This document shows positions 1-64,000 of a stretch of 64,000 nt of DNA, in pieces. The DNA comes from Clostridia bacterium (GTDB lineage Bacteria > Bacillota > Clostridia > Christensenellales > Christensenellaceae). The notes under the pieces are model-generated. The model saw only the letters and a program-made list of their open reading frames with translations, had not been told where the DNA came from and ran no database searches. Location: the NCBI GenBank assembly GCA_017439085.1, contig JAFRTU010000020.1:1-64000 (forward strand). The letters are read 5' to 3'. Every line of letters begins with the position of its first letter. Positions within the stretch are counted from its first letter, which is position 1. The translations under genes and the position numbers were made by a program.

Positions 1-22
1 CGGTAAAAAGAAGACAAAGTTT

Positions 23-140
<118 letters not shown>

Positions 141-148
141 TTTTATAT

Positions 149-224
149 TCCTCCTTAGCTCAGTTGGTAGAGCGTTCGGCTGTTAACCGAAATGTCGTTG
201 GTTCGAGTCCAACAGGGGGAGCCA
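149..224 (+). tRNA. tRNA-Asn(GTT)
   Basis: A full cloverleaf with an encoded CCA. The acceptor stem pairs TCCTCCT with AGGGGGA, and the seven-base anticodon loop CTGTTAA carries GTT at 182-184. It follows the 5S gene by 8 bases, so it is probably part of the rRNA operon transcript. Confidence 0.97.
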
Positions 225-271
225 AAAAAAGAAGCATATTTACTCAAATGAGCGGGTATGCTTCTTTTTTA
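225..271. terminator. Bidirectional terminator between tRNA-Asn and the oxidoreductase gene
   Basis: A stem of AGAAGCATA with TATGCTTCT is flanked by an A-run at 224-230 and a T-run at 264-270, so it can terminate the rRNA/tRNA operon on the plus strand and the minus-strand gene ending at 288. Confidence 0.75.
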
Positions 272-287
272 TATCTTTCATTCGTTT

Positions 288-1283
288 TCAGATCCTGAGA
301 TCATTCCATTTTTCATTGCTGTCAAGTGTCAGAAGTCCCATCTCAAGATCCTTTTTGCCCTCGGCGAAGCTGGATTTAGGCTTTTTTCCGGCAAGAATGG
401 ATTCATGGAAATCTATAAACTCTTCCACGTATCCGCCACCATCTCCTTCGGGGAATTCTATGACTTCATGATCTCCTGAGACATTGGTAAGTTCGATCGT
501 CTTGAATCCTTCCATCTTGATGGTACCTTCACTTCCGATTATCTCGAAAGGGGATCCGCTAAGACCGGTAAGGCTAGCAACATCAATGAAATGCCCTATG
601 GCACCGTTCCTAAAGACCATGCTCAGAGTGACCTGATCCACAGGCCCTATGTCATTTCTCAGGAGCTTTTGATATCCTATGGCACTCTCCACGTCTCCGA
701 AGATCTCTCTCATGGCTGCAAACCAGTGAACATCTCTGTCCATCATGACGCCTCCTACACAGTTGAGCCTCCAGCTTGACTCAGTGAGCCATTTGGCATC
801 TCTTGCGAAATGGTCATACAGTCTGACCATCATGGCAGCCGGTCTTCCTATCTTCCCGGATTTTACCATGTCTCTCACCGTGATGACGGACCTTCTGTAT
901 CTGAAACCCTCAGCGATCATGGTGGCAAGAGGAGTTTCCTCTTCAAGTTTTACCATAGCTTCAGCTTCTTTGAGATTCTTTGCCATGGGCTTCTCCACGA
1001 AAACGTGCTTTCCTGCGGCAAGAGCTTTTTGAGTGAGCTCATAGTTCATCTCAAAAGGGTAGTTTATGACGACGGCTTCCACTTCTTTGTCATTAAGAAG
1101 ATCATCTACTGAAGTTACATATCTTTCAGAACCTGTTAGTTCAGCGAATCTTCTGGCTTTCTCTTCAGTCCTGCTGCATACGTTAACGACCTGAAAACGA
1201 TCATCGAGCTGTTTTAGGGCGGGCCAGTGAAGATCCCTGGCGCAGATACCGCAACCGATGAAACCGAGTTTTATCTTTCTCAT
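288..1283 (-). CDS. Gfo/Idh/MocA family oxidoreductase
   Basis: A probable NAD(P)-dependent sugar or cyclitol dehydrogenase of 331 residues. The Rossmann motif GFIGCG lies at residues 7-12, and the family EKP motif occurs in VEKPMAKN near residue 97. I chose ATG 1283 because AAGGAGG sits 9 bases upstream; the in-frame ATG at 1292 abuts that Shine-Dalgarno with no spacing. A terminator separates it from metQ, so it is probably not part of the metNIQ transcript although it is the next gene on the same strand. The substrate cannot be told from sequence. Confidence 0.88.
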   Translation of the reverse strand: MRKIKLGFIGCGICARDLHWPALKQLDDRFQVVNVCSRTEEKARRFAELTGSERYVTSVDDLLNDKEVEAVVINYPFEMNYELTQKALAAGKHVFVEKPMAKNLKEAEAMVKLEEETPLATMIAEGFRYRRSVITVRDMVKSGKIGRPAAMMVRLYDHFARDAKWLTESSWRLNCVGGVMMDRDVHWFAAMREIFGDVESAIGYQKLLRNDIGPVDQVTLSMVFRNGAIGHFIDVASLTGLSGSPFEIIGSEGTIKMEGFKTIELTNVSGDHEVIEFPEGDGGGYVEEFIDFHESILAGKKPKSSFAEGKKDLEMGLLTLDSNEKWNDLRI

Positions 1284-1353
1284 CTCTCTCATCCTCCTTA
1301 TATATATGATATACGAAACCGGAAATAAAAGGATATGGAGTCGTATCATGGAT

Positions 1354-1389
1354 AAAGAAAGGACCGGAGATATTATATTTCCCCGGTCC
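1354..1389 (-). terminator. Terminator of the metNIQ operon
   Basis: On the minus strand GGACCGG and CCGGTCC form a stem with an AT-rich loop, followed by TTTCTTT. It lies 30 bases past the metQ stop. Confidence 0.75.
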
Positions 1390-1422
1390 CAATGGATCCT
1401 TTCTAATTTGTGGTGGTTGTCA

Positions 1423-2331
1423 TTATTTCTTGCCTGCGAGCTCTTTCAGTTCATCAAGAGTCGATGCCTTCTTTGAATAGAGGGTCAGAGGAGCACATGC
1501 TGTATCGCCGATGTCTATTATGTCATATCCCTGGGAATCTATCTCAGACTGGAGATATGCCTTATGCTGGAAAGAGTTGAGATCGATCTCTCCGCTGTTC
1601 AGAGCCTCGTTAGGGAGGTTGTATGCATCGAATATGACGATTTCAAGATAGAGCCCGGAATTCGTCTCATCAAGTACCTTCTGAACTGCTCTGAAAGTAT
1701 CGCCGGAGCCGCATACTCCTATTTTGATGACTTTCTTTCCATCGGGGGAAGACTGATAGCCTTCGATCTCCGATACGAAATTGTCATCTACAGAGTAATC
1801 GGGGTCATAGATAAATGCCGGAACGGAGGCTCCTTTGCTCTTTTCTATGGTATACTGGGCAACCAGCTGGCTTTGATAAGCCTCCACGACTTTTTTGTAA
1901 TCGGGGTTGTCCTTATCTGCCGTTCTTGCGACAATGACATTTATGAACGGGTTGTCAGAACCGACCTCCTGGACCTCTGTTATGAGGCCGTCCTTAGCCG
2001 GGATCAGACCTGCAGGAACAGCGTATGTTCCGTTTATGGTGGATGCTCCGTAGTCGTCAAGAGTTGCAACTAAAGTATTGGCTGCAGCAGGGACTATCTC
2101 GATATTGTAGATATACTTCGTTATGTCCTTGAGTTCAGGAGTGTATCCTGCAGCCTCATCAACTTCTATGAGACCTGCTGTCTTGAGTAGGGTTATAGCC
2201 CTGGCCTGGTTGGTAGCATCGCTGGGGACGCCTATCTTCAGGGGCTCAGTTTCCTTCTTGCCGCATGCTGCGGAGGAAATCAGGAAGATCAGTGCAATAA
2301 CGATCAATAATACCTTTGTAGCTTTTTTCAT
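1423..2331 (-). CDS. metQ: MetQ, methionine ABC transporter substrate-binding lipoprotein
   Basis: Extracytoplasmic binding protein of the methionine uptake (MUT) ABC family, 302 residues. A signal peptide ends in the lipobox ISSAAC, so Cys23 should be lipidated and anchor the protein to the membrane. The mature part opens with LKIGVPSDATNQARA, typical of the NlpA/MetQ family. It is the last gene of metN-metI-metQ, 27 bases after metI. The ligand may be L-Met, D-Met or a derivative; the family includes all of these and sequence alone does not decide. Confidence 0.93.
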   Translation of the reverse strand: MKKATKVLLIVIALIFLISSAACGKKETEPLKIGVPSDATNQARAITLLKTAGLIEVDEAAGYTPELKDITKYIYNIEIVPAAANTLVATLDDYGASTINGTYAVPAGLIPAKDGLITEVQEVGSDNPFINVIVARTADKDNPDYKKVVEAYQSQLVAQYTIEKSKGASVPAFIYDPDYSVDDNFVSEIEGYQSSPDGKKVIKIGVCGSGDTFRAVQKVLDETNSGLYLEIVIFDAYNLPNEALNSGEIDLNSFQHKAYLQSEIDSQGYDIIDIGDTACAPLTLYSKKASTLDELKELAGKK

Positions 2332-2357
2332 TTTCTTTACTCCTATCTATTTGAAAT

Positions 2358-3056
2358 TTATTTCTGAAACAGTTTTTTGTTCGTGGTCTTCCTTGCAAGC
2401 GTATTTCCGATCACCTGTATCACGGAAACTATTATGAGAAGGAGAATGACACACACGTTCACTATGTCTGAATAGTGCATGTTCTGACCATAGTTTATGG
2501 CGAAACTTCCAAGTCCTCCGGCGCCTACGGCACCTGCTGCCGTTGTGAGTCCTATAATGGAGATAGCAGTTATGGTGATGACTCTTATAAGATCAGGAAG
2601 GGCTTCCTTCAGGTATACCCTGAATATGATCCCCGGGATACCGCTTCCCATGGCTCTTGCTGCTTCGACTTTTCCGGGGTCTACTGCAGAGAGAGCACTT
2701 TCGACCTGTCTTGTAAAAAAGGGAACAGCTCCGAATACCAGAGGGACTATGGCCCCTTTAACTCCTATGGAAGTTCCTACAAGCGTTCTGGTGAACGGGA
2801 TGAGGAATATGAGGAGTATTATGAACGGTATCGATCTGAAGATGTTGGTTATGATCTCAAGCACCGAATGTATGAATTTGTTCGGCTTGATTCCGTCCGG
2901 CCTCGTTATCACCAGTAATATTCCGAACAGGCCTCCGAGAAGCAGCGTGATCGCTCCTGCTATGAAGAACATCTGGAATGTTGCTGACAGGCTTTCGAGA
3001 AATCTGTCCGAGTAGTTCATGAAGTTCGGAATCAGTTTGTATAGCAGTTCTTTCAT
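2358..3056 (-). CDS. metI: MetI, methionine ABC transporter permease
   Basis: Integral membrane permease of 232 residues with several hydrophobic segments and the ABC-permease EAA-loop region (EAARAMGSGIPGIIFRVYL). Its ATG overlaps the metN stop by four bases, indicating translational coupling. It forms the channel of the MetNIQ importer. Confidence 0.94.
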   Translation of the reverse strand: MKELLYKLIPNFMNYSDRFLESLSATFQMFFIAGAITLLLGGLFGILLVITRPDGIKPNKFIHSVLEIITNIFRSIPFIILLIFLIPFTRTLVGTSIGVKGAIVPLVFGAVPFFTRQVESALSAVDPGKVEAARAMGSGIPGIIFRVYLKEALPDLIRVITITAISIIGLTTAAGAVGAGGLGSFAINYGQNMHYSDIVNVCVILLLIIVSVIQVIGNTLARKTTNKKLFQK

Positions 3057-4132
3057 CTTTCTATTGCCTCCACTCTTACTCCGTTTGAAGCTATGTATTC
3101 CAGTGCTTCTCTGACTTTATCCGGGTCACCGCTTATGTCAGCGATTATACCTCCGAGAGCATTCTCGGCAACTATGTCCACGTTGGCTAGCACTATGCTG
3201 ATGTCCACGTTGTAGTCTCTTGATACTTTTGAGATAAGGGCTTCTCCGACCGAGTCCTTTGTGAAGGTCAGTTTGATGAGCCTCTGGGAAGCATTGTTCG
3301 ACAGTTCAATGGTCCTGCTCTCTATGAGTTTGTTTATCTTTTCCAGTCCGGATGAGGATTCCACGAACCTCTTTGTGATGTTGGCCTGGGGATTTGAGAA
3401 GACCTCGTACACTTCTCCTTCTTCCACGACTTTTCCGTCTTCCATCACAGCCACTCTGTCGGCTATCTGCTTAATGACCGCCATCTCGTGGGTGATTATG
3501 ACTATCGTGAGTCCAAGCTTTCTGTTGAGATCCTTCAGAAGCTTCAGGATTGATTCGGTGGCATCAGGGTCGAGAGCTGAAGTTGCCTCATCTGAGAGGA
3601 GTATCTTCGGGTCATTTGCCAGAGCCCTCGCTATTGCGACTCTCTGCTTCTGACCTCCCGACAGCTGGCTCGGATATGAATCTCTCTTCTCGGAGAGATC
3701 TACAAGTGCAAGCAGGTTGTCGACCTTTTCTGTTATCTCTTCTTTGGAGAGCCCTGTGTATTTCAGAGGATATGCGACATTGTCGAATACTGTACTCCGG
3801 TCGAGAAGGTTGAAGAGCTGGAAGATCATTCCTATGGACCTTCTCAGCTTTCGGAGATCTTTCTCTTTGAGCCTGGTCCTGTTTTCTCCGTCCACTTTGT
3901 AAAGAACTCCGTTCTCGCTCGTTATGGTCCCGAAGTCCTTAATGCTTATGGAACCGCTGTCCGGATACTCGAGGAAGTTTATGCATCTTACGAGGGTGCT
4001 CTTACCTGCTCCTGAATATCCTATGATACCGTATATCTCTCCGTCTCCTATATTGATGGATACGTCGTTTACGGCATGTACGTTAGCCTCTTTTGAAACG
4101 AAATGTTTCTGGAGGTTAGAGATATTGATCAT
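3053..4132 (-). CDS. metN: MetN, methionine ABC transporter ATP-binding protein
   Basis: ATPase of the methionine importer, 359 residues. Walker A is GYSGAGKST, the signature is LSGGQKQR and Walker B is ILLSDEATSALD. The C-terminal region after about residue 265 fits the NIL domain that binds methionine and inhibits transport when the cytoplasmic pool is full. ATG 4132 is preferred because AAGGAGG lies 7 bases upstream; a TTG at 4135 is also in frame. Expression is probably governed by the attenuator immediately upstream, so the transporter would be under both transcriptional and allosteric methionine control. Confidence 0.95.
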   Translation of the reverse strand: MINISNLQKHFVSKEANVHAVNDVSINIGDGEIYGIIGYSGAGKSTLVRCINFLEYPDSGSISIKDFGTITSENGVLYKVDGENRTRLKEKDLRKLRRSIGMIFQLFNLLDRSTVFDNVAYPLKYTGLSKEEITEKVDNLLALVDLSEKRDSYPSQLSGGQKQRVAIARALANDPKILLSDEATSALDPDATESILKLLKDLNRKLGLTIVIITHEMAVIKQIADRVAVMEDGKVVEEGEVYEVFSNPQANITKRFVESSSGLEKINKLIESRTIELSNNASQRLIKLTFTKDSVGEALISKVSRDYNVDISIVLANVDIVAENALGGIIADISGDPDKVREALEYIASNGVRVEAIER

Positions 4133-4153
4133 CAATGATCCTCCTTAATCTGC

Positions 4154-4183
4154 AAAAAAAAAGGGAAGCGCTTGGCTTCCCGG
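4154..4183 (-). terminator. Attenuator terminator in the metNIQ leader
   Basis: On the minus strand GGGAAGC-CAAGC-GCTTCCC (4181-4163) is followed by nine T residues (4162-4154). It lies between the leader peptide stop and the metN ribosome binding site. Its 5' side, CCGGGAA (4183-4177), can instead pair with TTTCCGG inside the leader reading frame (4232-4226), one G-U pair included, which would serve as antiterminator. Confidence 0.8.
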
Positions 4184-4200
4184 TACTTTTTTGACAATAC

Positions 4201-4281
4201 TCAATATGAGCAGTATCGACAAAGTCCGGAAACAGCTCTGCACATGCGCATCATCATATCATTTTCTTTCCGGATAGTCAT
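4201..4281 (-). CDS. Met/Cys-rich leader peptide of the metNIQ operon (26 aa)
   Basis: A short reading frame read directly on the minus strand. It has an AAAGGAGC ribosome binding site 7 bases before its ATG and ends in TGA at 4201. The peptide contains MMMRMC at residues 9-14 and LCRYC at residues 20-24, so 8 of 26 residues are Met or Cys. A Rho-independent terminator starts 18 bases after the stop, and codons 17-19 (GTT TCC GGA) complement the terminator 5' arm. This is the arrangement of a ribosome-mediated attenuator: stalling on Met codons would free codons 17-19 to form the antiterminator. Function is inferred; no SAM riboswitch or T-box motif is present here. Confidence 0.75.
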   Translation of the reverse strand: MTIRKENDMMMRMCRAVSGLCRYCSY

Positions 4282-4296
4282 CTTTCTGCTCCTTTC

Positions 4297-4318
4297 ATTA
4301 AAGTAAGTATACTTTAAT
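4297..4318. promoter_or_regulatory. Inverted repeat over the metNIQ promoter
   Basis: A perfect 9-bp inverted repeat, ATTAAAGTA-N4-TACTTTAAT. On the minus strand its centre contains TATACT (4311-4306), a good -10 box that would start RNA near 4299, just before the leader peptide ribosome binding site. No good -35 box is visible, which suits an activator-dependent promoter. The repeat could be an operator or simply AT-rich symmetry. Confidence 0.5.
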
Positions 4319-4362
4319 ACACCATGAGAGAATAATCAAATTGTATTATTCTTTTATTGGTA

Positions 4363-4377
4363 ATAGATTTTATCTAT
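4363..4377. promoter_or_regulatory. Candidate LysR-type regulator site upstream of metNIQ
   Basis: The dyad ATAGAT-TTT-ATCTAT fits the T-N11-A form of LysR-type sites. Its centre is about 70 bp upstream of the predicted metNIQ start. The same arms occur at 6609-6623, upstream of the operon that encodes the LysR regulator. It overlaps the last codon of the lysR-type gene. Confidence 0.6.
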
Positions 4378-5306
4378 ATCCCTCTCTTGGAGTCCTCGAT
4401 GTTCTTCTTGAGTTCTTCTATATAGTTGAGGGCTATGTCCGACAGCATGGAATGAGATTTTACTATGTATCCTATCTCCATGGTCACATTTGGGTTATTG
4501 GGATCAGCCTGATAGGGAATGGCTACATAGTCTTCTCCGTTCAGTTCCTGACAGATGAAACCCGAGCACAGAGTGTATCCGTTGAGACCTCTCATTAGAT
4601 TCAGCATCGTCGCACGGTCATTCACCTTTATGGTCTGGGGATAATCGTTCTCTGCCAGGATCTCCTCGTTAAGGTAGAATGAACTGTTCTCTCCCTGATC
4701 GAAACTCATGTTCGGATAACTTGTCAGTTCTTCATAGGAAATGGAACTGTTCTTTGCCAGAGGATGTTCCCGATAGAGATAAACGAAGGCATTTGCCTTG
4801 GTGAGCTCGGTGAACTTCAGATTTCTCTCAGCGAACAGCTTCTCAAGATATTTCCTGTTGTAATCGCACAGAAAGAGTATGCCGACTTCACTTATCGAGT
4901 TTCCGACATCATTTATAACGTCCATAGTCCTCGTTTCACTGATCTCGAGGTCATATTTGCCGGTCCCGTATTTTTTGACTGTCTCCACGAAAGCCTTGGT
5001 GGCAAAAGAATAGTGCTGTGCTGAGACCTTGAACTTCTGCTTTATGCTGTTTTTGTCAGAATACTTGTCCTTAAGGAGCTCATACTGCTGGTATATCTGT
5101 CTGGCCTGAAGGAGGAAATCTTTTCCCTCGTTGGTGAGGATGACTCCCTGGTTCGTGCGGTTAAAGAGCTTGATCCCAAGCTCATCCTCAAGGGAATGGA
5201 TCGCACTCGTAAGAGTCGGCTGAGAAATGTATAACTTCTCAGCCGCCTTGTTCATCGATCTTGATTCGGACACTACGAGAGTGTAATGGATCTGCTGCAA
5301 TGTCAT
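4374..5306 (-). CDS. LysR family transcriptional regulator
   Basis: A 310-residue protein with an N-terminal winged helix-turn-helix (residues 1-60; MNKAAEKLYISQPTLTSAI is the recognition region) and a C-terminal effector-binding domain. Its ATG overlaps the stop of the M20 amidohydrolase gene by four bases, so the two are translationally coupled. It lies directly upstream of the metNIQ transcription unit, and a matching dyad stands before both promoters. The likely inducer is a sulfur amino acid or an acylated form of one, inferred only from the neighbours. Confidence 0.92.
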   Translation of the reverse strand: MTLQQIHYTLVVSESRSMNKAAEKLYISQPTLTSAIHSLEDELGIKLFNRTNQGVILTNEGKDFLLQARQIYQQYELLKDKYSDKNSIKQKFKVSAQHYSFATKAFVETVKKYGTGKYDLEISETRTMDVINDVGNSISEVGILFLCDYNRKYLEKLFAERNLKFTELTKANAFVYLYREHPLAKNSSISYEELTSYPNMSFDQGENSSFYLNEEILAENDYPQTIKVNDRATMLNLMRGLNGYTLCSGFICQELNGEDYVAIPYQADPNNPNVTMEIGYIVKSHSMLSDIALNYIEELKKNIEDSKRGI

Positions 5307-6514
5307 AGAGGCATTTCCTTCTGGTGCTCAAGGTGCCACTTATGGTCTTCCTTCACCTTTTTGAGCAGCTCAGGATCTTCAAACAGGTCGAGTGCGGTAA
5401 ATGCGAGCACCTTTGCTCCAAGGCCTATGGATGCAAGGCCTTTCTCACTCTTTGCAGCGTTGCACATGTCTATGGAGTGCCCTGCGATCTTTTTATCCGA
5501 TATTGAGATGTGGGGCTGTATCGTCGGGATCTTCTGGGAAACATTTCCGACATCACTGGATCCCGGTGAAACTGTATCCGGCTTATGGGTGATCTTCTCT
5601 CCGAAGAGCTCAAGGTTCTTTTCATAAAGAGCGTCCAGGGAAGGAGTGAGGACCATGTTCTCCACCAGATTCTGATATAGTTTCATGGAACCTGTGCATC
5701 CCGTCTGAAGTGCGGCTCCTTCTACTATCTTCTCCACTTTTCCATACAGTTCATGGAGAGTATCGATATCGGCAGCCCTTATATAGTATTTGGATTTGGT
5801 ATAGTCAGGGATGACGTTTGGAGCGGTACCGCCCTCTACGATTATCCCATGTATCCTTATCCTGTTGGTAAGCTGCTGGCGGAGCACTCCTATGGCTTCA
5901 TATGTGAGTATCTGAGCATCGAGGGCATTTATGCCGTCCTCCGGATCTCCTGCAGCATGGGCTGACTTACCATGGAATTCGATATCAACAGGAGCACATG
6001 CATAGTTTCTGGAACTGAGTCCGTGTTCGGGAGATCCGCCCGGATGTACGCACAGTGCAAAATCAACGTCCTTGAAGTAGCCCTTGTTGGCAAAGGAACC
6101 CTTGGCGCTTCCTTCCTCGCCGCCTTCCTCTCCCGGGGTACCATAGACTCTTACTTCTCCGCCGATCTCATCACATACAGATTTCAGTGCGGCTCCGGCA
6201 AGGGAACTCGTAGCTCCGAATATGTTGTGTCCGCATCCGTGACCAAGGCCTGCAAGGGCATCATATTCCGCCAGGAATGCGACCGTGGGGCCCGGCTTTC
6301 CGGACTTATAGTAAGCAGCAAATCCCGTCCTGTGGCCGGCTGCATTCAGTTCTATCTCAAAACCTTCCTTTTCAAGCTGTTTTGAAAGCGTCTCGCATGC
6401 AAAGAATTCATAGTTGGAGACTTCGGGCTTGCTGTGAATTGCAAGAGCTATATCCTGATATGTCTTCAATGAAGAATCAACGAATGCCTTTATCTTTTCT
6501 CTCAGATCGCTCAT
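5303..6514 (-). CDS. M20 family amidohydrolase/metallopeptidase
   Basis: A dinuclear-metal amidohydrolase of 403 residues resembling N-acyl-amino-acid and aminobenzoyl-glutamate hydrolases. Metal-binding signatures include AEYDALAGLGHGCGHN and the GEEGGEEGSAKG segment; a dimerisation domain follows. Start at ATG 6514, with GGAGG 8 bases upstream; the in-frame TTG at 6520 has only 2 bases of spacing. First gene of a two-gene operon with the LysR regulator. Next to a methionine transporter, a plausible role is freeing an amino acid from an N-acyl or peptide form after uptake. In Bacillus subtilis M20 deacetylases take part in N-acetylcysteine scavenging, but the substrate here is unknown. Confidence 0.9.
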   Translation of the reverse strand: MSDLREKIKAFVDSSLKTYQDIALAIHSKPEVSNYEFFACETLSKQLEKEGFEIELNAAGHRTGFAAYYKSGKPGPTVAFLAEYDALAGLGHGCGHNIFGATSSLAGAALKSVCDEIGGEVRVYGTPGEEGGEEGSAKGSFANKGYFKDVDFALCVHPGGSPEHGLSSRNYACAPVDIEFHGKSAHAAGDPEDGINALDAQILTYEAIGVLRQQLTNRIRIHGIIVEGGTAPNVIPDYTKSKYYIRAADIDTLHELYGKVEKIVEGAALQTGCTGSMKLYQNLVENMVLTPSLDALYEKNLELFGEKITHKPDTVSPGSSDVGNVSQKIPTIQPHISISDKKIAGHSIDMCNAAKSEKGLASIGLGAKVLAFTALDLFEDPELLKKVKEDHKWHLEHQKEMPL

Positions 6515-6556
6515 GTTCAAATCCTCCGTTCGATTTTCAAAAATGTGGATGGGTAT

Positions 6557-6585
6557 ATATTACGGCACGGAGCATATAAAAGCAA
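6557..6585 (-). promoter_or_regulatory. Promoter of the amidohydrolase-lysR operon
   Basis: TTGCTT (6585-6580), a 17-base spacer, and TAATAT (6562-6557), predicting a start near 6550. The imperfect -35 box fits a promoter that needs an activator bound at about -66. Confidence 0.55.
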
Positions 6586-6608
6586 ATTTAATTATTTTAG
6601 AGTCTGCT

Positions 6609-6623
6609 ATAGATACTATCTAT
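6609..6623. promoter_or_regulatory. Candidate LysR-type regulator site upstream of the amidohydrolase-lysR operon
   Basis: A perfect 15-base palindrome, ATAGATA-C-TATCTAT, of the T-N11-A form, centred near -66 from the predicted start, the usual position of a LysR-type recognition site. It shares both arms with the dyad at 4363-4377. Confidence 0.65.
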
Positions 6624-6633
6624 ATATAAAGGC

Positions 6634-6666
6634 AAAAAAAGGACCGCAAGGGGTGGGCTGCGGTCC
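6634..6666 (-). terminator. Terminator of the transglutaminase-like lipoprotein gene
   Basis: On the minus strand GGACCGCA pairs with TGCGGTCC and is followed by seven T residues. Confidence 0.85.
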
Positions 6667-6690
6667 ATTGTAGACAAAGCTGCTCCTGTG

Positions 6691-7800
6691 TCAGTATCCG
6701 CTATATGTAAAAGACAGATCTAAAAGATCTCCGTAATAATCGTAGGCCTTGTAAATGATCATCTCTCTGGAATGATCCATCACGAAGTCAAAGCCGTACC
6801 AGAGGGGACTGAAGAAGGTGTCGTCAGCCATGTATTCCTCATGCGGATGATCCTTGGAGTAATGGGAGATGATCTCGAAGGACGAGCGGGGATATTCCCC
6901 GGAATCTCTCTGATCATCAGTCATAAGGAAATATCTGAGAGACTCGGGTTCGGAAAGCCCATAAGTCGGATCAATGTGGTAATAGTGTTCTCCGAGCCTT
7001 ATATATGCCCACTCATGGCCCTCTCCGGAGTAATTACTCTGTCCGCTCATGGTACCGCAGTCCACACCTGCCTGCATCAGCATAAATGCGTATGCGGGAG
7101 CTATGTCCGAACAGATACCTTTTCCCTCCATTATGAGGCGGTATGCCGATAGATACTCAACAGGCTGGTCCTTCATCTTTTCATAGGATTCATAGTCATA
7201 TTCATAGTGTGAAGTGAAGTATTGATACATCGCAAGGGCTTTCTCAAAATCAGAGTAGTCATCCTTCAGAGTCTCATTGAGTATCCTTTCCACACGGTCT
7301 GCGAAATCGCAGATCCTTGCTATGGTTTCTTCTCTTGAAGTCATGTAACAGATCGTCACCCTGCCATCTTTGACAGGATGATCCGGGTCTCCGCCGGTAT
7401 ATATCTGTTCTGTTAAGGGAGGGAGGCATCTGCATGGGAACTGTCCCATCATCCACTTGCATGTATCATCATCGGGACACTCGAAAGTATCCGATCCTGT
7501 CATGATGGCATCCACGAGACTGAACCATGAATCACACATGGCCTCTCCGAAAACATCCCGGAGAAAAGATGAGCAGACCTTCCACTGGAAAGTGTAGTGG
7601 CTGCCGGGATCATGGGGCTCCTCCCATGGATCAGACTGCGCAGGCCCGGAAGAGACGGTCTCCGAACAGAATGATGATATCATCATTGAAGAGGAAGATA
7701 CTTCCGTCTCGGATGATATGGAAATCCCTTTACCTGTGCATCCGACAAGGAAGACAAGCAGGAGTAGAATGCTTACTATTGTCTTAAACAGTCTTTTCAT
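6691..7800 (-). CDS. Transglutaminase-like domain lipoprotein
   Basis: A secreted lipoprotein of 369 residues. The signal peptide ends in LVGC, with Cys21 as the lipid attachment site, followed by a Ser-rich linker. The C-terminal half carries a transglutaminase/cysteine-protease core: GKGICSDIAPAYAFM supplies the Cys, GEGHEWAYIRL the His and YYHIDPTYG the Asp. Such surface proteins can be proteases or crosslinkers; substrate unknown. I prefer ATG 7800 (AAAGG 7 bases upstream) over ATG 7842, because 7842 lies at the expected transcription start of the promoter at 7846-7873. It is a single-gene unit with its own promoter and terminator. Confidence 0.85.
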   Translation of the reverse strand: MKRLFKTIVSILLLLVFLVGCTGKGISISSETEVSSSSMMISSFCSETVSSGPAQSDPWEEPHDPGSHYTFQWKVCSSFLRDVFGEAMCDSWFSLVDAIMTGSDTFECPDDDTCKWMMGQFPCRCLPPLTEQIYTGGDPDHPVKDGRVTICYMTSREETIARICDFADRVERILNETLKDDYSDFEKALAMYQYFTSHYEYDYESYEKMKDQPVEYLSAYRLIMEGKGICSDIAPAYAFMLMQAGVDCGTMSGQSNYSGEGHEWAYIRLGEHYYHIDPTYGLSEPESLRYFLMTDDQRDSGEYPRSSFEIISHYSKDHPHEEYMADDTFFSPLWYGFDFVMDHSREMIIYKAYDYYGDLLDLSFTYSGY

Positions 7801-7845
7801 CGCTGCGCCTTTCACGGAAATGATATGTCCCTTTCTTTTCATGAT

Positions 7846-7873
7846 ATTATAACCGATAGCGAAGTTCTTTCAA
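7846..7873 (-). promoter_or_regulatory. Sigma-A type promoter of the transglutaminase-like gene
   Basis: TTGAAA (7873-7868), a 16-base spacer, and a consensus TATAAT (7851-7846). Confidence 0.7.
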
Positions 7874-7925
7874 TGATATAAAAAGAAACCTTCCCTGTCC
7901 GTGCGGACAGAAAAGGCTTCTTCTG

Positions 7926-8002
7926 TGGCGTCCCCGAGAGGAGTCGAACCTCCGACCTCACGCTTAGGAGGCGTGCGCTCTATCCTACTGAGCTACGAAG
8001 AC
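7926..8002 (-). tRNA. tRNA-Arg(CCT)
   Basis: A 77-nt cloverleaf including CCA. The acceptor stem pairs GTCTTCG with CGGGGAC, two G-U pairs included. The loop CTCCTAA carries anticodon CCT, which reads AGG. Confidence 0.96.
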
Positions 8003-8101
8003 TCAAGAGAACATATAGATTTATAACACAAATCCACTCCAATGTCAAAGAAGATAGTATTGTCTTTTCATTTTAATCGATATATAATTACAAAGCGACT
8101 T

Positions 8102-8178
8102 GCTGATGTAGCTCAGTCGGTAGAGCACTTCATTGGTAATGAAGAGGTTCATGAGTTCGATTCTCATCATCAGCTCCA
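8102..8178 (+). tRNA. tRNA-Thr(GGT)
   Basis: A 77-nt cloverleaf including CCA. The acceptor stem is GCTGATG with CATCAGC. The anticodon loop TTGGTAA carries GGT. It stands 67 bases upstream of proC on the same strand. Confidence 0.96.
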
Positions 8179-8245
8179 GAATATGAGGAAGTTTATTTGG
8201 CAGAACCATTTAGACTTCCATTTTTTTAAAAAGGAATAAGAGATA

Positions 8246-9052
8246 ATGGAAAAGAACATGAGATTTGGCTTTATAGGCTGTGGAAATATGGGGGGAGCCA
8301 TATTGAAGGGAGGAGAAGGACTGGGGCTCCTTTCTCCTGAAAACGTATGCATCTATGATATCTCAAAAGAAGTCACGGACAGGCTGAGAGCAGACGGGTA
8401 TAAGATCTGCACGGACTTAAGGGAACTCTGCAGCGAGTCGGATATCATAGTACTGGCAGTTAAGCCTCAGTATTTCCCCGATGTAAGAAAAGAGATAGAG
8501 GGCCTTACTCACGGAAAGTGCGCTCTTTCCATAATGGCAGGAATCTACATAAAAGATCTTAAGGAAGCTCTCGGAGAAGAGACCAGGATCTTCAGAACGA
8601 TGCCAAACACTCCCGCTCTCGTGAACAGAGGAGTATTTGCAGTATGCGTGGAGAACGATGCATCTCCTGAAGAAAAGGAACTCATCTCAAAGCTTCTCTC
8701 CTCCATGGGAAAGGTATATGAGGCTACCGAAGAAATGACGGATGTGTTCTGCGGCTTCAGCGGAAGCGGCCCGGCCTATGTGGCAATGTTCGTGGAAGCT
8801 CTTGCCGATGGAGCGGTGCTGGAAGGAATGCCAAGGGCACTTGCATATAAGGTGGCGCTTGAGACAGTGGAAGGTTCTGCAAGGCTGATGCTGGAGAAGA
8901 ACATGCACCCCGGTGCACTTAAGGATATGGTATCCTCACCCAAGGGCACGACCATAGAAGGAGTAAAGGCATTGGAAAAGGGAGCCTTCAGGCATTCAGT
9001 GATGGAATCAGTGATAGCTTCCGTAGAAAAGACCAGGAAGCTGGGGAAATAA
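8246..9052 (+). CDS. proC: Pyrroline-5-carboxylate reductase
   Basis: Last enzyme of proline synthesis: reduces 1-pyrroline-5-carboxylate to L-proline with NAD(P)H. It has 268 residues, the usual length. The N-terminal dinucleotide-binding motif is GFIGCGNMGGAIL, and the C-terminal helical dimerisation domain carries the family signature around GSGPAYVAMFVEAL and the following SPKGTT. It begins a close-packed set with the aminotransferase (2-base gap) and the glycerol-1-phosphate dehydrogenase. No proA or proB is in the window. Confidence 0.95.
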   Translation: MEKNMRFGFIGCGNMGGAILKGGEGLGLLSPENVCIYDISKEVTDRLRADGYKICTDLRELCSESDIIVLAVKPQYFPDVRKEIEGLTHGKCALSIMAGIYIKDLKEALGEETRIFRTMPNTPALVNRGVFAVCVENDASPEEKELISKLLSSMGKVYEATEEMTDVFCGFSGSGPAYVAMFVEALADGAVLEGMPRALAYKVALETVEGSARLMLEKNMHPGALKDMVSSPKGTTIEGVKALEKGAFRHSVMESVIASVEKTRKLGK

Positions 9053-9054
9053 AG

Positions 9055-10239
9055 ATGTTGGTGAAATATTATTCAGACATGCTGAGCAAAAAGTCTGCCA
9101 TCAGGAATCTCTTCGATTTCGGAAGGAGCAGGGCAGAGGAGATAGGAAAGGATAACGTATTCGATTTCAGCATTGGGAACCCGTCCGTACCCGTGCCTGA
9201 CAGTTTCAATGAATCTCTTAAGAAATTCGCGGATTATAAGGACGGCACACTGGTGCACGGATACAGCCCTACTCTCGGGATACAGTCTGTAAAGGAAGCC
9301 ATTGCAGCCAGTCTGAACAGAAGGTTCGGGGAGGATTATACCGCCGATCATATCTTCATGACCACCGGAGCTGCGGGAGCGCTGGCACATGCTCTCAGAG
9401 CAGTATGCGAAGCGGGGTCTTCCGTCATGGTGTTTGCTCCTTTCTTTCCTGAGTACGTGCCGTATATAACCGGAGCGGGATGCATTCCAAAGATAGTTCC
9501 TCCGCGTATGGAAGATTTCCAGATAGACTTTGAGAAGTTCAGCGAGATGCTGGACGAAAGTGTTTCTGCTGTCATGATAAACTCTCCGAACAATCCGTCC
9601 GGAGTCATGTATTCTGAAGATACCATAAAGAAACTATGTGCTATCCTTTCCGATGCTGAGAAGAAGTTCTCCCATCCGATATATCTGATATCCGATGAAC
9701 CATACAGGGAGATACTGTTTGGCGGGATCAGGTATCCGTATGTCTCTAAGCTCTATGATGATACTATAGTATGCTATTCCTTCAGCAAATCCCTTTCAAT
9801 TCCGGGAGAGAGGATAGGATACGTTGCAGTCGATCCGAGGGCGAAGGACGCTGAGCTTCTGGTCCCTGTGATGGGGCAGATATCCAGATTCACCGGACAC
9901 AACTGTCCGCCCTCTATAATACAGCTGGCGGTGGCGGAAAATCTGGAAGTCACTTCCGACATGAGCGTATATGAGCGGAATGCAGAAATCCTGTATGAGG
10001 AACTGACAAGGCTCGGGTTCAGGTGCGTCCGCCCTGACGGAACGTTCTATATGTTTCCCGAAGCTCCCGGCGGAAACTCTGAGGAACTGAGCGAAAGGGC
10101 AAAGAAACATGACCTGCTGCTGGTTCCGGGGACCACGTTCGGATGCCCCGGCAATTTCAGGATCTCGTACTGTGTGGAGACGGAGAAGGTGATCCGTTCT
10201 CTTGACAGCTTCGGAAAACTGGCTAAGGAGATATTCTGA
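9055..10239 (+). CDS. PLP-dependent class I/II aminotransferase
   Basis: A fold-type I aminotransferase of 394 residues. The cofactor-binding Lys is in SFSKSLSIPGERIGY, the Asp that contacts the pyridine is in YLISDEPYRE, and NSPNNPSG is the conserved Asn-Pro segment. The amino donor and acceptor cannot be assigned. It starts 2 bases after the proC stop, and its own stop overlaps the start of the next gene, so the three genes are probably one operon. Confidence 0.9.
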   Translation: MLVKYYSDMLSKKSAIRNLFDFGRSRAEEIGKDNVFDFSIGNPSVPVPDSFNESLKKFADYKDGTLVHGYSPTLGIQSVKEAIAASLNRRFGEDYTADHIFMTTGAAGALAHALRAVCEAGSSVMVFAPFFPEYVPYITGAGCIPKIVPPRMEDFQIDFEKFSEMLDESVSAVMINSPNNPSGVMYSEDTIKKLCAILSDAEKKFSHPIYLISDEPYREILFGGIRYPYVSKLYDDTIVCYSFSKSLSIPGERIGYVAVDPRAKDAELLVPVMGQISRFTGHNCPPSIIQLAVAENLEVTSDMSVYERNAEILYEELTRLGFRCVRPDGTFYMFPEAPGGNSEELSERAKKHDLLLVPGTTFGCPGNFRISYCVETEKVIRSLDSFGKLAKEIF

Positions 10240-11585
10240 TGAAACAGTTTAAAGATATGGAGATAAGGGAACTCCTGTATCCCAACGAATATATTTGTGA
10301 TTGCGGAAAGACACACAGGAGCACAGTAAAGGACATCGTAATAGGAAAAAACGTATTTCCCGATCTTCTTGAGACCGTAAAAGGATACGGTGTAAAGAGC
10401 ATCATGGTCTTTGCCGACCGCAATACATATGAAGCCGCAGGGAAGGAACTTCTCGGAAAGCTTGAGAATGAGGGATTCACACTGAATACGTACATCTATC
10501 CTCAGGAGCAGGTCACGGCCGATTCTTTCTCGGTAGGACAGGCCGCCCTCCATTTCGCAAAGGACAGCGATATGGTGCTGGGCATAGGGACGGGAACCAT
10601 CAATGACGTATGCAAGATCATGTCTTCCATAAGCGGAAAGCCCTATGTTCTCTACGCTACAGGCGCTTCCATGGACGGCTTTGCCTCAGATACCTCTTCC
10701 ATGGTGGTGGACGGCCTCAAGTTTTCCGTTCCCTCCAAAGCTCCGGATGCCATTTATTCAGACGTGAAAGTCCTTGCAGCATCTCCAAAGAGGCTCACCA
10801 GAGCAGGTATAGGAGATGTGCTGGCGAAGCTCGTAAGCCTTTCTGAGTGGAGGATCTCCAATATCGTGAACGGAGAGTATTTCTGCAGGAACATACATGA
10901 TCTGATAATGAAGTCACTTGATGCATGCAGGAAGAATGCCGAGAAGTATGTAAGCGGAGACGAGGATGCCATGAAGGAGATCCTTGAGGCACTCATTCTC
11001 CCGGGAGTTGCTATGGCATATGCGGGGGTCACGAGACCTGCCTCAGGAATGGAACACTATTTCTCCCATCTTTGGGAGATGAGGGCTCTCGAATTCGGAT
11101 ATAAGGAATACATGCACGGGGAACAGGTGGGAGTGGGAACTCTTCTTGCTCTCAGAGTGTATGACCGGCTTAAAGGCATGAAGGCTCCTGACAGGGAATC
11201 GGCCATAGAGAAGAGAAAGACATTCTCAAAGGAAGATTGGAAAAAGGAGATAAGGGCTTTCCTCGGCAACAGCGCAGAAGAAGTCATACGGACGGAAGAA
11301 AGAGAGAACAGGTATGATTATGATACATATCTGAAGAGGCTCGACAGCATAATACTCCATTGGGACGAGATAATGGAGATAATAAACTCCATGCCTTCCG
11401 AGAGGGAGATAAGGGGCATAATGGAAAGGATAGGGGCCATGACGGAACCTTCCGAAATGGGTATCCAAAAAGAAGTGGTAAAGGATACTTTCAGATATAC
11501 AAAAGATGTCAGGAACAAATATATATGCAGTTCATTGCTCTTCGACATAGGACTTTTGGATGAAGTTGCAGATGAACTGTTCTGA
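10239..11585 (+). CDS. sn-glycerol-1-phosphate dehydrogenase (AraM/EgsA family)
   Basis: An iron-alcohol-dehydrogenase-fold enzyme of 448 residues that would reduce dihydroxyacetone phosphate to sn-glycerol 1-phosphate. The nucleotide-binding motif is GIGTGTINDVCK. Metal-site regions are MDGFASDTSSM, GMEHYFSHLWE and YMHGEQVGVG, giving the Asp and two His ligands. In archaea this enzyme sets lipid stereochemistry; in Bacillus the homologue AraM supplies a prenylglycerol phosphate. No downstream prenyltransferase is visible. The extended C-terminus, about 50 residues beyond the core, is usual for the bacterial branch as far as I recall. Confidence 0.88.
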   Translation: MKQFKDMEIRELLYPNEYICDCGKTHRSTVKDIVIGKNVFPDLLETVKGYGVKSIMVFADRNTYEAAGKELLGKLENEGFTLNTYIYPQEQVTADSFSVGQAALHFAKDSDMVLGIGTGTINDVCKIMSSISGKPYVLYATGASMDGFASDTSSMVVDGLKFSVPSKAPDAIYSDVKVLAASPKRLTRAGIGDVLAKLVSLSEWRISNIVNGEYFCRNIHDLIMKSLDACRKNAEKYVSGDEDAMKEILEALILPGVAMAYAGVTRPASGMEHYFSHLWEMRALEFGYKEYMHGEQVGVGTLLALRVYDRLKGMKAPDRESAIEKRKTFSKEDWKKEIRAFLGNSAEEVIRTEERENRYDYDTYLKRLDSIILHWDEIMEIINSMPSEREIRGIMERIGAMTEPSEMGIQKEVVKDTFRYTKDVRNKYICSSLLFDIGLLDEVADELF

Positions 11586-11650
11586 AGATCTCCTCACGCA
11601 ACAGGCTTTAAAGAACCTGATGAAAAGCCGGAGACTGCATGACATAGAAA

Positions 11651-11689
11651 AAACAGACTGCCGTATTTATTTCGGCAGTTTGTTTTCTT
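11651..11689 (+). terminator. Terminator after the glycerol-1-phosphate dehydrogenase gene
   Basis: AAACAGACTGCCG pairs with CGGCAGTTTGTTT (one G-U pair) and T residues follow. The rest of the 11586-11890 interval holds only the promoter described next; I see no gene or structured RNA in 11690-11817. Confidence 0.65.
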
Positions 11690-11817
11690 ATGTTCACGAC
11701 CTTGTCACGGGTTACGGAGCTTAGACTGATATCATGAGACTTTCTATACTGATATGATCACATTGCTGGAAGGAGCATCCCTCCACTGTCATGCGAGCTG
11801 ACTCGAAAGCTGCGTTA

Positions 11818-11846
11818 TTGAACAGCACTGTTTATCTTCATATAAT
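11818..11846 (+). promoter_or_regulatory. Promoter of the HTH-TPR gene
   Basis: TTGAAC, a 17-base spacer, and a perfect TATAAT, 45 bases before the start codon. Confidence 0.75.
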
Positions 11847-11890
11847 GAATCCGTGATCACAAAACAGCAATTTTAACGGGGGATAAACAT

Positions 11891-12934
11891 ATGGAACTAG
11901 GAAAAAAGATCAGACAGCTTCGATATAAAGCCGGCCTTACTCAGGAACAGCTTGCCGATAAAATCGGCGTTGGTCCGCAGTCAGTATCCAAATGGGAAAC
12001 CGCAGCATCGATGCCTGATATCACCACTCTTCCGCTTCTCGCAGAGACCTTCGGCGTCAGTATAGATGACCTTTTTGACTTAAGCAGTGAGCAGCACCTG
12101 AATCGTATCGAGAACAGCCTTGACATAAATGAAGAGATACCGCAGGATCTGTTCCGTGAATATGAAGACTTTCTGAAGGCTCAGACAGATGATATACAGA
12201 ACAAGCACCGGGCAACCAGTCTTCTAGCCTATCTGTACTGGCACCGTATGAACTCTAACGCCAAGAAAGCAGCACGCTACGCCAAGGACGTTATCAGGAT
12301 GAACCCGGGTGAAAAGGATTGCCAGTGGGTCCTGAACCGTGCGGAAGGGCATGCAGTATGGGATTGGAATATGAATAATCACACAAAAGCCATAGAGTTC
12401 TGGCGCGGAATAGTTGAGGAGAATCCGGATATACGTTTGCCGTACCTATATCTGCTGGATAATCTTCTAGCTGATAACCGCGCGGATGAGGCGGAAGAAT
12501 ATCTGGAACGTGCAGGCCGTCTTCCCGACGCCAGACCGGTTATGGTGAGTGTCTATCAGGCGCATATAGCACTTGCCCGCTTCGATGAAAAGACGGCAGA
12601 CAGGATTATTGAAGAACTGGTCGCAGCTCATCCGGAGGAACCTGTATGTCTGTTTGAGGCTGCACAGTATCATGCAAAGAAATGCGACTATCTGAAAGCA
12701 ATCGAACTCTATGAGCAGTCTTTCGAAAGATCGCCACGCAGGCCCCGCTTTACCGATGAGCTTATGGGCATCGCCGATATATATGAGATAATGGGAGACT
12801 TTGGAAAAGCTGCCGGGACATACGACCGTATCATTGACCTGTTGGAAAATGAGTGGGGCTTTACCGAAGATACAGGGCTGGAGGATGCCCGAGAAGAAAA
12901 GACCCGGCTGCTGGCTAAAGCGCAGAAGGCATAA
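11891..12934 (+). CDS. XRE family regulator with TPR-like C-terminus
   Basis: A 347-residue protein. An N-terminal helix-turn-helix (residues 1-65, LTQEQLADKIGVGPQSVSKWE) is followed by a long helical region with recurring tetratricopeptide-like units, for example around LKAIELYEQSFERSPRRP and FGKAAGTYDRIIDLLEN. Such proteins resemble peptide- or metabolite-sensing Rgg/PlcR-type regulators in outline, but the ligand is unknown. A GGGGG ribosome binding site lies 8 bases before ATG. It is a single-gene unit, between terminators at 11651-11689 and 13069-13099. Confidence 0.85.
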   Translation: MELGKKIRQLRYKAGLTQEQLADKIGVGPQSVSKWETAASMPDITTLPLLAETFGVSIDDLFDLSSEQHLNRIENSLDINEEIPQDLFREYEDFLKAQTDDIQNKHRATSLLAYLYWHRMNSNAKKAARYAKDVIRMNPGEKDCQWVLNRAEGHAVWDWNMNNHTKAIEFWRGIVEENPDIRLPYLYLLDNLLADNRADEAEEYLERAGRLPDARPVMVSVYQAHIALARFDEKTADRIIEELVAAHPEEPVCLFEAAQYHAKKCDYLKAIELYEQSFERSPRRPRFTDELMGIADIYEIMGDFGKAAGTYDRIIDLLENEWGFTEDTGLEDAREEKTRLLAKAQKA

Positions 12935-13068
12935 ATAAAATGGAAATACTGCAGGGACATTCAGTTTTCCCGTTATCACAGCAAATCCCTCTGTTTATAG
13001 AACGAACAGGACAGAAAAATGAATGATCCCTGGGCAGTGTACTTATAAAAAAGAGGAACAGTCTTCCA

Positions 13069-13099
13069 GGCCCCGTCCTTAATTGGCCGGGGCCTTTTC
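13069..13099 (+). terminator. Terminator of the HTH-TPR gene
   Basis: GGCCCCG pairs with CGGGGCC across a 12-base loop, followed by TTTTCT. Confidence 0.85.
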
Positions 13100-13162
13100 T
13101 GTAGAACGGATCCCTACATTATTGTAAAATAAACTATACAGATATAAAGGGAGAGAGCTCTG

Positions 13163-13669
13163 ATGGAAAGAGAGATAAAGGTCATTTCATCAATAGACAA
13201 GAAGGATTTCAGGCACCTCATTTACTGGAACATGTTCGGGAGGAACCTCCTCGTGGGGATAATGCTCGGAGCCATATTTCTCATAGGGCTGATCGTACTC
13301 TTCTTATTTTCAGGGACTCTTAACGGAAAGATCATAGCAGGAATCTTCCTTGCGGCTCCTCTCATAGTGATAGGCTACATGGAGTTCACAATCATGAAGA
13401 TGCGTTCAGCCGAGATCACTGCCAGGACCAAAGGAGAATTCACCTTCAACGGGAAAGGCATAAAGGCCATGCACATGGGAGCAGACAGCTATGTCTTCTA
13501 TGACTGGGATCACGTTGAAACTGCCTATGAAACGAGCAGATTCTACATCATATTCGTGAACAGGATACAGATGCTGACGATAAAGAAGTCCGATATAAAG
13601 GAAGAGGACAGGGAAGACATCGTCAAGATCATAAAGGATCATACAAAACGCGATTATATAGGGTGGTAA
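13163..13669 (+). CDS. YcxB-like membrane protein
   Basis: A 168-residue protein with two hydrophobic segments (about residues 29-50 and 56-75) joined by a short turn, then a basic soluble C-terminal half ending in a helix. The layout and the SYVFYDWDHVETAYET-type segment are like YcxB-family proteins of unknown function. A GGGAGAG ribosome binding site precedes ATG. The next gene starts at its stop codon, so it may be co-transcribed with the U32 gene. Confidence 0.7.
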   Translation: MEREIKVISSIDKKDFRHLIYWNMFGRNLLVGIMLGAIFLIGLIVLFLFSGTLNGKIIAGIFLAAPLIVIGYMEFTIMKMRSAEITARTKGEFTFNGKGIKAMHMGADSYVFYDWDHVETAYETSRFYIIFVNRIQMLTIKKSDIKEEDREDIVKIIKDHTKRDYIGW

Positions 13670-13671
13670 GA

Positions 13672-15957
13672 TTGAAGAAGACCGTAAAAATGGAACTGCT
13701 TGCTCCTGCGGGCAATATAGAGATAGCAAAGGCTGCACTGAATGCCGGAGCTGATTCGGTATATCTCGGCGGCCTCTTCAGTGCGCGCGCATATGCCAAA
13801 AACCTGTCTCTTGATGAGATAAAAGAGATATCGGATTATGCCCATGAAAGAGATAAGAAGATATACGTTACGGTCAATACCATGCTGCTTGAAAGAGAAC
13901 TGGAGGAAGCTCTCCGTTTCACGGAAGACATCTGGGAGAAGGGAGCCGATGCGATAATAGCCGCTGATCTGGGATACATCTCCATGATCCACTTTGCACA
14001 TCCGGAGATAGAGATACATGCCAGCACTCAGATGGGGATATCAGTTCCGGAGACGGTAGAACTCTTAAAGAGGTACGGAGTCAAAAGGGCAGTGGCGGCA
14101 AGGGAATGCTCTCTAAGGATGATAAAAGAGCTGAAGGCGGAGGGCATTGAGATAGAGACTTTTTGTCACGGAGCCATGTGTTCCGGCATATCCGGAGCAT
14201 GTCTGATGTCGGGAGCCATAAGCGAAAGAAGCGGAAACAGAGGCAGATGCTCCCAGGTATGCAGACAGTACTTCACCGGAGACCATGGACAGGGCTATCT
14301 GCTTAGCATGAAGGATCTGTGCACTCTGGAGCTTTTAGATCAGTTTAAGGAAACGGGAATAGACTGTCTTAAGATAGAAGGAAGGATGAAGAGCCTCGAG
14401 TATGTGGTCACTACCACCGCGGCATACAGAAGGGCGATAGATGCCCTTTACAGAGGAGACAGTGTCAGCAAGGGAGGGCTCACGGACGATCTGAAAACGG
14501 TGTTCAACAGAGGGGGCTTCTCTGACGGTTACTACAAGACCAGGGATCAGAAGACTTTCCCTGACAGACAGGGGCACATGGGTCTCGAGATAGGGACCGT
14601 ACGCATATTCGGAGGCAGACCGGGGTTCACGTATGCAGGGGAACTTGAAAACGGAGATGATCTTGAGATATCAGGAAAAGGCATAAAAGGAAAAGATCTT
14701 TCGCGCAGGGGAAATGTATATACATTGGGACCGGAGTACAGCAAGACTGTCGGAGAGAAGGTGTTTCTGAAATCATCCGAAAGGATCAGGAAAGAAGCTG
14801 AAATGCTTGCAAAAGACGATTTCAGAAGACCTGTCGACATTGACCTATATCTGTATGACGGAAAGGCAGTCCTTAAGGCATCCTCAGGAGATATCTCGGT
14901 ATCAGTTGAAAGGACGACCGACAGAACCGCAAACAAGGAACCGGATGCATCATTCTATGAAAAACAGCTGCGAAAGACTGGCGGTACGGTGTTCGATTGC
15001 AACAAAGTCATGATCCATCCCTTCGGTTCGCCGTTCTTTTCTTCTGCAGAGATAAATGAGATGAGAAGGAGTGCATTGACAGGACTACTGGAGAAGATCG
15101 CTCCGAAGAGGACTTCTCTTGAAAGGGAGATCCCGAAGCCGAGACACGGTTTTATGGAAAGTACAGCCGATCCGTACGTGGCATATCAGGTCTCTTCACT
15201 GAAGAACATAAGGTTTTTAAGCAGTCTTGGAAAGACCCGTATCTATTTTTCACCTTCATCTCGGGAAGAACTCGACGGATTTCTGGAAGACGCGTCTATA
15301 TCGGCCTGGCTTGTACTCCCGTCTTTCATATCTGAAGGTACCAGAGAGCTGATCTGCGGGCTTGAGGACATGCAGAGAAAAAGGATAGAAGGACTTCTGT
15401 GCAGGAACATAAGCTCAGTCGCTCTCGCAAAAAGTTCGGGACTGCCCTTTGTTGCAGATTATCTCTTTAATACGGCGAACAGCATGACTTCAGGAGAGCT
15501 TTATGATCTTGGAGCATCCTCGGTGACACTAAGTGAAGAGATCAGCCTAAAGGATATGGGATATGTCGCAGGACCATCTAACGAGGTCGTTGTCTACGGG
15601 AACGTTCCAATCATGGAACTCTATCACGACATGGGTATAGGGAGAGAAAATATTGACAGGGGCTACAGCGGAGAGATATGTACCGACAGAGGAAATGCTT
15701 TCCCGGTAGACTCCATGTTCGTAGGAGAGAGTTGTATTGAGATCAGTAATGGAGTGAAAAAATGCTTTACCGGCTTTTCCGAGCTTAAGAAGGCGGGAAT
15801 ACGCGGCATAAGACTCATACTTACGGACGAAGGAGAAGAAGAGATAACATGTCTCTCAAAGGCTTATGAGGATTCCTGGCTGAACGGAATGGCATTTGAC
15901 ATGAGAGTAAGGCCGAAGACATTTACGAACGGAAGATTACCAAGAGGAGTTGAATAA
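13672..15957 (+). CDS. U32 family protein with C-terminal DUF3656 (RlhA-like)
   Basis: A protein of about 760 residues. The N-terminal U32 domain opens with MELLAPAGNIEIAKAA and contains the Cys-containing signature CHGAMCSGISGACLMSG, followed by further Cys in GRCSQVC. Despite the peptidase name, better studied members with this two-domain layout act in RNA hydroxylation: Escherichia coli RlhA (YdcP) hydroxylates a 23S rRNA cytidine. The start is uncertain: TTG 13672 follows the GGTGG at 13662-13666, while ATG 13690 matches the usual family N-terminus but lacks a ribosome binding site. It probably forms an operon with mutS2. Confidence 0.85.
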   Translation: MKKTVKMELLAPAGNIEIAKAALNAGADSVYLGGLFSARAYAKNLSLDEIKEISDYAHERDKKIYVTVNTMLLERELEEALRFTEDIWEKGADAIIAADLGYISMIHFAHPEIEIHASTQMGISVPETVELLKRYGVKRAVAARECSLRMIKELKAEGIEIETFCHGAMCSGISGACLMSGAISERSGNRGRCSQVCRQYFTGDHGQGYLLSMKDLCTLELLDQFKETGIDCLKIEGRMKSLEYVVTTTAAYRRAIDALYRGDSVSKGGLTDDLKTVFNRGGFSDGYYKTRDQKTFPDRQGHMGLEIGTVRIFGGRPGFTYAGELENGDDLEISGKGIKGKDLSRRGNVYTLGPEYSKTVGEKVFLKSSERIRKEAEMLAKDDFRRPVDIDLYLYDGKAVLKASSGDISVSVERTTDRTANKEPDASFYEKQLRKTGGTVFDCNKVMIHPFGSPFFSSAEINEMRRSALTGLLEKIAPKRTSLEREIPKPRHGFMESTADPYVAYQVSSLKNIRFLSSLGKTRIYFSPSSREELDGFLEDASISAWLVLPSFISEGTRELICGLEDMQRKRIEGLLCRNISSVALAKSSGLPFVADYLFNTANSMTSGELYDLGASSVTLSEEISLKDMGYVAGPSNEVVVYGNVPIMELYHDMGIGRENIDRGYSGEICTDRGNAFPVDSMFVGESCIEISNGVKKCFTGFSELKKAGIRGIRLILTDEGEEEITCLSKAYEDSWLNGMAFDMRVRPKTFTNGRLPRGVE

Positions 15958-15964
15958 AGGACTC

Positions 15965-18322
15965 ATGGATGAAAAAGTATTTATAAAACTGGAATATGAC
16001 AGGATAAGGGAAAGGCTTTCCGACTTTGCAGTGTCGGATCTCGGGAAAAAGGCATGTACGAAGCTTATCCCCGAAACAGATCCCGAAGCCATCAATAAAC
16101 TGCTTGAGGAGACTTCCGAAGCGGAGCATATAACCCTGACGGCGGTCTCATATCCTTTGGTGGGCTTTGATGACGTGACCGATGAGATCAGCAGACTTAA
16201 ACTCGGGGCTTCCCTCTCATGCGGAGAACTGCTAAGGGTCAACAGACTTGAGAAGGCTGCAAAAAGAGCAAAGCAGGGAATAGGAAGGGCTGAGGCTGAA
16301 GTACTGAAACAGAGATCGGAGGACCTGTACTTCGATGATGAAGTGATAGAGAGGATCGATGAGGCGATAATAAGTCCCGATGAAGTGGCTGACAATGCCT
16401 CAAGGGAACTGAGAGATATAAGAAGAAAGATCCGCTCAGAGAATGCGGCCATAAGGGATAAACTGAATGAACTCATCAGGAGCAAGGAAAAGTCCATGTA
16501 TCTTCAGGATTCCCTTGTAACTCTTAGAGACGGGAGATATGTCGTCCCTGTGAAACAGGAATACAGGAGCAATGTTCCGGGACTCGTACAGGGACAGTCA
16601 TCCAGTGGTGCAACAGTGTTTATCGAGCCGATGGCGATAGTGGAGGCAAACAACAAGCTCAAGATCCTTGAAGAAGAGGAAAGACGCGAGATAGAGAGGA
16701 TCCTTGCGGAACTTAGCCGACTTGCAGCCGGAGGAGCAGAAGGCCTGAAGTATGACCTTGATATCATGACAGAACTGGATGTCATTTTTGCAAAGGCCAG
16801 GCTTTCTGTCGAGATGAAGGCCTACAGACCGATAATGAGCGGTGACAGGACCGTGCGCATCAGAAAGGGAAGACATCCTCTTATAGATCCGAAGACCGTT
16901 ATCCCCGTCGATATCGAGGTCAGTTCCGATATCAATACCCTCATAATTACCGGACCCAATACTGGAGGTAAGACGGTAACACTTAAACTGATAGGATTGT
17001 TCTCACTCATGGCACAGAGCGGTCTGTTCCTCCCTGCCGGGGAAGGCAGCATGCTCCCCATATATGATTCCGTATATGCTGATATAGGTGATGAACAGAG
17101 CATAGAGCAGAGTCTTTCCACATTCAGTTCACACATGAAGAAGACGATAGACATCCTGAACGACGCAGGTGAAGATTCACTCGTACTCCTGGATGAGCTC
17201 GGAGCCGGAACAGATCCTGAAGAAGGAACAGCGATAGCTCTGGCAGTCCTTAAGGAGCTCACCGATAGAAGGACCAGAGTCTTTGCGACCACTCACTATT
17301 CCCAGATAAAGGTCTATGCCATGAGCGAACCTCATTATGAAAATGCAAGTATGGAATTCGATGCCAACTCCCTGAGACCTACATTCAGGATGATAATGGG
17401 CATAGCCGGATCCAGTAACGCATTTCTGGTATCGAAGCGGCTCGGACTCGATGATTATATCCTTGAGAGTGCAAGGAGCTTCATGAATCAGGACAGACTC
17501 GAATTCGATGACATGATGCTGGAAGCTGAAAAGACGAGGAAAGCCGCAGACGATAGGATGAGGGCTGCCGTGGAGATCGGCACAAAGGCTGAAGAGACGG
17601 AGAAGAGGATAAGGGAACTGGAAAAAGAGCTTGATCAGAAAAAGGAGAGCATCCTTGCCAAGGCGAGGCAGGAGGCCTATGAGATCATAAAAAAGACCAG
17701 CGAAGAGGCTGAAGAGATCATTAAGGAAGCCAGAAAGACCAGACATCAGACAGAACGCGAAGCGACAAAGTCCGTTGAAGGGATAAGGGCTGAACTGGCA
17801 GTAAGGAAGGATCAGCTGAAGAAACAGGTGGATGAGGACAGCAGGGAAAACTCCGCATACAAGAAGATAGATGTCAGAAACCTTAAAAAGGGGGATGATG
17901 TATATATAGCAAGCCTTGGAGTGAACGGGATTGTCCAGACTCTTCCTGATGCGAAGGGCATAGTCAAGGTCCAGGCCGGGATAATGACGATGAACATATC
18001 CGTGGAAGATCTCAGGGAAAAGAAGGAAGAGAAGAAGAGATACGAGAGGACATCGAGCGTGAGAATGGAGAGAAAAACCATTCCCATGTCCATAGATCTT
18101 TACGGTCTTACAGTGGACGATGCAATAGTAAAGGCCGACAAGTATCTTGATGATGCGTATATCGCAGGGCTGAAGGAGGTCACACTTGTGCACGGAAAGG
18201 GCACGGGAGCCCTGAGAAAAGGGCTTCATGAGTATCTCAGACACAGAAATCATGTAGAATCCTTCAGGGTCGGAAAATACGGAGAAGGGGAAGAAGGCGT
18301 CACCATAGTCAGGCTCAAATGA
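15965..18322 (+). CDS. mutS2: MutS2, DNA/ribosome-associated ATPase with Smr nuclease domain
   Basis: A 785-residue protein, the family length. The MutS-like ATPase has Walker A GPNTGGKT and Walker B LVLLDELGAGTDPEEG. A long coiled coil follows (about residues 520-640), and the C-terminal Smr domain begins at SIDLYGLTVDDAI and includes HGKGTGALR. MutS2 suppresses recombination and in Bacillus also acts in ribosome rescue. ATG 15965 gives MDEKVFIKLEYDRI, the typical family start; a TTG at 15950 abuts GAGGAG and is less likely. It partly overlaps the U32 gene if the earlier start is used. Confidence 0.95.
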   Translation: MDEKVFIKLEYDRIRERLSDFAVSDLGKKACTKLIPETDPEAINKLLEETSEAEHITLTAVSYPLVGFDDVTDEISRLKLGASLSCGELLRVNRLEKAAKRAKQGIGRAEAEVLKQRSEDLYFDDEVIERIDEAIISPDEVADNASRELRDIRRKIRSENAAIRDKLNELIRSKEKSMYLQDSLVTLRDGRYVVPVKQEYRSNVPGLVQGQSSSGATVFIEPMAIVEANNKLKILEEEERREIERILAELSRLAAGGAEGLKYDLDIMTELDVIFAKARLSVEMKAYRPIMSGDRTVRIRKGRHPLIDPKTVIPVDIEVSSDINTLIITGPNTGGKTVTLKLIGLFSLMAQSGLFLPAGEGSMLPIYDSVYADIGDEQSIEQSLSTFSSHMKKTIDILNDAGEDSLVLLDELGAGTDPEEGTAIALAVLKELTDRRTRVFATTHYSQIKVYAMSEPHYENASMEFDANSLRPTFRMIMGIAGSSNAFLVSKRLGLDDYILESARSFMNQDRLEFDDMMLEAEKTRKAADDRMRAAVEIGTKAEETEKRIRELEKELDQKKESILAKARQEAYEIIKKTSEEAEEIIKEARKTRHQTEREATKSVEGIRAELAVRKDQLKKQVDEDSRENSAYKKIDVRNLKKGDDVYIASLGVNGIVQTLPDAKGIVKVQAGIMTMNISVEDLREKKEEKKRYERTSSVRMERKTIPMSIDLYGLTVDDAIVKADKYLDDAYIAGLKEVTLVHGKGTGALRKGLHEYLRHRNHVESFRVGKYGEGEEGVTIVRLK

Positions 18323-18403
18323 TCGTTAACATAATGTTCATTTTAGCTGGAGTATAATAAAATATAATATGACCATCGATCATGTGGACAGGAGGTTATG
18401 AGA

Positions 18404-19105
18404 ATGGCAAAAAACAGAATACTGCTCATGGATGATGACGAGAATATATGCAAAGTCATCCGTCTGTATCTTGAAAAAGAGGGAATGGAAGTAGATGTGG
18501 CTCATGACGGAGCCTCGGGGCTTGCTCTTTTCAAGAAGGACGCTCCTAATCTTGTCCTGCTGGACATCATGATGCCGGGGATGGACGGCATAGAGGTCAT
18601 CAAGCAGATAAGGAAGGACAGTACTGTTCCTGTCATAATGCTGACTGCGAAAGGCGACACCATAGACAAGGTGCTTGCTCTGGAACTCGGAGCTGACGAC
18701 TACATAGTGAAGCCGTTTGAACCAAAAGAGATGATAGCAAGGATCAAGGCCGTCATAAGAAGGACCGAGAACGTAGTCGAAGAAAACAACAGTACGATCA
18801 AGTATCCGGACCTTGAGATCTCCATAACCGAGTATACTGTCGAGTATTTCGGAAAGAAACTGGAACTTCCTCCGAAGGAACTGGAGCTTCTGTATTTCCT
18901 TGCATCCCATCCAAATGTGGTATATACACGTGAACAGCTTTTACAGAAGGTATGGGAATTTGATTTCTACGGAGATTCCAGGACGATAGACGTACATATC
19001 AAGAGACTCAGGGAGAAACTTGGGGATCATAAGGAGTGGAGGATCAAGACCGTCTGGGGAGTCGGATATAAATTTGAAGTCGGACGTGTGGACGAGGTGA
19101 AGTGA
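18404..19105 (+). CDS. OmpR/PhoB-type response regulator
   Basis: A 233-residue two-component regulator. The receiver domain has the acidic pair in LLMDDDEN, phospho-acceptor Asp in LVLLDIMMPGMDG and the Lys in ADDYIVKPFEP. A winged-helix DNA-binding domain follows (SRTIDVHIKRLREKLG). ATG 18404 has AGGAGG 8 bases upstream; the ATG at 18398 has only 2. The histidine kinase and an HtrA protease follow directly, an arrangement resembling envelope-stress systems. Two TATAAT sequences (18353-18358 and 18363-18368) lie upstream, but no convincing -35 box accompanies them. Confidence 0.94.
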   Translation: MAKNRILLMDDDENICKVIRLYLEKEGMEVDVAHDGASGLALFKKDAPNLVLLDIMMPGMDGIEVIKQIRKDSTVPVIMLTAKGDTIDKVLALELGADDYIVKPFEPKEMIARIKAVIRRTENVVEENNSTIKYPDLEISITEYTVEYFGKKLELPPKELELLYFLASHPNVVYTREQLLQKVWEFDFYGDSRTIDVHIKRLREKLGDHKEWRIKTVWGVGYKFEVGRVDEVK

Positions 19106-20550
19106 TGTTCCGTTACCGGACTCTGTTTTTAAGGATATCTTGCATTTGCATAGGAGTACTTCTGGTTTCATTGGTACTCCTTAATGTTTTTGTGTCTTTT
19201 GGAGTCCGCAACAGAGCCATAGGAGAAGTCCAGGAGAGACTTCTCGAAGGTACTACGATAATCACGAGAGCATTTCTAGAGTATTATGAGACGGGAGCTA
19301 CCGATGAGGAACTGTTCCTGTATCTCAGAGATCAGGCAAGCAAAAGAAGCGGATCCATATGGATAGGAGATGCATTCGGAAACATAACGATAGAACTCAA
19401 TTATGATGAGAATTACGGCAACTATGCCGAATATGCAAAGAAGAATCTTGAACAGATCGAAGGCAGGATAGCCGAGGAGAGCCCTGTCTATGCAGTATAT
19501 GATGCCGAAGGCAACTACTATACCCCCGTAGTGACGATAGGCAACCTGATAAGCCTCAATGGTGTCAGGATAGGTGCGATCTATATGAACGGGCAGGTAT
19601 TAGGGATAAGCGGTACCATACAGAGCATAAGGAGATGGTCTTTGGCAATATTCTTCCTTGGGACAGCAGCATCTCTTCTTCTGGCATTCTATATGTCGCG
19701 TAAGATATCAAGACCGCTGTACGATATGAACCGTGCTGCGAAGGAAATGGCTAAGGGCAATTTTGACCAGAAAATAGAAGTGAACGAACACAGTGAGATA
19801 GGACAGCTGAGCGAGACCTTCAATTCCATGGCAAGGGCACTAAAGAAATATGAGGATACCCGCCAGAGCTTCGTCGGAAACGTCTCCCATGAACTCAAGA
19901 GCCCGCTCACATCCATACAGGGGTTCATACAGGGAATGCTGGACGGGACGATCAAAGACGAGGACAGAAACTCATATCTTGAGATAGTTCTCTCTGAAAC
20001 GAAGAGGATGAATGCGCTCATAGTCGATCTGCTTGAACTTGTAAAGATAGAATCAGATCAGTTCCCGATGCACATGACTGACTGGGATGTGAACGAGCTT
20101 TTGAGGAAGGGCATAATCACTTTCATCAACAAGATAGAAGAAAAGAACATAGAATTGTCCGTCGACATCTCCGAGAACAAGACAATGGTATATGCTGACG
20201 AGGACAGGATCACTCAGGTGGTGACGAACCTTCTGGACAATGCAGTCAAATTCTGCGAGAAGGGCGGAAACATAAAGATATGGACGTCAATCTCGTCCGA
20301 TAAGGTTACGGTAAACATATCCAACTCCGGAAAGATCATTCCGGAAGAGGATCTGAAATATATATTTGACAGGTTCTTCAAGGTGGATAAATCCCACAAC
20401 AGGAAGACACCGGGGACCGGGATCGGCCTCTCGATAGTCAAGGAGATCATCAACAGACATGACGAGAACATCTGGGTGAACTCCAAGGAGGGGATGGGAA
20501 CTGTGTTCTCATTTACTCTTACTTTAAGTGACGCCAAGGAAACCAGATAA
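19105..20550 (+). CDS. Sensor histidine kinase
   Basis: A membrane kinase of 481 residues. A transmembrane segment near residues 8-32 and another near 175-197 bracket an extracytoplasmic sensor region of about 140 residues. HAMP, HisKA and HATPase domains follow: the phospho-acceptor His is in FVGNVSHELKSPLTS, the N box contains NLLDNAVKF, and the G boxes include TGIGLSIVKEI. ATG 19105 overlaps the regulator stop (TGATG). Its partner is the adjacent response regulator; the signal is unknown, but the HtrA gene downstream suggests envelope or secretion stress. Confidence 0.94.
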   Translation: MFRYRTLFLRISCICIGVLLVSLVLLNVFVSFGVRNRAIGEVQERLLEGTTIITRAFLEYYETGATDEELFLYLRDQASKRSGSIWIGDAFGNITIELNYDENYGNYAEYAKKNLEQIEGRIAEESPVYAVYDAEGNYYTPVVTIGNLISLNGVRIGAIYMNGQVLGISGTIQSIRRWSLAIFFLGTAASLLLAFYMSRKISRPLYDMNRAAKEMAKGNFDQKIEVNEHSEIGQLSETFNSMARALKKYEDTRQSFVGNVSHELKSPLTSIQGFIQGMLDGTIKDEDRNSYLEIVLSETKRMNALIVDLLELVKIESDQFPMHMTDWDVNELLRKGIITFINKIEEKNIELSVDISENKTMVYADEDRITQVVTNLLDNAVKFCEKGGNIKIWTSISSDKVTVNISNSGKIIPEEDLKYIFDRFFKVDKSHNRKTPGTGIGLSIVKEIINRHDENIWVNSKEGMGTVFSFTLTLSDAKETR

Positions 20551-21786
20551 ATGATGGAAAACAACAATACGACCAGCAAAAAGAAAGACAGAAGCATCGC
20601 CTGGATAATAGTGATAGGAGTATTTATCGGCCTCGTGGTAACGATAGCCGGTACATGGGCCATGGTTGATGCTCTCGGAAAAGCCATAGATAATAATCCG
20701 GATTTTAATCCGTTGGAACCTGAAACAAAGCCTTCTCAGACGGTCCCGATACTTGAGGGTGGATATGGGATCGATCCTTCCATCACTTCCATCGGAGGAG
20801 AGGACATGGTGCTCGAGGAGACGGTGAATCCAATACCGGATATAGCTGAACAGGCTATGGAAAGCATCGGAAAGGTCACCGTGTATGTGAACGAACAGAA
20901 TAGTACCCCTGTTGCAAAATACAGCGGAACGTGTTTTGTCGTGCATGCGGACGGGTTTCTTGTCACTAACTATCACGTTATCGCAAGCGGAGATTCCTTC
21001 ACAATAAGGTTTCAGAACGAGAAGGAGGAGCTGGAGGCCAAATATGTCGGAGGGGATCCCTCAGACGACATAGCAATCCTTAAGATAGACAGGAAAGGAC
21101 TGAAGCCGCTTGCTCTTGGAGATATAGAGAAGACAAGAGTAGGGGAGCTTGCAATAGCAATAGGAAATACTTCCGGAGCAAACACCGAACTTGACGGAAC
21201 TCTTACAGTAGGTTATATCAGCTATATAAACAGACGAGTTGTCAGCAATCAGTCCACCAAGGAGTTCCTCCAGGTAGATACGCCTATAAACCCGGGAAAC
21301 AGCGGAGGACCTCTTTTAAACAGCAAAGGTCAGGTAATAGGAATAGTGAACATGAAGAGCCTCATCTCTTCCTATGACGAATATGGCAAGCCCATTGATT
21401 CCGAAGGAATAGGATTTGCGATCCCGATAAACAGAGTCAGGGACAACATAGTCAAGATCATACAGACAGGAAATATCATAAGGCCCGGAATCGGCATCAT
21501 TTATACAGAAGTAACAGATGAGATGGCCGCACAGATGAACGTTCCAAAAGGGAAACTGATCATCAACTTCATGAATGATTCGCCTGCTGAGAAAGCAGGG
21601 ATAAGGGTAAATGACGTCATCATCAAATGCAACGGGACAGATATCGTTGAAGAAGATGTGCTTGCAGAGATAATAAAGAACTGCAGTGTGGGGGATAAGG
21701 TCACACTCACAGTCCTGAGAAACGGACAGGAACTGAGCTTTGAAGTTACTATAGGAGATATGAACCGGATGGTCGTGCTTGACTGA
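20551..21786 (+). CDS. HtrA/DegP-type membrane-anchored serine protease
   Basis: An S1C protease of 411 residues: a short cytoplasmic tail, one transmembrane anchor (about residues 15-38), a trypsin-like domain and a single PDZ domain. The catalytic triad is His142 (TNYHVIA), Asp173 (DDIAIL) and Ser251 (NPGNSGGPL). The PDZ region starts near IRPGIGII and includes NDSPAEKAGIRVNDVI. It degrades misfolded proteins outside the membrane. It begins directly after the kinase stop, so the two-component system probably controls it within the same operon. Confidence 0.93.
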   Translation: MMENNNTTSKKKDRSIAWIIVIGVFIGLVVTIAGTWAMVDALGKAIDNNPDFNPLEPETKPSQTVPILEGGYGIDPSITSIGGEDMVLEETVNPIPDIAEQAMESIGKVTVYVNEQNSTPVAKYSGTCFVVHADGFLVTNYHVIASGDSFTIRFQNEKEELEAKYVGGDPSDDIAILKIDRKGLKPLALGDIEKTRVGELAIAIGNTSGANTELDGTLTVGYISYINRRVVSNQSTKEFLQVDTPINPGNSGGPLLNSKGQVIGIVNMKSLISSYDEYGKPIDSEGIGFAIPINRVRDNIVKIIQTGNIIRPGIGIIYTEVTDEMAAQMNVPKGKLIINFMNDSPAEKAGIRVNDVIIKCNGTDIVEEDVLAEIIKNCSVGDKVTLTVLRNGQELSFEVTIGDMNRMVVLD

Positions 21787-21810
21787 CGGGTTATCAGAAT
21801 ATGCATATGA

Positions 21811-21846
21811 AAACAGCGTGATTTGATGAAAACACGCTGTTTTTTT
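21811..21846 (+). terminator. Terminator after the htrA-like gene
   Basis: AAACAGCGTG pairs with CACGCTGTTT and a run of T follows. On the opposite strand the stem is followed by TTTTC, so it may also serve the converging regulator gene. Confidence 0.85.
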
Positions 21847-21866
21847 ATTGTTGGTATCTTATATTT

Positions 21867-22451
21867 TCAGACTGAGATCCTGAACAATCCGTGCCGATTG
21901 CAGTAGTAGGAGAAATACTTTATTCTGTTCTGCTTGAACGAGGCCTCAGCATTTCCTTCCGGATATAGCTTTCTTATCTCATAGCCATTGTCCCTTACAG
22001 CCATAATGAAAGAGATATAATGCTTTTTACTCATCTCATGGGAAAGACTCACATAATACTCATCCTCTATACGTTCCAGATGGATACAGTGTTCATCGTC
22101 CTCAGGCTCAGCCTCAAGGGAAGGAAGGACTATCCCGCAACAGCTCACAACAGCCTCCCCGGTGCTGATGATCACATTCCCGCAGACAGGACACACATGA
22201 ACCTTTATGCGATGCATGTTGAATGACCTGTTTGTATTTGAAGTCTCCTGACCTGAGAACAGTTCTATGACTGAAACACCCAAAGCAGAGGAGAGAGGCT
22301 CTATCAGAGATATGTCAGGATAACCTCTTCCGGTCTCCCATTTGGAAATGGTCTTGTCGCTTACCATCATTTTTACGGCCAGCTGGTGCTGTGTCAGTTT
22401 TCTGTCCTCCCGGAGACGCTTTATCATGGCTCCTGTAATATACTGGTTCAT
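21867..22451 (-). CDS. XRE regulator fused to a desulfoferrodoxin/superoxide reductase-like domain
   Basis: A 194-residue fusion. Residues 1-65 are a helix-turn-helix (LTQHQLAVKMMVSDKTISKWE). The rest follows class I superoxide reductase: Cys87, Cys90, Cys104 and Cys105 match the rubredoxin-like centre I, and His121, His138, His144, Cys184 and His187 match the five ligands of the catalytic iron centre II (SHEMSKKHYI and YYCNRHGLF). The Lys that precedes the first His ligand in known enzymes is Glu120 here. It may be a redox- or superoxide-sensing repressor rather than an efficient enzyme. It is a single gene with its own promoter and an AGGAGG site. Confidence 0.85.
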   Translation of the reverse strand: MNQYITGAMIKRLREDRKLTQHQLAVKMMVSDKTISKWETGRGYPDISLIEPLSSALGVSVIELFSGQETSNTNRSFNMHRIKVHVCPVCGNVIISTGEAVVSCCGIVLPSLEAEPEDDEHCIHLERIEDEYYVSLSHEMSKKHYISFIMAVRDNGYEIRKLYPEGNAEASFKQNRIKYFSYYCNRHGLFRISV

Positions 22452-22475
22452 GGGTATTTACCTCCTTGCTCTATC

Positions 22476-22504
22476 ATCATAGTGTTGCAGAATAAGACAG
22501 ACAA
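22476..22504 (-). promoter_or_regulatory. Promoter of the XRE-superoxide reductase gene
   Basis: TTGTCT (22504-22499), a 17-base spacer, and TATGAT (22481-22476), about 25 bases upstream of the start codon. Confidence 0.7.
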
Positions 22505-22526
22505 CCTACGCTGAGTAGACATCACA

Positions 22527-22556
22527 TAAAAAGGACGTTTCTCTTGAAGCGTCCTT
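22527..22556 (-). terminator. Terminator of cysS
   Basis: On the minus strand AAGGACG pairs with CGTCCTT, followed by TTT. Confidence 0.7.
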
Positions 22557-22574
22557 CTGTAAGTCTGTTATATG

Positions 22575-23990
22575 TCAGATCTTTTCCCAGGTTGTCCCTT
22601 CCTTGCTGTCCTTGAGCTGGATGCCCATAGCCTTTAGCTCATCTCTGATAGCATCGGCTTTTGCATAGTCTCTTGCTTTCTTTGCTTCAGCTCTTTCCGA
22701 GATTTTTGCTTCTATTATGGCTACAAGTCCATCGTCAGTGTCTGTATGGCTCTCTTCCTTTTCTGAAACGAGATTCAGAGAGAGAACGGTATCGAAATCC
22801 TTTATAAGCCAAAGCTTGGTAGCGTCGTCAAGAGGAGCCTTAAATATGTCATAGACTTTTGTCAGTGCCATGGAGGTGTTGAGATCATTGCAAAGGACCT
22901 CGGCAAATTCTGTCCTGTAAGGAGCAGCGGCTTCCATATCTGGTTCACCATCCGGTTTCAGGGCAGCTATTCTGCTCTTGAGTCTTTCATATGCAGAAGC
23001 AACATTATCAAGGGCTGCATAGCTGAATTCCAATGGTTTCCTGTAATGAGACTGGAGGCAGAACATACGGTAGACCATCGGATCATAGTTCAGTGATTTG
23101 AGCAGGGAAACGGTCAGGAATTCTCCCCTTGATTTGCTCATCTTGCCTTCCTTGTCATTCAGATGCTGAACATGGAACCAGTAATTGCACCATTTGTGTC
23201 CTAGAAAAGCCTCACTCTGAGCTATCTCGTTGGTATGGTGCGGGAATATGTTGTCAACTCCTCCGCAATGGATATCAAGACGCTCGCCCAGATTCTTGAT
23301 GCTGATGCATGAGCATTCGATATGCCATCCCGGATATCCCACGCCCCAGGGACTGTCCCACTTCAGCTGCTGATCTTCGAATTTGGATTTGGTGAACCAT
23401 AATACGAAGTCGGCTTTGTTCCTCTTATTTTCATCTTCATCTACGTCATCCCTGACTCCTACTCTGAGGTCGTTGCTGTTGTGTCCTGTAAGAGCATAGT
23501 AATCACTGACCTTTGAAGTATCAAAATAGATGTTCTCACCCGATCTGTATGCATAACCCTTCTCAAGAAGGGATTCGATTACTTTTATGAATTCGTCGAT
23601 GCAGCTGGTTGCAGGGACTACAGTGTCAGGTTTTCTGATGTTCAGATCCTCACAATCCTTGAAGAAGGCATCGGTATAATACTGAGCGATCTCAAGTACC
23701 GTCTTGTGCTCTCTCTTTGCTCCCTTGACCATCTTGTCTTCTCCGGTATCAGCATCACTGGAAAGATGTCCCACGTCCGTTATGTTCATGACTCTGTCCA
23801 CCCTGTATCCATCGTAAACGAGAGATTTTTCAAGGATGTCTTCCATGATGTAACTCCTCAGGTTTCCGATATGGGCAAAATGATAGACAGTAGGACCACA
23901 GGTATACATCTTGACGACTCCTGGCTCATTGGAAATGAATTCGTCTATCTGTTTTGTCAGAGTATTGTACAGATAATATTTTGATAACAT
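22575..23990 (-). CDS. cysS: Cysteinyl-tRNA synthetase
   Basis: Class I synthetase of 471 residues that charges tRNA-Cys. It has the HIGH-type motif FAHIGNLRSY, the zinc-binding Cys of TCGPTVY together with the ECSCISIK region, and the KMSKS loop in GKMSKSRGEF. The C-terminal anticodon-binding part ends in a helical tail. It is a single gene with a terminator downstream, and I see no T-box in its short upstream region. Confidence 0.97.
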   Translation of the reverse strand: MLSKYYLYNTLTKQIDEFISNEPGVVKMYTCGPTVYHFAHIGNLRSYIMEDILEKSLVYDGYRVDRVMNITDVGHLSSDADTGEDKMVKGAKREHKTVLEIAQYYTDAFFKDCEDLNIRKPDTVVPATSCIDEFIKVIESLLEKGYAYRSGENIYFDTSKVSDYYALTGHNSNDLRVGVRDDVDEDENKRNKADFVLWFTKSKFEDQQLKWDSPWGVGYPGWHIECSCISIKNLGERLDIHCGGVDNIFPHHTNEIAQSEAFLGHKWCNYWFHVQHLNDKEGKMSKSRGEFLTVSLLKSLNYDPMVYRMFCLQSHYRKPLEFSYAALDNVASAYERLKSRIAALKPDGEPDMEAAAPYRTEFAEVLCNDLNTSMALTKVYDIFKAPLDDATKLWLIKDFDTVLSLNLVSEKEESHTDTDDGLVAIIEAKISERAEAKKARDYAKADAIRDELKAMGIQLKDSKEGTTWEKI

Positions 23991-24075
23991 CTTTTAAAGA
24001 CCTTTCTTTTTGTATTCGGATGAATCATATTTTACATGAATTGTTTTTCTTTTTAAAGGGAAGAGAGGAGTTCCT

Positions 24076-24104
24076 TTGCGTTGCCCTGATCCATGAGATA
24101 CAAT
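24076..24104 (+). promoter_or_regulatory. Promoter of the rRNA methyltransferase gene
   Basis: TTGCGT, a 17-base spacer, and TACAAT, 20 bases before the start codon. Confidence 0.5.
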
Positions 24105-24123
24105 AAGACCACGGAGGGGAGAG

Positions 24124-25014
24124 ATGCTGCCTGATTTTCTTGAGAAAAAAATAAGATCATACTATCCGGAACAGATCGATGAGATCGTCAAGGGCTATAC
24201 CTTAAGAAGGAAGACCTCATTCAGGATAAACAGACTTAAAATGACGGAGGAAGAAACCGTTTCTTTTCTTGATGCAAAAAAAGTGAAGTATTCTCGTGTC
24301 GGATGGTATCCCGATGCATTCATAATTGAACAGGAACCGGAAGAAGATATAAGGAAATGGCCTGTATATGAGAACGGGGCGATATATCTTCAGAGTCTTT
24401 CTGCAATGATCCCCGTGTTGGTCATGGAACCGAAAAAAGGGGAAAACATACTCGATATGTGTGCCGCACCCGGAGGCAAGACGACCCAGATAGCATCAAT
24501 GACCATGGACAGGGCCATGATAACAGCCTGTGAGAAGAACAGGGCAAGGGCTGAAAGGCTTAAGTTCAACCTCAAAAGACAGGGGACGGGAAATGTAACA
24601 GTAATGAATGTTGATTCAAGGAAGCTGGACGACTTCTTCCGTTTTGACAAAGTGCTCCTGGATGCCCCCTGCAGCGGGAGCGGAACGTTCTCATCGGGAT
24701 ATGTCCCGAAGGAGTTTTCAGAGGAACTGATAGAAAGATCAGTCAGAACACAGAAGGAGATGCTGGATAAGGCCGTAAGGATCACTGCTCCCGGAGGCAT
24801 GATACTCTACTCAACATGTTCGATACTGAAGGAAGAAAATGAGAATGTAGTAAAAAATGCCTTAGTTAAGGGAAATATCGAACTTCTTGAAGCAAAGATG
24901 CCGGGAATGGACGAAACAGTCTGTCTTCCGTCTGATCTTCCCGGGGCCATTACGGTAATGCCTTCGGAGTATATGGAGGGCTTCTTTGTGTCTTTACTCA
25001 GAAAAAAGGAATAA
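24124..25014 (+). CDS. RsmB/RsmF-type rRNA m5C methyltransferase
   Basis: A NOL1/NOP2/Sun-family enzyme of 296 residues that would methylate a cytosine in 16S rRNA. The SAM-binding motif is LDMCAAPGGKTTQIAS. The two conserved Cys are in DAPCSGSGTF and LYSTCSIL. It lacks the C-terminal PUA-like extension of full-length RsmF, so it is the short form. A GGAGGGGAG ribosome binding site precedes ATG. It stands alone between a promoter and a terminator. Confidence 0.92.
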   Translation: MLPDFLEKKIRSYYPEQIDEIVKGYTLRRKTSFRINRLKMTEEETVSFLDAKKVKYSRVGWYPDAFIIEQEPEEDIRKWPVYENGAIYLQSLSAMIPVLVMEPKKGENILDMCAAPGGKTTQIASMTMDRAMITACEKNRARAERLKFNLKRQGTGNVTVMNVDSRKLDDFFRFDKVLLDAPCSGSGTFSSGYVPKEFSEELIERSVRTQKEMLDKAVRITAPGGMILYSTCSILKEENENVVKNALVKGNIELLEAKMPGMDETVCLPSDLPGAITVMPSEYMEGFFVSLLRKKE

Positions 25015-25035
25015 AGTATTTAAAAAAAAGCAATT

Positions 25036-25076
25036 ATGGGCTGCGTAATGCATAATTATGCAGCCCATATTCTTTT
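25036..25076 (+). terminator. Terminator after the rRNA methyltransferase gene
   Basis: ATGGGCTGC pairs with GCAGCCCAT; the stem extends inward through TAAT with ATTA; then TTCTTTT. Confidence 0.75.
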
Positions 25077-25156
25077 GGTAACAATATGATGTAGCTTAAA
25101 AACTAATAAACAACTTAATAAAATGCATTGATTTATGCATACTATCAATTGTCAAT

Positions 25157-25178
25157 ATTTCCCTTTGTTATGGGAAAT
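25157..25178. repeat. Inverted repeat upstream of carD
   Basis: ATTTCCC-N8-GGGAAAT, ending 2 bases before the -35 box at 25181. Possible operator. Confidence 0.4.
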
Positions 25179-25180
25179 TC

Positions 25181-25210
25181 TTTACATTTATGTTAAGAAA
25201 GTGGTATCAT
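25181..25210 (+). promoter_or_regulatory. Promoter of carD
   Basis: TTTACA, an 18-base spacer, and TATCAT, with an AGGAGAAAGG stretch upstream of the ATG at 25248. Confidence 0.6.
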
Positions 25211-25247
25211 ATATATACAGAATATTAGGAGAAAGGCAGGTGTATAT

Positions 25248-25757
25248 ATGTTCGATGTAGGTACGTACGTAATGTATAATCGTACAGGTGTATGTCAGGT
25301 CATGAATATTGGCAGCAACAGCATGCCCGACGTATTTGAGAATGATGATCTCTTCTACACCCTAAAAGCAGTTTACGGAACAGAAATCATATATTTGCCT
25401 GTTGATTCCGATAAGCTGAGAGAGATCGTCAATAAGGAGGCCGCCGAACTGTTTCTGAAGAAGACTCCGTCCCTCATAGAACAGTTCAGAGAAGAAGACC
25501 CAAAGGTCGAACAACGTGAACTCTCGAATTTCTATAAATCTTTATTGGCCAACTCCGATATGGAGGACTGGCTAAAGCTGTTATCATATATATACAGAAA
25601 AAAAGAAGTTATGAGAAATGGAGGCAAAAAACTCTGTCAGACGGATAAGATCTATGAGGATAAAGTGGAACAGCTGATGTTTGGAGAACTCTCCATCGCT
25701 CTGGATCGGGACAGAGACGAAGTCCGAAGCAGGTTTATTGAAAGGTTTTTATCCTGA
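25248..25757 (+). CDS. CarD family transcriptional regulator
   Basis: A 169-residue protein. The N-terminal RNA-polymerase-interacting domain (residues 1-60; MFDVGTYVMYNRTGVCQV and the following beta strands) resembles CarD and the TRCF interaction domain. The helical C-terminus (from about residue 65) fits CarD's DNA-contacting helices and ends in DEVRSRFIERFLS. CarD binds the polymerase beta subunit and tunes open-complex stability. It has its own promoter and terminator. Confidence 0.9.
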   Translation: MFDVGTYVMYNRTGVCQVMNIGSNSMPDVFENDDLFYTLKAVYGTEIIYLPVDSDKLREIVNKEAAELFLKKTPSLIEQFREEDPKVEQRELSNFYKSLLANSDMEDWLKLLSYIYRKKEVMRNGGKKLCQTDKIYEDKVEQLMFGELSIALDRDRDEVRSRFIERFLS

Positions 25758-25773
25758 TACAGGAAAAAACAAT

Positions 25774-25809
25774 AAAGGAGCATGATCAGAACGGTCAGGC
25801 TCCTTTTTC
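25774..25809 (+). terminator. Terminator of carD
   Basis: AAAGGAGC pairs with GCTCCTTT, followed by TTCTT. Confidence 0.8.
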
Positions 25810-25828
25810 TTATCTGTTCATTGATAAC

Positions 25829-27013
25829 TTAAAGCCGTGAGATTACTCTTCTATAGTCATCGGGATCGGTATCTCCTTCTGTATTAATGACAAGAACCAC
25901 TGAATCACTGTTGATCCGGAAGATCTTCCTCAATTTTTCACAGCGAAGTATCGTGAGAAGAAGGCCGTATGTCACGGCTCCTGATTCACCGGATATTATA
26001 GGGCGGTCATTTCCTTCCGGACGAGCATAGGTTCTCATCCCGAGTTCGGTGATCATGTCTGAGCAGGAGCAGAAGAAAGCGGATGAATCCCTTAACAGAG
26101 GCCATACGGTCTTGCAGGGGGTCCCGCAGTTTAGGCCGGCCATAATGGTGAAGCAGTCTCCCTTTACGGAATGAGCAAGACCATCTCCTTCTTTGGCGGA
26201 TACATAGAAGCAATCAGCACCGTCAGGTTCAACTAAACCTATCAGGGGAGGAACAGCAGATGTGCTCAGAAAATAGTCGGCGATCCCTCCGGCCATCGAT
26301 CCCACACCGGCCTGAAGGAAAACATGAGTCGGATCCGCTCCGTGCATCTGTTCCCGTATCTCGGCAGCCATAGTGAGATAACCTTCGATGATAAACCGCG
26401 GGATTTTTTCATATCCATCCCAGGCTGTGTCCTGAATCAGGAGCCAGCCTTGTTCCTCAGCTATCCTGGCTGCCATTTTTACAGTCTCGTCATAATCGTA
26501 ACCGGTTATGGTACAGACAGCCGACCCGGCTTCTTCCACAGCTTTTCTTCTTACCTCAACGGTACCTTTCGGCATATAGACATGGGCTTTGCATCCGAAC
26601 ATTTGAGCAGCCCATGAAACACCTTTTCCGTGATTTCCATCCGTGCAGGTAATGAAATGGATCTCCGCGCATTTCTTCCTTATCCCTTCATCCTGAAAAG
26701 CGGTGAAATCCGTCTTATCTGGATCCATGGAAAAGATCTCGCAAAGCATACGGAACATGGCATAACTGCCACCGAGCCCTTTGAATGCCTTGAGGCCAAA
26801 TCTTGATGACTCATCCTTCACGAATATCGAGCGGATACCATACTTTTCGGCACATGAAGACAACGATACAAGTTCAGTTTGCCGGTATTGTGGAAGACTC
26901 CTGTGAAAACGGAGGGTCTTTTCCGAATCATCAGGATTGAAAAGTCTTTCATTCTCATCCAATGAGGGCTCCTGGACAAGAATCCGGAGCCCCTCAAATT
27001 CATATTCCTTCAT
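25829..27013 (-). CDS. Diaminopropionate ammonia-lyase
   Basis: A fold-type II PLP enzyme of 394 residues that would cleave 2,3-diaminopropionate to pyruvate and ammonia. The cofactor Lys lies in FGLKAFKGLGGSYA; CTDGNHGKGVSWAA is the phosphate/substrate loop, and GVGSMAGGIADYF is a glycine-rich PLP phosphate site. ATG 27013 has GAGGAA about 8 bases upstream; an in-frame ATG at 27067 lies inside the upstream gene and lacks a clear site. It is the second gene of a pair with the lyxose-isomerase-like gene, separated by 10 bases. Confidence 0.9.
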   Translation of the reverse strand: MKEYEFEGLRILVQEPSLDENERLFNPDDSEKTLRFHRSLPQYRQTELVSLSSCAEKYGIRSIFVKDESSRFGLKAFKGLGGSYAMFRMLCEIFSMDPDKTDFTAFQDEGIRKKCAEIHFITCTDGNHGKGVSWAAQMFGCKAHVYMPKGTVEVRRKAVEEAGSAVCTITGYDYDETVKMAARIAEEQGWLLIQDTAWDGYEKIPRFIIEGYLTMAAEIREQMHGADPTHVFLQAGVGSMAGGIADYFLSTSAVPPLIGLVEPDGADCFYVSAKEGDGLAHSVKGDCFTIMAGLNCGTPCKTVWPLLRDSSAFFCSCSDMITELGMRTYARPEGNDRPIISGESGAVTYGLLLTILRCEKLRKIFRINSDSVVLVINTEGDTDPDDYRRVISRL

Positions 27014-27023
27014 GGGGTGTTCC

Positions 27024-27701
27024 TCAAAGAGGGTATTCGTTGCAGAGGAGCCTGTAAGCCGGCTCATCTTCCTCTATGGTTGGGAATCGGCCTATAGGCT
27101 CAAGGAAACGGTTGTCGTTGTTATCGTCATTGCACTTGCTGACTTCACCTATCAGGACTTTTCCGCATCCCTTCTTAGCCCAGAATCTGTGATAGAGGCC
27201 GGGAGTGAGGGTGACGCTCTGTCCGGGCATCATTTCAAGAACGGTCCCTGCAGGTATCTTGAGTTTTACTCCGTCTGAAACAACGATGACGTCATTTACC
27301 GTATCCAGTTCTTCATTCTCTGTTGAGTTGTATAGTTCCATCATGAGGATTCCGCCGCCACGGTTGATTATATCTTCCATCTTTGACCAATGGAAATGCA
27401 TCGGGCAGATCTGGTCTTCTTCGCTTATCAGGAGCTTCTCGGCATACGGCTTCGTGTATTTCGGGTTGTTCTGATTTCCGTTCCTGATGGTCACCAGAGT
27501 GAGCCCTATGTGATCGAAGTCACCTAGGCCGTAATCCGTTATGTCCCAGCCCAACATATTGTCAACTATCTCACGGCATTCCTCACCCTTTTCTTTCCAG
27601 TCTTCGGGGGTCCAGTTACAGAACGGAGGAAGGTGGAAACCATGCTCTTTAATGAAGGCTTCAGTTTCTCTTATCTTCTGATTGATCTCTGATCTTTTCA
27701 T
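27024..27701 (-). CDS. D-lyxose isomerase family cupin protein
   Basis: A 225-residue cupin-fold sugar isomerase homologue. The metal-binding segment is CPMHFHWSKMEDI, giving two His and a Glu, and a further His is in TPGLYHRFWAKKG. Family members interconvert D-lyxose and D-xylulose. It is placed upstream of the diaminopropionate lyase in one operon, which does not suggest a shared pathway, so the true substrate may differ. Confidence 0.82.
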   Translation of the reverse strand: MKRSEINQKIRETEAFIKEHGFHLPPFCNWTPEDWKEKGEECREIVDNMLGWDITDYGLGDFDHIGLTLVTIRNGNQNNPKYTKPYAEKLLISEEDQICPMHFHWSKMEDIINRGGGILMMELYNSTENEELDTVNDVIVVSDGVKLKIPAGTVLEMMPGQSVTLTPGLYHRFWAKKGCGKVLIGEVSKCNDDNNDNRFLEPIGRFPTIEEDEPAYRLLCNEYPL

Positions 27702-27831
27702 GTTTGCTAATCTCCTGACAAGAATAATGTTTCATATATTGATTATACAATCCCGAAGCATCAAGTTGAATCCGAGAAATACGGTATCCGAACTATAAAG
27801 TAGTAAATCCGTGAAGAGACTGCTAAATAAG

Positions 27832-27860
27832 TTGACAATTGATGCCCCGGTGGTTATTAT
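27832..27860 (+). promoter_or_regulatory. Promoter of the glyS T-box transcript
   Basis: A perfect TTGACA, a 17-base spacer, and TATTAT, predicting a start near 27867. Confidence 0.8.
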
Positions 27861-27866
27861 TTAACA

Positions 27867-28058
27867 TACAATTGAAGAAGAGGTCAGGAAGAAGAAGCAT
27901 GCCGGGTTCTTTAAGAGAGGATGCGGGTGGTGCAAGCGTTCAGACGGTGCATGCGGTGGAGCTTTCGGTGATGACCGGATAAGAAGAGTGGACTTTCATA
28001 GTCAAGTAGGGTGGAACCGCGGAAGTTATTTCGTCCCTATGCAGGCATGAAGGTTTTT
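27867..28058 (+). promoter_or_regulatory. Glycine T-box leader upstream of glyS
   Basis: It contains the T-box bulge TGGAACCGCGG (28012-28022) and the stem I apical sequence GGGTGGTGCAAGC after AGAGAGG. Stem I pairs GCATGC (27897-27902) with GCATGC (27949-27954); GGT-GGA follows. Aligning the purine-C-TTT stretch after the codon puts the specifier at GGA (27958-27960), glycine; the alternative GGT is also glycine. The terminator stem before the T-run at 28054-28060 is weak by eye. Uncharged tRNA-Gly should turn on glyS. Confidence 0.9.
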
Positions 28059-28078
28059 TTATTTTCAGGAGGAGAAGA

Positions 28079-29470
28079 ATGAAAGCAGAAGAAAAAACAA
28101 TGGACAAGATCGTAGCGCTCTGCAAAGGCAGGGGCTTCGTATTTCCCGGCTCCGACATATATGGCGGACTCGCAAACACATGGGACTACGGTCCTCTCGG
28201 CGTTGAGTTCAAGAACAATGTCAAAAAGGCTTGGTGGAAGAAATTCGTAACTGAGAGCAAATACAATGTGGGACTTGACTGCGCCATACTGATGAACCCG
28301 GAAGTCTGGGTCGCATCAGGACACGTCGGAGGATTCAACGATCCGCTCATGGACTGCAAGAACTGCAAAGAAAGGTTCCGCGCCGACAAGCTCATAGAGG
28401 AATATGTGTTTGAGAACAAACTGAATATCAGCGTTCAGGCAATGTCCAATGAAGAGATGGAACAGTTCATAGCCGAGAATATCCCATGTCCGTCCTGCGG
28501 TGCAAAAGCATCCTTTACTCCTATAAGAAAGTTCAACCTCATGTTCAAGACCTTCCAGGGAGTCAATGAGGATACGGCTTCCCAGATATATCTTAGGCCT
28601 GAGACCGCTCAGGGCATTTTCGTGAACTTCAAGAACGTCGTCAGGACGACCAGAAGGAAGATGCCTCTCGGAATCGCACAGATCGGCAAATCCTTCAGAA
28701 ATGAGATCACCCCCGGAAACTTCACGTTCAGGACAAGAGAGTTCGAGCAGATGGAACTGGAGTTCTTCTGCAACCCGGAAGAGGAGATGAAGTGGTTCTA
28801 TTACTGGAAGGATTTCTGCGCAGAATTCCTGTACAGCCTTGGAATGTCAAAGGAGAACATCAGACTCAGAGATCACGAGAAAGAGGAGCTTTCACATTAT
28901 TCCAATGCAACGACCGATATCGAGTATCTGTTCCCGTTCGGATGGGGAGAACTCTGGGGCATAGCAGACAGGACTGATTTCGACCTCAAGGCTCACAGCA
29001 ATCATTCCGGAGAGACCCTTGAATACTTCGATCCTGTTACAAACAACAAGTACATTCCTTACTGCATAGAGCCTTCGCTCGGAGCAGACAGAGTAGCCCT
29101 TGCATTCCTTTGTGAAGCATATGATGAAGAGACATTGGAGAACGGTGATGTCAGGACAGTCCTTCATCTCCACCCGGCTCTCGCTCCTTTCAAGGCTGCA
29201 GTCCTGCCGCTTTCCAAGAAGCTTTCGGAGAAGGCTGAGGAAGTTTATTCCATGCTGGTCAAGGATTACTCGATCGATTACGATGAGACCCAGACGATAG
29301 GAAAGAGATACCGCAGACAGGATGAGATAGGAACTCCCTACTGCATCACGATCGACTTCGATACACTTGAAGATAACTGCGTGACGGTGAGAGACAGGGA
29401 TACCATGGAACAGATAAGGATGCCGATCGAGAAGGTATCTGAGTTCCTTAAAGACAAGCAGCAGTTCTGA
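28079..29470 (+). CDS. glyS: Glycyl-tRNA synthetase, homodimeric type
   Basis: Class II synthetase of 463 residues, the single-chain alpha2 form related to archaeal and eukaryotic GlyRS, not the alpha2beta2 GlyQ/GlyS form. It begins with the family segment [19 protein letters not shown], has motif 2 around [19 protein letters not shown] and motif 3 around [13 protein letters not shown], and a C-terminal anticodon-binding domain. A zinc-site CPSCG is near residue 140. A GGAGGAG site precedes ATG, and the T-box leader controls it. Confidence 0.97.
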
Positions 29471-29484
29471 TCAAGGACGCATAT

Positions 29485-29517
29485 AAAAGACCCGGAAAAT
29501 CATTTCCGGGTCTTTTT
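29485..29517 (+). terminator. Terminator of glyS
   Basis: AAAAGACCCGGAAA pairs with TTTCCGGGTCTTTT. Confidence 0.9.
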
Positions 29518-29531
29518 GTTGTCAGATTATG

Positions 29532-31271
29532 TCAGCGGTTCTCTATCAGATGGAGCTTGTCCTCAGGGAAGGAACACTTTATCAGCATCGAATCCTCAAG
29601 GTATTCGATCTCCACATCTTCTCCATACTGGTTTATCCTGGAGAGCTTGGCTCCGTCCGAATAAGAGAGCCTGAGCTCTATCGGAACGTTCTTCGGAGAC
29701 AGAGCTTCCTCGATCTTCTGAAGCAGTATGTCGAGGCCGGTCCCGTCCTTTGCGGATATGTAGACGTTATTTCTGTCGCTCAAAGGAATATCTTCGATCA
29801 GGTCCGTCTTGTTATATACGTTTATAACAGGTATGTCCTTCACTCCGAGCTCAGTCAGGACATTTAAAACCACTTTCTGATGCTGCTCGTAATCCGGATC
29901 CGCAAAATCCGTGACAGTGAGTATGAGATCTGCATTCAGCACTTCCTCAAGAGTTGACTTGAACGCACTTACAAGATCGTGAGGCAGCTTGTCGACGAAT
30001 CCTACGGTGTCAGTCAGGAGCACGGTCCTTCCTGAAGGAAGAAGGCACTTTCTTGTAACGGGGTCAAGTGTGGCGAAGAGCCTGTCCTCGGCATACTGGT
30101 TCTCATCCGTTAGGATATTAAGAAGGCTGGTCTTTCCAGCGTTCGTATATCCTGCGAGAGCAACCTCCTGGACGCGGTTCTTGATCCTGTTCTGTCTTCT
30201 TAGAAGCCTCTGCGAAGAAAGGGAATCTATCTCTCTTTGGAGCTCATATATCCTTCTTCTGATCCTTCTTCTGTCTGTTTCCAGTTTGGTCTCTCCGGGG
30301 CCTCTCGTTCCTATACCGCCTCCTAGACGGGACAGAGCAAGTCCTTCTCCCATAAGACGGGGAAGATTGTATTTCAGCTGTGCCAGTTCCACCTGGAGTT
30401 TTCCTTCCCTGGTGGTTGCGTGCTTTGCAAATATATCTAGTATGAGGACCGTTCTGTCTATTATCTTGATACCGGTTGCCTCCTCAAGGTTTCTTGTCTC
30501 GATTGCGGAGAGCTCATCGTTGCAGATGATGAGGTCGGCATTCAGGGAGGAGATGAGAAGGGTCAGATCCTTTATCTTTCCCTTTCCAATGTATGTCTTG
30601 CTCTCTGAATTGATCTTTGACTGGGTCAGGATCCCCACCACTTCGGCTTCTGCGGTATCAGCAAGAAGGGCAAGTTCCTTCATCTCCCTTTCACCGGCAC
30701 CAACGCCTACAAGTATCGCTCTTTCCTTCTCACTGTCTGTCTCAGAGACCCTTACAAGAGAATAAACTCTTTTTGTGGCTTCCTCGATCTCGTAGCGCAA
30801 GGCCTCATTAGGAAACCTGAATATGGAGAATGGCCCCAGGATCTTTGCTTCATCTAACTTGTTTCCGATGTATGCCACCTGAATACCCGAAGCTTTGCCG
30901 TTCTTGACTGAAACGGCAGCCATGGCATCGAGCCTGCAGGACAGAAGGGTTCCGATATCGACGTTCGATAGAACGGGGGATCCGTTCGGATGAGTGTGTA
31001 TGCACCTTGCTCCGCTTATGGAATCATAGCCTCTCCTGATCCTTAATGAAGGGATCCTCACATGATCGTTGTCGCCGACTGAGATATCCAGAACATGTCC
31101 GTTCCTGGAAAGGAAAATGGAGACTTCGCGATTGAGGAGAGACGTGTATTTCTCAAGATATTCGATTATAGGCTGAGAGATGAACTCATCTCTTGCACAG
31201 AACAGGTCATGTCCCTGTTCCATCTCCTCGAGGATATGCTGTCTGATCCCTTCGATGTTACCGTTTATCAT
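29532..31271 (-). CDS. hflX: GTPase HflX with an N-terminal JAMM/RadC-like domain
   Basis: A ribosome-associated GTPase of 579 residues, longer than the roughly 430 of E. coli HflX. The extra N-terminal domain (residues 1-170) carries a JAMM metalloprotease pattern: His92, His94, Ser102 and Asp105 in HTHPNGSPVLSNVD, with Glu49 placed as the upstream acid. The HflX part follows: glycine-rich GGGIGTRGPGETKLE, P-loop GYTNAGKTSLL, DTVGF and NKTD. HflX splits stalled or stressed ribosomes. ATG 31271 has GGGGG 6-7 bases upstream; an in-frame start at 31313 lacks a site. Confidence 0.93.
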   Translation of the reverse strand: MINGNIEGIRQHILEEMEQGHDLFCARDEFISQPIIEYLEKYTSLLNREVSIFLSRNGHVLDISVGDNDHVRIPSLRIRRGYDSISGARCIHTHPNGSPVLSNVDIGTLLSCRLDAMAAVSVKNGKASGIQVAYIGNKLDEAKILGPFSIFRFPNEALRYEIEEATKRVYSLVRVSETDSEKERAILVGVGAGEREMKELALLADTAEAEVVGILTQSKINSESKTYIGKGKIKDLTLLISSLNADLIICNDELSAIETRNLEEATGIKIIDRTVLILDIFAKHATTREGKLQVELAQLKYNLPRLMGEGLALSRLGGGIGTRGPGETKLETDRRRIRRRIYELQREIDSLSSQRLLRRQNRIKNRVQEVALAGYTNAGKTSLLNILTDENQYAEDRLFATLDPVTRKCLLPSGRTVLLTDTVGFVDKLPHDLVSAFKSTLEEVLNADLILTVTDFADPDYEQHQKVVLNVLTELGVKDIPVINVYNKTDLIEDIPLSDRNNVYISAKDGTGLDILLQKIEEALSPKNVPIELRLSYSDGAKLSRINQYGEDVEIEYLEDSMLIKCSFPEDKLHLIENR

Positions 31272-31325
31272 GCTCGTCCCCCTTTCATTACGACAGTATA
31301 TATAGTTTACCATGTCAGCGGATTC

Positions 31326-31354
31326 TTAACTATTATGCCCGTTTATGATATCAT
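31326..31354 (+). promoter_or_regulatory. Promoter of tRNA-Arg(CCG)
   Basis: TTAACT, a 17-base spacer, and TATCAT, about 20 bases before the tRNA. Confidence 0.5.
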
Positions 31355-31374
31355 AAATTAACTGAACAGAAGAT

Positions 31375-31451
31375 GTGTCCGTAGCTTAGCTGGATAGAGC
31401 ATTGGATTCCGATTCCAAAGGTCAGAGGTTCGAATCCTCCCGGACATGCCA
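31375..31451 (+). tRNA. tRNA-Arg(CCG)
   Basis: A 77-nt cloverleaf including CCA. The acceptor stem GTGTCCG with CGGACAT has a terminal G-U pair. The anticodon loop TTCCGAT carries CCG, which reads CGG. A GGGCAGCA-GGTT-TGCTGCCC hairpin follows at 31454-31473 but has no T-run; transcription may continue into the amidase gene. Confidence 0.95.
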
Positions 31452-31496
31452 GAGGGCAGCAGGTTTGCTGCCCATACTGATATAAGGGAAAAAGAA

Positions 31497-32576
31497 ATGA
31501 AAAGAAGAATAGCTGCACTTGTATTTATAGTCATGGTGTTGTCCCTGTTCGGGTGTCTGCATCCGATAGACCCCTTAAAACCGGAAGGTGAGGACACTTA
31601 TTCGTCAGAGAGTTCATCCCATTTTTCCGAAAGTTCATTTTCGGAGCAGAGTTCCTCTGTTCCGGAAGTCATCTCATCCCTTCCTCCCGAGGATAAATCT
31701 TCAGAGATCACACCGCCCGATCCGAGCCTTAAGGAACTGAAAAAAGGAGATAAGGGAGAAGAGGTCCTCCGCATGCAGGAAAGACTGAAAGAGATGAACT
31801 GGCTTTTCGGGGAAGCAGACGGAGAATACGGGACTAGGACCGAGGAGGCAGTTTTCAGGTTCCAGAAGCATAATGGTCTCGAAGAAACGGGTTCTGCCGA
31901 TGTATATACGCTCGACCTTCTCTATTCCGACAGGGCAGAAAAATATCTTCCGCTCAAGGGACTTAAGATAGGGATTGATCCCGGTCATCAGAAAAAAGGA
32001 AATTACGAGAAAGAACCCGTAGCGCCGGGTTCTGAAACGATGAAGACAAAAGTCTCATCCGGGACTGCGGGAGTAGTATCCAGAGTACCTGAATACAAAG
32101 TGGTACTGATAGTCGGCTTAAGGCTTAAAGAACTCCTTGAGAACTTCGGAGCCACGGTCATCATGACGAGAGAGGTAAACGAGGTAGATCTTTCCAACAT
32201 AGACAGGGCAAAGATCTTCAATGAGGCAGAGACGGATTATGCCATCAGGCTCCATTGCAACGGTTCTGAAGATCCGACCATGTACGGAGTCAGTGTGCTC
32301 ATCCCGAAGACCCATGCCATGAAGGATGAGTGCAGGAAGGCTGCCGAATACCTTCTGGCTTCATTCTGTGACGTAACGAAGGAGAGGAACCGCGGCATCA
32401 AGGAGAGAAGGGAACAGACTGGCTTCAACTGGTGCGAGAGGATGATCATCAATATAGAGATGGGATACATGTCCAATGAAGAGGACGACCTGAAACTCAC
32501 CGACAGCGAGTATCAGGAGAAGATGTGCTGGGGCATCCTGTACGGGATAGTCAGCTACTTTGAGAACAGTAATTGA
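31497..32576 (+). CDS. N-acetylmuramoyl-L-alanine amidase lipoprotein
   Basis: A surface cell-wall hydrolase of 359 residues. The signal peptide ends at Cys20 (SLFGC), followed by a Ser/Glu-rich linker. A peptidoglycan-binding domain 1 ([20 protein letters not shown] onward) precedes an Amidase_3 catalytic domain. Zinc ligands are visible in GIDPGHQ and [11 protein letters not shown], and the catalytic Glu in NIEMGYMSN. It cleaves the bond between muramic acid and the stem peptide. ATG 31497 has AAGGG upstream; longer in-frame starts run into the tRNA. The next gene begins 10 bases later. Confidence 0.92.
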
Positions 32577-32586
32577 GGAGGGACTC

Positions 32587-33711
32587 ATGAAGATTTCTAA
32601 GAAGGATGCACTGAACTGGTTCAGGTTCTTTGCAGAGCTTCCCGAGGGGGAAGAACTCATGACTAAACAGCAGGAGATCGTCTACGCCACCTTTGCCCAG
32701 ATCGAGAGGGCCATAGATGACCGGAATGAAAAACTGATGAAGGAGATAAAAAACCTCCATGACCTTGAGGGAAGAACATATTTCACGGGAAATCCCGATA
32801 AGTTTTCCAGAGGGTGCAGATCCTGTCTCACAGGGACGGGGCTCAGTGCTATAAGAAAGACCCACACCTGCAATATCAGGTGCAAATACTGCTATTACTA
32901 CGACGAACTCGACTGTCAGCCTCCGATAGGAGAGGGCATGTGGGAGATCGGAGGTACTAAATTCTACGAGAAGGATATAGACCTTCTGTTAAGAGTGCAG
33001 AAGAAACCGACGGGAATAAGCTACGTTTACCTCGAGCCATTCATGGAGATAGAGAAGTATTATCCTGTCATCAGGAAGTTCCATGATGCCGGCATACATC
33101 AGCACATGTATACCAACGGTACCCTTGCCACTGAGGAGAATCTGAAAGCCCTTGGGGAAGCAGGACTCGATGAGCTTAGATTCAATCTCGGAGCCAGCAA
33201 TACGTCCGACAAGGTCATAGAGATGATGAAAGTCGCAAAGAAGTATATCAGGTATGTTGGTATAGAGACTCCGATGACTCCGGAATTCTGGGATGCTTTC
33301 TTTAAGAAAAAGGATAAGATACTGGATACGGGATTCGACTTCATAAACTGTGCAGAGCTCCATCTGAACCCCAGCAATATCAATAACTATCTGGGTGAGG
33401 ATCTGTATATCTCAAGGCACGGATACGTGTCCCCTATATGGAGCAGGGAGCTTTCCCTTAAGTTTCTTAAGATAGTTGATGATGAGGGATGGGATATATC
33501 CGCCCAGGACTGCTCTAACTTCACGAAGTTTGCCAGAGACCTCAACCTCAGAAGCAGGGAAGACAGCTGGTTCGGAGCCAGCACATATCAGAGCGAGTTC
33601 CCGACGATCCCCTACGAAGCATTCATTCCGATACTTGAAGACCCTGAGTTCAGGTTCTTGGAGGAGGAACCGCTCCCCAAGGGGTATAACCCGGGAGAAC
33701 TGCTTTTCTGA
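32587..33711 (+). CDS. Radical SAM protein of unknown function
   Basis: A 374-residue radical SAM enzyme. The [4Fe-4S] motif CNIRCKYCYYY places Cys95, Cys99 and Cys102. Two further Cys lie just upstream in GCRSCLTGTG, and the N-terminal ~80 residues are helical. The barrel is recognisable (YVYLEPFMEIEKYY, HMYTNGTL, ELRFNLGASN). I do not recognise a characterised family. GAGGAGGGA precedes ATG, and it is probably co-transcribed with the amidase. Confidence 0.82.
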   Translation: MKISKKDALNWFRFFAELPEGEELMTKQQEIVYATFAQIERAIDDRNEKLMKEIKNLHDLEGRTYFTGNPDKFSRGCRSCLTGTGLSAIRKTHTCNIRCKYCYYYDELDCQPPIGEGMWEIGGTKFYEKDIDLLLRVQKKPTGISYVYLEPFMEIEKYYPVIRKFHDAGIHQHMYTNGTLATEENLKALGEAGLDELRFNLGASNTSDKVIEMMKVAKKYIRYVGIETPMTPEFWDAFFKKKDKILDTGFDFINCAELHLNPSNINNYLGEDLYISRHGYVSPIWSRELSLKFLKIVDDEGWDISAQDCSNFTKFARDLNLRSREDSWFGASTYQSEFPTIPYEAFIPILEDPEFRFLEEEPLPKGYNPGELLF

Positions 33712-33716
33712 ACATG

Positions 33717-33743
33717 AAAAATGCCGGCTGATGCCGGCTTTTT
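33717..33743. terminator. Bidirectional terminator between the radical SAM and VOC genes
   Basis: GCCGGC-TGAT-GCCGGC with an A-run on the left and a T-run on the right. Confidence 0.85.
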
Positions 33744-33753
33744 CCGTAAGTGT

Positions 33754-34134
33754 TTACAGAAATTCATTGAACTCCAGACGCTCTCCGTCGGGCCCCCTGA
33801 AGAAGACGTTCTTTATTCCGTTATATATGCCTGGCATTACCCTGATCTCTCCCTCGGGTTCGATGCCATTCTCTTTCAGGTTTGCGACTGCAGCTTCTAT
33901 ATCGTCCACCTTTATACATATGTGGTCGACCGGTCCGTCGGTCCTCACTTTATTTGGCTGCTCTATGAGCTCCACAGTGAGGTCCCCCGTCTTCAGAAAG
34001 AGCAGGTGGATCATCTTCTCAGGATCCGTCTCAAAATCCCTCTCAAATCCAAGCACGTTCTCATAGAAAGCTCTTGATACATCCATATCCTTCACATATA
34101 TGCCTATATGAGCCATACCGTATCCTTTTTTCAT
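33754..34134 (-). CDS. VOC (glyoxalase/bleomycin resistance fold) family protein
   Basis: A 126-residue protein of two beta-alpha-beta-beta-beta units: one begins at MAHIGIYVKDMDVSRAFY and the second at VDHICIKVDDIEAAV. Metal-binding His and Glu positions are present (AHIG, DHIC and ERLEF near the end). Members include glyoxalases, epimerases and dioxygenases; the substrate is unknown. ATG 34134 has AAAGGAG 7-8 bases upstream. Single gene. Confidence 0.82.
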   Translation of the reverse strand: MKKGYGMAHIGIYVKDMDVSRAFYENVLGFERDFETDPEKMIHLLFLKTGDLTVELIEQPNKVRTDGPVDHICIKVDDIEAAVANLKENGIEPEGEIRVMPGIYNGIKNVFFRGPDGERLEFNEFL

Positions 34135-34272
34135 ATCAATTCTCCTTTGCATATTCATAGCATCGCTGACTGTACATTATCTTAATTATACAGTGAAAAG
34201 TATGCAAACCCGCAAAAAAATGATATATTAATAAAGCATCTTCGGGTGCAAGTCAAGTTAAGAGGAACAGAC

Positions 34273-34749
34273 ATGAAAAAAAGTATAGCGCTGGTTGTCC
34301 TGGTAATGATGATATTTGTTATGGCGGGATGCTCCAGTGATTCGAATCTTTACAGGCAGAAGCCCGATGAGGGAGCTACGGTTTATACTCTTGAAGGCAC
34401 TTTGACCGCAGAGGCCGCAGGGGAGAAACTCAACGTATCTTTTGAATCCAATCTCATGGCAGGTACTGCTGTCCTGGTATCTGTTGAATCCATTTCCGGA
34501 GAGCAGCTTGCTTCAGAGAAGGTCAGTATAGAAGAAGGAAAGCCCCTCACCGTGAGCTTCGATATAGACGACACCCTGAAAGGAAAAAAGGTCTATGTGA
34601 GCGTGTCGGCATCTCCGAGCAGCGGAAAGCAGCCCTCGGAAGTCAGGGAGGCTTATGGAAAATGGTTCCAGAACATTGATGGAAAGAACATTATCTGGGA
34701 TAAGACAGAGAACGTTTTCCTTGTGCTGAGCGACAAGATCGAACTATAA
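34273..34749 (+). CDS. Small lipoprotein of unknown function
   Basis: A 158-residue secreted lipoprotein. The signal peptide ends in FVMAGC, with lipidation at Cys20. The rest is predicted mostly beta, opening with a Tyr/Thr-rich strand (TVYTLEGTLTAEAAGEKL), and has the look of an immunoglobulin-like or FxLYD-like fold. AAGAGGAAC precedes ATG. It is followed by the strong promoter of the second T-box, so it is a separate unit. Confidence 0.72.
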   Translation: MKKSIALVVLVMMIFVMAGCSSDSNLYRQKPDEGATVYTLEGTLTAEAAGEKLNVSFESNLMAGTAVLVSVESISGEQLASEKVSIEEGKPLTVSFDIDDTLKGKKVYVSVSASPSSGKQPSEVREAYGKWFQNIDGKNIIWDKTENVFLVLSDKIEL

Positions 34750-34777
34750 TCGGGAGCGTATCATTACTTTTTTTTGT

Positions 34778-34806
34778 TTGACAATGATTTTTCGCTGTGA
34801 TATCAT
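34778..34806 (+). promoter_or_regulatory. Promoter of the isoleucine-type T-box operon
   Basis: A perfect TTGACA, a 17-base spacer, and TATCAT; start near 34813. Confidence 0.8.
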
Positions 34807-34812
34807 TGCCAC

Positions 34813-35089
34813 AATTTCATAAGAAAAAGGCGCAGATAAAGACAGTCTCTCATATGAAAGCATTATAGAGAAGCATCGGCTGGTGGAAGATGTGAATGCA
34901 GGTATGGGAGAGAATCACTTTGGAGCCAAGATCCAGAAAGGCAACGAGTAAGGAGCAACGTTTGGTCCCGTTAGAGACCCTAGAGCTTAATCCATATTCA
35001 TTATGGTTGGGTGCTTTTAAATGTGCGCCAATTTGGGTGGTACCGCGGAATAATTTTCGTCCCTGTCATGTGACAGGGACGTTTTTTTT
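34813..35089 (+). promoter_or_regulatory. T-box leader, specifier read as ATC (isoleucine)
   Basis: It contains the bulge TGGTACCGCGG (35038-35048), the stem I apical GGCTGGTGGAA, and a perfect terminator CGTCCCTGTCA-TG-TGACAGGGACG (35058-35081) with eight T residues. Stem I pairs TCTCTCATA (34846-34854) with TATGGGAGA (34903-34911). The next bases are GA-ATC-ACTTTGG, so the codon followed by a purine is ATC (34914-34916). The glyS leader read the same way gives GGA, which is correct for that gene. Downstream lie the XRE-cupin, acyl-CoA synthetase and isoaspartyl dipeptidase genes. Confidence 0.85.
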
Positions 35090-35104
35090 AGAGGAGATAA
35101 AATA

Positions 35105-35671
35105 ATGAACAGACCTACAGAGAACATCGTAGAGATCGCAGAGCGAATCAAGGGACTGAGGGAGATCCTGGACATTACCGTCGAGGAGATGGCTGAAAAA
35201 CTGGAACTCAGTGTGGAGGAATACAAAGAGTATGAGAAGGGAAACATAGACTTTTCGTTCAGTTTCCTTTATGGGGTGGCCGATACTCTCGGTATCAACA
35301 TTACCGATCTTATCATAGGAGACAGCGGAAGACTGAACATCTACTCGTATGTACCTGCAGGAGAAGGAGTCGAACTGAAGAAGCATCAGGAATATGTGAT
35401 ACATCATCTTGCTTATCTCTTCAAGAACAAGAAGATGGAACCGTTCCATGTGACAGTCGATCCTTCGGACATATATTCGGAAGTCCACAGGAAGTCCCAT
35501 GTAGGACAGGAGTTCAACTACATCCTCGAGGGAAACATGACCTTGTATATAGGGGATGAGAGCATATATATGAGCGAGGGAGACTCGATAATATTCGATT
35601 CCACATATCCTCACGGAATGAAAGCGGAAAACGGGAAACCATGCAAATACCTGGCTGTCATAGCCAAATAA
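35105..35671 (+). CDS. XRE-cupin transcriptional regulator
   Basis: A 188-residue protein. An N-terminal helix-turn-helix (residues 14-70; TVEEMAEKLELSVEEYKEYE) is joined to a C-terminal cupin (residues 110-185; HVGQEFNYILEGNMTLYIGDE). This architecture often pairs with the gene it regulates. It is first in the T-box operon and lies 19 bases before the acyl-CoA synthetase, so the cupin may sense the acid or a CoA product. GAGGAGATAA precedes ATG. Confidence 0.9.
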   Translation: MNRPTENIVEIAERIKGLREILDITVEEMAEKLELSVEEYKEYEKGNIDFSFSFLYGVADTLGINITDLIIGDSGRLNIYSYVPAGEGVELKKHQEYVIHHLAYLFKNKKMEPFHVTVDPSDIYSEVHRKSHVGQEFNYILEGNMTLYIGDESIYMSEGDSIIFDSTYPHGMKAENGKPCKYLAVIAK

Positions 35672-35690
35672 CCGGAAAAGAGAACATGAG

Positions 35691-37361
35691 ATGAGAATAT
35701 TCGAAAAGTATACAAGGGCAGATTATGAGGACTATTATGATTTCAAAAAGAATTTCAAGATAGACGCTCCCGAGAACTACAATTTTGCCTTTGACGTGAT
35801 GGATGAACTTGCCGACACCAAGCCGGACAAGAAAGCCATGATATGGGTAGGTATAGACGGATCAGAGAAGCATTTTACTTTCAGGGATTTCAAAGTCATG
35901 TCCAATAAGGCAGCGAATATGCTGAAGGACAACGGAATCAAGAAGGGGGATATGGTAATGCTTATCCTGAAGAGGAGATACGAGTTCTGGGTAAGCATGC
36001 TGGCACTGCACAAGATAGGTGCTATCGCAATACCGGCCACACATCTCCTTACCAAGAAGGACATCGTCTACAGGAATAACTACGGAGACGTTAAGGCTAT
36101 TATCTGTCTTGATGAGGGAGACATAGCAGATCACGTGGAGGCAGCCGTTCCTGAAAGCAAGACTCTCGAGAAGCTGTTCCTCGTAAAGGGAAAGAGAGAG
36201 GGATGGATCTCCTTTGACGAGGAGATGGAAAAAGCCAGTGATGTCTTTGAAAGGCCTGTGGGGGACGAGGGAAACAAACTGACCGATCCTTTCATAATGT
36301 TCTTCACCTCCGGAACCACCGGAATGCCGAAGATGGTTCTTCATAACCACACATACACGCTTGCCCATATACAGACAGCCGTATTCTGGCACAACGTGGA
36401 TCCGAACGGCATCCACTTTACAGTTTCCGACAGCGGATGGGGAAAATGCCTGTGGGGAAAGTTCTACGGACAGTGGTTTGCAGAGACTACGGTCTTCGTA
36501 TATGAATTTGACAAGTTCGACCCCGTCGCCATGCTTAAGATCATGGAAAAGTACAGGATCACAACATTCTGCGCTCCGCCTACGATATACAGGTACTTCA
36601 TTAAGGAAGATTTAAAGAGTTTCGATCTTTCTTCGCTGAAATATGCGACCACCGCAGGGGAGGCTCTTAACCCTGAAGTCTTCGATCAGTTCAAGGCTGC
36701 AACAGGCATAGATATTAAGGAAGCCTTCGGGCAGACAGAGACTACGGCCATCCTTGGAAACTGGCTCTGCATGAAGGGACAGAAGGGCTCCCTCGGTCGT
36801 CCCAGTCCCCTTTACAAGGTTGATGTGGTGGACAATGACGGTGTACCGTGTCCTCCGGGAGAAACGGGCGAGATCATAGTATATACGGACAGGAAGATCC
36901 CTTACGGTCTTTTCCTCTGCTATTACAAAGATGAGGAGCTCACGAAGGAAGCATGGAGCAACGGAATGTATCATACCGGTGACCTGGCATGGAGAGATGA
37001 GAGGGGATATTACTGGTACGTCGGAAGGAAAGACGATGTCATAAAGGCTTCCGGTTACAGGATAGGGCCCTTTGAGGTAGAGAGCGCTCTAATGGAGCAT
37101 CCTGCAGTCCTCGAGGTCAGCGTAACGGGAGTGCCGCATCCCGAAAGAGGACAGGTGGTCAAGGCAACTATAGTCCTTGCCAAAGGATATGAACCTAGTG
37201 ACGCATTGATAAAGGAATTGCAGAACCACGTGAAGACCGCTACTGCTCCCTACAAGTATCCTAGAGTCATAGAATTCGTGGATCAGCTGCCTAAGACGAT
37301 CAGCGGTAAGATCAAGAGATATGAGATAAGAGAAAGGGATAAGGAGAAGTATTCCGTATGA
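35691..37361 (+). CDS. AMP-forming acyl-CoA synthetase
   Basis: A 556-residue adenylate-forming ligase that activates a carboxylic acid to its CoA ester with ATP. The P-loop-like signature is FTSGTTGMPKMV, adenylate binding includes AFGQTETT and YHTGDLAW, and the catalytic Lys is in PKTISGKIKR. The family covers short and medium chain acids, including branched ones. Under an isoleucine-responsive T-box, 2-methylbutyrate is a reasonable substrate guess: several anaerobes make isoleucine by carboxylating 2-methylbutyryl-CoA. The gene overlaps the next one by four bases. Confidence 0.9.
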   Translation: MRIFEKYTRADYEDYYDFKKNFKIDAPENYNFAFDVMDELADTKPDKKAMIWVGIDGSEKHFTFRDFKVMSNKAANMLKDNGIKKGDMVMLILKRRYEFWVSMLALHKIGAIAIPATHLLTKKDIVYRNNYGDVKAIICLDEGDIADHVEAAVPESKTLEKLFLVKGKREGWISFDEEMEKASDVFERPVGDEGNKLTDPFIMFFTSGTTGMPKMVLHNHTYTLAHIQTAVFWHNVDPNGIHFTVSDSGWGKCLWGKFYGQWFAETTVFVYEFDKFDPVAMLKIMEKYRITTFCAPPTIYRYFIKEDLKSFDLSSLKYATTAGEALNPEVFDQFKAATGIDIKEAFGQTETTAILGNWLCMKGQKGSLGRPSPLYKVDVVDNDGVPCPPGETGEIIVYTDRKIPYGLFLCYYKDEELTKEAWSNGMYHTGDLAWRDERGYYWYVGRKDDVIKASGYRIGPFEVESALMEHPAVLEVSVTGVPHPERGQVVKATIVLAKGYEPSDALIKELQNHVKTATAPYKYPRVIEFVDQLPKTISGKIKRYEIRERDKEKYSV

Positions 37362-38506
37362 GTTTCATATGCATAAAGAACGGGGACGTCTATGCTCCGG
37401 AGCACCTCGGGAAAAAGGACATCCTCATCTGTAATGACAGGATAATAGATATCAGCGATAGCATAGATATAGGTAGCTTTCCATATGAAGTGGAGATATT
37501 CGATGCAGAGGGGAATAAGGTGATCCCGGGTCTCATAGATCAGCACGTCCATCTTACCGGAGGCGGTGGAGAGAAGGGATTCACGTCAAGAGTCCCGGAG
37601 ATAAAGCTGTCGCACATAACCGAGTCCGGCGTGACAACAGTCGTCGGACTGCTGGGAACGGATTCATATACGAGGGATGTCGAAACTCTTCTAGCAAAGA
37701 CAAAGGCTCTGAATGAAGAGGGGATAACCGCATATTGCCTTACAGGAGCCTATTCCATACCTTCCGTCACCATCACAGGAGAAGTCGGTAAGGACATTGC
37801 TTTCATTGATGAGATAATAGGCGTTAAGGTGGCAATATCCGACCACAGATGCTCCAATCCGACGACGGAAGAACTCATCAAGCTGGCAAGCGAGACAAGG
37901 CTGGCCTCTCTGGTCTCCGGAAAGGTCGGAGAAGTGCATATGCACACCGGATCCGGAAAGAAGGGAATAGGACAGATTTTCGAGATCCTCGAGAATTCCG
38001 ATCTTCCCGTGAAGCATTTCAGACCTACTCATATGAGAAAGTCAGACGAGAAGAACGTCGTGAAGCTCACATCCCTTGGCGGATATGCGGATTATTCGAG
38101 CACCGAGAACGGAGCCGACATGAAGGCACAGGATATAATCGATGCCATAGCTGCAGGAGCTGACAGGGAACACATTACGATCAGTTCCGATTCAAACGGT
38201 TCTCTTCCGAAGTGGAACGAGAAGAGGGAACTCATTGGTATAACCTATGCAAAAATGACTTCTCTTTTTGGTCAGGTCAAGGCCCTCGTTGCTAAGGGCA
38301 TGAACTTTGAGGATGCGCTTCCGTTTATAACCTCGAATGTCGCGAAAGCTCTCGAGATAGATGACAGGAAGGGCAGCCTAAAGACCGACAAGGACGCTGA
38401 TGTGGTGATCCTGGATAGGGAGATGAACGTTGACAGGGTGTTTGCAAAGGGAAAACTCATGGTCAGCGGCGGAAAAGCCGTAATAAAAGGCTTCTTTGAA
38501 GAATGA
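37358..38506 (+). CDS. iadA: Isoaspartyl dipeptidase (beta-aspartyl-peptidase)
   Basis: A zinc amidohydrolase of 382 residues that cleaves beta-aspartyl dipeptides arising from damaged proteins. The metal His pair is in LIDQHVHLTGGGG; the GEVHMHTGSGKKGIG and FRPTHM segments supply further ligands, and SSDSNGSLPKW contains the metal Asp. ATG overlaps the ligase stop (ATGA), so it is the third gene of the T-box operon. How beta-peptide recycling relates to acyl activation is unclear, beyond amino acid starvation response. Confidence 0.9.
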   Translation: MSFICIKNGDVYAPEHLGKKDILICNDRIIDISDSIDIGSFPYEVEIFDAEGNKVIPGLIDQHVHLTGGGGEKGFTSRVPEIKLSHITESGVTTVVGLLGTDSYTRDVETLLAKTKALNEEGITAYCLTGAYSIPSVTITGEVGKDIAFIDEIIGVKVAISDHRCSNPTTEELIKLASETRLASLVSGKVGEVHMHTGSGKKGIGQIFEILENSDLPVKHFRPTHMRKSDEKNVVKLTSLGGYADYSSTENGADMKAQDIIDAIAAGADREHITISSDSNGSLPKWNEKRELIGITYAKMTSLFGQVKALVAKGMNFEDALPFITSNVAKALEIDDRKGSLKTDKDADVVILDREMNVDRVFAKGKLMVSGGKAVIKGFFEE

Positions 38507-38543
38507 AAAAGAGACCGGATCAATCTGATCCGGTCTCTTCTGT
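38505..38543. terminator. Bidirectional terminator after iadA
   Basis: GAGACCGGATCA pairs with TGATCCGGTCTC; A-run on the left, T-rich on the right. Confidence 0.85.
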
Positions 38544-38552
38544 TTTACTTGG

Positions 38553-39131
38553 TCATTCGATATTGTTATGGTTATAGTGCATCATCTCAGGTGTTACACC
38601 GATCTTCTCTGCAACTACTGCTCTGATGAAATCGCAGACGGTCTGCATGACAGGATAGAATGCATCGGCATGTACGAGTCTCTCAGCTTCAGTGAGAACG
38701 CCCTTGGTAGCCCTGTAGTCTCCGTTAGTATGGCTCTCGTCACAGATATGTACTGTGAGGTCTGCCATCTTCTCGATAGGAGAGTCATATGCTCCGCAGA
38801 TGAGTCCGACTTTTGCACCATGCTCTTTTGCCTGCTTTGCAAACAGCTGCATGGAGGCGGTCCTTCCGGATCCTGATCCAATGATGAGGATATCGCCTTC
38901 ATGGATTGAAGGAGTGGAGTTGTCTCCGACGATATGAGTGCGGAGTCCGATCTGTGAGCAGTCCATTGACAGCATCTTGATATTGTTTCCTGCACGGCCC
39001 CAGCCTGCCACATAGATCCTGTTGGCCTTGATGATCTCTTCGGACATTGCGAGGATCTCATCCATATTGACATTCGTAAGAAGTGCTTTCTGATGATCAG
39101 CAAGCTTTACCAGTTCTTCAGTGTAGTTCAT
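38553..39131 (-). CDS. SIS domain phosphosugar isomerase-like protein
   Basis: A 192-residue single sugar-isomerase (SIS) domain. It resembles 6-phospho-3-hexuloisomerase in length and in the segments RIYVAGWGRAGNN and ILIIGSGSGRT, which bind the phosphosugar. No hexulose-phosphate synthase is next to it, so the substrate is open. Single gene, converging on iadA across a bidirectional terminator. Confidence 0.85.
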   Translation of the reverse strand: MNYTEELVKLADHQKALLTNVNMDEILAMSEEIIKANRIYVAGWGRAGNNIKMLSMDCSQIGLRTHIVGDNSTPSIHEGDILIIGSGSGRTASMQLFAKQAKEHGAKVGLICGAYDSPIEKMADLTVHICDESHTNGDYRATKGVLTEAERLVHADAFYPVMQTVCDFIRAVVAEKIGVTPEMMHYNHNNIE

Positions 39132-39304
39132 GATAGATTCCTTTCATATTGAATTCTCATACATATTATACCCCATAAGGAGGGCAGGTATAACATGTTT
39201 AACGGTCTGACTTGAATACTTGGATGACTGTATCAGTTTTTTCTTTTCGGACTTGTGCCAGATATCTATAATAATAAATAAGATCAAAAAAAGGAGGCAG
39301 TCGA

Positions 39305-39889
39305 ATGAGCAGGAAAGATAAGCTTAAAAGACTGTGGACGCTGTTCTTCACCTCGTTCATAACCAGTCTGACTGCGAATTCAGGATATGCCATTTTAAGT
39401 GTGCTCAGGACCACATATACGAAGAAGCATGAATGGATAACAGAGGAGGAGATGACGGATATCATTGCCCTATGTCAGGTATCTCCGGGGCCCATAGCGA
39501 TAAATGCTTCGGTCATGCTGGGATACCAGTGTGCAGGAGGACTGGGATCGTTTCTCTCCGTACTCGGATGTGTGATACCCCCGATAATGATAATGGTACT
39601 GGTCACCATCTTCTACAATGTGATCGTAGAGAACAAGATAGTGGCACTCTTCATGAGAGGAATGCAGGCCGGAGTCATTGCAATGCTCCTCGACGTTGTG
39701 ATCAGCCTTTTCGTAAATATAAAGAACAGAAAGAGCATTTATCTTTATGTTATCCTCATAGGGTCTTTTCTGTTCCTCAGACTTACCGATCTTTCGGTAT
39801 TCATCCTGCTGGTGATAGTCCTTGCAGCAGCACTCGTCAAGACCTTCATCATGAGGAAGAAGACAGGAGGAAACCATGAATCTTGCTGA
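39305..39889 (+). CDS. Chromate transporter family protein, first half
   Basis: A half-length CHR-family membrane protein of 194 residues with about five to six hydrophobic segments. The family signature is seen in TANSGYAILSVLRTTY and ALCQVSPGPIAINASV. Two half-size subunits usually work together, and the second gene follows with a 14-base overlap. AAGGAGGCAG precedes ATG. The physiological anion need not be chromate. Confidence 0.9.
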   Translation: MSRKDKLKRLWTLFFTSFITSLTANSGYAILSVLRTTYTKKHEWITEEEMTDIIALCQVSPGPIAINASVMLGYQCAGGLGSFLSVLGCVIPPIMIMVLVTIFYNVIVENKIVALFMRGMQAGVIAMLLDVVISLFVNIKNRKSIYLYVILIGSFLFLRLTDLSVFILLVIVLAAALVKTFIMRKKTGGNHESC

Positions 39890-40439
39890 GATCTTTCTTG
39901 TGTTCCTAAAAATAGGCTGCCTGGCCATAGGAGGAGCCTATGCATCTATATCCATAATAGAGAATGAGGTCGTGCATGTCAGCAAATGGATGAGTTATGA
40001 GGATTTCGGAAATCTGCTCGCCATAGACGAACTAACTCCGGGCCCGATAATGATCAACTGTGCAACCTTCATAGGAATGACCATGTCAGGTTTTCCCGGA
40101 GCCCTTGCAGCATCGATAGGATGTATCGTCCCTGCATGCATAGTATCCACGATACTGATACTGATATATAGAAAGTACAGAAAGCTAACGGTCCTTGACA
40201 ACATAGTGTTCTCTCTCAAGGCCATGGCTCTTGCAATGATAATATCCACGTTAGTGAACATAATATTCAGAGCACTGTTCCCGGGAGGAACGATAGCCTT
40301 ATCAAATTTCGATTATCTTATAGCCATATTCGCGGTGGCATCATTTGTAATAATCAGTAAGATAAAGGTCAATCCCGTATTCGTGATGCTCGGATGCGGC
40401 ACAATTTACACCCTGTTCCACCTCTTTATATTGAAATAA
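39876..40439 (+). CDS. Chromate transporter family protein, second half
   Basis: The 187-residue partner of the previous protein. It opens with LKIGCLAIGGAYASI and has the paired motif ELTPGPIMINCATFIG. About five to six transmembrane segments. AGGAGGAAACC, inside the end of the first gene, precedes its ATG, so the two are co-translated. Confidence 0.9.
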   Translation: MNLAEIFLVFLKIGCLAIGGAYASISIIENEVVHVSKWMSYEDFGNLLAIDELTPGPIMINCATFIGMTMSGFPGALAASIGCIVPACIVSTILILIYRKYRKLTVLDNIVFSLKAMALAMIISTLVNIIFRALFPGGTIALSNFDYLIAIFAVASFVIISKIKVNPVFVMLGCGTIYTLFHLFILK

Positions 40440-40458
40440 AAAAAATTAAAGACCCCTA

Positions 40459-40487
40459 TTGACATACTGTCAGGAGGGGTCTATTAT
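40459..40487 (+). promoter_or_regulatory. Promoter of the ctsR operon
   Basis: A perfect TTGACA, a 17-base spacer, and TATTAT, with the start predicted near 40494. The promoter sits inside an AGACCCCT/AGGGGTCT inverted repeat (40450-40482) that may also end the upstream transcript. Confidence 0.8.
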
Positions 40488-40497
40488 ATATACGAAA

Positions 40498-40520
40498 GGT
40501 CAAAGAAAGTCAAAGTCAAA
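40498..40520 (+). promoter_or_regulatory. CtsR operator (three heptad half-sites)
   Basis: GGTCAAA-GAA-AGTCAAA matches the CtsR consensus exactly (40498-40514). A third AGTCAAA (40514-40520) overlaps the second by one base. The operator lies just past the transcription start and up to the ribosome binding site, a clear autorepression arrangement. Confidence 0.92.
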
Positions 40521-40533
40521 GGAGGCGAATAAT

Positions 40534-40998
40534 ATGGCAATGCTGAGTGACAGTATTGAACAGTTCATCAAGTCACTTTTAGAAGATTATGACCAGATGA
40601 TAGAACTTCAGAGAAACGAACTGGCTGACTACTTTTCCTGTGCACCTTCCCAGATAAACTACGTTCTGGCTACCAGATTCTCACCTGAGAAAGGGTACTA
40701 CATAGAGAGCAGAAGAGGCGGAGGAGGCTATATCAGGCTGATCAGGATCTCCACCGACAAGATGGAGATGATCAATACTCTCAATGAGAAGTATCTGAAG
40801 GAAGATCATATAAGCGAAAAAGATGCGATGACCATGATCAGTAATATGAAGGAACTTGGGCTCATAGATGATAAGAACAGAAGGATGATAACCTCAATGA
40901 TCTCAGACAAAGCACTCAAGATCCCTGCAAACATTAGAGAGAAGATTAGAGCTAACATGCTCAAAGAACTATTATATTCACTGGAAGCGGAGGTATAA
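40534..40998 (+). CDS. ctsR: CtsR, class III heat-shock repressor
   Basis: A 154-residue repressor of clp genes. The N-terminal winged helix includes FSCAPSQINYVLATRF and the glycine-rich beta-wing SRRGGGGYIRL that senses heat in the Bacillus protein. ATG 40534 has GGAGG 8 bases upstream. First gene of ctsR-mcsA-mcsB-clpC, with its own operator upstream. Confidence 0.96.
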   Translation: MAMLSDSIEQFIKSLLEDYDQMIELQRNELADYFSCAPSQINYVLATRFSPEKGYYIESRRGGGGYIRLIRISTDKMEMINTLNEKYLKEDHISEKDAMTMISNMKELGLIDDKNRRMITSMISDKALKIPANIREKIRANMLKELLYSLEAEV

Positions 40999-41002
40999 GA
41001 CC

Positions 41003-41542
41003 ATGTTATGTAATGAATGCGGAAAGAACGAAGCATCTGTGCATGCAGTAACGATTATTAACGGAGTAAGAAATGAAATGCATCTTTGCCCGGAATGCGC
41101 AAGCAAGCATCCGGAACTCTCAAGAAGGTTTGAAAGCCTTGCAGCAATGACGTCAAGACCGAGGAGCCTGTTCAGGAATCTTCTGAATTTCGGCTTCGAC
41201 ACGGATCCGTTCGAGGCAATGGAAAACATACTGTCATGTCCGACATGCGGAGAGACATTGGACGATATCAGAAAGACCGGCCTGTTCGGGTGCTCTGACT
41301 GCTATGACACATTCTCAGATCAGATAATCCCGGTGCTCGAAAAGACACAGGGAAGCAGCACTCATAAGGAGGGAGAAGTTCAGAAAGAAAACGGACAGAA
41401 TATCGGAGATGCTGTTAAGGAAGAGAAGAAGCCCGACAGACTTACCGAACTGCAGGAAGCTTTGAAAAAGGCGATTTCCGAGGAAGCCTTTGAAAAGGCT
41501 GCAGAGATAAGGGACGAGATAAAGAAGATAAAAGGTGAATGA
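41003..41542 (+). CDS. mcsA: McsA, zinc-binding partner of McsB and CtsR
   Basis: A 179-residue protein with four CxxC pairs (CNEC, CPEC, CPTC, CSDC) that form two zinc sites, and a C-terminal UVR motif (ALKKAISEEAFEKAAEIRDEI). In Bacillus McsA activates McsB and helps deliver CtsR to ClpC. GGAGG precedes ATG by 9 bases. Its stop overlaps the next gene. Confidence 0.94.
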   Translation: MLCNECGKNEASVHAVTIINGVRNEMHLCPECASKHPELSRRFESLAAMTSRPRSLFRNLLNFGFDTDPFEAMENILSCPTCGETLDDIRKTGLFGCSDCYDTFSDQIIPVLEKTQGSSTHKEGEVQKENGQNIGDAVKEEKKPDRLTELQEALKKAISEEAFEKAAEIRDEIKKIKGE

Positions 41543-41544
41543 TC

Positions 41545-42549
41545 ATGCTGGACTGGCTCAAGGATAACGCGCTATCAGGCGACATAGTGGTCGCAACGAA
41601 GGTGAACCTGATGAGGAATGCGGAAAAGACCCCTTTCTCCCACAAGATAAAGGAGGAAGAGATCGCAGAACTCATCAAGAGAAAGGCGACAGAATGCTTT
41701 ACAGGTGATGGAAGGGATCTCAGATATTCAGAGATAAATGACATGACCTGGCAGCAGAAGAACAGGCTGGTAGAAGGTCAGATAATCCCAAGAGAGCTCT
41801 GCTCGAAGGAGAATACAGCTCTCATATATTCGGAGGATTACAGTATCTCCGTGGCCCTTCTTGGTGAAGACCACTATAACATACAGTACATAAAGGCTGG
41901 CTTTGATCCTGAGGAATGCTTTAGCATCTGCAGGAACATGGCATCACTTTTAAACGGCAGCGTAAAGTTCGCTTACAGCGACAGATTCGGTTATCTGACA
42001 GCCAGTCCCATGAACGTGGGTACCGGCATGAAGGTGAGCGTCCTGATGCACCTTAAGGGACTTGCCGCATCGAATTCCATGAGGAACGTAGAGGTAAGCC
42101 TCACCCAATCCGGATTCTCCATAAGGAACTTCTATTCTGATGAGTCGAAGCCCTACGGAGATCTGTATATAGTCTCCAATACTAGAAGCCTTGGTGTTAC
42201 GGAACAGGATATCCTTGAGAACGTCAGAGGTACTGTAGGAAGGCTCATAACCCAGGAAAAGGAGACGAGAGAGAGACTTTACAAGGACAATACCCTCTCA
42301 ATCGAAGACAGGGTGTACAGAGCATACGGAATACTCAAGAATTCGAGAGTCATAGGCTCCAGAGAGGCAATCCAGGATCTCTCGATGCTGGGACTCGGAA
42401 AGAGCCTCGGGATAATAGATTGCTGCAGTCAGTCCATGATATTCAGGCTGATGATCAGTGTTTCCTCTGCAATGATGGCAGAGATAAAGGGAACGGAAAT
42501 CGAAAGAAACGTCTCGCGTGCCGAGATGATAAGAAATGTTTTGAAATAA
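41545..42549 (+). CDS. mcsB: McsB-like protein arginine kinase, possibly inactive
   Basis: A 334-residue phosphagen-kinase-fold protein in the normal operon place. Compared with Bacillus McsB as I recall it, several active-site positions differ: the SSRIRLAR motif reads ATKVNLMR, NEEDHIRIQ reads LGEDHYNIQ, the LTSCPTNVGTG Cys is Ser (LTASPMNVGTG), and the GEGSE loop reads SDESK. The C-terminal region and overall length are kept. It may be a weak kinase or a pseudokinase scaffold. ATG 41545 has GGTGA 7 bases upstream; ATG 41539 is also in frame. Confidence 0.88.
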   Translation: MLDWLKDNALSGDIVVATKVNLMRNAEKTPFSHKIKEEEIAELIKRKATECFTGDGRDLRYSEINDMTWQQKNRLVEGQIIPRELCSKENTALIYSEDYSISVALLGEDHYNIQYIKAGFDPEECFSICRNMASLLNGSVKFAYSDRFGYLTASPMNVGTGMKVSVLMHLKGLAASNSMRNVEVSLTQSGFSIRNFYSDESKPYGDLYIVSNTRSLGVTEQDILENVRGTVGRLITQEKETRERLYKDNTLSIEDRVYRAYGILKNSRVIGSREAIQDLSMLGLGKSLGIIDCCSQSMIFRLMISVSSAMMAEIKGTEIERNVSRAEMIRNVLK

Positions 42550-42564
42550 AAGGAGGATCAGCAT

Positions 42565-44994
42565 ATGGATTATTTTGCAAGATTTACGGAAGGAGCAAAG
42601 AACTCCCTCAGGAATGCAGATGAATATGCAAAGGAGATCGGCCATAACTATATAGGATCTGAACATCTTCTTGTGGGAATGATAAGAGAAGGCGGACAGA
42701 TCGCAAAGCTCCTGATCAAGAACGGAGTCACGGAAGAAAAGGTAAATTCAGTGATCCTAAGAGCTGTGGGAAAGGGAGACTATAACTTTACCAGCGCTTT
42801 CGGATATTCTCCGAGAGTGAAGAGGATACTTGAATACTCGAAACAGTTCGCAAGGGAACTCAGAAAGAACTATGTAGGCAACGAGCACATGCTCCTTGCA
42901 ATAATAAAAGAGACGGATTGTCTTGCCAACAGGATCATGGTACAGATCGGGGCAGATCCGAGAAATCTGATGGAGGAGCTCGTTAAGGGCTATCCCCAGG
43001 ATATGGGCAGACAGAGCGACAGCGAGGAGAGCGGGACCCCTAGTCTCGACAAGTTCGGAAAAGACCTCACCGAGGCTGCATCGAACGGTGAACTGGACCC
43101 CGTAATCGGAAGAGTTGACGAGATAAAGAGGATTACGCAGATCCTTATCAGGAGGACAAAAAACAATCCTGTCCTCATCGGTGAGCCGGGTGTAGGTAAA
43201 TCAGCTATCGCGGAGGGACTTGCACAGCAGATCGCTGATGGAAACGTGCCTGAGATGCTGAAGGGAAAGAGACTGATCTCCCTTGACCTTGCCGGCATGA
43301 TCGCGGGAACGAAATACAGAGGAGAATTCGAGGAGAGATTCAAGGATTCCCTTAACGAGATGGTGAAGGACGGAAACGTCATTCTGTTCATCGACGAGCT
43401 TCATACCATAGTAGGGGCTGGCCAGGCAGAAGGTGCAATGGACGCGGCCAACATGCTGAAGCCTATGCTTGCAAGGGGAGAACTGCAGATAATCGGAGCC
43501 ACCACTCTCGACGAATATAGAAAGTACATAGAGAAGGATGCCGCCCTTGAAAGAAGGTTCCAGCCTGTGCAGGTGGGAGAACCTACGAAGGACGAGACTC
43601 TCGAGATCCTCAAGGGACTCAGGGACAAGTATGAGTCACACCACAAGCTAAAGATAACCGATGAGGCTCTCAAGGCAGCAGTGGAACTCTCATCAAGATA
43701 TATCACTGACAGGTTCCTCCCTGATAAGGCAATAGACCTTATGGACGAGGCTGCATCAAAAGTCAGGATCGCCATGTTCAGCACACCTCCGGACATGAGA
43801 GAGAAGGAGAAGAAGCTTGAGTCGCTTAGGAGCGAGAAGGAAGATGCAGTCAACAGTCAGGACTTTGAGAGAGCAGCCCGTCTGAGAGACCAGGAGAAGG
43901 AACTCGCCAAAGATATAGAGGAAGAGAAGAAGACCTGGGAAGATAACCGCAACAGCACAAAGGCAGAGGTCACTGAGGAAGACATTGCAACAATAGTATC
44001 CGACTGGACTCACATCCCGGTGAAGAAACTTACAGAAGATGAGGCAGAGAGACTCATGCATCTTGAGGAGATTCTCCATAACAGAGTAGTCGGTCAGGAT
44101 GAAGCAGTCTCATCGGTATCCAAGGCCATAAGGAGAGCAAGAGCAGGACTGAAGGATCCGAACAGACCTATTGGTTCATTCATATTCCTCGGGCCTACCG
44201 GAGTAGGTAAAACAGAACTTTCAAAGGCCCTTGCAGAAGCGGTCTTCGGTGATGAGAACTCCATGATCAGGATGGATATGTCCGAGTATATGGAGAAACA
44301 TACGGTAGCAAAACTCATCGGATCCCCTCCAGGATACGTCGGATTTGACGAGGGCGGTCAGCTTACTGAGAAGATCAGGAGGAACCCCTACAGCGTGGTG
44401 CTCTTCGACGAGATCGAAAAGGCACATCCTGACATATTCAACGTACTGCTGCAAATCCTCGATGACGGAAGACTCACCGATTCAAAGGGCAGGACAGTGG
44501 ACTTTAAGAACTGTATAGTCATCATGACTTCCAACATAGGAACGGGACTTGAATCAAAGAAGAACAGAATCGGATTTGGTGAGGATTCAAAGGAGGAAGA
44601 GCATGCCGACATGAAGGAGGCAATGCTGGAAGAACTTAAGAAGTCCTTCAGGCCGGAGTTCCTTAACAGGATAGATGACATCATAGTATTCCACAAGCTT
44701 AATGAGGAGAATACGTATGATATAGCAAAACTGATGATGAACACGATTATAAAGAGACTCAAGGAGAGAGACATAGAACTGTCATACACCGATGAGGCTA
44801 TAAAGGTCCTTTCAAAGCAGGGATTTGATCCGGAATATGGCGCAAGACCGCTTAGAAGACTCTTGCAGCAGACCGTCGAGGACAGACTCTCAGAAGAGAT
44901 CCTCGAAGGCAAGGTCCATTTCGGAGACAGGATAGTCGCTGATGCTGAGGATGACAGGATAGTGTTCAGACCGGCGAAAAACACAGAAGATTGA
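42565..44994 (+). CDS. clpC: ClpC, ATP-dependent unfoldase of the Clp protease
   Basis: A class I Clp/Hsp100 ATPase of 809 residues. The N-terminal double Clp repeat (residues 1-145) binds substrates, with Glu retained in both EHLLVGM and EHMLLAI. AAA1 has [10 protein letters not shown] and AAA2 [10 protein letters not shown]. The UVR-containing middle domain lies between ([21 protein letters not shown]). It unfolds substrates for ClpP, including CtsR in Bacillus. AAAGGAGGATC precedes ATG. Confidence 0.97.
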
Positions 44995-45014
44995 TCTTTA
45001 CATCACTATTTTTG

Positions 45015-45049
45015 GAGCAGGGGGACGTATCCTCCTGCTCTCTTTTTTT
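45015..45049 (+). terminator. Terminator of the ctsR-clpC operon
   Basis: GAGCAGG with CCTGCTC plus inner pairs, followed by TCTTTTTTT. Confidence 0.85.
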
Positions 45050-45156
45050 AAGACGGATATGTGCAACGGAGTCTGACCTTCCGTGCCATATATTTGTATT
45101 TGGCCTCCGTAATACTTATAATGATATAAAAGATCTCAAAATGTCAGGAGATAATA

Positions 45157-45945
45157 ATGCATAAGAAATACAAGGCTCTCATAGAAACTATAAAAGCATA
45201 CGACAAGGTCGCCGTTTGTCTTTCAGGAGGCTCTTCGAGCGCTCTCGTGGCTCTGGCTGCAGTTGAGGCATTAGGCAAAGAGAAGGTGGAAGCCATCACA
45301 GCATCTACTCCGTTCTTTACCGGTGAGGAGCTGCTCTCCTGCAAGGAACTGTGCAAAAGGCTGGATGTCAGACTGCATATATCTTCCGCAAGCATCCTGA
45401 CTAATCCATATGTGGTGAGTAATGGTCCCGAACGCTGTTATTACTGCAAAAAATGCATGATGGATGCTATAAACAGGGAAGCAATCGGTATGGGAGTCGA
45501 TGCTATCCTGGACGGTACCTGTTATCAGACGGATCCGGATTCCAACAATGAAAGAGTATTGGGAGAGTTCGGGATAAAATGTCCGCTTGTAGGATCAGAG
45601 ATCACCAAGGAAGATGTCAGGGATATACTTGACGAACTCTCCATGAGTTATTATTCAAAACCGGAGAATGCTTGTCTTGCTACGAGGATAAGCACAGGTG
45701 AACCCATAACCCTCAAAAAGTTGAGGATCGTAAGAGCAGCCGAGAATTATATAAAATCTCTCGGATATGCCGTGGTAAGGGTAAGGATCAGAGATCTGGA
45801 CGGCAGGATAGAAGTGGGCAAAGAAGAAGTCGAGGAACTGATGGAACAGCAGGATGAGATCATCAGCGAGATGAAGGAACTGGGTTTCCGAAACGTTTCC
45901 ATCGATCCTGAAGGCTATAGGCGTACACCTGCCACATGTCTGTAA
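45157..45945 (+). CDS. larE: LarE-like ATP-dependent sulfur transferase
   Basis: A 262-residue PP-loop ATPase. LarE sacrifices a Cys sulfur, or uses a cluster, to build the nickel-pincer cofactor of lactate racemase. The family segment ENACLATRISTGEPI, which carries the conserved Cys, and ERCYYCKK are present. The PP-loop reads SGGSSSA, so the usual Asp of SGGxDS is missing. No larB, larC or larA lies nearby. CcdA and TlpA genes follow within 10 bases. Confidence 0.82.
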   Translation: MHKKYKALIETIKAYDKVAVCLSGGSSSALVALAAVEALGKEKVEAITASTPFFTGEELLSCKELCKRLDVRLHISSASILTNPYVVSNGPERCYYCKKCMMDAINREAIGMGVDAILDGTCYQTDPDSNNERVLGEFGIKCPLVGSEITKEDVRDILDELSMSYYSKPENACLATRISTGEPITLKKLRIVRAAENYIKSLGYAVVRVRIRDLDGRIEVGKEEVEELMEQQDEIISEMKELGFRNVSIDPEGYRRTPATCL

Positions 45946-45951
45946 ACAGTC

Positions 45952-46578
45952 ATGAATTATCTTTTGACTTTTCTTGAAGGACTCGCATCCTTCATTTCTC
46001 CGTGCATACTTCCCGTAGTTCCCCTTTATGTTTCATATATCGCTCCCGACACAGATAACAGGAAGAAAACGGTGCTTCGTGCTATTGGATTTTCTCTCGG
46101 ACTTCTGGTATTCTTCGTGATCGCAGGCGCATTTGCGGGAACGATAGGAAAACTGCTGATAAATGCACGTCTGTTCTTCAGAGTATTCACGGGGATCATA
46201 CTCATTATACTGGGGCTCATGGTAATGGAGGTAATACCCCACTTTTCACCGGCCTTTGGTCTGGACATAAAGGTAAGTGGTTTCTTTTCTTCGTTCGCAC
46301 TTGGTTTCCTCTTTGCCATCAACATGACCCCGTGCATAGGCCCCCTGTTCGGTTCGGCTCTGGTCATGGCTTCAAAAGAGGGGAGCATTCTTAAAGGAAT
46401 GATACTTCTTTTGATATATGGAGTGGGGATGATTATACCATTCCTTCTGGTAGCGCTTCTGGCAGACTATGTCAGAAAGACATTTGAACATCTCGATAAT
46501 GTGATGAATTATCTGAAATACGTATTTGGTGCAATAATCATAATCACCGGAATACTGGTGATAGCAGGTGTGATATGA
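45952..46578 (+). CDS. CcdA-type thiol-disulfide membrane transporter
   Basis: A 208-residue membrane protein with about six transmembrane segments. The redox Cys are in FISPCILPVVPLY and NMTPCIGPLFG, the two positions that pass electrons across the membrane. It starts 6 bases after larE and overlaps the TlpA gene by four bases, so it most likely reduces that partner. Confidence 0.93.
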   Translation: MNYLLTFLEGLASFISPCILPVVPLYVSYIAPDTDNRKKTVLRAIGFSLGLLVFFVIAGAFAGTIGKLLINARLFFRVFTGIILIILGLMVMEVIPHFSPAFGLDIKVSGFFSSFALGFLFAINMTPCIGPLFGSALVMASKEGSILKGMILLLIYGVGMIIPFLLVALLADYVRKTFEHLDNVMNYLKYVFGAIIIITGILVIAGVI

Positions 46579-47135
46579 AGAAGAATCTGAAGATGATTAT
46601 CATTTTTGTTCTGGCAGTCCTTCTCATCGGAGGAGGTACCTTGTTATACAGGATGCTTATAAATAAAGCGGCACTTCCCGAAACCGGAGACATCAGTTCT
46701 GATATAGAGACAGAGAAGGCCATGTTCGTTCCCTTTGAAGTCACAGGTTCTGACGGGAAGAAGATAACCCTTGAGCATTCCTCCGACAAAGTGACGGTGA
46801 TCAATTTCTGGGCAAGCTGGTGCACACCATGCAGGGAAGAGATGGACATATTTGAGAGGCTGTATCTGGATCATGGAGATGTTTTCGAGATAAAGATGAT
46901 AAATCTTACGGATGGACAGAGGGAGACCATGGACACCGCCCAAGAATATATTACAAAGAAGGGATATTCTTTTCCCGTATTCTTTGATGAAGACTATAAC
47001 GGGGTGAATGAGTATTATATTGTCTCGATACCGAGGACTCTGATAATAGATAAGGACGGAACCATAATCTTCAGCATTACCGGAGAAGTCACTGAAGAGA
47101 CGTTCGAAAAGATAATCTCGTCTTACATAAAATGA
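46575..47135 (+). CDS. TlpA/ResA-type membrane-anchored thioredoxin
   Basis: A 186-residue protein. One N-terminal transmembrane anchor (residues 5-27) is followed by a thioredoxin fold with the active site WASWCTPCREE and the cis-Pro region VSIPRTLIIDKDG. It acts outside the membrane as a thiol reductase. Reducing power should come from the CcdA protein encoded just upstream. Confidence 0.93.
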   Translation: MKKNLKMIIIFVLAVLLIGGGTLLYRMLINKAALPETGDISSDIETEKAMFVPFEVTGSDGKKITLEHSSDKVTVINFWASWCTPCREEMDIFERLYLDHGDVFEIKMINLTDGQRETMDTAQEYITKKGYSFPVFFDEDYNGVNEYYIVSIPRTLIIDKDGTIIFSITGEVTEETFEKIISSYIK

Positions 47136-47262
47136 AGCAGAATATCGTTTTTGATTATTTATGATGGATATACCAATCATTATTTGCCTTGTTCTATATG
47201 TAACTCTCATTCATAATTATTTATTAATTGAGAGGGATTGATAAAAAGTCAATAACGTAGAT

Positions 47263-47895
47263 ATGATGAAACAAAAAGTGATAAATAGAAAGTATAAAGG
47301 CATTATTCAGATTCTTGTTATTCTCTTTTGTGTTCTTTTTTTGCTCCAAAGTACTATAGCAGCTCATGCAACAGAGTATTTCGTAAACGAAGAAGAACTC
47401 ATAGTTGAACCATATGATCCAATAATAAATGAGAAAATGAGTGGTTATAAATCTCCCGGATCTCCGCCGACAATAGTTGACATATTTTGGTATATTATAG
47501 ACTATTATTCAAACTTGACCTCTCCAGTACATAAGATAAATGAGAATACAGGGGAAAAATCATTTGATCTTCTAGTCAAAGGTGGGCTCATAAAGAAATA
47601 TATAATTTGTCAGTTCAAAGATAGCTCCAGAGTAGTTCTTTTGCTAAAGGATAAGAATCTGGAAGAGCATTATAACAAAAAAATATATGAAACATGTCTT
47701 GAGTATGTTTATCGATATTCCAAGCCGTATCTTATCAAGAAGAGTAAGGATAGCTTCATTATTTATGATTCTGATAACATAACTGAGATGATAGCTCCAG
47801 ATGATTACATTTATTATTGGGTGTCGGTTAACGATTACAAAATGATTATGGCAAGAAAGGAAAGAGAGAAAAATAGAACAAAAAAGACTAATTGA
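47263..47895 (+). CDS. Secreted hypothetical protein in an AT-rich patch
   Basis: A 210-residue protein I do not recognise. A basic N-terminus and a hydrophobic segment (about residues 13-33) ending in AAHATEY suggest a signal peptide. The rest is rich in Tyr, Ile and Lys, with a basic tail. The gene and the 120 bases before it are much richer in A and T than the neighbours, and no clear ribosome binding site precedes ATG 47263 or ATG 47266. This base bias suggests recent acquisition or weak constraint. A good terminator follows, which supports a real gene. Confidence 0.6.
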   Translation: MMKQKVINRKYKGIIQILVILFCVLFLLQSTIAAHATEYFVNEEELIVEPYDPIINEKMSGYKSPGSPPTIVDIFWYIIDYYSNLTSPVHKINENTGEKSFDLLVKGGLIKKYIICQFKDSSRVVLLLKDKNLEEHYNKKIYETCLEYVYRYSKPYLIKKSKDSFIIYDSDNITEMIAPDDYIYYWVSVNDYKMIMARKEREKNRTKKTN

Positions 47896-47906
47896 AACAG
47901 AAATGG

Positions 47907-47946
47907 AAACTGCCTCCATTATTATGTCTAAATAAGGAGGCAGTTT
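47907..47946 (+). terminator. Terminator after the AT-rich gene
   Basis: AAACTGCCTCC pairs with GGAGGCAGTTT and T residues follow. Confidence 0.8.
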
Positions 47947-47970
47947 TTGAATGTGTGTTATTTCTTCTGC

Positions 47971-49179
47971 TCAGAAGATATCTTTGATGAACTTTTCGGT
48001 CTTTATCCGGAACTCCTTTTCAGTTATGAACATAAGGGTATTGTCCCTCATGGAGAGATGGATGATGTCGATATTCTCTTCTTTCAGTCCCTCAAACAGA
48101 GCATCCAGTTTGTCAGTGGGAACTGCCGATTCCCCAGCATATACCGTATATTTTACAAGATCGTTCTGGATCATGTAATCCGTTCCGGGAGCCGAAGCCT
48201 GTATGCATTTCTCGGCATTGCTCACATTACCCGTCTTGAGCGTAAAGGAGATGTCGACTCTTCCCTGTGATGCTGTCGACTGATCCATCATGTCGAGGGT
48301 TATTCCTTCCTTCAGGAAAAGATTTACGAGTCTTGCCATATAGCTTACGGTGCAGTATGCATTCTTAATGGTCATTACGGAAACGTCCTCCGCAATATGC
48401 GACAGCTTCTTAGTCTTGCTCTCTCTTAAGATATCTGCCATGGAATACTGTCCGGCATTCTGTTTTACTATGAATCTTGCAGCACGGAGAGCACCTTCAG
48501 CAAATACCTTGCGGCTTTCGGTATGATGGGAAACAGTAAGTATCTCCTGATCCATTATGAAGGAGACCTCGTGATCTCCTGACATGTTGCCGCCCCTTAT
48601 TGAGTGTATTCCTATCTCAAAAGGCTGGCGCTTTGCATCCGTACCATATCTGCCGTATTGGTAATGATACTGATCATCCATGGCGGCATTCATGGCATCA
48701 GCAAGAAGGATGGCGGTCCCGCTCGGAGCGTCCACTTTTCTGTTGTGATGCTTCTCGATTATCTCAACATCTGCTGACTGTCCAAAAAATGTGATCGCAT
48801 CCTTGCAGAGCTCTGCCTGAAGGTTAACTCCGAGGGACATGTTTGCAGTATAGAATACCGGGATGTCCTTGGCTGCGGAAGAGATGGCCAGCTTCTGCAT
48901 CTCAGAATAGCCTGTGGTGGCTATGATGATTGGAATACTGTGGGATCTCGCGTACCGGAGATTGTTCTCAAGAGCACCAGGCTTTGAAAAATCCACCAGA
49001 AGGTCTGCACCTGCGGGACAATCATCTATGTCATCACAGACGGGAAAGGGATTTTCGAACCTGTCGACAGCAAGATCGACTCCGCCGATGACTTCAAAAT
49101 CATCAGAAGACTGGAACGCTTCCTTGACAAGCTGTCCCATGACTCCGTTCACTCCAGTGATAAGCACTTTCTTCTTCAT
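47971..49179 (-). CDS. dapB: 4-hydroxy-tetrahydrodipicolinate reductase fused to aspartokinase-type ACT domains
   Basis: A 402-residue fusion. Residues 1-250 are DapB, an enzyme of lysine and diaminopimelate synthesis: GVNGVMGQ is the nucleotide motif, EKHHNRKVDAPSGTA holds the catalytic His and the Lys, and GGNMSGDHEV is conserved. Residues 260-402 look like the paired ACT domains of aspartokinase, with INVDMI-like GITLDMMDQS and INIxMIS-like ENIDIIHLSM. A normal DapB ends near residue 250-270. The extra part suggests allosteric control, perhaps by lysine. AAAGGAG lies 11 bases before ATG. It follows dapA in the same operon. Confidence 0.9.
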   Translation of the reverse strand: MKKKVLITGVNGVMGQLVKEAFQSSDDFEVIGGVDLAVDRFENPFPVCDDIDDCPAGADLLVDFSKPGALENNLRYARSHSIPIIIATTGYSEMQKLAISSAAKDIPVFYTANMSLGVNLQAELCKDAITFFGQSADVEIIEKHHNRKVDAPSGTAILLADAMNAAMDDQYHYQYGRYGTDAKRQPFEIGIHSIRGGNMSGDHEVSFIMDQEILTVSHHTESRKVFAEGALRAARFIVKQNAGQYSMADILRESKTKKLSHIAEDVSVMTIKNAYCTVSYMARLVNLFLKEGITLDMMDQSTASQGRVDISFTLKTGNVSNAEKCIQASAPGTDYMIQNDLVKYTVYAGESAVPTDKLDALFEGLKEENIDIIHLSMRDNTLMFITEKEFRIKTEKFIKDIF

Positions 49180-49195
49180 TGTTATTAATGCTCCT

Positions 49196-50074
49196 TTAAA
49201 TAAGGGAATATGACTCCAGCACCTTTATGAGCTCGTCATTTCCGGCCTGGGACATCTCGCACAAAGGCATCCTCAAGGGGCCTGCCTCAAAGCCCATGAG
49301 ATTAAGAGCAGTCTTTACCGGGATCGGGTTGACGTCAGAGAACATTATGTTGTTCAGAGGATTGAGGTCGAGCTGCATATCTGCCGCTTCCTCATGCCTT
49401 CCTGCCAGGTAAAGCATGGTCATCTCGTGGATCATAGCAGGAGCTATGTTCGCAGTAACGGAGATGACTCCCTTGCCTCCGAGAGACATGATCGGTATGG
49501 TCTGATCGTCATTTCCGGAAAAAATGTCCATCTTTCCCCTGACGAGTCTTGCTGTCTCGACTATCTGGGAGATGTTTCCGCATGCCTCCTTTATGGCTGC
49601 TATGTTCTCATGGTCAGCCATGCGCTCAAAGGTCTTAGGAAGTACGTTTACTCCGGTCCTTGACGGGACATTGTAGACGATGATCGGGGTATCTACGCTG
49701 TCAGCAACCTCCATATAGTGCCTGTAAAGTCCCTCCTGTGAGCATTTGTTGTAGAAAGGCGTCACGACGAGAAGCGCATCTGCTCCGACGCTCTCTGCAT
49801 ACTGGGATTCCTGTATGACCGCCCTGGTGTTGTTGCCTCCGGTACCCAGAATGACGGGGACTCTTCCTGCAACATATTCCACTGCGTAACGCATTATTTC
49901 ATGCTTCTCTTCAGGAGTCATGGTGGCGGGTTCGCCGGTGGTACCGCACACGACGATAGCGTCGGTGCCGTTCTCGATCTGGAAATCCAAAAGCCTGTCA
50001 AGAGCCGGATAGTTGATGCCGTAGCTGGTGAATGGCGTTACCAGAGCAACGGCTGATCCTTCAAAAATACTCAT
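49196..50074 (-). CDS. dapA: 4-hydroxy-tetrahydrodipicolinate synthase
   Basis: A Schiff-base aldolase of 292 residues that condenses pyruvate with aspartate semialdehyde. The Thr pair is in CGTTGEPATMT, the catalytic Tyr in YNVPSRTG and the Schiff-base Lys in AAIKEACG. ATG 50074 has GGAG 7 bases upstream; ATG 50080 abuts it. First gene of dapA-dapB. The leader carries two palindromes and a hairpin (CCGACT-AAACTC-AGTCGG on the minus strand) directly before the ribosome binding site. Confidence 0.95.
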   Translation of the reverse strand: MSIFEGSAVALVTPFTSYGINYPALDRLLDFQIENGTDAIVVCGTTGEPATMTPEEKHEIMRYAVEYVAGRVPVILGTGGNNTRAVIQESQYAESVGADALLVVTPFYNKCSQEGLYRHYMEVADSVDTPIIVYNVPSRTGVNVLPKTFERMADHENIAAIKEACGNISQIVETARLVRGKMDIFSGNDDQTIPIMSLGGKGVISVTANIAPAMIHEMTMLYLAGRHEEAADMQLDLNPLNNIMFSDVNPIPVKTALNLMGFEAGPLRMPLCEMSQAGNDELIKVLESYSLI

Positions 50075-50115
50075 ATTCATGCTCCTTTCCGACTGAGTTT
50101 AGTCGGTGGCGGTTT

Positions 50116-50164
50116 TGCCTTTATAAAGGCATAATTATGCATTCTGACTTTACAATCATTGTAA
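50116..50164. repeat. Cluster of palindromes upstream of dapA
   Basis: TGCCTTTATAAAGGCA (50116-50131), GCATAATTATGC (50129-50140) and TTACAAT-C-ATTGTAA (50150-50164), all perfect. They lie between the divergent dapA and methyltransferase genes and may be operators. I cannot place a clear dapA promoter. Confidence 0.45.
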
Positions 50165-50200
50165 TGTCCCATATATTAAAAGTCAATTGACTGGGGCATC

Positions 50201-50231
50201 TTGAACAAGTGGCGAGAGGCTAGTATATAAT
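50201..50231 (+). promoter_or_regulatory. Promoter of the methyltransferase-hslO operon
   Basis: TTGAAC at 50201-50206, then TATATA at 50224-50229 (17-base spacer) overlapping TATAAT at 50226-50231. Confidence 0.6.
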
Positions 50232-50279
50232 AGATAGAACGGAAACTCAGAAGAGATGATCCGGGAAAGGGGAGAAGGG

Positions 50280-51008
50280 ATGTACGATTCTTTTTCAGAC
50301 CTGTACGACAGGTTTATGAAAGACACGGACTATGAGAAATGGGTCGATATACTTGAAGACCAGTTTTGTTCATGCTCTTTTCCCGTGAAAAAGATAGTAG
50401 ACGTCGGCTGCGGTACCGGGAGCATTTCCGTATTGCTCGCAAAGAGAGGCTATACAGTGATCGGAATCGACAGCTCCGAAGGGATGCTCCGGGAGGCCGA
50501 GAAGAAGGCAAGGAAAGAGGGAGTAAAGGTCATATTTTCCCACCAGAAAGCCGAAGAACTGGAGATAGGACGGGCGGATGCGGTAATAATGTGCTGCGAC
50601 GTGGTGAACTACATAGCTCCGGAGGATCTGACTAAAGTATTCATGAACATCAGGAAGAGCCTCAAGAAGGGAGCTCTGCTCATATTCGACATAAGCAGTG
50701 AGCATAAACTGAGAGATGTCCTCGCAGATGCAGTATTCTATGAAGATTATGACGACTGTTCATATTTCTGGAGGAACACTCTTAACGAAAAGGAAAAATG
50801 CGTGGACATGGAACTCACTTTCTTCATCAGGAAGGGAGAACTATACGAGAGAAAGGATGAATACCAGAAACAGTTCATCCATACAGCGGATACCATGAAA
50901 GAAAAACTCAGTCTTTCGGGATTTGTCCCCGTATGTATTGAGTTCGGAAAGGACAAGGCACCTTCCCCGGATGCTGAGAGACTTCTTTTCGTGGGAACGG
51001 CAGAATAA
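50280..51008 (+). CDS. Class I SAM-dependent methyltransferase
   Basis: A 242-residue methyltransferase. Motif I is VDVGCGTGSISVLLA, the acidic residue after strand 2 is in IGIDSSEGML, and motif IV reads AVIMCCDVVNYI. The layout (MYDSFSDLYDRFM start, then domain and beta insert) is like small-molecule methyltransferases. The substrate is unknown. ATG 50280 has AAGGGGAG upstream; an in-frame ATG at 50256 lacks a site. Probably co-transcribed with hslO. Confidence 0.85.
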   Translation: MYDSFSDLYDRFMKDTDYEKWVDILEDQFCSCSFPVKKIVDVGCGTGSISVLLAKRGYTVIGIDSSEGMLREAEKKARKEGVKVIFSHQKAEELEIGRADAVIMCCDVVNYIAPEDLTKVFMNIRKSLKKGALLIFDISSEHKLRDVLADAVFYEDYDDCSYFWRNTLNEKEKCVDMELTFFIRKGELYERKDEYQKQFIHTADTMKEKLSLSGFVPVCIEFGKDKAPSPDAERLLFVGTAE

Positions 51009-51022
51009 AAACAATATGAAAC

Positions 51023-51051
51023 GGAGGGGCGGCATATTGCCGTACATTTAG
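51023..51051 (+). promoter_or_regulatory. Hairpin between the Shine-Dalgarno and start codon of hslO
   Basis: GGAGG (51023-51027) lies 24 bases from ATG 51052, too far for normal use. CGGCA-TAT-TGCCG (51030-51042) can fold between them and cut the distance to about 11. A TAG directly before the ATG rules out a longer reading frame, so this start is firm. Confidence 0.5.
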
Positions 51052-51930
51052 ATGAAAGACAGCATCAAAAGATATCTGTTCAACAACGACGTGGTGATCA
51101 CGGTCTCAAGGACCAGGGATCTGGTCGAAGAGGCAAGAAAACTGCACAATACATATCCGACATGCACTGCAGTCCTCGGAAGGACGCTCACGGGAGCCAT
51201 CATGATGGGCAGTACCTTAAACAGGAAGGACATGCTGCTTACGCTGAGCCTTAACGGGGGAGGTCCTGCAGGCACGGTACTGGCCACGGCAAACGGCAAT
51301 TGCGAAGTAAAAGGATATATAGATAATCCTTACGTGGACATACCGGCCAGGAAGGACGGAAAACTTGACGTAGGCGGAGCACTCGGCAAGGACGGTTTCA
51401 TCACCGTTACGAGAGATCTCGGGCCGGGGACCGAGCCGTATATAGGGAGGACCGCACTCGTTTCAGGGGAGATAGCGGAAGACCTTGCCATGTATTTTCT
51501 GAGGTCGGAACAGCATAACACGATAGTTTATCTGAGCGTCTGGGTGGATATAGACACAACGGTCATTTCGGCCGGAGGCATGATAATAAGTCCGCTCCCG
51601 AACTGCAGCGAGGAGAGTCTATCCTATATAGAGTCAAAGGTCTTTGACATAGGAAATTACGGAATGATGCTCATGAGCATGGACATTCCTGAGATAATGC
51701 AGAAGATATTCGGAGAAAAGGAACTGGAACTTCTGGATGAAGGAACTCCGGTCTACAGATGCGACTGCAGCGTCGAAAGATTCGAGAGGGGGATAATTTC
51801 TCTAGGGAAAAAAGAACTGCAGGAAATAATCGATGAGGACGGCAAGGCTGAAGTGGTCTGCAGGTTCTGCAATAAGAAATACAGCTTTGACAAAGCTCAT
51901 CTGATACGACTTCTGAATGAGGCAAAATGA
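51052..51930 (+). CDS. hslO: Hsp33 redox-regulated chaperone
   Basis: A 292-residue chaperone that unfolds and becomes active when oxidised. The C-terminal zinc switch has CDC (about residue 240) and CRFC (about residue 273). The N-terminal core carries LSLNGGGPAGTVLATANGN-type signature segments. It overlaps the next gene by four bases. The unusual spacing before its start codon is described separately. Confidence 0.95.
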   Translation: MKDSIKRYLFNNDVVITVSRTRDLVEEARKLHNTYPTCTAVLGRTLTGAIMMGSTLNRKDMLLTLSLNGGGPAGTVLATANGNCEVKGYIDNPYVDIPARKDGKLDVGGALGKDGFITVTRDLGPGTEPYIGRTALVSGEIAEDLAMYFLRSEQHNTIVYLSVWVDIDTTVISAGGMIISPLPNCSEESLSYIESKVFDIGNYGMMLMSMDIPEIMQKIFGEKELELLDEGTPVYRCDCSVERFERGIISLGKKELQEIIDEDGKAEVVCRFCNKKYSFDKAHLIRLLNEAK

Positions 51931-52799
51931 TGTCGGACTACAAGATAATTGATTTCAGAGGCAGGTTTTCCAAAAGCTACATGAACTGGTACCTGAAGAA
52001 TAAGGATAAGGTATCCAAACTGGATCAGGACAAACAGGATGATCTTTATTATTCCATGTACGGCAAATGGCTCGAGGAACCAAAGGATTGGCTTGACGGG
52101 AACAGCCCCGCAAACTATTTCAGGAGCTTTACTGACGACAGATATCTCCTTTCAGCTCTCATAGATTATATAAAGGAAGGAATCGAGATCCCCGAATTCC
52201 TTACAGATGAGATCGTGGAGAGAGGGGACAGTCTGTATCCCATACTCCTGAACCTCATATATACAGACAAAGAGGAGGATCTGACTCCACAGCAGTTCGA
52301 ACAGCTTCTTTCAGAGAGCATGATACTCATCTCCAGAATGGGTAAGGAGCAGCCTTTCGTGAGGTATATTCAGTTGCTTTCTTCCGTTAAAGAGGAGTCG
52401 GAACTCGGAGAGACCCTGGCAGAACTCATCAGGGAAGATGCTGAGGAATACAGAGATCAGATAATTGCTGTATACAGCACCTCCGAGCAGTACGGAAGGA
52501 TGGCTTTTCTCGACATACTTTCATCTCTCGGAAAGAACGATGATACATTTGACCTCATAAAAGAGGAACTTGAAGGGGAAAGTCCTGATCTGGTGTTCCT
52601 CTGCGGGTGCATAAACAAGACCCAGGATGAGAGGTTCATAGATGTTCTGGAGAGTATCCTGAAAAACGGAGAGACGGATTATTTCTCCTTCAAGGAGATC
52701 AGCAACACCATTGAGGAATTAGGAGGCAATGCTCTGGATGAAAAGGATTTTTCCGGAGATGCCCTTTACGACTATCTGAAGGAGCACGATGAGATCTGA
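51927..52799 (+). CDS. Hypothetical helical protein
   Basis: A 290-residue acidic protein I do not recognise. It is predicted mostly helical, with repeated pairs of amphipathic helices (for example YLLSALIDYIKEG, FVRYIQLLSSVKEE, MAFLDILSSLGKND) that suggest a HEAT-like repeat solenoid. Many Asp/Glu and Tyr residues. It overlaps hslO by four bases at its start and the THUMP methyltransferase by 11 bases at its end, so it is translated with both. Confidence 0.75.
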   Translation: MMSDYKIIDFRGRFSKSYMNWYLKNKDKVSKLDQDKQDDLYYSMYGKWLEEPKDWLDGNSPANYFRSFTDDRYLLSALIDYIKEGIEIPEFLTDEIVERGDSLYPILLNLIYTDKEEDLTPQQFEQLLSESMILISRMGKEQPFVRYIQLLSSVKEESELGETLAELIREDAEEYRDQIIAVYSTSEQYGRMAFLDILSSLGKNDDTFDLIKEELEGESPDLVFLCGCINKTQDERFIDVLESILKNGETDYFSFKEISNTIEELGGNALDEKDFSGDALYDYLKEHDEI

Positions 52800-53919
52800 C
52801 AAGAACTTTACCTGTTATGCCTCATGTTCTTTCGGGCTGGAGAAGATCGTGGCTCTGGAACTGGAGGCTCTGGGACTTAAAGAAATAAGGATAAAGGACG
52901 CAAGAGTATATTTCAATGCTGACACAGAGGAACTTGCAAGAGCAAACCTGTGGCTCCGCTCGGCAGACAGGATATATATAGTCCTCAGAGAATTCACCGC
53001 GAAGACTTTTGACGAACTGTTCAGTGAGGTCAACAGCATAGAATGGGAGGCTTTACTGGAGAAGGATGAGGCAATTCCCGTGAGCGGAGATGCGGTGCAA
53101 TCCGTCCTCATGAGCGTTTCCGACATACAGTCGGTCACAAAGAAGGCAATAGTCGAAAGACTGCGTGAAAAATGGCATGTCAACTATCTTTCTGAAAAGG
53201 GAAACCGTGTACCCATATATGTCAGTACTGTCAGAGATGCCTTTACCGTTGCAGTGAATACCAGCGGGGAAGGGCTTAACAGAAGGGGCTACAGGGTAAA
53301 AAATGTCCAGGCACCTCTCAGGGAAACCCTTGCAGCAGGAATAATCTCAATTTCCAGATGGAAGGACAGACCTTTCTATGACATAATGTGCGGTTCGGGC
53401 ACGATAGTGATAGAAGCAGCCCTGAAAGCATGCAACATCGCTCCCGGACTCAGAAGACAGTTTGCTCTCACCGGATTCGGAAGAGACTGGGCACATGCGA
53501 TGAAGAACGAGAAGGAAAAGGCACAGGAAGGGATAATTAAGGAACCGGATGTGGAGATAAGAGGCTCCGATATAGATCCCGTAGCACTTGATATAGCACG
53601 GTATCATGCAAAGAGAGCAGGAGTAGCCGATCTGATAAGGTTTGAGAAGAAGGATGCACTTGTATTCACGCCTGAAACGGCTACGGGTACGCTCATCACA
53701 AATCCTCCCTATGCGGTTAGGCTCGGGAACAATGAAGAGATAGCGGAACTGTACAGGAAGATGGGGGAGACGTTAAGACCGCTCAGCGGATTCAGACAGT
53801 ATTTCATATGTGCAGATCCTGAGTTCCCGGTGCATTACGGAATGAAGGAAGACAGCAGGAGGAAACTGTACAACGGAAACATCATGTGCTATCTATTTCA
53901 GTATTTCAGGAACAGATAA
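52789..53919 (+). CDS. THUMP-domain RNA guanine N2-methyltransferase (RlmL/YpsC family)
   Basis: A 376-residue enzyme. The N-terminal ferredoxin-like plus THUMP part (residues 1-160) binds RNA; the C-terminal Rossmann domain has the SAM motif FYDIMCGSGTIVIEAAL and the catalytic NPPY in LITNPPYAVRLG. E. coli RlmL makes m2G2445 in 23S rRNA, and YpsC is the short Gram-positive form. The start overlaps the upstream gene. Confidence 0.93.
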   Translation: MRSDKNFTCYASCSFGLEKIVALELEALGLKEIRIKDARVYFNADTEELARANLWLRSADRIYIVLREFTAKTFDELFSEVNSIEWEALLEKDEAIPVSGDAVQSVLMSVSDIQSVTKKAIVERLREKWHVNYLSEKGNRVPIYVSTVRDAFTVAVNTSGEGLNRRGYRVKNVQAPLRETLAAGIISISRWKDRPFYDIMCGSGTIVIEAALKACNIAPGLRRQFALTGFGRDWAHAMKNEKEKAQEGIIKEPDVEIRGSDIDPVALDIARYHAKRAGVADLIRFEKKDALVFTPETATGTLITNPPYAVRLGNNEEIAELYRKMGETLRPLSGFRQYFICADPEFPVHYGMKEDSRRKLYNGNIMCYLFQYFRNR

Positions 53920-53922
53920 ATG

Positions 53923-53954
53923 AAAAAGCTCAGGATATATCACCTGAGCTTTTT

Positions 53955-53955
<1 letters not shown>
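53923..53955 (+). terminator. Terminator after the THUMP methyltransferase gene
   Basis: AAAAAGCTCAGG pairs with CCTGAGCTTTTT. Its right end touches the CCA end of the converging tRNA-Pro. Confidence 0.9.
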
Positions 53956-54033
<78 letters not shown>

Positions 54034-54034
54034 A

Positions 54035-54110
54035 TGGAGCCAACGGGGGGACTCGAACCCCCGACCTACTGATTACGAATCAGTTGCGCTACCGACTGCG
54101 CCACGTGGGC
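54035..54110 (-). tRNA. tRNA-Thr(CGT)
   Basis: A 76-nt cloverleaf including CCA. The anticodon loop TTCGTAA carries CGT, which reads ACG. The acceptor stem GCCCACG with CGTTGGC has one C-U mismatch at pair 4-69, an oddity in an otherwise normal tRNA. It lies 3 bases from tRNA-Pro and is probably the first of a two-tRNA transcript. Confidence 0.93.
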
Positions 54111-54206
54111 ACACCTTACATACGTGTGAATTCTATACTAAAAGAGGATGTCTTGTCAATTCAAATAATGCTTTTTGGGAAAACTCGAATGTTAGTTCCC
54201 AAACAT

Positions 54207-54235
54207 TTGACTTTTCGGTGATAAAATTGTTCTAT
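54207..54235 (+). promoter_or_regulatory. Promoter of the ECF S-component gene
   Basis: TTGACT, a 17-base spacer, and TTCTAT, 29 bases before the start codon. Confidence 0.5.
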
Positions 54236-54264
54236 TAGAGAAAAGATTTAAAAGAGGGAAGATA

Positions 54265-54795
54265 ATGAAAAAAGAGATCAAATTGAGGGGAGTCATCTTT
54301 TCCGCACTGCTGGTAGCGATAGCAGTGGTGCTTAAGGTGTACCTGGGGATACCGGTGAACATGTTCGGAGGATTCATAAAGGATATCAACCTTTCTCCGT
54401 CGGTGATAATGCTGGCAGGCATCTATATGGGCCCGCTCTATGGAGGTATAGTGGGAGGACTGACAGATATCCTGGCATTCATCATAAGGCCTCTTGGAGC
54501 TTACAACCCGCTGTTTACGATAACAAACATATTAATGGGAGTGATACCAGGTCTGTTCTTCATGCATAATGAGGAGCACAGCCTAAAAAGAGTTGCTGTG
54601 GCAGTTGCTGTCACACAGACGATATGTTCATTCATAGTGAACACCCTGATACTGATCATTCTCGGATACATGCCCGCAAAGATCGCCTGGTTCAGGGCTC
54701 TCTCTACATTCGTCCTGTTACCGGTGCACATGTTTATCGTGTATACGATACTGAAGATGCTTGATAAAGCTATAACAATAGATATGAAAGGCTGA
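54265..54795 (+). CDS. folT: ECF transporter S component, folate (FolT) type
   Basis: A 176-residue membrane protein with about six transmembrane segments, the substrate-binding unit of an energy-coupling-factor vitamin importer. Segments such as LSPSVIMLAGIYMGPLYGGIVGGLTDILAF resemble the folate family most. The shared EcfA/EcfT module is not in the window. No folate or TPP riboswitch is visible in the short leader. GAGGGAAGATA precedes ATG. Vitamin specificity is an inference. Confidence 0.78.
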   Translation: MKKEIKLRGVIFSALLVAIAVVLKVYLGIPVNMFGGFIKDINLSPSVIMLAGIYMGPLYGGIVGGLTDILAFIIRPLGAYNPLFTITNILMGVIPGLFFMHNEEHSLKRVAVAVAVTQTICSFIVNTLILIILGYMPAKIAWFRALSTFVLLPVHMFIVYTILKMLDKAITIDMKG

Positions 54796-54798
54796 TAG

Positions 54799-55353
54799 AT
54801 GAGATTCGTTCTGGCTTCAAAATCTCCGAGGAGGAAAGAACTTCTCAAGAAGATAATTCCTGATTTCGACATAAGGGTTTCCGATGCTGATGAAACGGTC
54901 GAAGAGACTGATTGCTCGAGGACTGTAATGGTACTCTCAAGGAGAAAGGCATTTGCCGTAGATGCCCACGAAGATGAAGTGGTCATAGGTGCTGATACTC
55001 TCGTGGAATTCGAAGGTGATGCGCTCGGGAAACCCTCTGACAGAGAGGACGCCAGAGATATGCTGATGAAACTCAGCGGCAACAGACACCTGGTCCATAC
55101 AGGAGTTACTATCAGATACGGAAAAGAGATCAGGAGTTTCGTGGAGACTACGGAGGTCTGGTTCGGGAACATAAGGAAAGAAGATCTTGAGTGGTATCTC
55201 GACAATGCGGAATACCTTGACAAGGCAGGGGCATACGGGATACAGGATGATGCAGCCATCTTCGTGGAGAGGATAAGCGGAGATATATACAATGTCATAG
55301 GCTTTCCCGTCTACAGAGTAAGGGAAACGCTGGTTCAGATGGGTCTCCTCTGA
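54799..55353 (+). CDS. maf: Maf family nucleotide pyrophosphatase
   Basis: A 184-residue house-cleaning enzyme that hydrolyses non-canonical or modified nucleoside triphosphates (dTTP/UTP type in Bacillus). The N-terminal motif LASKSPRRKELL binds phosphate, VIGADTLVEFEG holds the catalytic Asp and the end matches IQDDAAIFVERISGD. It starts 3 bases after the ECF gene. Maf often sits next to mre genes, as here. Confidence 0.94.
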   Translation: MRFVLASKSPRRKELLKKIIPDFDIRVSDADETVEETDCSRTVMVLSRRKAFAVDAHEDEVVIGADTLVEFEGDALGKPSDREDARDMLMKLSGNRHLVHTGVTIRYGKEIRSFVETTEVWFGNIRKEDLEWYLDNAEYLDKAGAYGIQDDAAIFVERISGDIYNVIGFPVYRVRETLVQMGLL

Positions 55354-55387
55354 ATAGTGAATTTTTTAATAATATGTTTGACCGGCA

Positions 55388-55423
55388 AAAAGATTATATC
55401 CTTGAGTGTGATATAATCTTTTT
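55388..55423 (+). terminator. Terminator between maf and mreC
   Basis: AAAGATTATATC pairs with GATATAATCTTT and T residues follow. The stem contains TATAAT, so it might instead mark a promoter for mreC. Confidence 0.5.
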
Positions 55424-55448
55424 ACTTTATATGATATGGTGAGGCAGT

Positions 55449-56270
55449 ATGAACGTTTCCAAGAACCGACCAATGATAGTAGCGATCATTGCAATAATAG
55501 TACTACTGGTGCTGGTGATATCCACATCGAATACTGATTCCGCAAAGGGACCTGTTAGTATTGCCGGAAACATCATAAGGCCTGTTCAGAGTTTCTTCTT
55601 CGGTCTGGGAAGGAAAGCCTCAGGGAACGAAGACAAGAACGTAGGAACATGGAAGGAAAAATACGAGAAACTCCTTGCAGAGCAGGAAAAATACGAAGAG
55701 ATGCTGAAAAACTATGAGGAGCTGAAGGCGGAGAATGACCGTCTGAGCGAGCTTCTCAATTATGTAGGCAATATAGAGTACGACATCTGCACTGCGGACA
55801 TAATAGGAACGACTCCTTCCGAGTGGTTCAATGAGTTCGTTGTAAATGCCGGATTGGACAAGGGTATCACGAAGGACATGGTCGTATACAACAAGGACGG
55901 TCTGGTGGGAAGGATCACATATTCCGCCAAAGGATACTCCAGAGGCATATCCATAATGGATGAGAGCAGCGGTATAGCAGTAATGGTCGAAAGGACCAGG
56001 GAAAATGCCATACTGAGCCCGATAGAAGGGACCAGCAATGAACTGGAGCTTCTGTATCTCAGGGACAATGCCGACATAGTTCCCGGAGATGTCATAATCA
56101 CTTCCGGTATAGGAGGCATCTATCCTAAGGGCATCCAGGTAGGAAAGGTGATAGAGGTCAGTACAGAAAATGCCCGTGAAAAAAAGGTAAAGATACTGAG
56201 CACCGTCGATTTTGATCATATCGAAGAAGTGACGATTGTGCTCCATGTTTATAATGAGGGGACAGACTGA
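55449..56270 (+). CDS. mreC: MreC, rod-shape determining protein
   Basis: A 273-residue protein of the elongasome. An N-terminal transmembrane helix (residues 11-26) is followed by a coiled coil (WKEKYEKLLAEQEKYEEMLK onward, residues 70-105) and a beta-rich extracellular domain. It scaffolds the wall synthases. It comes with mreD, mrdA and rodA, but mreB is absent from this location. Confidence 0.93.
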   Translation: MNVSKNRPMIVAIIAIIVLLVLVISTSNTDSAKGPVSIAGNIIRPVQSFFFGLGRKASGNEDKNVGTWKEKYEKLLAEQEKYEEMLKNYEELKAENDRLSELLNYVGNIEYDICTADIIGTTPSEWFNEFVVNAGLDKGITKDMVVYNKDGLVGRITYSAKGYSRGISIMDESSGIAVMVERTRENAILSPIEGTSNELELLYLRDNADIVPGDVIITSGIGGIYPKGIQVGKVIEVSTENAREKKVKILSTVDFDHIEEVTIVLHVYNEGTD

Positions 56271-56785
56271 TGAGATATCTCCTCCTTGAAGCGATCGCGT
56301 TTATCAGCATGGTTTTTACTTCAGCTCTATCTCCCAACTTTACTTTGCTAGGAGTTCAGGGAGATATTCTTTTTGCTGTCATGCTGGCGATGGTATACAT
56401 GGAGAAGAGGCTGACTCCGGTCCTTTTTGCTGCGTTAAATGCTCTTATCTTTGATGCCCTGTTTGCGAGAGCAATAGGCTTCTATACTTTACAGTATCTG
56501 GTCGCGGGCCTTTTCTTCTATCTGATGATCGCAAAAAGAGAGGATTCATTCCTTGTATATATCATAACTGCTGAGGTCACCTGGATATTGAAGGAAGTAT
56601 TCGGTGTTTTGCTCTGCATGCTCACCGACAATCCGATGAATCTGTGGACAAGACTGAGAGTTTATTCTCTTCCCGGGCTTGTCATACACCTTATATTGTT
56701 TACGGTCTTCTACCTTATATTCTCAAGGGTATACAGGCTGAAGGCCATAAGGCCTTCCACGATGATTGACGAAAGGGATTTCTGA
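56270..56785 (+). CDS. mreD: MreD, rod-shape determining protein
   Basis: A 171-residue membrane protein with about five to six transmembrane segments. Its ATG overlaps the mreC stop by one base. It works with MreC in the elongation complex. Confidence 0.88.
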   Translation: MRYLLLEAIAFISMVFTSALSPNFTLLGVQGDILFAVMLAMVYMEKRLTPVLFAALNALIFDALFARAIGFYTLQYLVAGLFFYLMIAKREDSFLVYIITAEVTWILKEVFGVLLCMLTDNPMNLWTRLRVYSLPGLVIHLILFTVFYLIFSRVYRLKAIRPSTMIDERDF

Positions 56786-56786
56786 G

Positions 56787-59210
56787 ATGTTTGAAAAGAT
56801 AAAGATCAGGTATATAACCAGTTTTATCATCATCATGCTCATATCTGCGGTCATGGTCCTGAAGATCTTCGGACTTAAGGCCCCTGAACAGGAAAACGCC
56901 ATGAACAAAAATGTGGTGAGTGTTTCCGTGCCCGGAAAGAGAGGCTCCATCTATGACAGGAACGGAGTTCTTCTTGCATATGATGAAGAGGCATATGACG
57001 TGATCTTCTATCGCGACCCCGTAGACAATGCATCGTCCGACAGAGCCCGCTATACCCAGATCTTCATGGACTGCATCGAAATAATAGAAAAGAACGGTGA
57101 CAAGCTGTCAAATTCATTCCTCATTACGAAAAAAGAGGATGGTAAATTCGTGTACAACATCTCCAGTGAGCTCACCGAAGAGCAGAGGACGAGCCGTATA
57201 GACAGATGGTGCTCAAACATGCAGATCTCCGATCCGGAGATGGAGCCTGAAGATATCTATTACGATCTAAGGAACAGGTTCAGGATCCCGGAGAACGTCT
57301 CCTATGAAGAGGCAGTCAAGATCCTCTCCATATGGCAGGAAGTCCAGAACAACATGTACCAGTCATATAAGAAGGTCACCATAGCCACCAACGTTAGTCT
57401 GGAGACAGTGTATGAACTGGAGACAAGAGGTGAAGAGCTTAAAGGAGTGGAGATAGCTCAATCATATGTCAGGATATACCCGAAAAAGGAAGTGGCCTCA
57501 AATATCATCGGATATCTCGGAAGGATAGTAGATAACCAGGAGCTTGAAGAAAAGAAGGAAAAGGGATATACCGCAGAGACACTGCTCGGAAAGATAGGCA
57601 TCGAAGCCACGATGGAGGAATATCTCACAGGATCTATCACCGGAAGGCTTGGAACAAAGACATATATCCTTGATGACAAGGGAAGCATTAAAAGAGTGGC
57701 GAACTACGTGGCTCCGGGTCAGGGAGACAGTGTGGTACTCACTATAGACATAGGACTTCAGGAAGTCGCCGAGAAGGCACTTGCCGAAAATGTAAAGAAG
57801 ATAAGAAGAGAACAGGAGCAGACTTATGCAAGAAACAGGTCCAAATACGACAAACTCTTGAATGAGAGAGCTGTGAAGACCCTTTCTCTTGCTAATTCAG
57901 GAGCCGCCATCGTCATGGAGGTCAAGACCTGCAATGTACTTGCTCTTGCAAGATATCCATCATTTGACAATAACCTGTTTACCGGAGGTATTTCAGAAGA
58001 GGATTACAAGGCGCTCCTGGAACAGGAAGGAGCACCTTTGTTCGACAACTCCATCTCCTCCACATCAACGCCCGGTTCCATATTCAAGATGGCCACTGCT
58101 CTTGCGGGACTCATGGAGGGGAAGATAAAGGTCAACTCGGTGATAGATGACTCCGGACCGTATGACAAATACGTGTCGGAAGGAGCGGACGCTCCTGCAT
58201 GCTGGGTAAAACCGAGATACAGCAAACATGGAAAGCAGACTGTTATCTCTGCCCTCAAGAACAGCTGCAACTACTTCTTCTTTGAAGTTGCGGACAGACT
58301 GGGCATAGACAAACTGACGGAATGGGTCGGGCGACTCGGGATGACTTCAAAGACCGGGATCCAGCTTACGGGAGAGGCTGTAGGGTGGATAGGTGGGCCG
58401 AAGATAATATATGACAGTTCCCTGCCCATAAATGACCAGAAGACAAGCAGACCCCTCCTTGTATACAATAAACTGAAAAACCAACTTGAAGGTTACGGAG
58501 AGGACAGGGGAGTCACTTACACCGAGGAACAGCTCGAAGAGGCAACGCTGGGTCTTATAAAGCTTGTGGATCTCCAGAGGCTGGATATCGGACCCGAGAT
58601 AAGGGAAGTATTGAGCAGAGTGCTCGACATACCGACTAACGTGGTGTTAAGAAGAGGCTGGACGAGCGAGATAATGTCGACTCTGATTGAACTCATATGG
58701 ACGCCGACAGATACCGTAACCCAGGGGATAGGAGCGACTCCTACACAGCTGACTCCTATAGCCGTCGCAAGATATCTCTGTGCAATTAGCAATGGTGGAA
58801 GGGTATATACTGCAAATATCCTGAAACGGATAGTCGACAGCAGGGGTAAGACTATCGTAGACAGCAAGGCCGAGCTTCTCGAGGACCTTCATATTCCGGA
58901 GGAATACAGCGAGGCGATAATGGAAGGGATGGAGCAGGTCGTCTCCTGGGAAAACAGAGGTACAGCAGGCTCCGCATTCCTGGACTTCAAGTACAGAAAG
59001 ATACTTGCCGGCAAAACGGGTACAGCACCTATCTCGAACATCGACCTTGAAGACAATATCTGGCTCTGCCTGGTGGCTCCGAAAGAAGATCCGGAGATCG
59101 CAGTAGTTTTGTTCGTTCCGAACGGACTAAGCGACAGCAAGGTGTATGATACGGCGAAAGCCATAATCACCTATTATTTTGATCAGAAGGAAGCTGAAAA
59201 GAACAGCTGA
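56787..59210 (+). CDS. mrdA: MrdA, class B penicillin-binding protein 2
   Basis: An 807-residue transpeptidase. A transmembrane anchor (residues 11-32), a pedestal domain and a catalytic domain follow. The catalytic SxxK is Ser431-Ile-Phe-Lys434 in STPGSIFK, the SxN motif is in LKNSCNYFF and the KTG motif in AGKTGTAP. It cross-links peptidoglycan for lateral growth in partnership with RodA. ATG 56787 follows AAAGGG and the mreD stop. At about 800 residues it is longer than E. coli PBP2 (about 630), as is common in Clostridia. Confidence 0.94.
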   Translation: MFEKIKIRYITSFIIIMLISAVMVLKIFGLKAPEQENAMNKNVVSVSVPGKRGSIYDRNGVLLAYDEEAYDVIFYRDPVDNASSDRARYTQIFMDCIEIIEKNGDKLSNSFLITKKEDGKFVYNISSELTEEQRTSRIDRWCSNMQISDPEMEPEDIYYDLRNRFRIPENVSYEEAVKILSIWQEVQNNMYQSYKKVTIATNVSLETVYELETRGEELKGVEIAQSYVRIYPKKEVASNIIGYLGRIVDNQELEEKKEKGYTAETLLGKIGIEATMEEYLTGSITGRLGTKTYILDDKGSIKRVANYVAPGQGDSVVLTIDIGLQEVAEKALAENVKKIRREQEQTYARNRSKYDKLLNERAVKTLSLANSGAAIVMEVKTCNVLALARYPSFDNNLFTGGISEEDYKALLEQEGAPLFDNSISSTSTPGSIFKMATALAGLMEGKIKVNSVIDDSGPYDKYVSEGADAPACWVKPRYSKHGKQTVISALKNSCNYFFFEVADRLGIDKLTEWVGRLGMTSKTGIQLTGEAVGWIGGPKIIYDSSLPINDQKTSRPLLVYNKLKNQLEGYGEDRGVTYTEEQLEEATLGLIKLVDLQRLDIGPEIREVLSRVLDIPTNVVLRRGWTSEIMSTLIELIWTPTDTVTQGIGATPTQLTPIAVARYLCAISNGGRVYTANILKRIVDSRGKTIVDSKAELLEDLHIPEEYSEAIMEGMEQVVSWENRGTAGSAFLDFKYRKILAGKTGTAPISNIDLEDNIWLCLVAPKEDPEIAVVLFVPNGLSDSKVYDTAKAIITYYFDQKEAEKNS

Positions 59211-59217
59211 CAGGGAT

Positions 59218-60405
59218 ATGGAATCAACCAACAGGAAATACATAAACAAGATAGACTGGTTCACGGTGATACTCACCATAGGTCTGACCATATTCGGACT
59301 GCTGAACATAGCCAGTGCAACTTCCGAAGGATATGAGGAGGGAACTCCCTTAATGGAGTATATCGGGACTCTGTTCACCGGAAAGTTCCTGAGACAGTTC
59401 ATTATTTTTTTGGTGTCTCTCGGCATAGCCATAGCGCTCATGTTCATGAATTATGATACTATAAAGGACCTGAACCTCTTTATATTCATCGGAACGGTAC
59501 TCCTTCTGGTGGCGACCCTCATCTTCGGGAACAGACAGAGAGGAATGAGAGGATGGCTTACCATCACGAAGCCAATATCCATAGGACTCCAGCCGGGAGA
59601 ACTGTGCAAGATCATGGCCATCATAGTTTTCTCCGCAGAACTTGCAAAGGTCACCGAAGGTAACAAACTCGGTATTACGAGAGTTCGGGATCTAATTCCG
59701 CTCATAATAAAGGCCGGGATCATTGCAGGCCTCATAATCGCACAGCCGGACTTCGGAACTGCCATGATCTATATCGGTATAATGCTGGCACTCATTTTCA
59801 TGGCAAAGACCAGTTGGAAGATACTCGTACCTCTTGCGGTGCTCGGAGCAGTATCTCTTCCGATCCTCTGGATGTTTCTGACTCCTGACCAGAAGGCAAG
59901 GGTATATGTCTTTTTGGATCCGTCCCTTGATCCTGAAGGTTACGGATACAACGTCGGAAGAGCAAAATCCGTCAGCAGTGCCGGAGGAATGACGGGAAAA
60001 GGTCTGTTCTCAAGGGACCTCCTTACGCAGAAGAGCAGCTATCTTCCGGAAAAGCATACGGACTTCATATTCTCTTCGATGGTGGAAGCGATAGGGATAA
60101 TAGGAGCGGTCATATTCGTGATTATATATCTCCTGCTAATATTCAGGCTCTTCAGACTTTCCATGAGAGCAAGGGATGATTTCGGAGCATATGTGATAAT
60201 GGGAGTTGCATTTATGCTGGCTTTCCACTTCATAGAGAACGTCGGGATGAACATAGGGCTCATGCCTGTCACAGGCATTCCTCTTCCCCTCATAAGCTAC
60301 GGGGGATCGAATCTTATGACCACGATCGTGGCTATCGGCATGTGCGTGAACATAGACATGAGGCGGGCAAAGAACAATAAACTCAGGGATATAGTCCTCA
60401 AGTGA
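59218..60405 (+). CDS. rodA: RodA, SEDS family peptidoglycan glycosyltransferase
   Basis: A 395-residue membrane protein with about ten transmembrane segments. The SEDS signature appears in RAKSVSSAGGMTGKGLFS and near the end in GIPLPLISYGGSNLM. It polymerises lipid II glycan strands with MrdA. ATG 59218 follows AGGGAT; an in-frame TTG at 59179 lies inside mrdA and has no site. Last gene of the mre-mrd set. Confidence 0.93.
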   Translation: MESTNRKYINKIDWFTVILTIGLTIFGLLNIASATSEGYEEGTPLMEYIGTLFTGKFLRQFIIFLVSLGIAIALMFMNYDTIKDLNLFIFIGTVLLLVATLIFGNRQRGMRGWLTITKPISIGLQPGELCKIMAIIVFSAELAKVTEGNKLGITRVRDLIPLIIKAGIIAGLIIAQPDFGTAMIYIGIMLALIFMAKTSWKILVPLAVLGAVSLPILWMFLTPDQKARVYVFLDPSLDPEGYGYNVGRAKSVSSAGGMTGKGLFSRDLLTQKSSYLPEKHTDFIFSSMVEAIGIIGAVIFVIIYLLLIFRLFRLSMRARDDFGAYVIMGVAFMLAFHFIENVGMNIGLMPVTGIPLPLISYGGSNLMTTIVAIGMCVNIDMRRAKNNKLRDIVLK

Positions 60406-60489
60406 ACACATAATATATTCATTTTTCTTTTTGCCGCATACATTTTGTATGTTATAATCCCCCATGTATCTATTTCAAGGGGAAGAATT

Positions 60490-62310
60490 ATGATCGATCT
60501 CAGAAAACTGGAGAAAATACTGCCGCTGGTAGAGAAACCGGGCAGATATATAGGAAATGAATTGGGGATAGTAAAGAAGGATACGGATCTCCCAATTCGT
60601 TTTTTATATGCATTTCCCGATGTCTATGAGGTCGGTATGTCAAATCTCGGGCATATAATCCTCTATCATCTCACGAATGAGAGAGAGGATACATATGCCG
60701 AAAGGGTCTACTGTCCGTTCAGGGACATGCAGGAACAGATGAAAAAGGAGGGGATCCCTCTCTATTCTCTGGAGACATATACCGAGATAGACAGATTCGA
60801 CATGATAGGATTCAACCTTTCCTATGAGATGTGCTATACCACTTTCCTTAAGATGCTGGAACTCGGGAACATCCCGATCAGGAGCAGTGACAGGGACGGT
60901 ACTCCCCTGATAGTTGCCGGCGGCACATGTGCATTCAATCCCGAGCCGCTTGCAGACTTTGTGGATATCTTCATAGTCGGAGAAGGGGAGGAAGTGAATG
61001 ATGAGCTTTTGGACCTTTATCGCATCCATAAGGAAAAAGGCTTCAGCAAGCAGGAGTTCCTGAAGGAGGCAGCCCATATCGAGGGGATTTATGTACCTTC
61101 CCTTACAGAGGTCGAATACAACCCTGACGGGACTGTCAGGAACATAAAGGGCGAGGGGCTTCCCGTAAGGAAGAGGATAATGGAGGATATGGACCATTCA
61201 TATTTTCCGGACACTCTTGTAATGCCGAATATTGAGATAGTCCATGACCGGATAGTTCTCGAGATATTCAGAGGCTGTACCAGAGGCTGCAGGTTCTGTC
61301 AGGCCGGCTACGTATACAGGCCTGTAAGAGAAAAGAGTATAGACACTCTTCTGGAACAGGCGCATAAGCTGGTGGATGCAACCGGATATGACGAAATAAC
61401 ACTTTCATCTCTGAGCTCAGGAGACTATTCCAGGATAAACGAGCTGTGTGACAGGTTCATAGACGAATTCAGCGGGACAAGAGTATACGCATCCCTTCCA
61501 TCCTTAAGAGTCGATTCTTTCAAAGAAGAATATGCAAAGAAGATGCAGAACGTCAGAAAGACAGGTTTCACCTTTGCACCCGAAGCAGGAACTCAGAGAC
61601 TCAGGAACGTGATAAACAAGGACTTTACGGAAGAGCAGATACTTACCGGAGTCAGATATGCCTTTGAAAGTGGTGCCAGCACCCTCAAACTCTATTTCAT
61701 GATAGGACTTCCGACTGAGACGGATGAAGATCTTATCGGTATGGTGGAACTTGTAAAGAAGATACAGGGGATCTATTTCTCAATGCCAAGGGAGGAGAGG
61801 ACAGGTAAGCTCAAGATCAATGTCAGCGCATCTACTTTCGTTCCGAAGCCGTTCACCCCTTTCCAGTGGGTCAGACAGGCTACGCATGATGAGATAGTCC
61901 ATAAACAGCAGGTGCTTAGAGACGCATTCAGGGGACTCAAAGGAGTCAGCTTCGCATATTTCGATTCACCTCTAAGCTATCTCGAAACAGTGTTTGCCAG
62001 GGGAGACAGAAGACTCTGTAAGGTTTTGGAATATGCTCTTGAGAACGGAGCCCAGTTTGACAGCTGGCAGGAATACTTCAACAGGGAATACTTTGATGAT
62101 GCTTTCAAGAGGGCCGGCATAGATCCCGATTTCTATGTCTTCAGGGAGATGAGCACGGGCGAGATCCTTCCGTGGGATCATATCTCATGCGGAGTAACAA
62201 AGGAATACATGATAAGGGAATACGAGAAGTCCCTCAGGGAAGAGACGACTGATGACTGCAGGAACGGTTGTCATGGATGCGGCTTCCAGAAAGTGTGTGC
62301 CAGACTATGA
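60490..62310 (+). CDS. B12-binding-type radical SAM protein (TIGR03960 family)
   Basis: A 606-residue radical SAM enzyme. An N-terminal cobalamin-binding-like region (residues 20-180, FPDVYEVGMSNLGH) precedes the iron-sulfur motif CTRGCRFCQAGY. The C-terminal end is Cys-rich (DCRNGCHGCGFQKVC), possibly a second cluster. In Clostridia this gene is usually found with a DUF2344 partner and RNase G, as here. Function is unknown; an RNA- or ribosome-related role is suggested by the neighbours. ATG 60490 follows AAGGGGAAG. Confidence 0.9.
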   Translation: MIDLRKLEKILPLVEKPGRYIGNELGIVKKDTDLPIRFLYAFPDVYEVGMSNLGHIILYHLTNEREDTYAERVYCPFRDMQEQMKKEGIPLYSLETYTEIDRFDMIGFNLSYEMCYTTFLKMLELGNIPIRSSDRDGTPLIVAGGTCAFNPEPLADFVDIFIVGEGEEVNDELLDLYRIHKEKGFSKQEFLKEAAHIEGIYVPSLTEVEYNPDGTVRNIKGEGLPVRKRIMEDMDHSYFPDTLVMPNIEIVHDRIVLEIFRGCTRGCRFCQAGYVYRPVREKSIDTLLEQAHKLVDATGYDEITLSSLSSGDYSRINELCDRFIDEFSGTRVYASLPSLRVDSFKEEYAKKMQNVRKTGFTFAPEAGTQRLRNVINKDFTEEQILTGVRYAFESGASTLKLYFMIGLPTETDEDLIGMVELVKKIQGIYFSMPREERTGKLKINVSASTFVPKPFTPFQWVRQATHDEIVHKQQVLRDAFRGLKGVSFAYFDSPLSYLETVFARGDRRLCKVLEYALENGAQFDSWQEYFNREYFDDAFKRAGIDPDFYVFREMSTGEILPWDHISCGVTKEYMIREYEKSLREETTDDCRNGCHGCGFQKVCARL

Positions 62311-62972
62311 GGATATTCGTCAAATACTCCAAGAAGGGGATGCTGAGGTTCCTTGGACATCTGGACACCCAAAGGCTCTTCATGCGGGCTCTGAGAAGAT
62401 CCCGCCTGCCATTGAAATACAGCGAAGGCTTCAGTCCTAAACCGGAGATATCCTTCGCATATCCACTTTCCGTGGGAATTGAGACGGAAGGAGACTATTT
62501 TGAGTTTTCGACCGCAGTGGACGTCGATACGGAGGCGATATCTTCCGTTCTGCATCTCAATGTTCCTGACGGGATCGGGATCTCTGCAGTAGGCAGAGTG
62601 GCTGACGGGACCGACAAGATAATGAATCTCCCAAAGGCATCGCGATACACGATATGTGCCGGACAAGCTTTTTCCGACTGGATGAGTGGCAGGTTCATGC
62701 CATCCGGTTCATATATGATAAAGAGGATAAAAAAGGGAAAAGAGACCCTTTCGGACATAAGGCCTTTCGTACGATCCGTGGAGATCGATGGAGAAAACTG
62801 CACCATTCTTATAGAACATACTTCCGGGGGCTCTCTCAGCCCGATGGTGCTTTTAGGTGCGGCGGAGGAGGATCTTGATGAGGTCTTTCCGGAAAAAGCC
62901 GTGACGAGAACGGATATATACACGATTATTGATGGAGCGCTGTGCCCCATTGAAGATATTTTCATATTTTGA
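62307..62972 (+). CDS. DUF2344 radical SAM-associated protein (TIGR03936 family)
   Basis: A 221-residue protein that opens with FVKYSKKGMLRFLGHLDTQR, the hallmark of this family. ATG 62307 overlaps the radical SAM stop (ATGA), so the two are co-translated and are probably partner subunits. In some bacteria the two are fused. Biochemical role unknown. Confidence 0.9.
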   Translation: MRIFVKYSKKGMLRFLGHLDTQRLFMRALRRSRLPLKYSEGFSPKPEISFAYPLSVGIETEGDYFEFSTAVDVDTEAISSVLHLNVPDGIGISAVGRVADGTDKIMNLPKASRYTICAGQAFSDWMSGRFMPSGSYMIKRIKKGKETLSDIRPFVRSVEIDGENCTILIEHTSGGSLSPMVLLGAAEEDLDEVFPEKAVTRTDIYTIIDGALCPIEDIFIF

Positions 62973-62984
62973 AAGGAACGCCAA

Positions 62985-64000
62985 ATGAAAAAGGAGATAA
63001 TCGCTGACGTAACACAGCATGATGCGAGAGTCGCCCTTCTCGAAGACGGAGAGCTTGCTGAGATCCAGGTAGAGCTCAAGGGTAACGAGAGGCTCGTAGG
63101 CAACATATACAAGGGACGAGTTCAGAACGTGCTCCCAGGTATGCAGGCTGCCTTCGTGGACATAGGACTTGATAAGAATGCTTTTCTTTACGTTGGAGAC
63201 ATACTGGCCGACAAGGGAGACTTTGACTTTAATGATGAACATGACGTCGTGGATACGGAACTCAAGCAGGTAAACATCAGGGACATCGTCAAAAGGGGTC
63301 AGGAGATCATAGTTCAGGTGCTGAAACAGCCCGGCGGGGCAAAAGGAGCAAGGATAACTACACATATCACTCTTCCCGGACGTCATGTTGTACTCATGCC
63401 GTCCGTGGATCACATAGGTGTCTCCAGAAAGATCGAGGACGAATCAGAAAGGGAGAGACTGAGAGAGATCATAGAAAAATACAAGCCTGTCGGGATGGGA
63501 GTCATAGTTAGGACTGCCGCAGTCAATTGCACAGAAGAAGAACTTAAGCGAGATATAGATTTTCTCATCAGGCTCTGGAGAAGGATCGAAAAGAAGAGCA
63601 CTCTCGTGTCAGCTCCGAGACTCATACATTCGGAAGAGACAGTGATGTTCAGGACGGTGAGGGACATGTTCACTTCTGAAGTTGATTCCTTTGTTATCAA
63701 TGACAGGGAAATGTATGAGAAAGTACTTCAGGTGGCCGAGATAACCCAGCCTGAGATAGCTCATAGGATCTCCTTCTATGAGGAAAAGGACAACATATTC
63801 GACCGTTACGGTATAGAGGAAGCCATAGCTCAGGCGTTTGAAAGAAAAGTCTGGCTGTCGAGCGGAGCTTACCTTATCATCGATGAAGCAGAAGCTCTCA
63901 CGGCAATAGATGTCAATACAGGAAAATACATAGGTGATGACGACCTTCAGGAGACTATAGTCAATGCCAATACAGAGGCTGCCATAATGATAGCTAAACA
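62985..64000 (+). CDS. rng: Ribonuclease E/G family protein (5' part)
   Basis: An open reading frame that continues past the window end; 338 residues are visible. An N-terminal S1 RNA-binding domain (NIYKGRVQNVLPGMQAAFVD, about residues 38-57 onward) is followed by the RNase H-like and catalytic region; AIDVNTGKY holds the first metal-binding Asp. RNase G processes rRNA ends and degrades mRNA. GAAAGGAACG precedes ATG. It is third in the operon with the radical SAM pair. Confidence 0.93.
   Translation, partial: MKKEIIADVTQHDARVALLEDGELAEIQVELKGNERLVGNIYKGRVQNVLPGMQAAFVDIGLDKNAFLYVGDILADKGDFDFNDEHDVVDTELKQVNIRDIVKRGQEIIVQVLKQPGGAKGARITTHITLPGRHVVLMPSVDHIGVSRKIEDESERERLREIIEKYKPVGMGVIVRTAAVNCTEEELKRDIDFLIRLWRRIEKKSTLVSAPRLIHSEETVMFRTVRDMFTSEVDSFVINDREMYEKVLQVAEITQPEIAHRISFYEEKDNIFDRYGIEEAIAQAFERKVWLSSGAYLIIDEAEALTAIDVNTGKYIGDDDLQETIVNANTEAAIMIAK

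Follow-up and report, generated by a model that had tools for sequence, protein, structure and literature searches.

How the metNIQ methionine uptake operon is controlled was the question raised by a short intergenic region in a 64,000-nucleotide stretch of clostridial DNA (the window). The usual account of methionine control in Bacillota invokes SAM riboswitches or T-boxes. The operon lies on the minus strand and comprises metN (3053..4132), encoding a methionine ABC transporter ATPase with a NIL domain (TIGR02314, 2.2e-114; PF09383, 1e-19), metI, encoding a permease (2358..3056; NF008049, 1.4e-55), and metQ, encoding a substrate-binding lipoprotein with swapped halves (1423..2331; PF03180, 1.2e-56, in two stretches). 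The scores of metN and metI were below the NCBIfam curated cut-offs, but the best matches were still MetN, MetI and MetQ. The metN gene starts with ATG at 4132 behind the Shine-Dalgarno sequence AAGGAGG.

Between a LysR-type gene (5306-4374, minus strand) and metN lies an open reading frame (ORF) of 26 codons plus TGA, MTIRKENDMMMRMCRAVSGLCRYCSY (4201..4281, minus strand; ATG at 4281, TGA at 4203-4201). It is preceded by the Shine-Dalgarno sequence AAAGGAG (4289..4295, minus strand) and carries Met at codons 9, 10, 11 and 13 (ATG ATG ATG CGC ATG; 4243..4257, minus strand). An intrinsic terminator, GGGAAGC-CAAGC-GCTTCCC followed by nine T residues, is located downstream at 4154..4181 on the same strand. 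The original prediction had interpreted this arrangement as a Met/Cys leader peptide that controls metNIQ by ribosome-mediated attenuation. The frame, its ribosome binding site and MMMRMC at residues 9-14 were confirmed base for base, and the terminator ahead of metN was likewise found at 4181-4154. A scan for terminator-like sites returned two, one on each strand, compared with 0.3 expected. The Met run alone was a modest signal, because 6 of the 376 short ORFs in the window with a Shine-Dalgarno sequence also had at least three Met in eight codons; the fold is a stronger signal, and the comparison with relatives (below) is overwhelming. The leader peptide matched no Pfam family; a single PHROG match (E 0.018) was disregarded. 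An inverted repeat, TTAAAGTA-TACT-TACTTTAA (about 4308-4289, minus strand), lies immediately 5' of the Shine-Dalgarno sequence and is a possible operator, perhaps for the adjacent upstream LysR-type protein, or a possible 5' hairpin.

Four segments of the minus-strand leader RNA, termed regions 1 to 4, can pair in alternative ways. Region 1 (UCCGGAAA, codons 3-5, 4267..4274) and region 2 (UUUCCGGACUUU, codons 17-21, 4221..4232) form a protector hairpin, in which UCCGGAAA (4274-4267) makes eight perfect pairs with UUUCCGGA (4232-4225, codons 17-19) and the Met codons are in the loop. This 1:2 helix had been overlooked in the original prediction, which had only 2:3 and 3:4. Region 3 (AAAGUACCGGGAA, 4177..4189) pairs either with region 2 as an antiterminator or, through GGGAAGC, with region 4 as the terminator. 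The predicted 7-bp pairing between TTTCCGG (4232-4226) and CCGGGAA (4183-4177) was present and was in fact longer, joining UUUCCGGACUUU (4232-4221) to AAAGUACCGGGAA (4189-4177). Folding of the leader RNA that spans the start codon and the terminator gave 1:2 together with 3:4 (-37.8 kcal/mol, z -3.95, 0 of 200 shuffles). When region 1 was removed, the RNA from codon 13 onward folded as 2:3 with no terminator (-30.1 kcal/mol, z -4.14, 0 of 200 shuffles). The helices 1:2, 2:3 and 3:4 of the window leader are mutually exclusive and constitute a classical attenuator switch.

A search at E 1e-80 detected a metN gene of the window type in 2 of the family's 18 genomes. The sole other such genome, from the same genus, was uncultured Clostridiales bacterium isolate RUG12779 (L014), whose leader is 83% identical and encodes MFVWKERPMMMCMCRAVSGLCRYCSD. 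The Shine-Dalgarno sequence, the Met run, regions 2 and 3 and the terminator are retained, the inverted repeat is nearly kept, and the N-terminal codons and spacers diverge freely. Codons 13-25 differ by a single base in region 2, where CTG replaces CTT synonymously; the base that pairs with it in region 3 is also altered, giving G-U in place of U-A, and this is the one compensating change for the subtype of the window. In a comparison of these two leaders the 1:2 helix was weaker in L014, with a G-U pair retained, and the L014 leader folded preferentially as 2:3. Conservation of the C-terminal residues RAVSGLCRYCS would be set by the antiterminator hairpin and not by amino-acid sensing; LCRYC is RNA structure encoded in peptide-coding sequence. 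Over the organism's own genome CRYC gave 24 matches and the reversed pattern 25, a background count, so LCRYC is not a genome-wide motif.

The distribution of such leaders was determined for the order to which the window belongs. NIL-domain matches in 93 of 396 genomes led to 81 metN loci, and a leader was scored when a short ORF with a Shine-Dalgarno sequence and at least three Met in eight codons lay no more than 380 bases upstream of metN. Met leaders were present in 40 of the 81 upstream regions, while dinucleotide shuffles predicted 0.65; reverse complements and metN coding DNA gave 0. When the same clustering test was applied to the other 19 amino acids in these 81 regions, none was comparable to Met. 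The 41 leaders, including that of the window, represent nine families and 19 genera. Median values were 26 codons for the length, codon 8 for the beginning of the Met cluster and 181 bases for the distance from the start to metN. The Met cluster was the universal feature: Met made up 19.2% of the residues versus 4.8% expected, and the peptide sequence varied freely across the order except at the Met codons and the pairing segments. A terminator was detected in 39 of the 41 leaders. A simple test gave a significant 2:3 duplex in only 17 of 39 leaders; subgroups beyond the 18 leaders described below pair otherwise.

Several loci deserve separate mention. In L082, metN is preceded by a tandem of complete attenuators, at distances of about 363 and 200 bases; each has a Met leader, a CCCGAGC/GCTCGGG antiterminator and a terminator. 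Outside the survey, Met leaders were seen in L018, L025 and L036 (Clostridia or Clostridiales records). In L019, a record from the Synergistaceae, a leader rich in Met and Cys, MQSSFFGAHARMCMLMCRDACTERCRMSGKEI, lies 326 bases before metN and is followed by terminator-like hairpins; it is perhaps an independent case outside the order. Loci of the order whose metN has no Met leader (e.g. L110, L112, L115, L117 and L119) showed strong hairpins with T runs ahead of the gene and no Rfam match. Of the 85 matches to the Met-run pattern ATGATGNNNATG in the organism's own genome, 30 were inspected, and none was convincing as a second Met leader.

Eighteen leaders form a subgroup in which the sequence of region 2 is CCCGAGC, CCCGGGC or a near variant and its translation is a recurrent Arg-Ala. 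Their region 3, GCTCGGG or a near variant, forms the 5' arm of the terminator. The flanking pairs differ among these leaders; GAAGT with ACTTC, AAAAGC with GCTTTT, and ACGC with GCGT are examples. The mean 2:3 duplex energy in this subgroup was -20.1 kcal/mol for cognate and -15.9 kcal/mol for non-cognate combinations, and none of 20,000 permutations reached the cognate value. The cognate advantage persisted with the conserved core removed and after near-identical members were dropped. In an alignment of 15 members the 2:3 core was paired in 98.1% of the cells, compared with 6-50% when the segments were slid, and contained two double changes; 3:4 was paired in 97.5% of the cells, seven of which were double-change cells. 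M-x-M was invariant in this alignment, with a variable middle residue. None of the aligned sequences had kept the hairpins and lost the Met run, the outcome by which the original prediction would have been refuted. Cys was missing from 8 of the 41 leaders. All matches to a covariance model of the CCCGAGC subgroup were metN leaders that the set contained already, one per genome; the model did not reach the subtype of the window.

The effect of ribosome position was modelled with a 30-nucleotide mask, the readout being the sequestration of region 3. Equilibrium folding of the full transcript discriminated poorly and was replaced by folding before the 3' arm of the terminator (region 4) had been transcribed. 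For the window leader, sequestration was 0.88-0.91 when Met 9-11 occupied the A site and 0.47 when Met 13 did; across codons 12-24 the values were 0.32-0.66, and with no ribosome the value was 0.41. According to these values, stalls at Met 9-11 favour antitermination, while codons 12-24 or the absence of a ribosome favour termination. A ribosome on the stop codon gave 0.81 in this crude model. Over 44 leaders the Met positions exceeded the later codons (p 5e-4), and the difference between Met and stop was not significant (p 0.29). As the model does not separate the stop codon from the Met codons, the terminating state depends on ribosome release or on close coupling. When the full transcript was folded at equilibrium, many leaders preferred the terminator although a ribosome masked the Met codons, a preference that an attenuator would have to overcome kinetically.

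The leader is very probably a methionine-specific transcription attenuator of the trp type acting on metNIQ; its parts can be read from sequence and folding, and we infer that it is translated, that ribosomes stall on it and that readthrough depends on starvation. The attenuation proposed originally gained support from the three-hairpin anatomy, from the relative with 83% identity, in which the Met run, 2:3 and 3:4 are retained, and from about 40 further leaders. With charged elongator tRNA-Met in good supply, the ribosome would pass the Met codons and either cover region 2 or let it re-pair with region 1. With region 2 occupied, region 3 would be free for region 4, and transcription would end at the terminator before metN. 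When Met is scarce, a ribosome stalled at codons 9-11 would cover region 1 (ORF nucleotides 8-15) and not region 2 (nucleotides 50-61). The exposed region 2 would then pair with region 3, the terminator would be blocked and the uptake operon would be transcribed. If the leader is not translated, 1:2 would form and termination would be the default. As Met is also the initiator amino acid, starvation should stall elongation, which switches the operon on, yet slow initiation, which switches it off. The latter is a counterpoint to the attenuator, as slowed initiation under Met starvation would favour termination.

The original prediction had named both sulfur amino acids, and a leader at which stalling at either Met or Cys activates the operon would agree with the presence of Cys in 33 of the 41 leaders, in some of them within the Met cluster. 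The metL peptide of Streptomyces lividans likewise mixes Met and Cys (PMC8079986). Cys amounted, however, to 9.5% of the residues, with 8.4% expected from dinucleotide composition, and was not concentrated near the Met run. 'Met/Cys' should therefore read 'Met', given that Cys is at the composition level and is absent from some leaders. In the model, stalls of the window leader at Cys 14, 21 or 24 reduced the sequestration of region 3, and with Cys 21 or 24 as the stall site the ribosome is predicted to lie over region 2, so that dual sensing appears improbable. Still less credible is an arrest peptide like TnaC or ErmCL, which would stall its own ribosome on a ligand instead of responding to Met starvation. 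The C-terminal half is strongly conserved between the two leaders of the same genus, which speaks for such a peptide, but this conservation is accounted for by the RNA pairing, and across the order the free variation of the peptide between the fixed elements speaks against it.

A metabolite-binding riboswitch or a tRNA-sensing element overlapping an ORF by chance has precedents among relatives of metN. Rfam identified a T-box ahead of metN at four further loci of the order, and T-box-like and SAM-I-like sequences were recognized by eye at metN loci found elsewhere by protein similarity, so RNA control of metN is common. In the wider phylum, the 30 metN loci with the best scores, a sample ordered by score and not random, included none with a Met leader, and about half matched a crude SAM-I motif. 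At the leader itself and at the loci of 20 relatives there was no Rfam match at the gathering threshold, including the SAM-I riboswitch model (RF00162), and over the window and 60 relatives' loci nothing was found before leader-bearing genes at this threshold. The T-box model (RF00230) did not match upstream of the window metN; its sole match in the window is a T-box leader at 34824-35067 on the plus strand. What the leaders have in common is Met codons and alternative pairing, not a conserved aptamer, and this explanation is therefore very unlikely. The hairpin at 4154..4181 could also be a plain terminator of the upstream LysR gene next to a chance ORF, with metN transcribed from elsewhere. 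No clear promoter for the leader was found in a search, and Met-rich short ORFs do occur elsewhere in the window. The frequency of such ORFs before the metN genes of the order, far above the 0.65 expected, and the conservation and covariation of leader, region 2 and terminator leave this reading hardly any probability.

Ribosome-mediated attenuation of this kind is already known from the trp, his, thr, leu, ilv and phe leaders of Proteobacteria. The present leader resembles these in its short ORF behind a Shine-Dalgarno sequence, its run of control codons, its 1:2, 2:3 and 3:4 helices and its terminator before the structural genes. It differs in using Met as the control amino acid, in its uptake-system target and in its Bacillota host, and region 2 is located within the ORF, about six codons before the stop, whereas in the former it lies around or after the stop. 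SAM-I riboswitches and T-boxes likewise control metN at the RNA level in other Bacillota, but they sense SAM or uncharged tRNA directly, with no translation of an ORF. The one earlier listing of a Met-containing leader peptide ahead of metNIQ is metL of S. lividans, MSTTSDRTPATEATTTPGARCMCRRMCAF; it is actinobacterial and leaderless, its authors found no typical Rho-independent terminator, and the passages covered contain no worked-out alternative pairing (PMC8079986). Actinobacterial cys leaders have no conserved terminator hairpins (PMC1262725). In Bacillota, where T-boxes and riboswitches dominate, leader-peptide control is represented by his leader peptides in bacilli (PMC2965389) and by a Leu-rich ilv attenuator reported in Staphylococcus aureus (PMC5794164); these use His or branched-chain codons and precede other genes.

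No description of Met leaders in Bacillota was found in the literature searched, in which subscription journals were thinly covered, and this is weak evidence of novelty. What appears to be new is that the Met attenuator is complete, that it is present in Bacillota and that it extends over at least nine families. Such an attenuator is probably the usual control of metNIQ throughout this order, whose Clostridia are largely uncultured; it would come in several structural subtypes, in one case with two in series, and would stand in for the SAM riboswitches and T-boxes customary in Bacillota. A class of Met leader peptides would add a control amino acid to the well-defined attenuators, and the initiator role of methionine sets a sharp question, as starvation pushes in both directions. 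The many subtypes would represent one sensing logic rebuilt from different RNA pairings. The RNA family is absent from the library and could enter annotation pipelines.

Two observations concern the genes of the operon and their neighbours. MetQ of the window (1423-2331, minus strand) is circularly permuted: the signal peptide is followed by the usual C-terminal half (PF03180 positions 99-236) and then by the usual N-terminal half. AlphaFold gave a pLDDT of 38 for this protein, with insufficient alignment depth. No paper on a natural MetQ permutation was found in the literature searched. The permuted form also occurs in L014, L055 and L015, the last being an Erysipelotrichaceae record whose leader is T-box-like, and the normal order was seen in L016-L023, L026-L028 and L030 and in the PDB alignments shown. 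A gene of the amidohydrolase/M20 type, assigned by a family-library test on the window copy only, repeatedly adjoins metNIQ (window 5303-6520, minus strand; L015 3094-4290; L055 1-770; L036 2455-3618). This neighbourhood suggests that an N-acyl amino acid or a peptide is taken up and hydrolysed.
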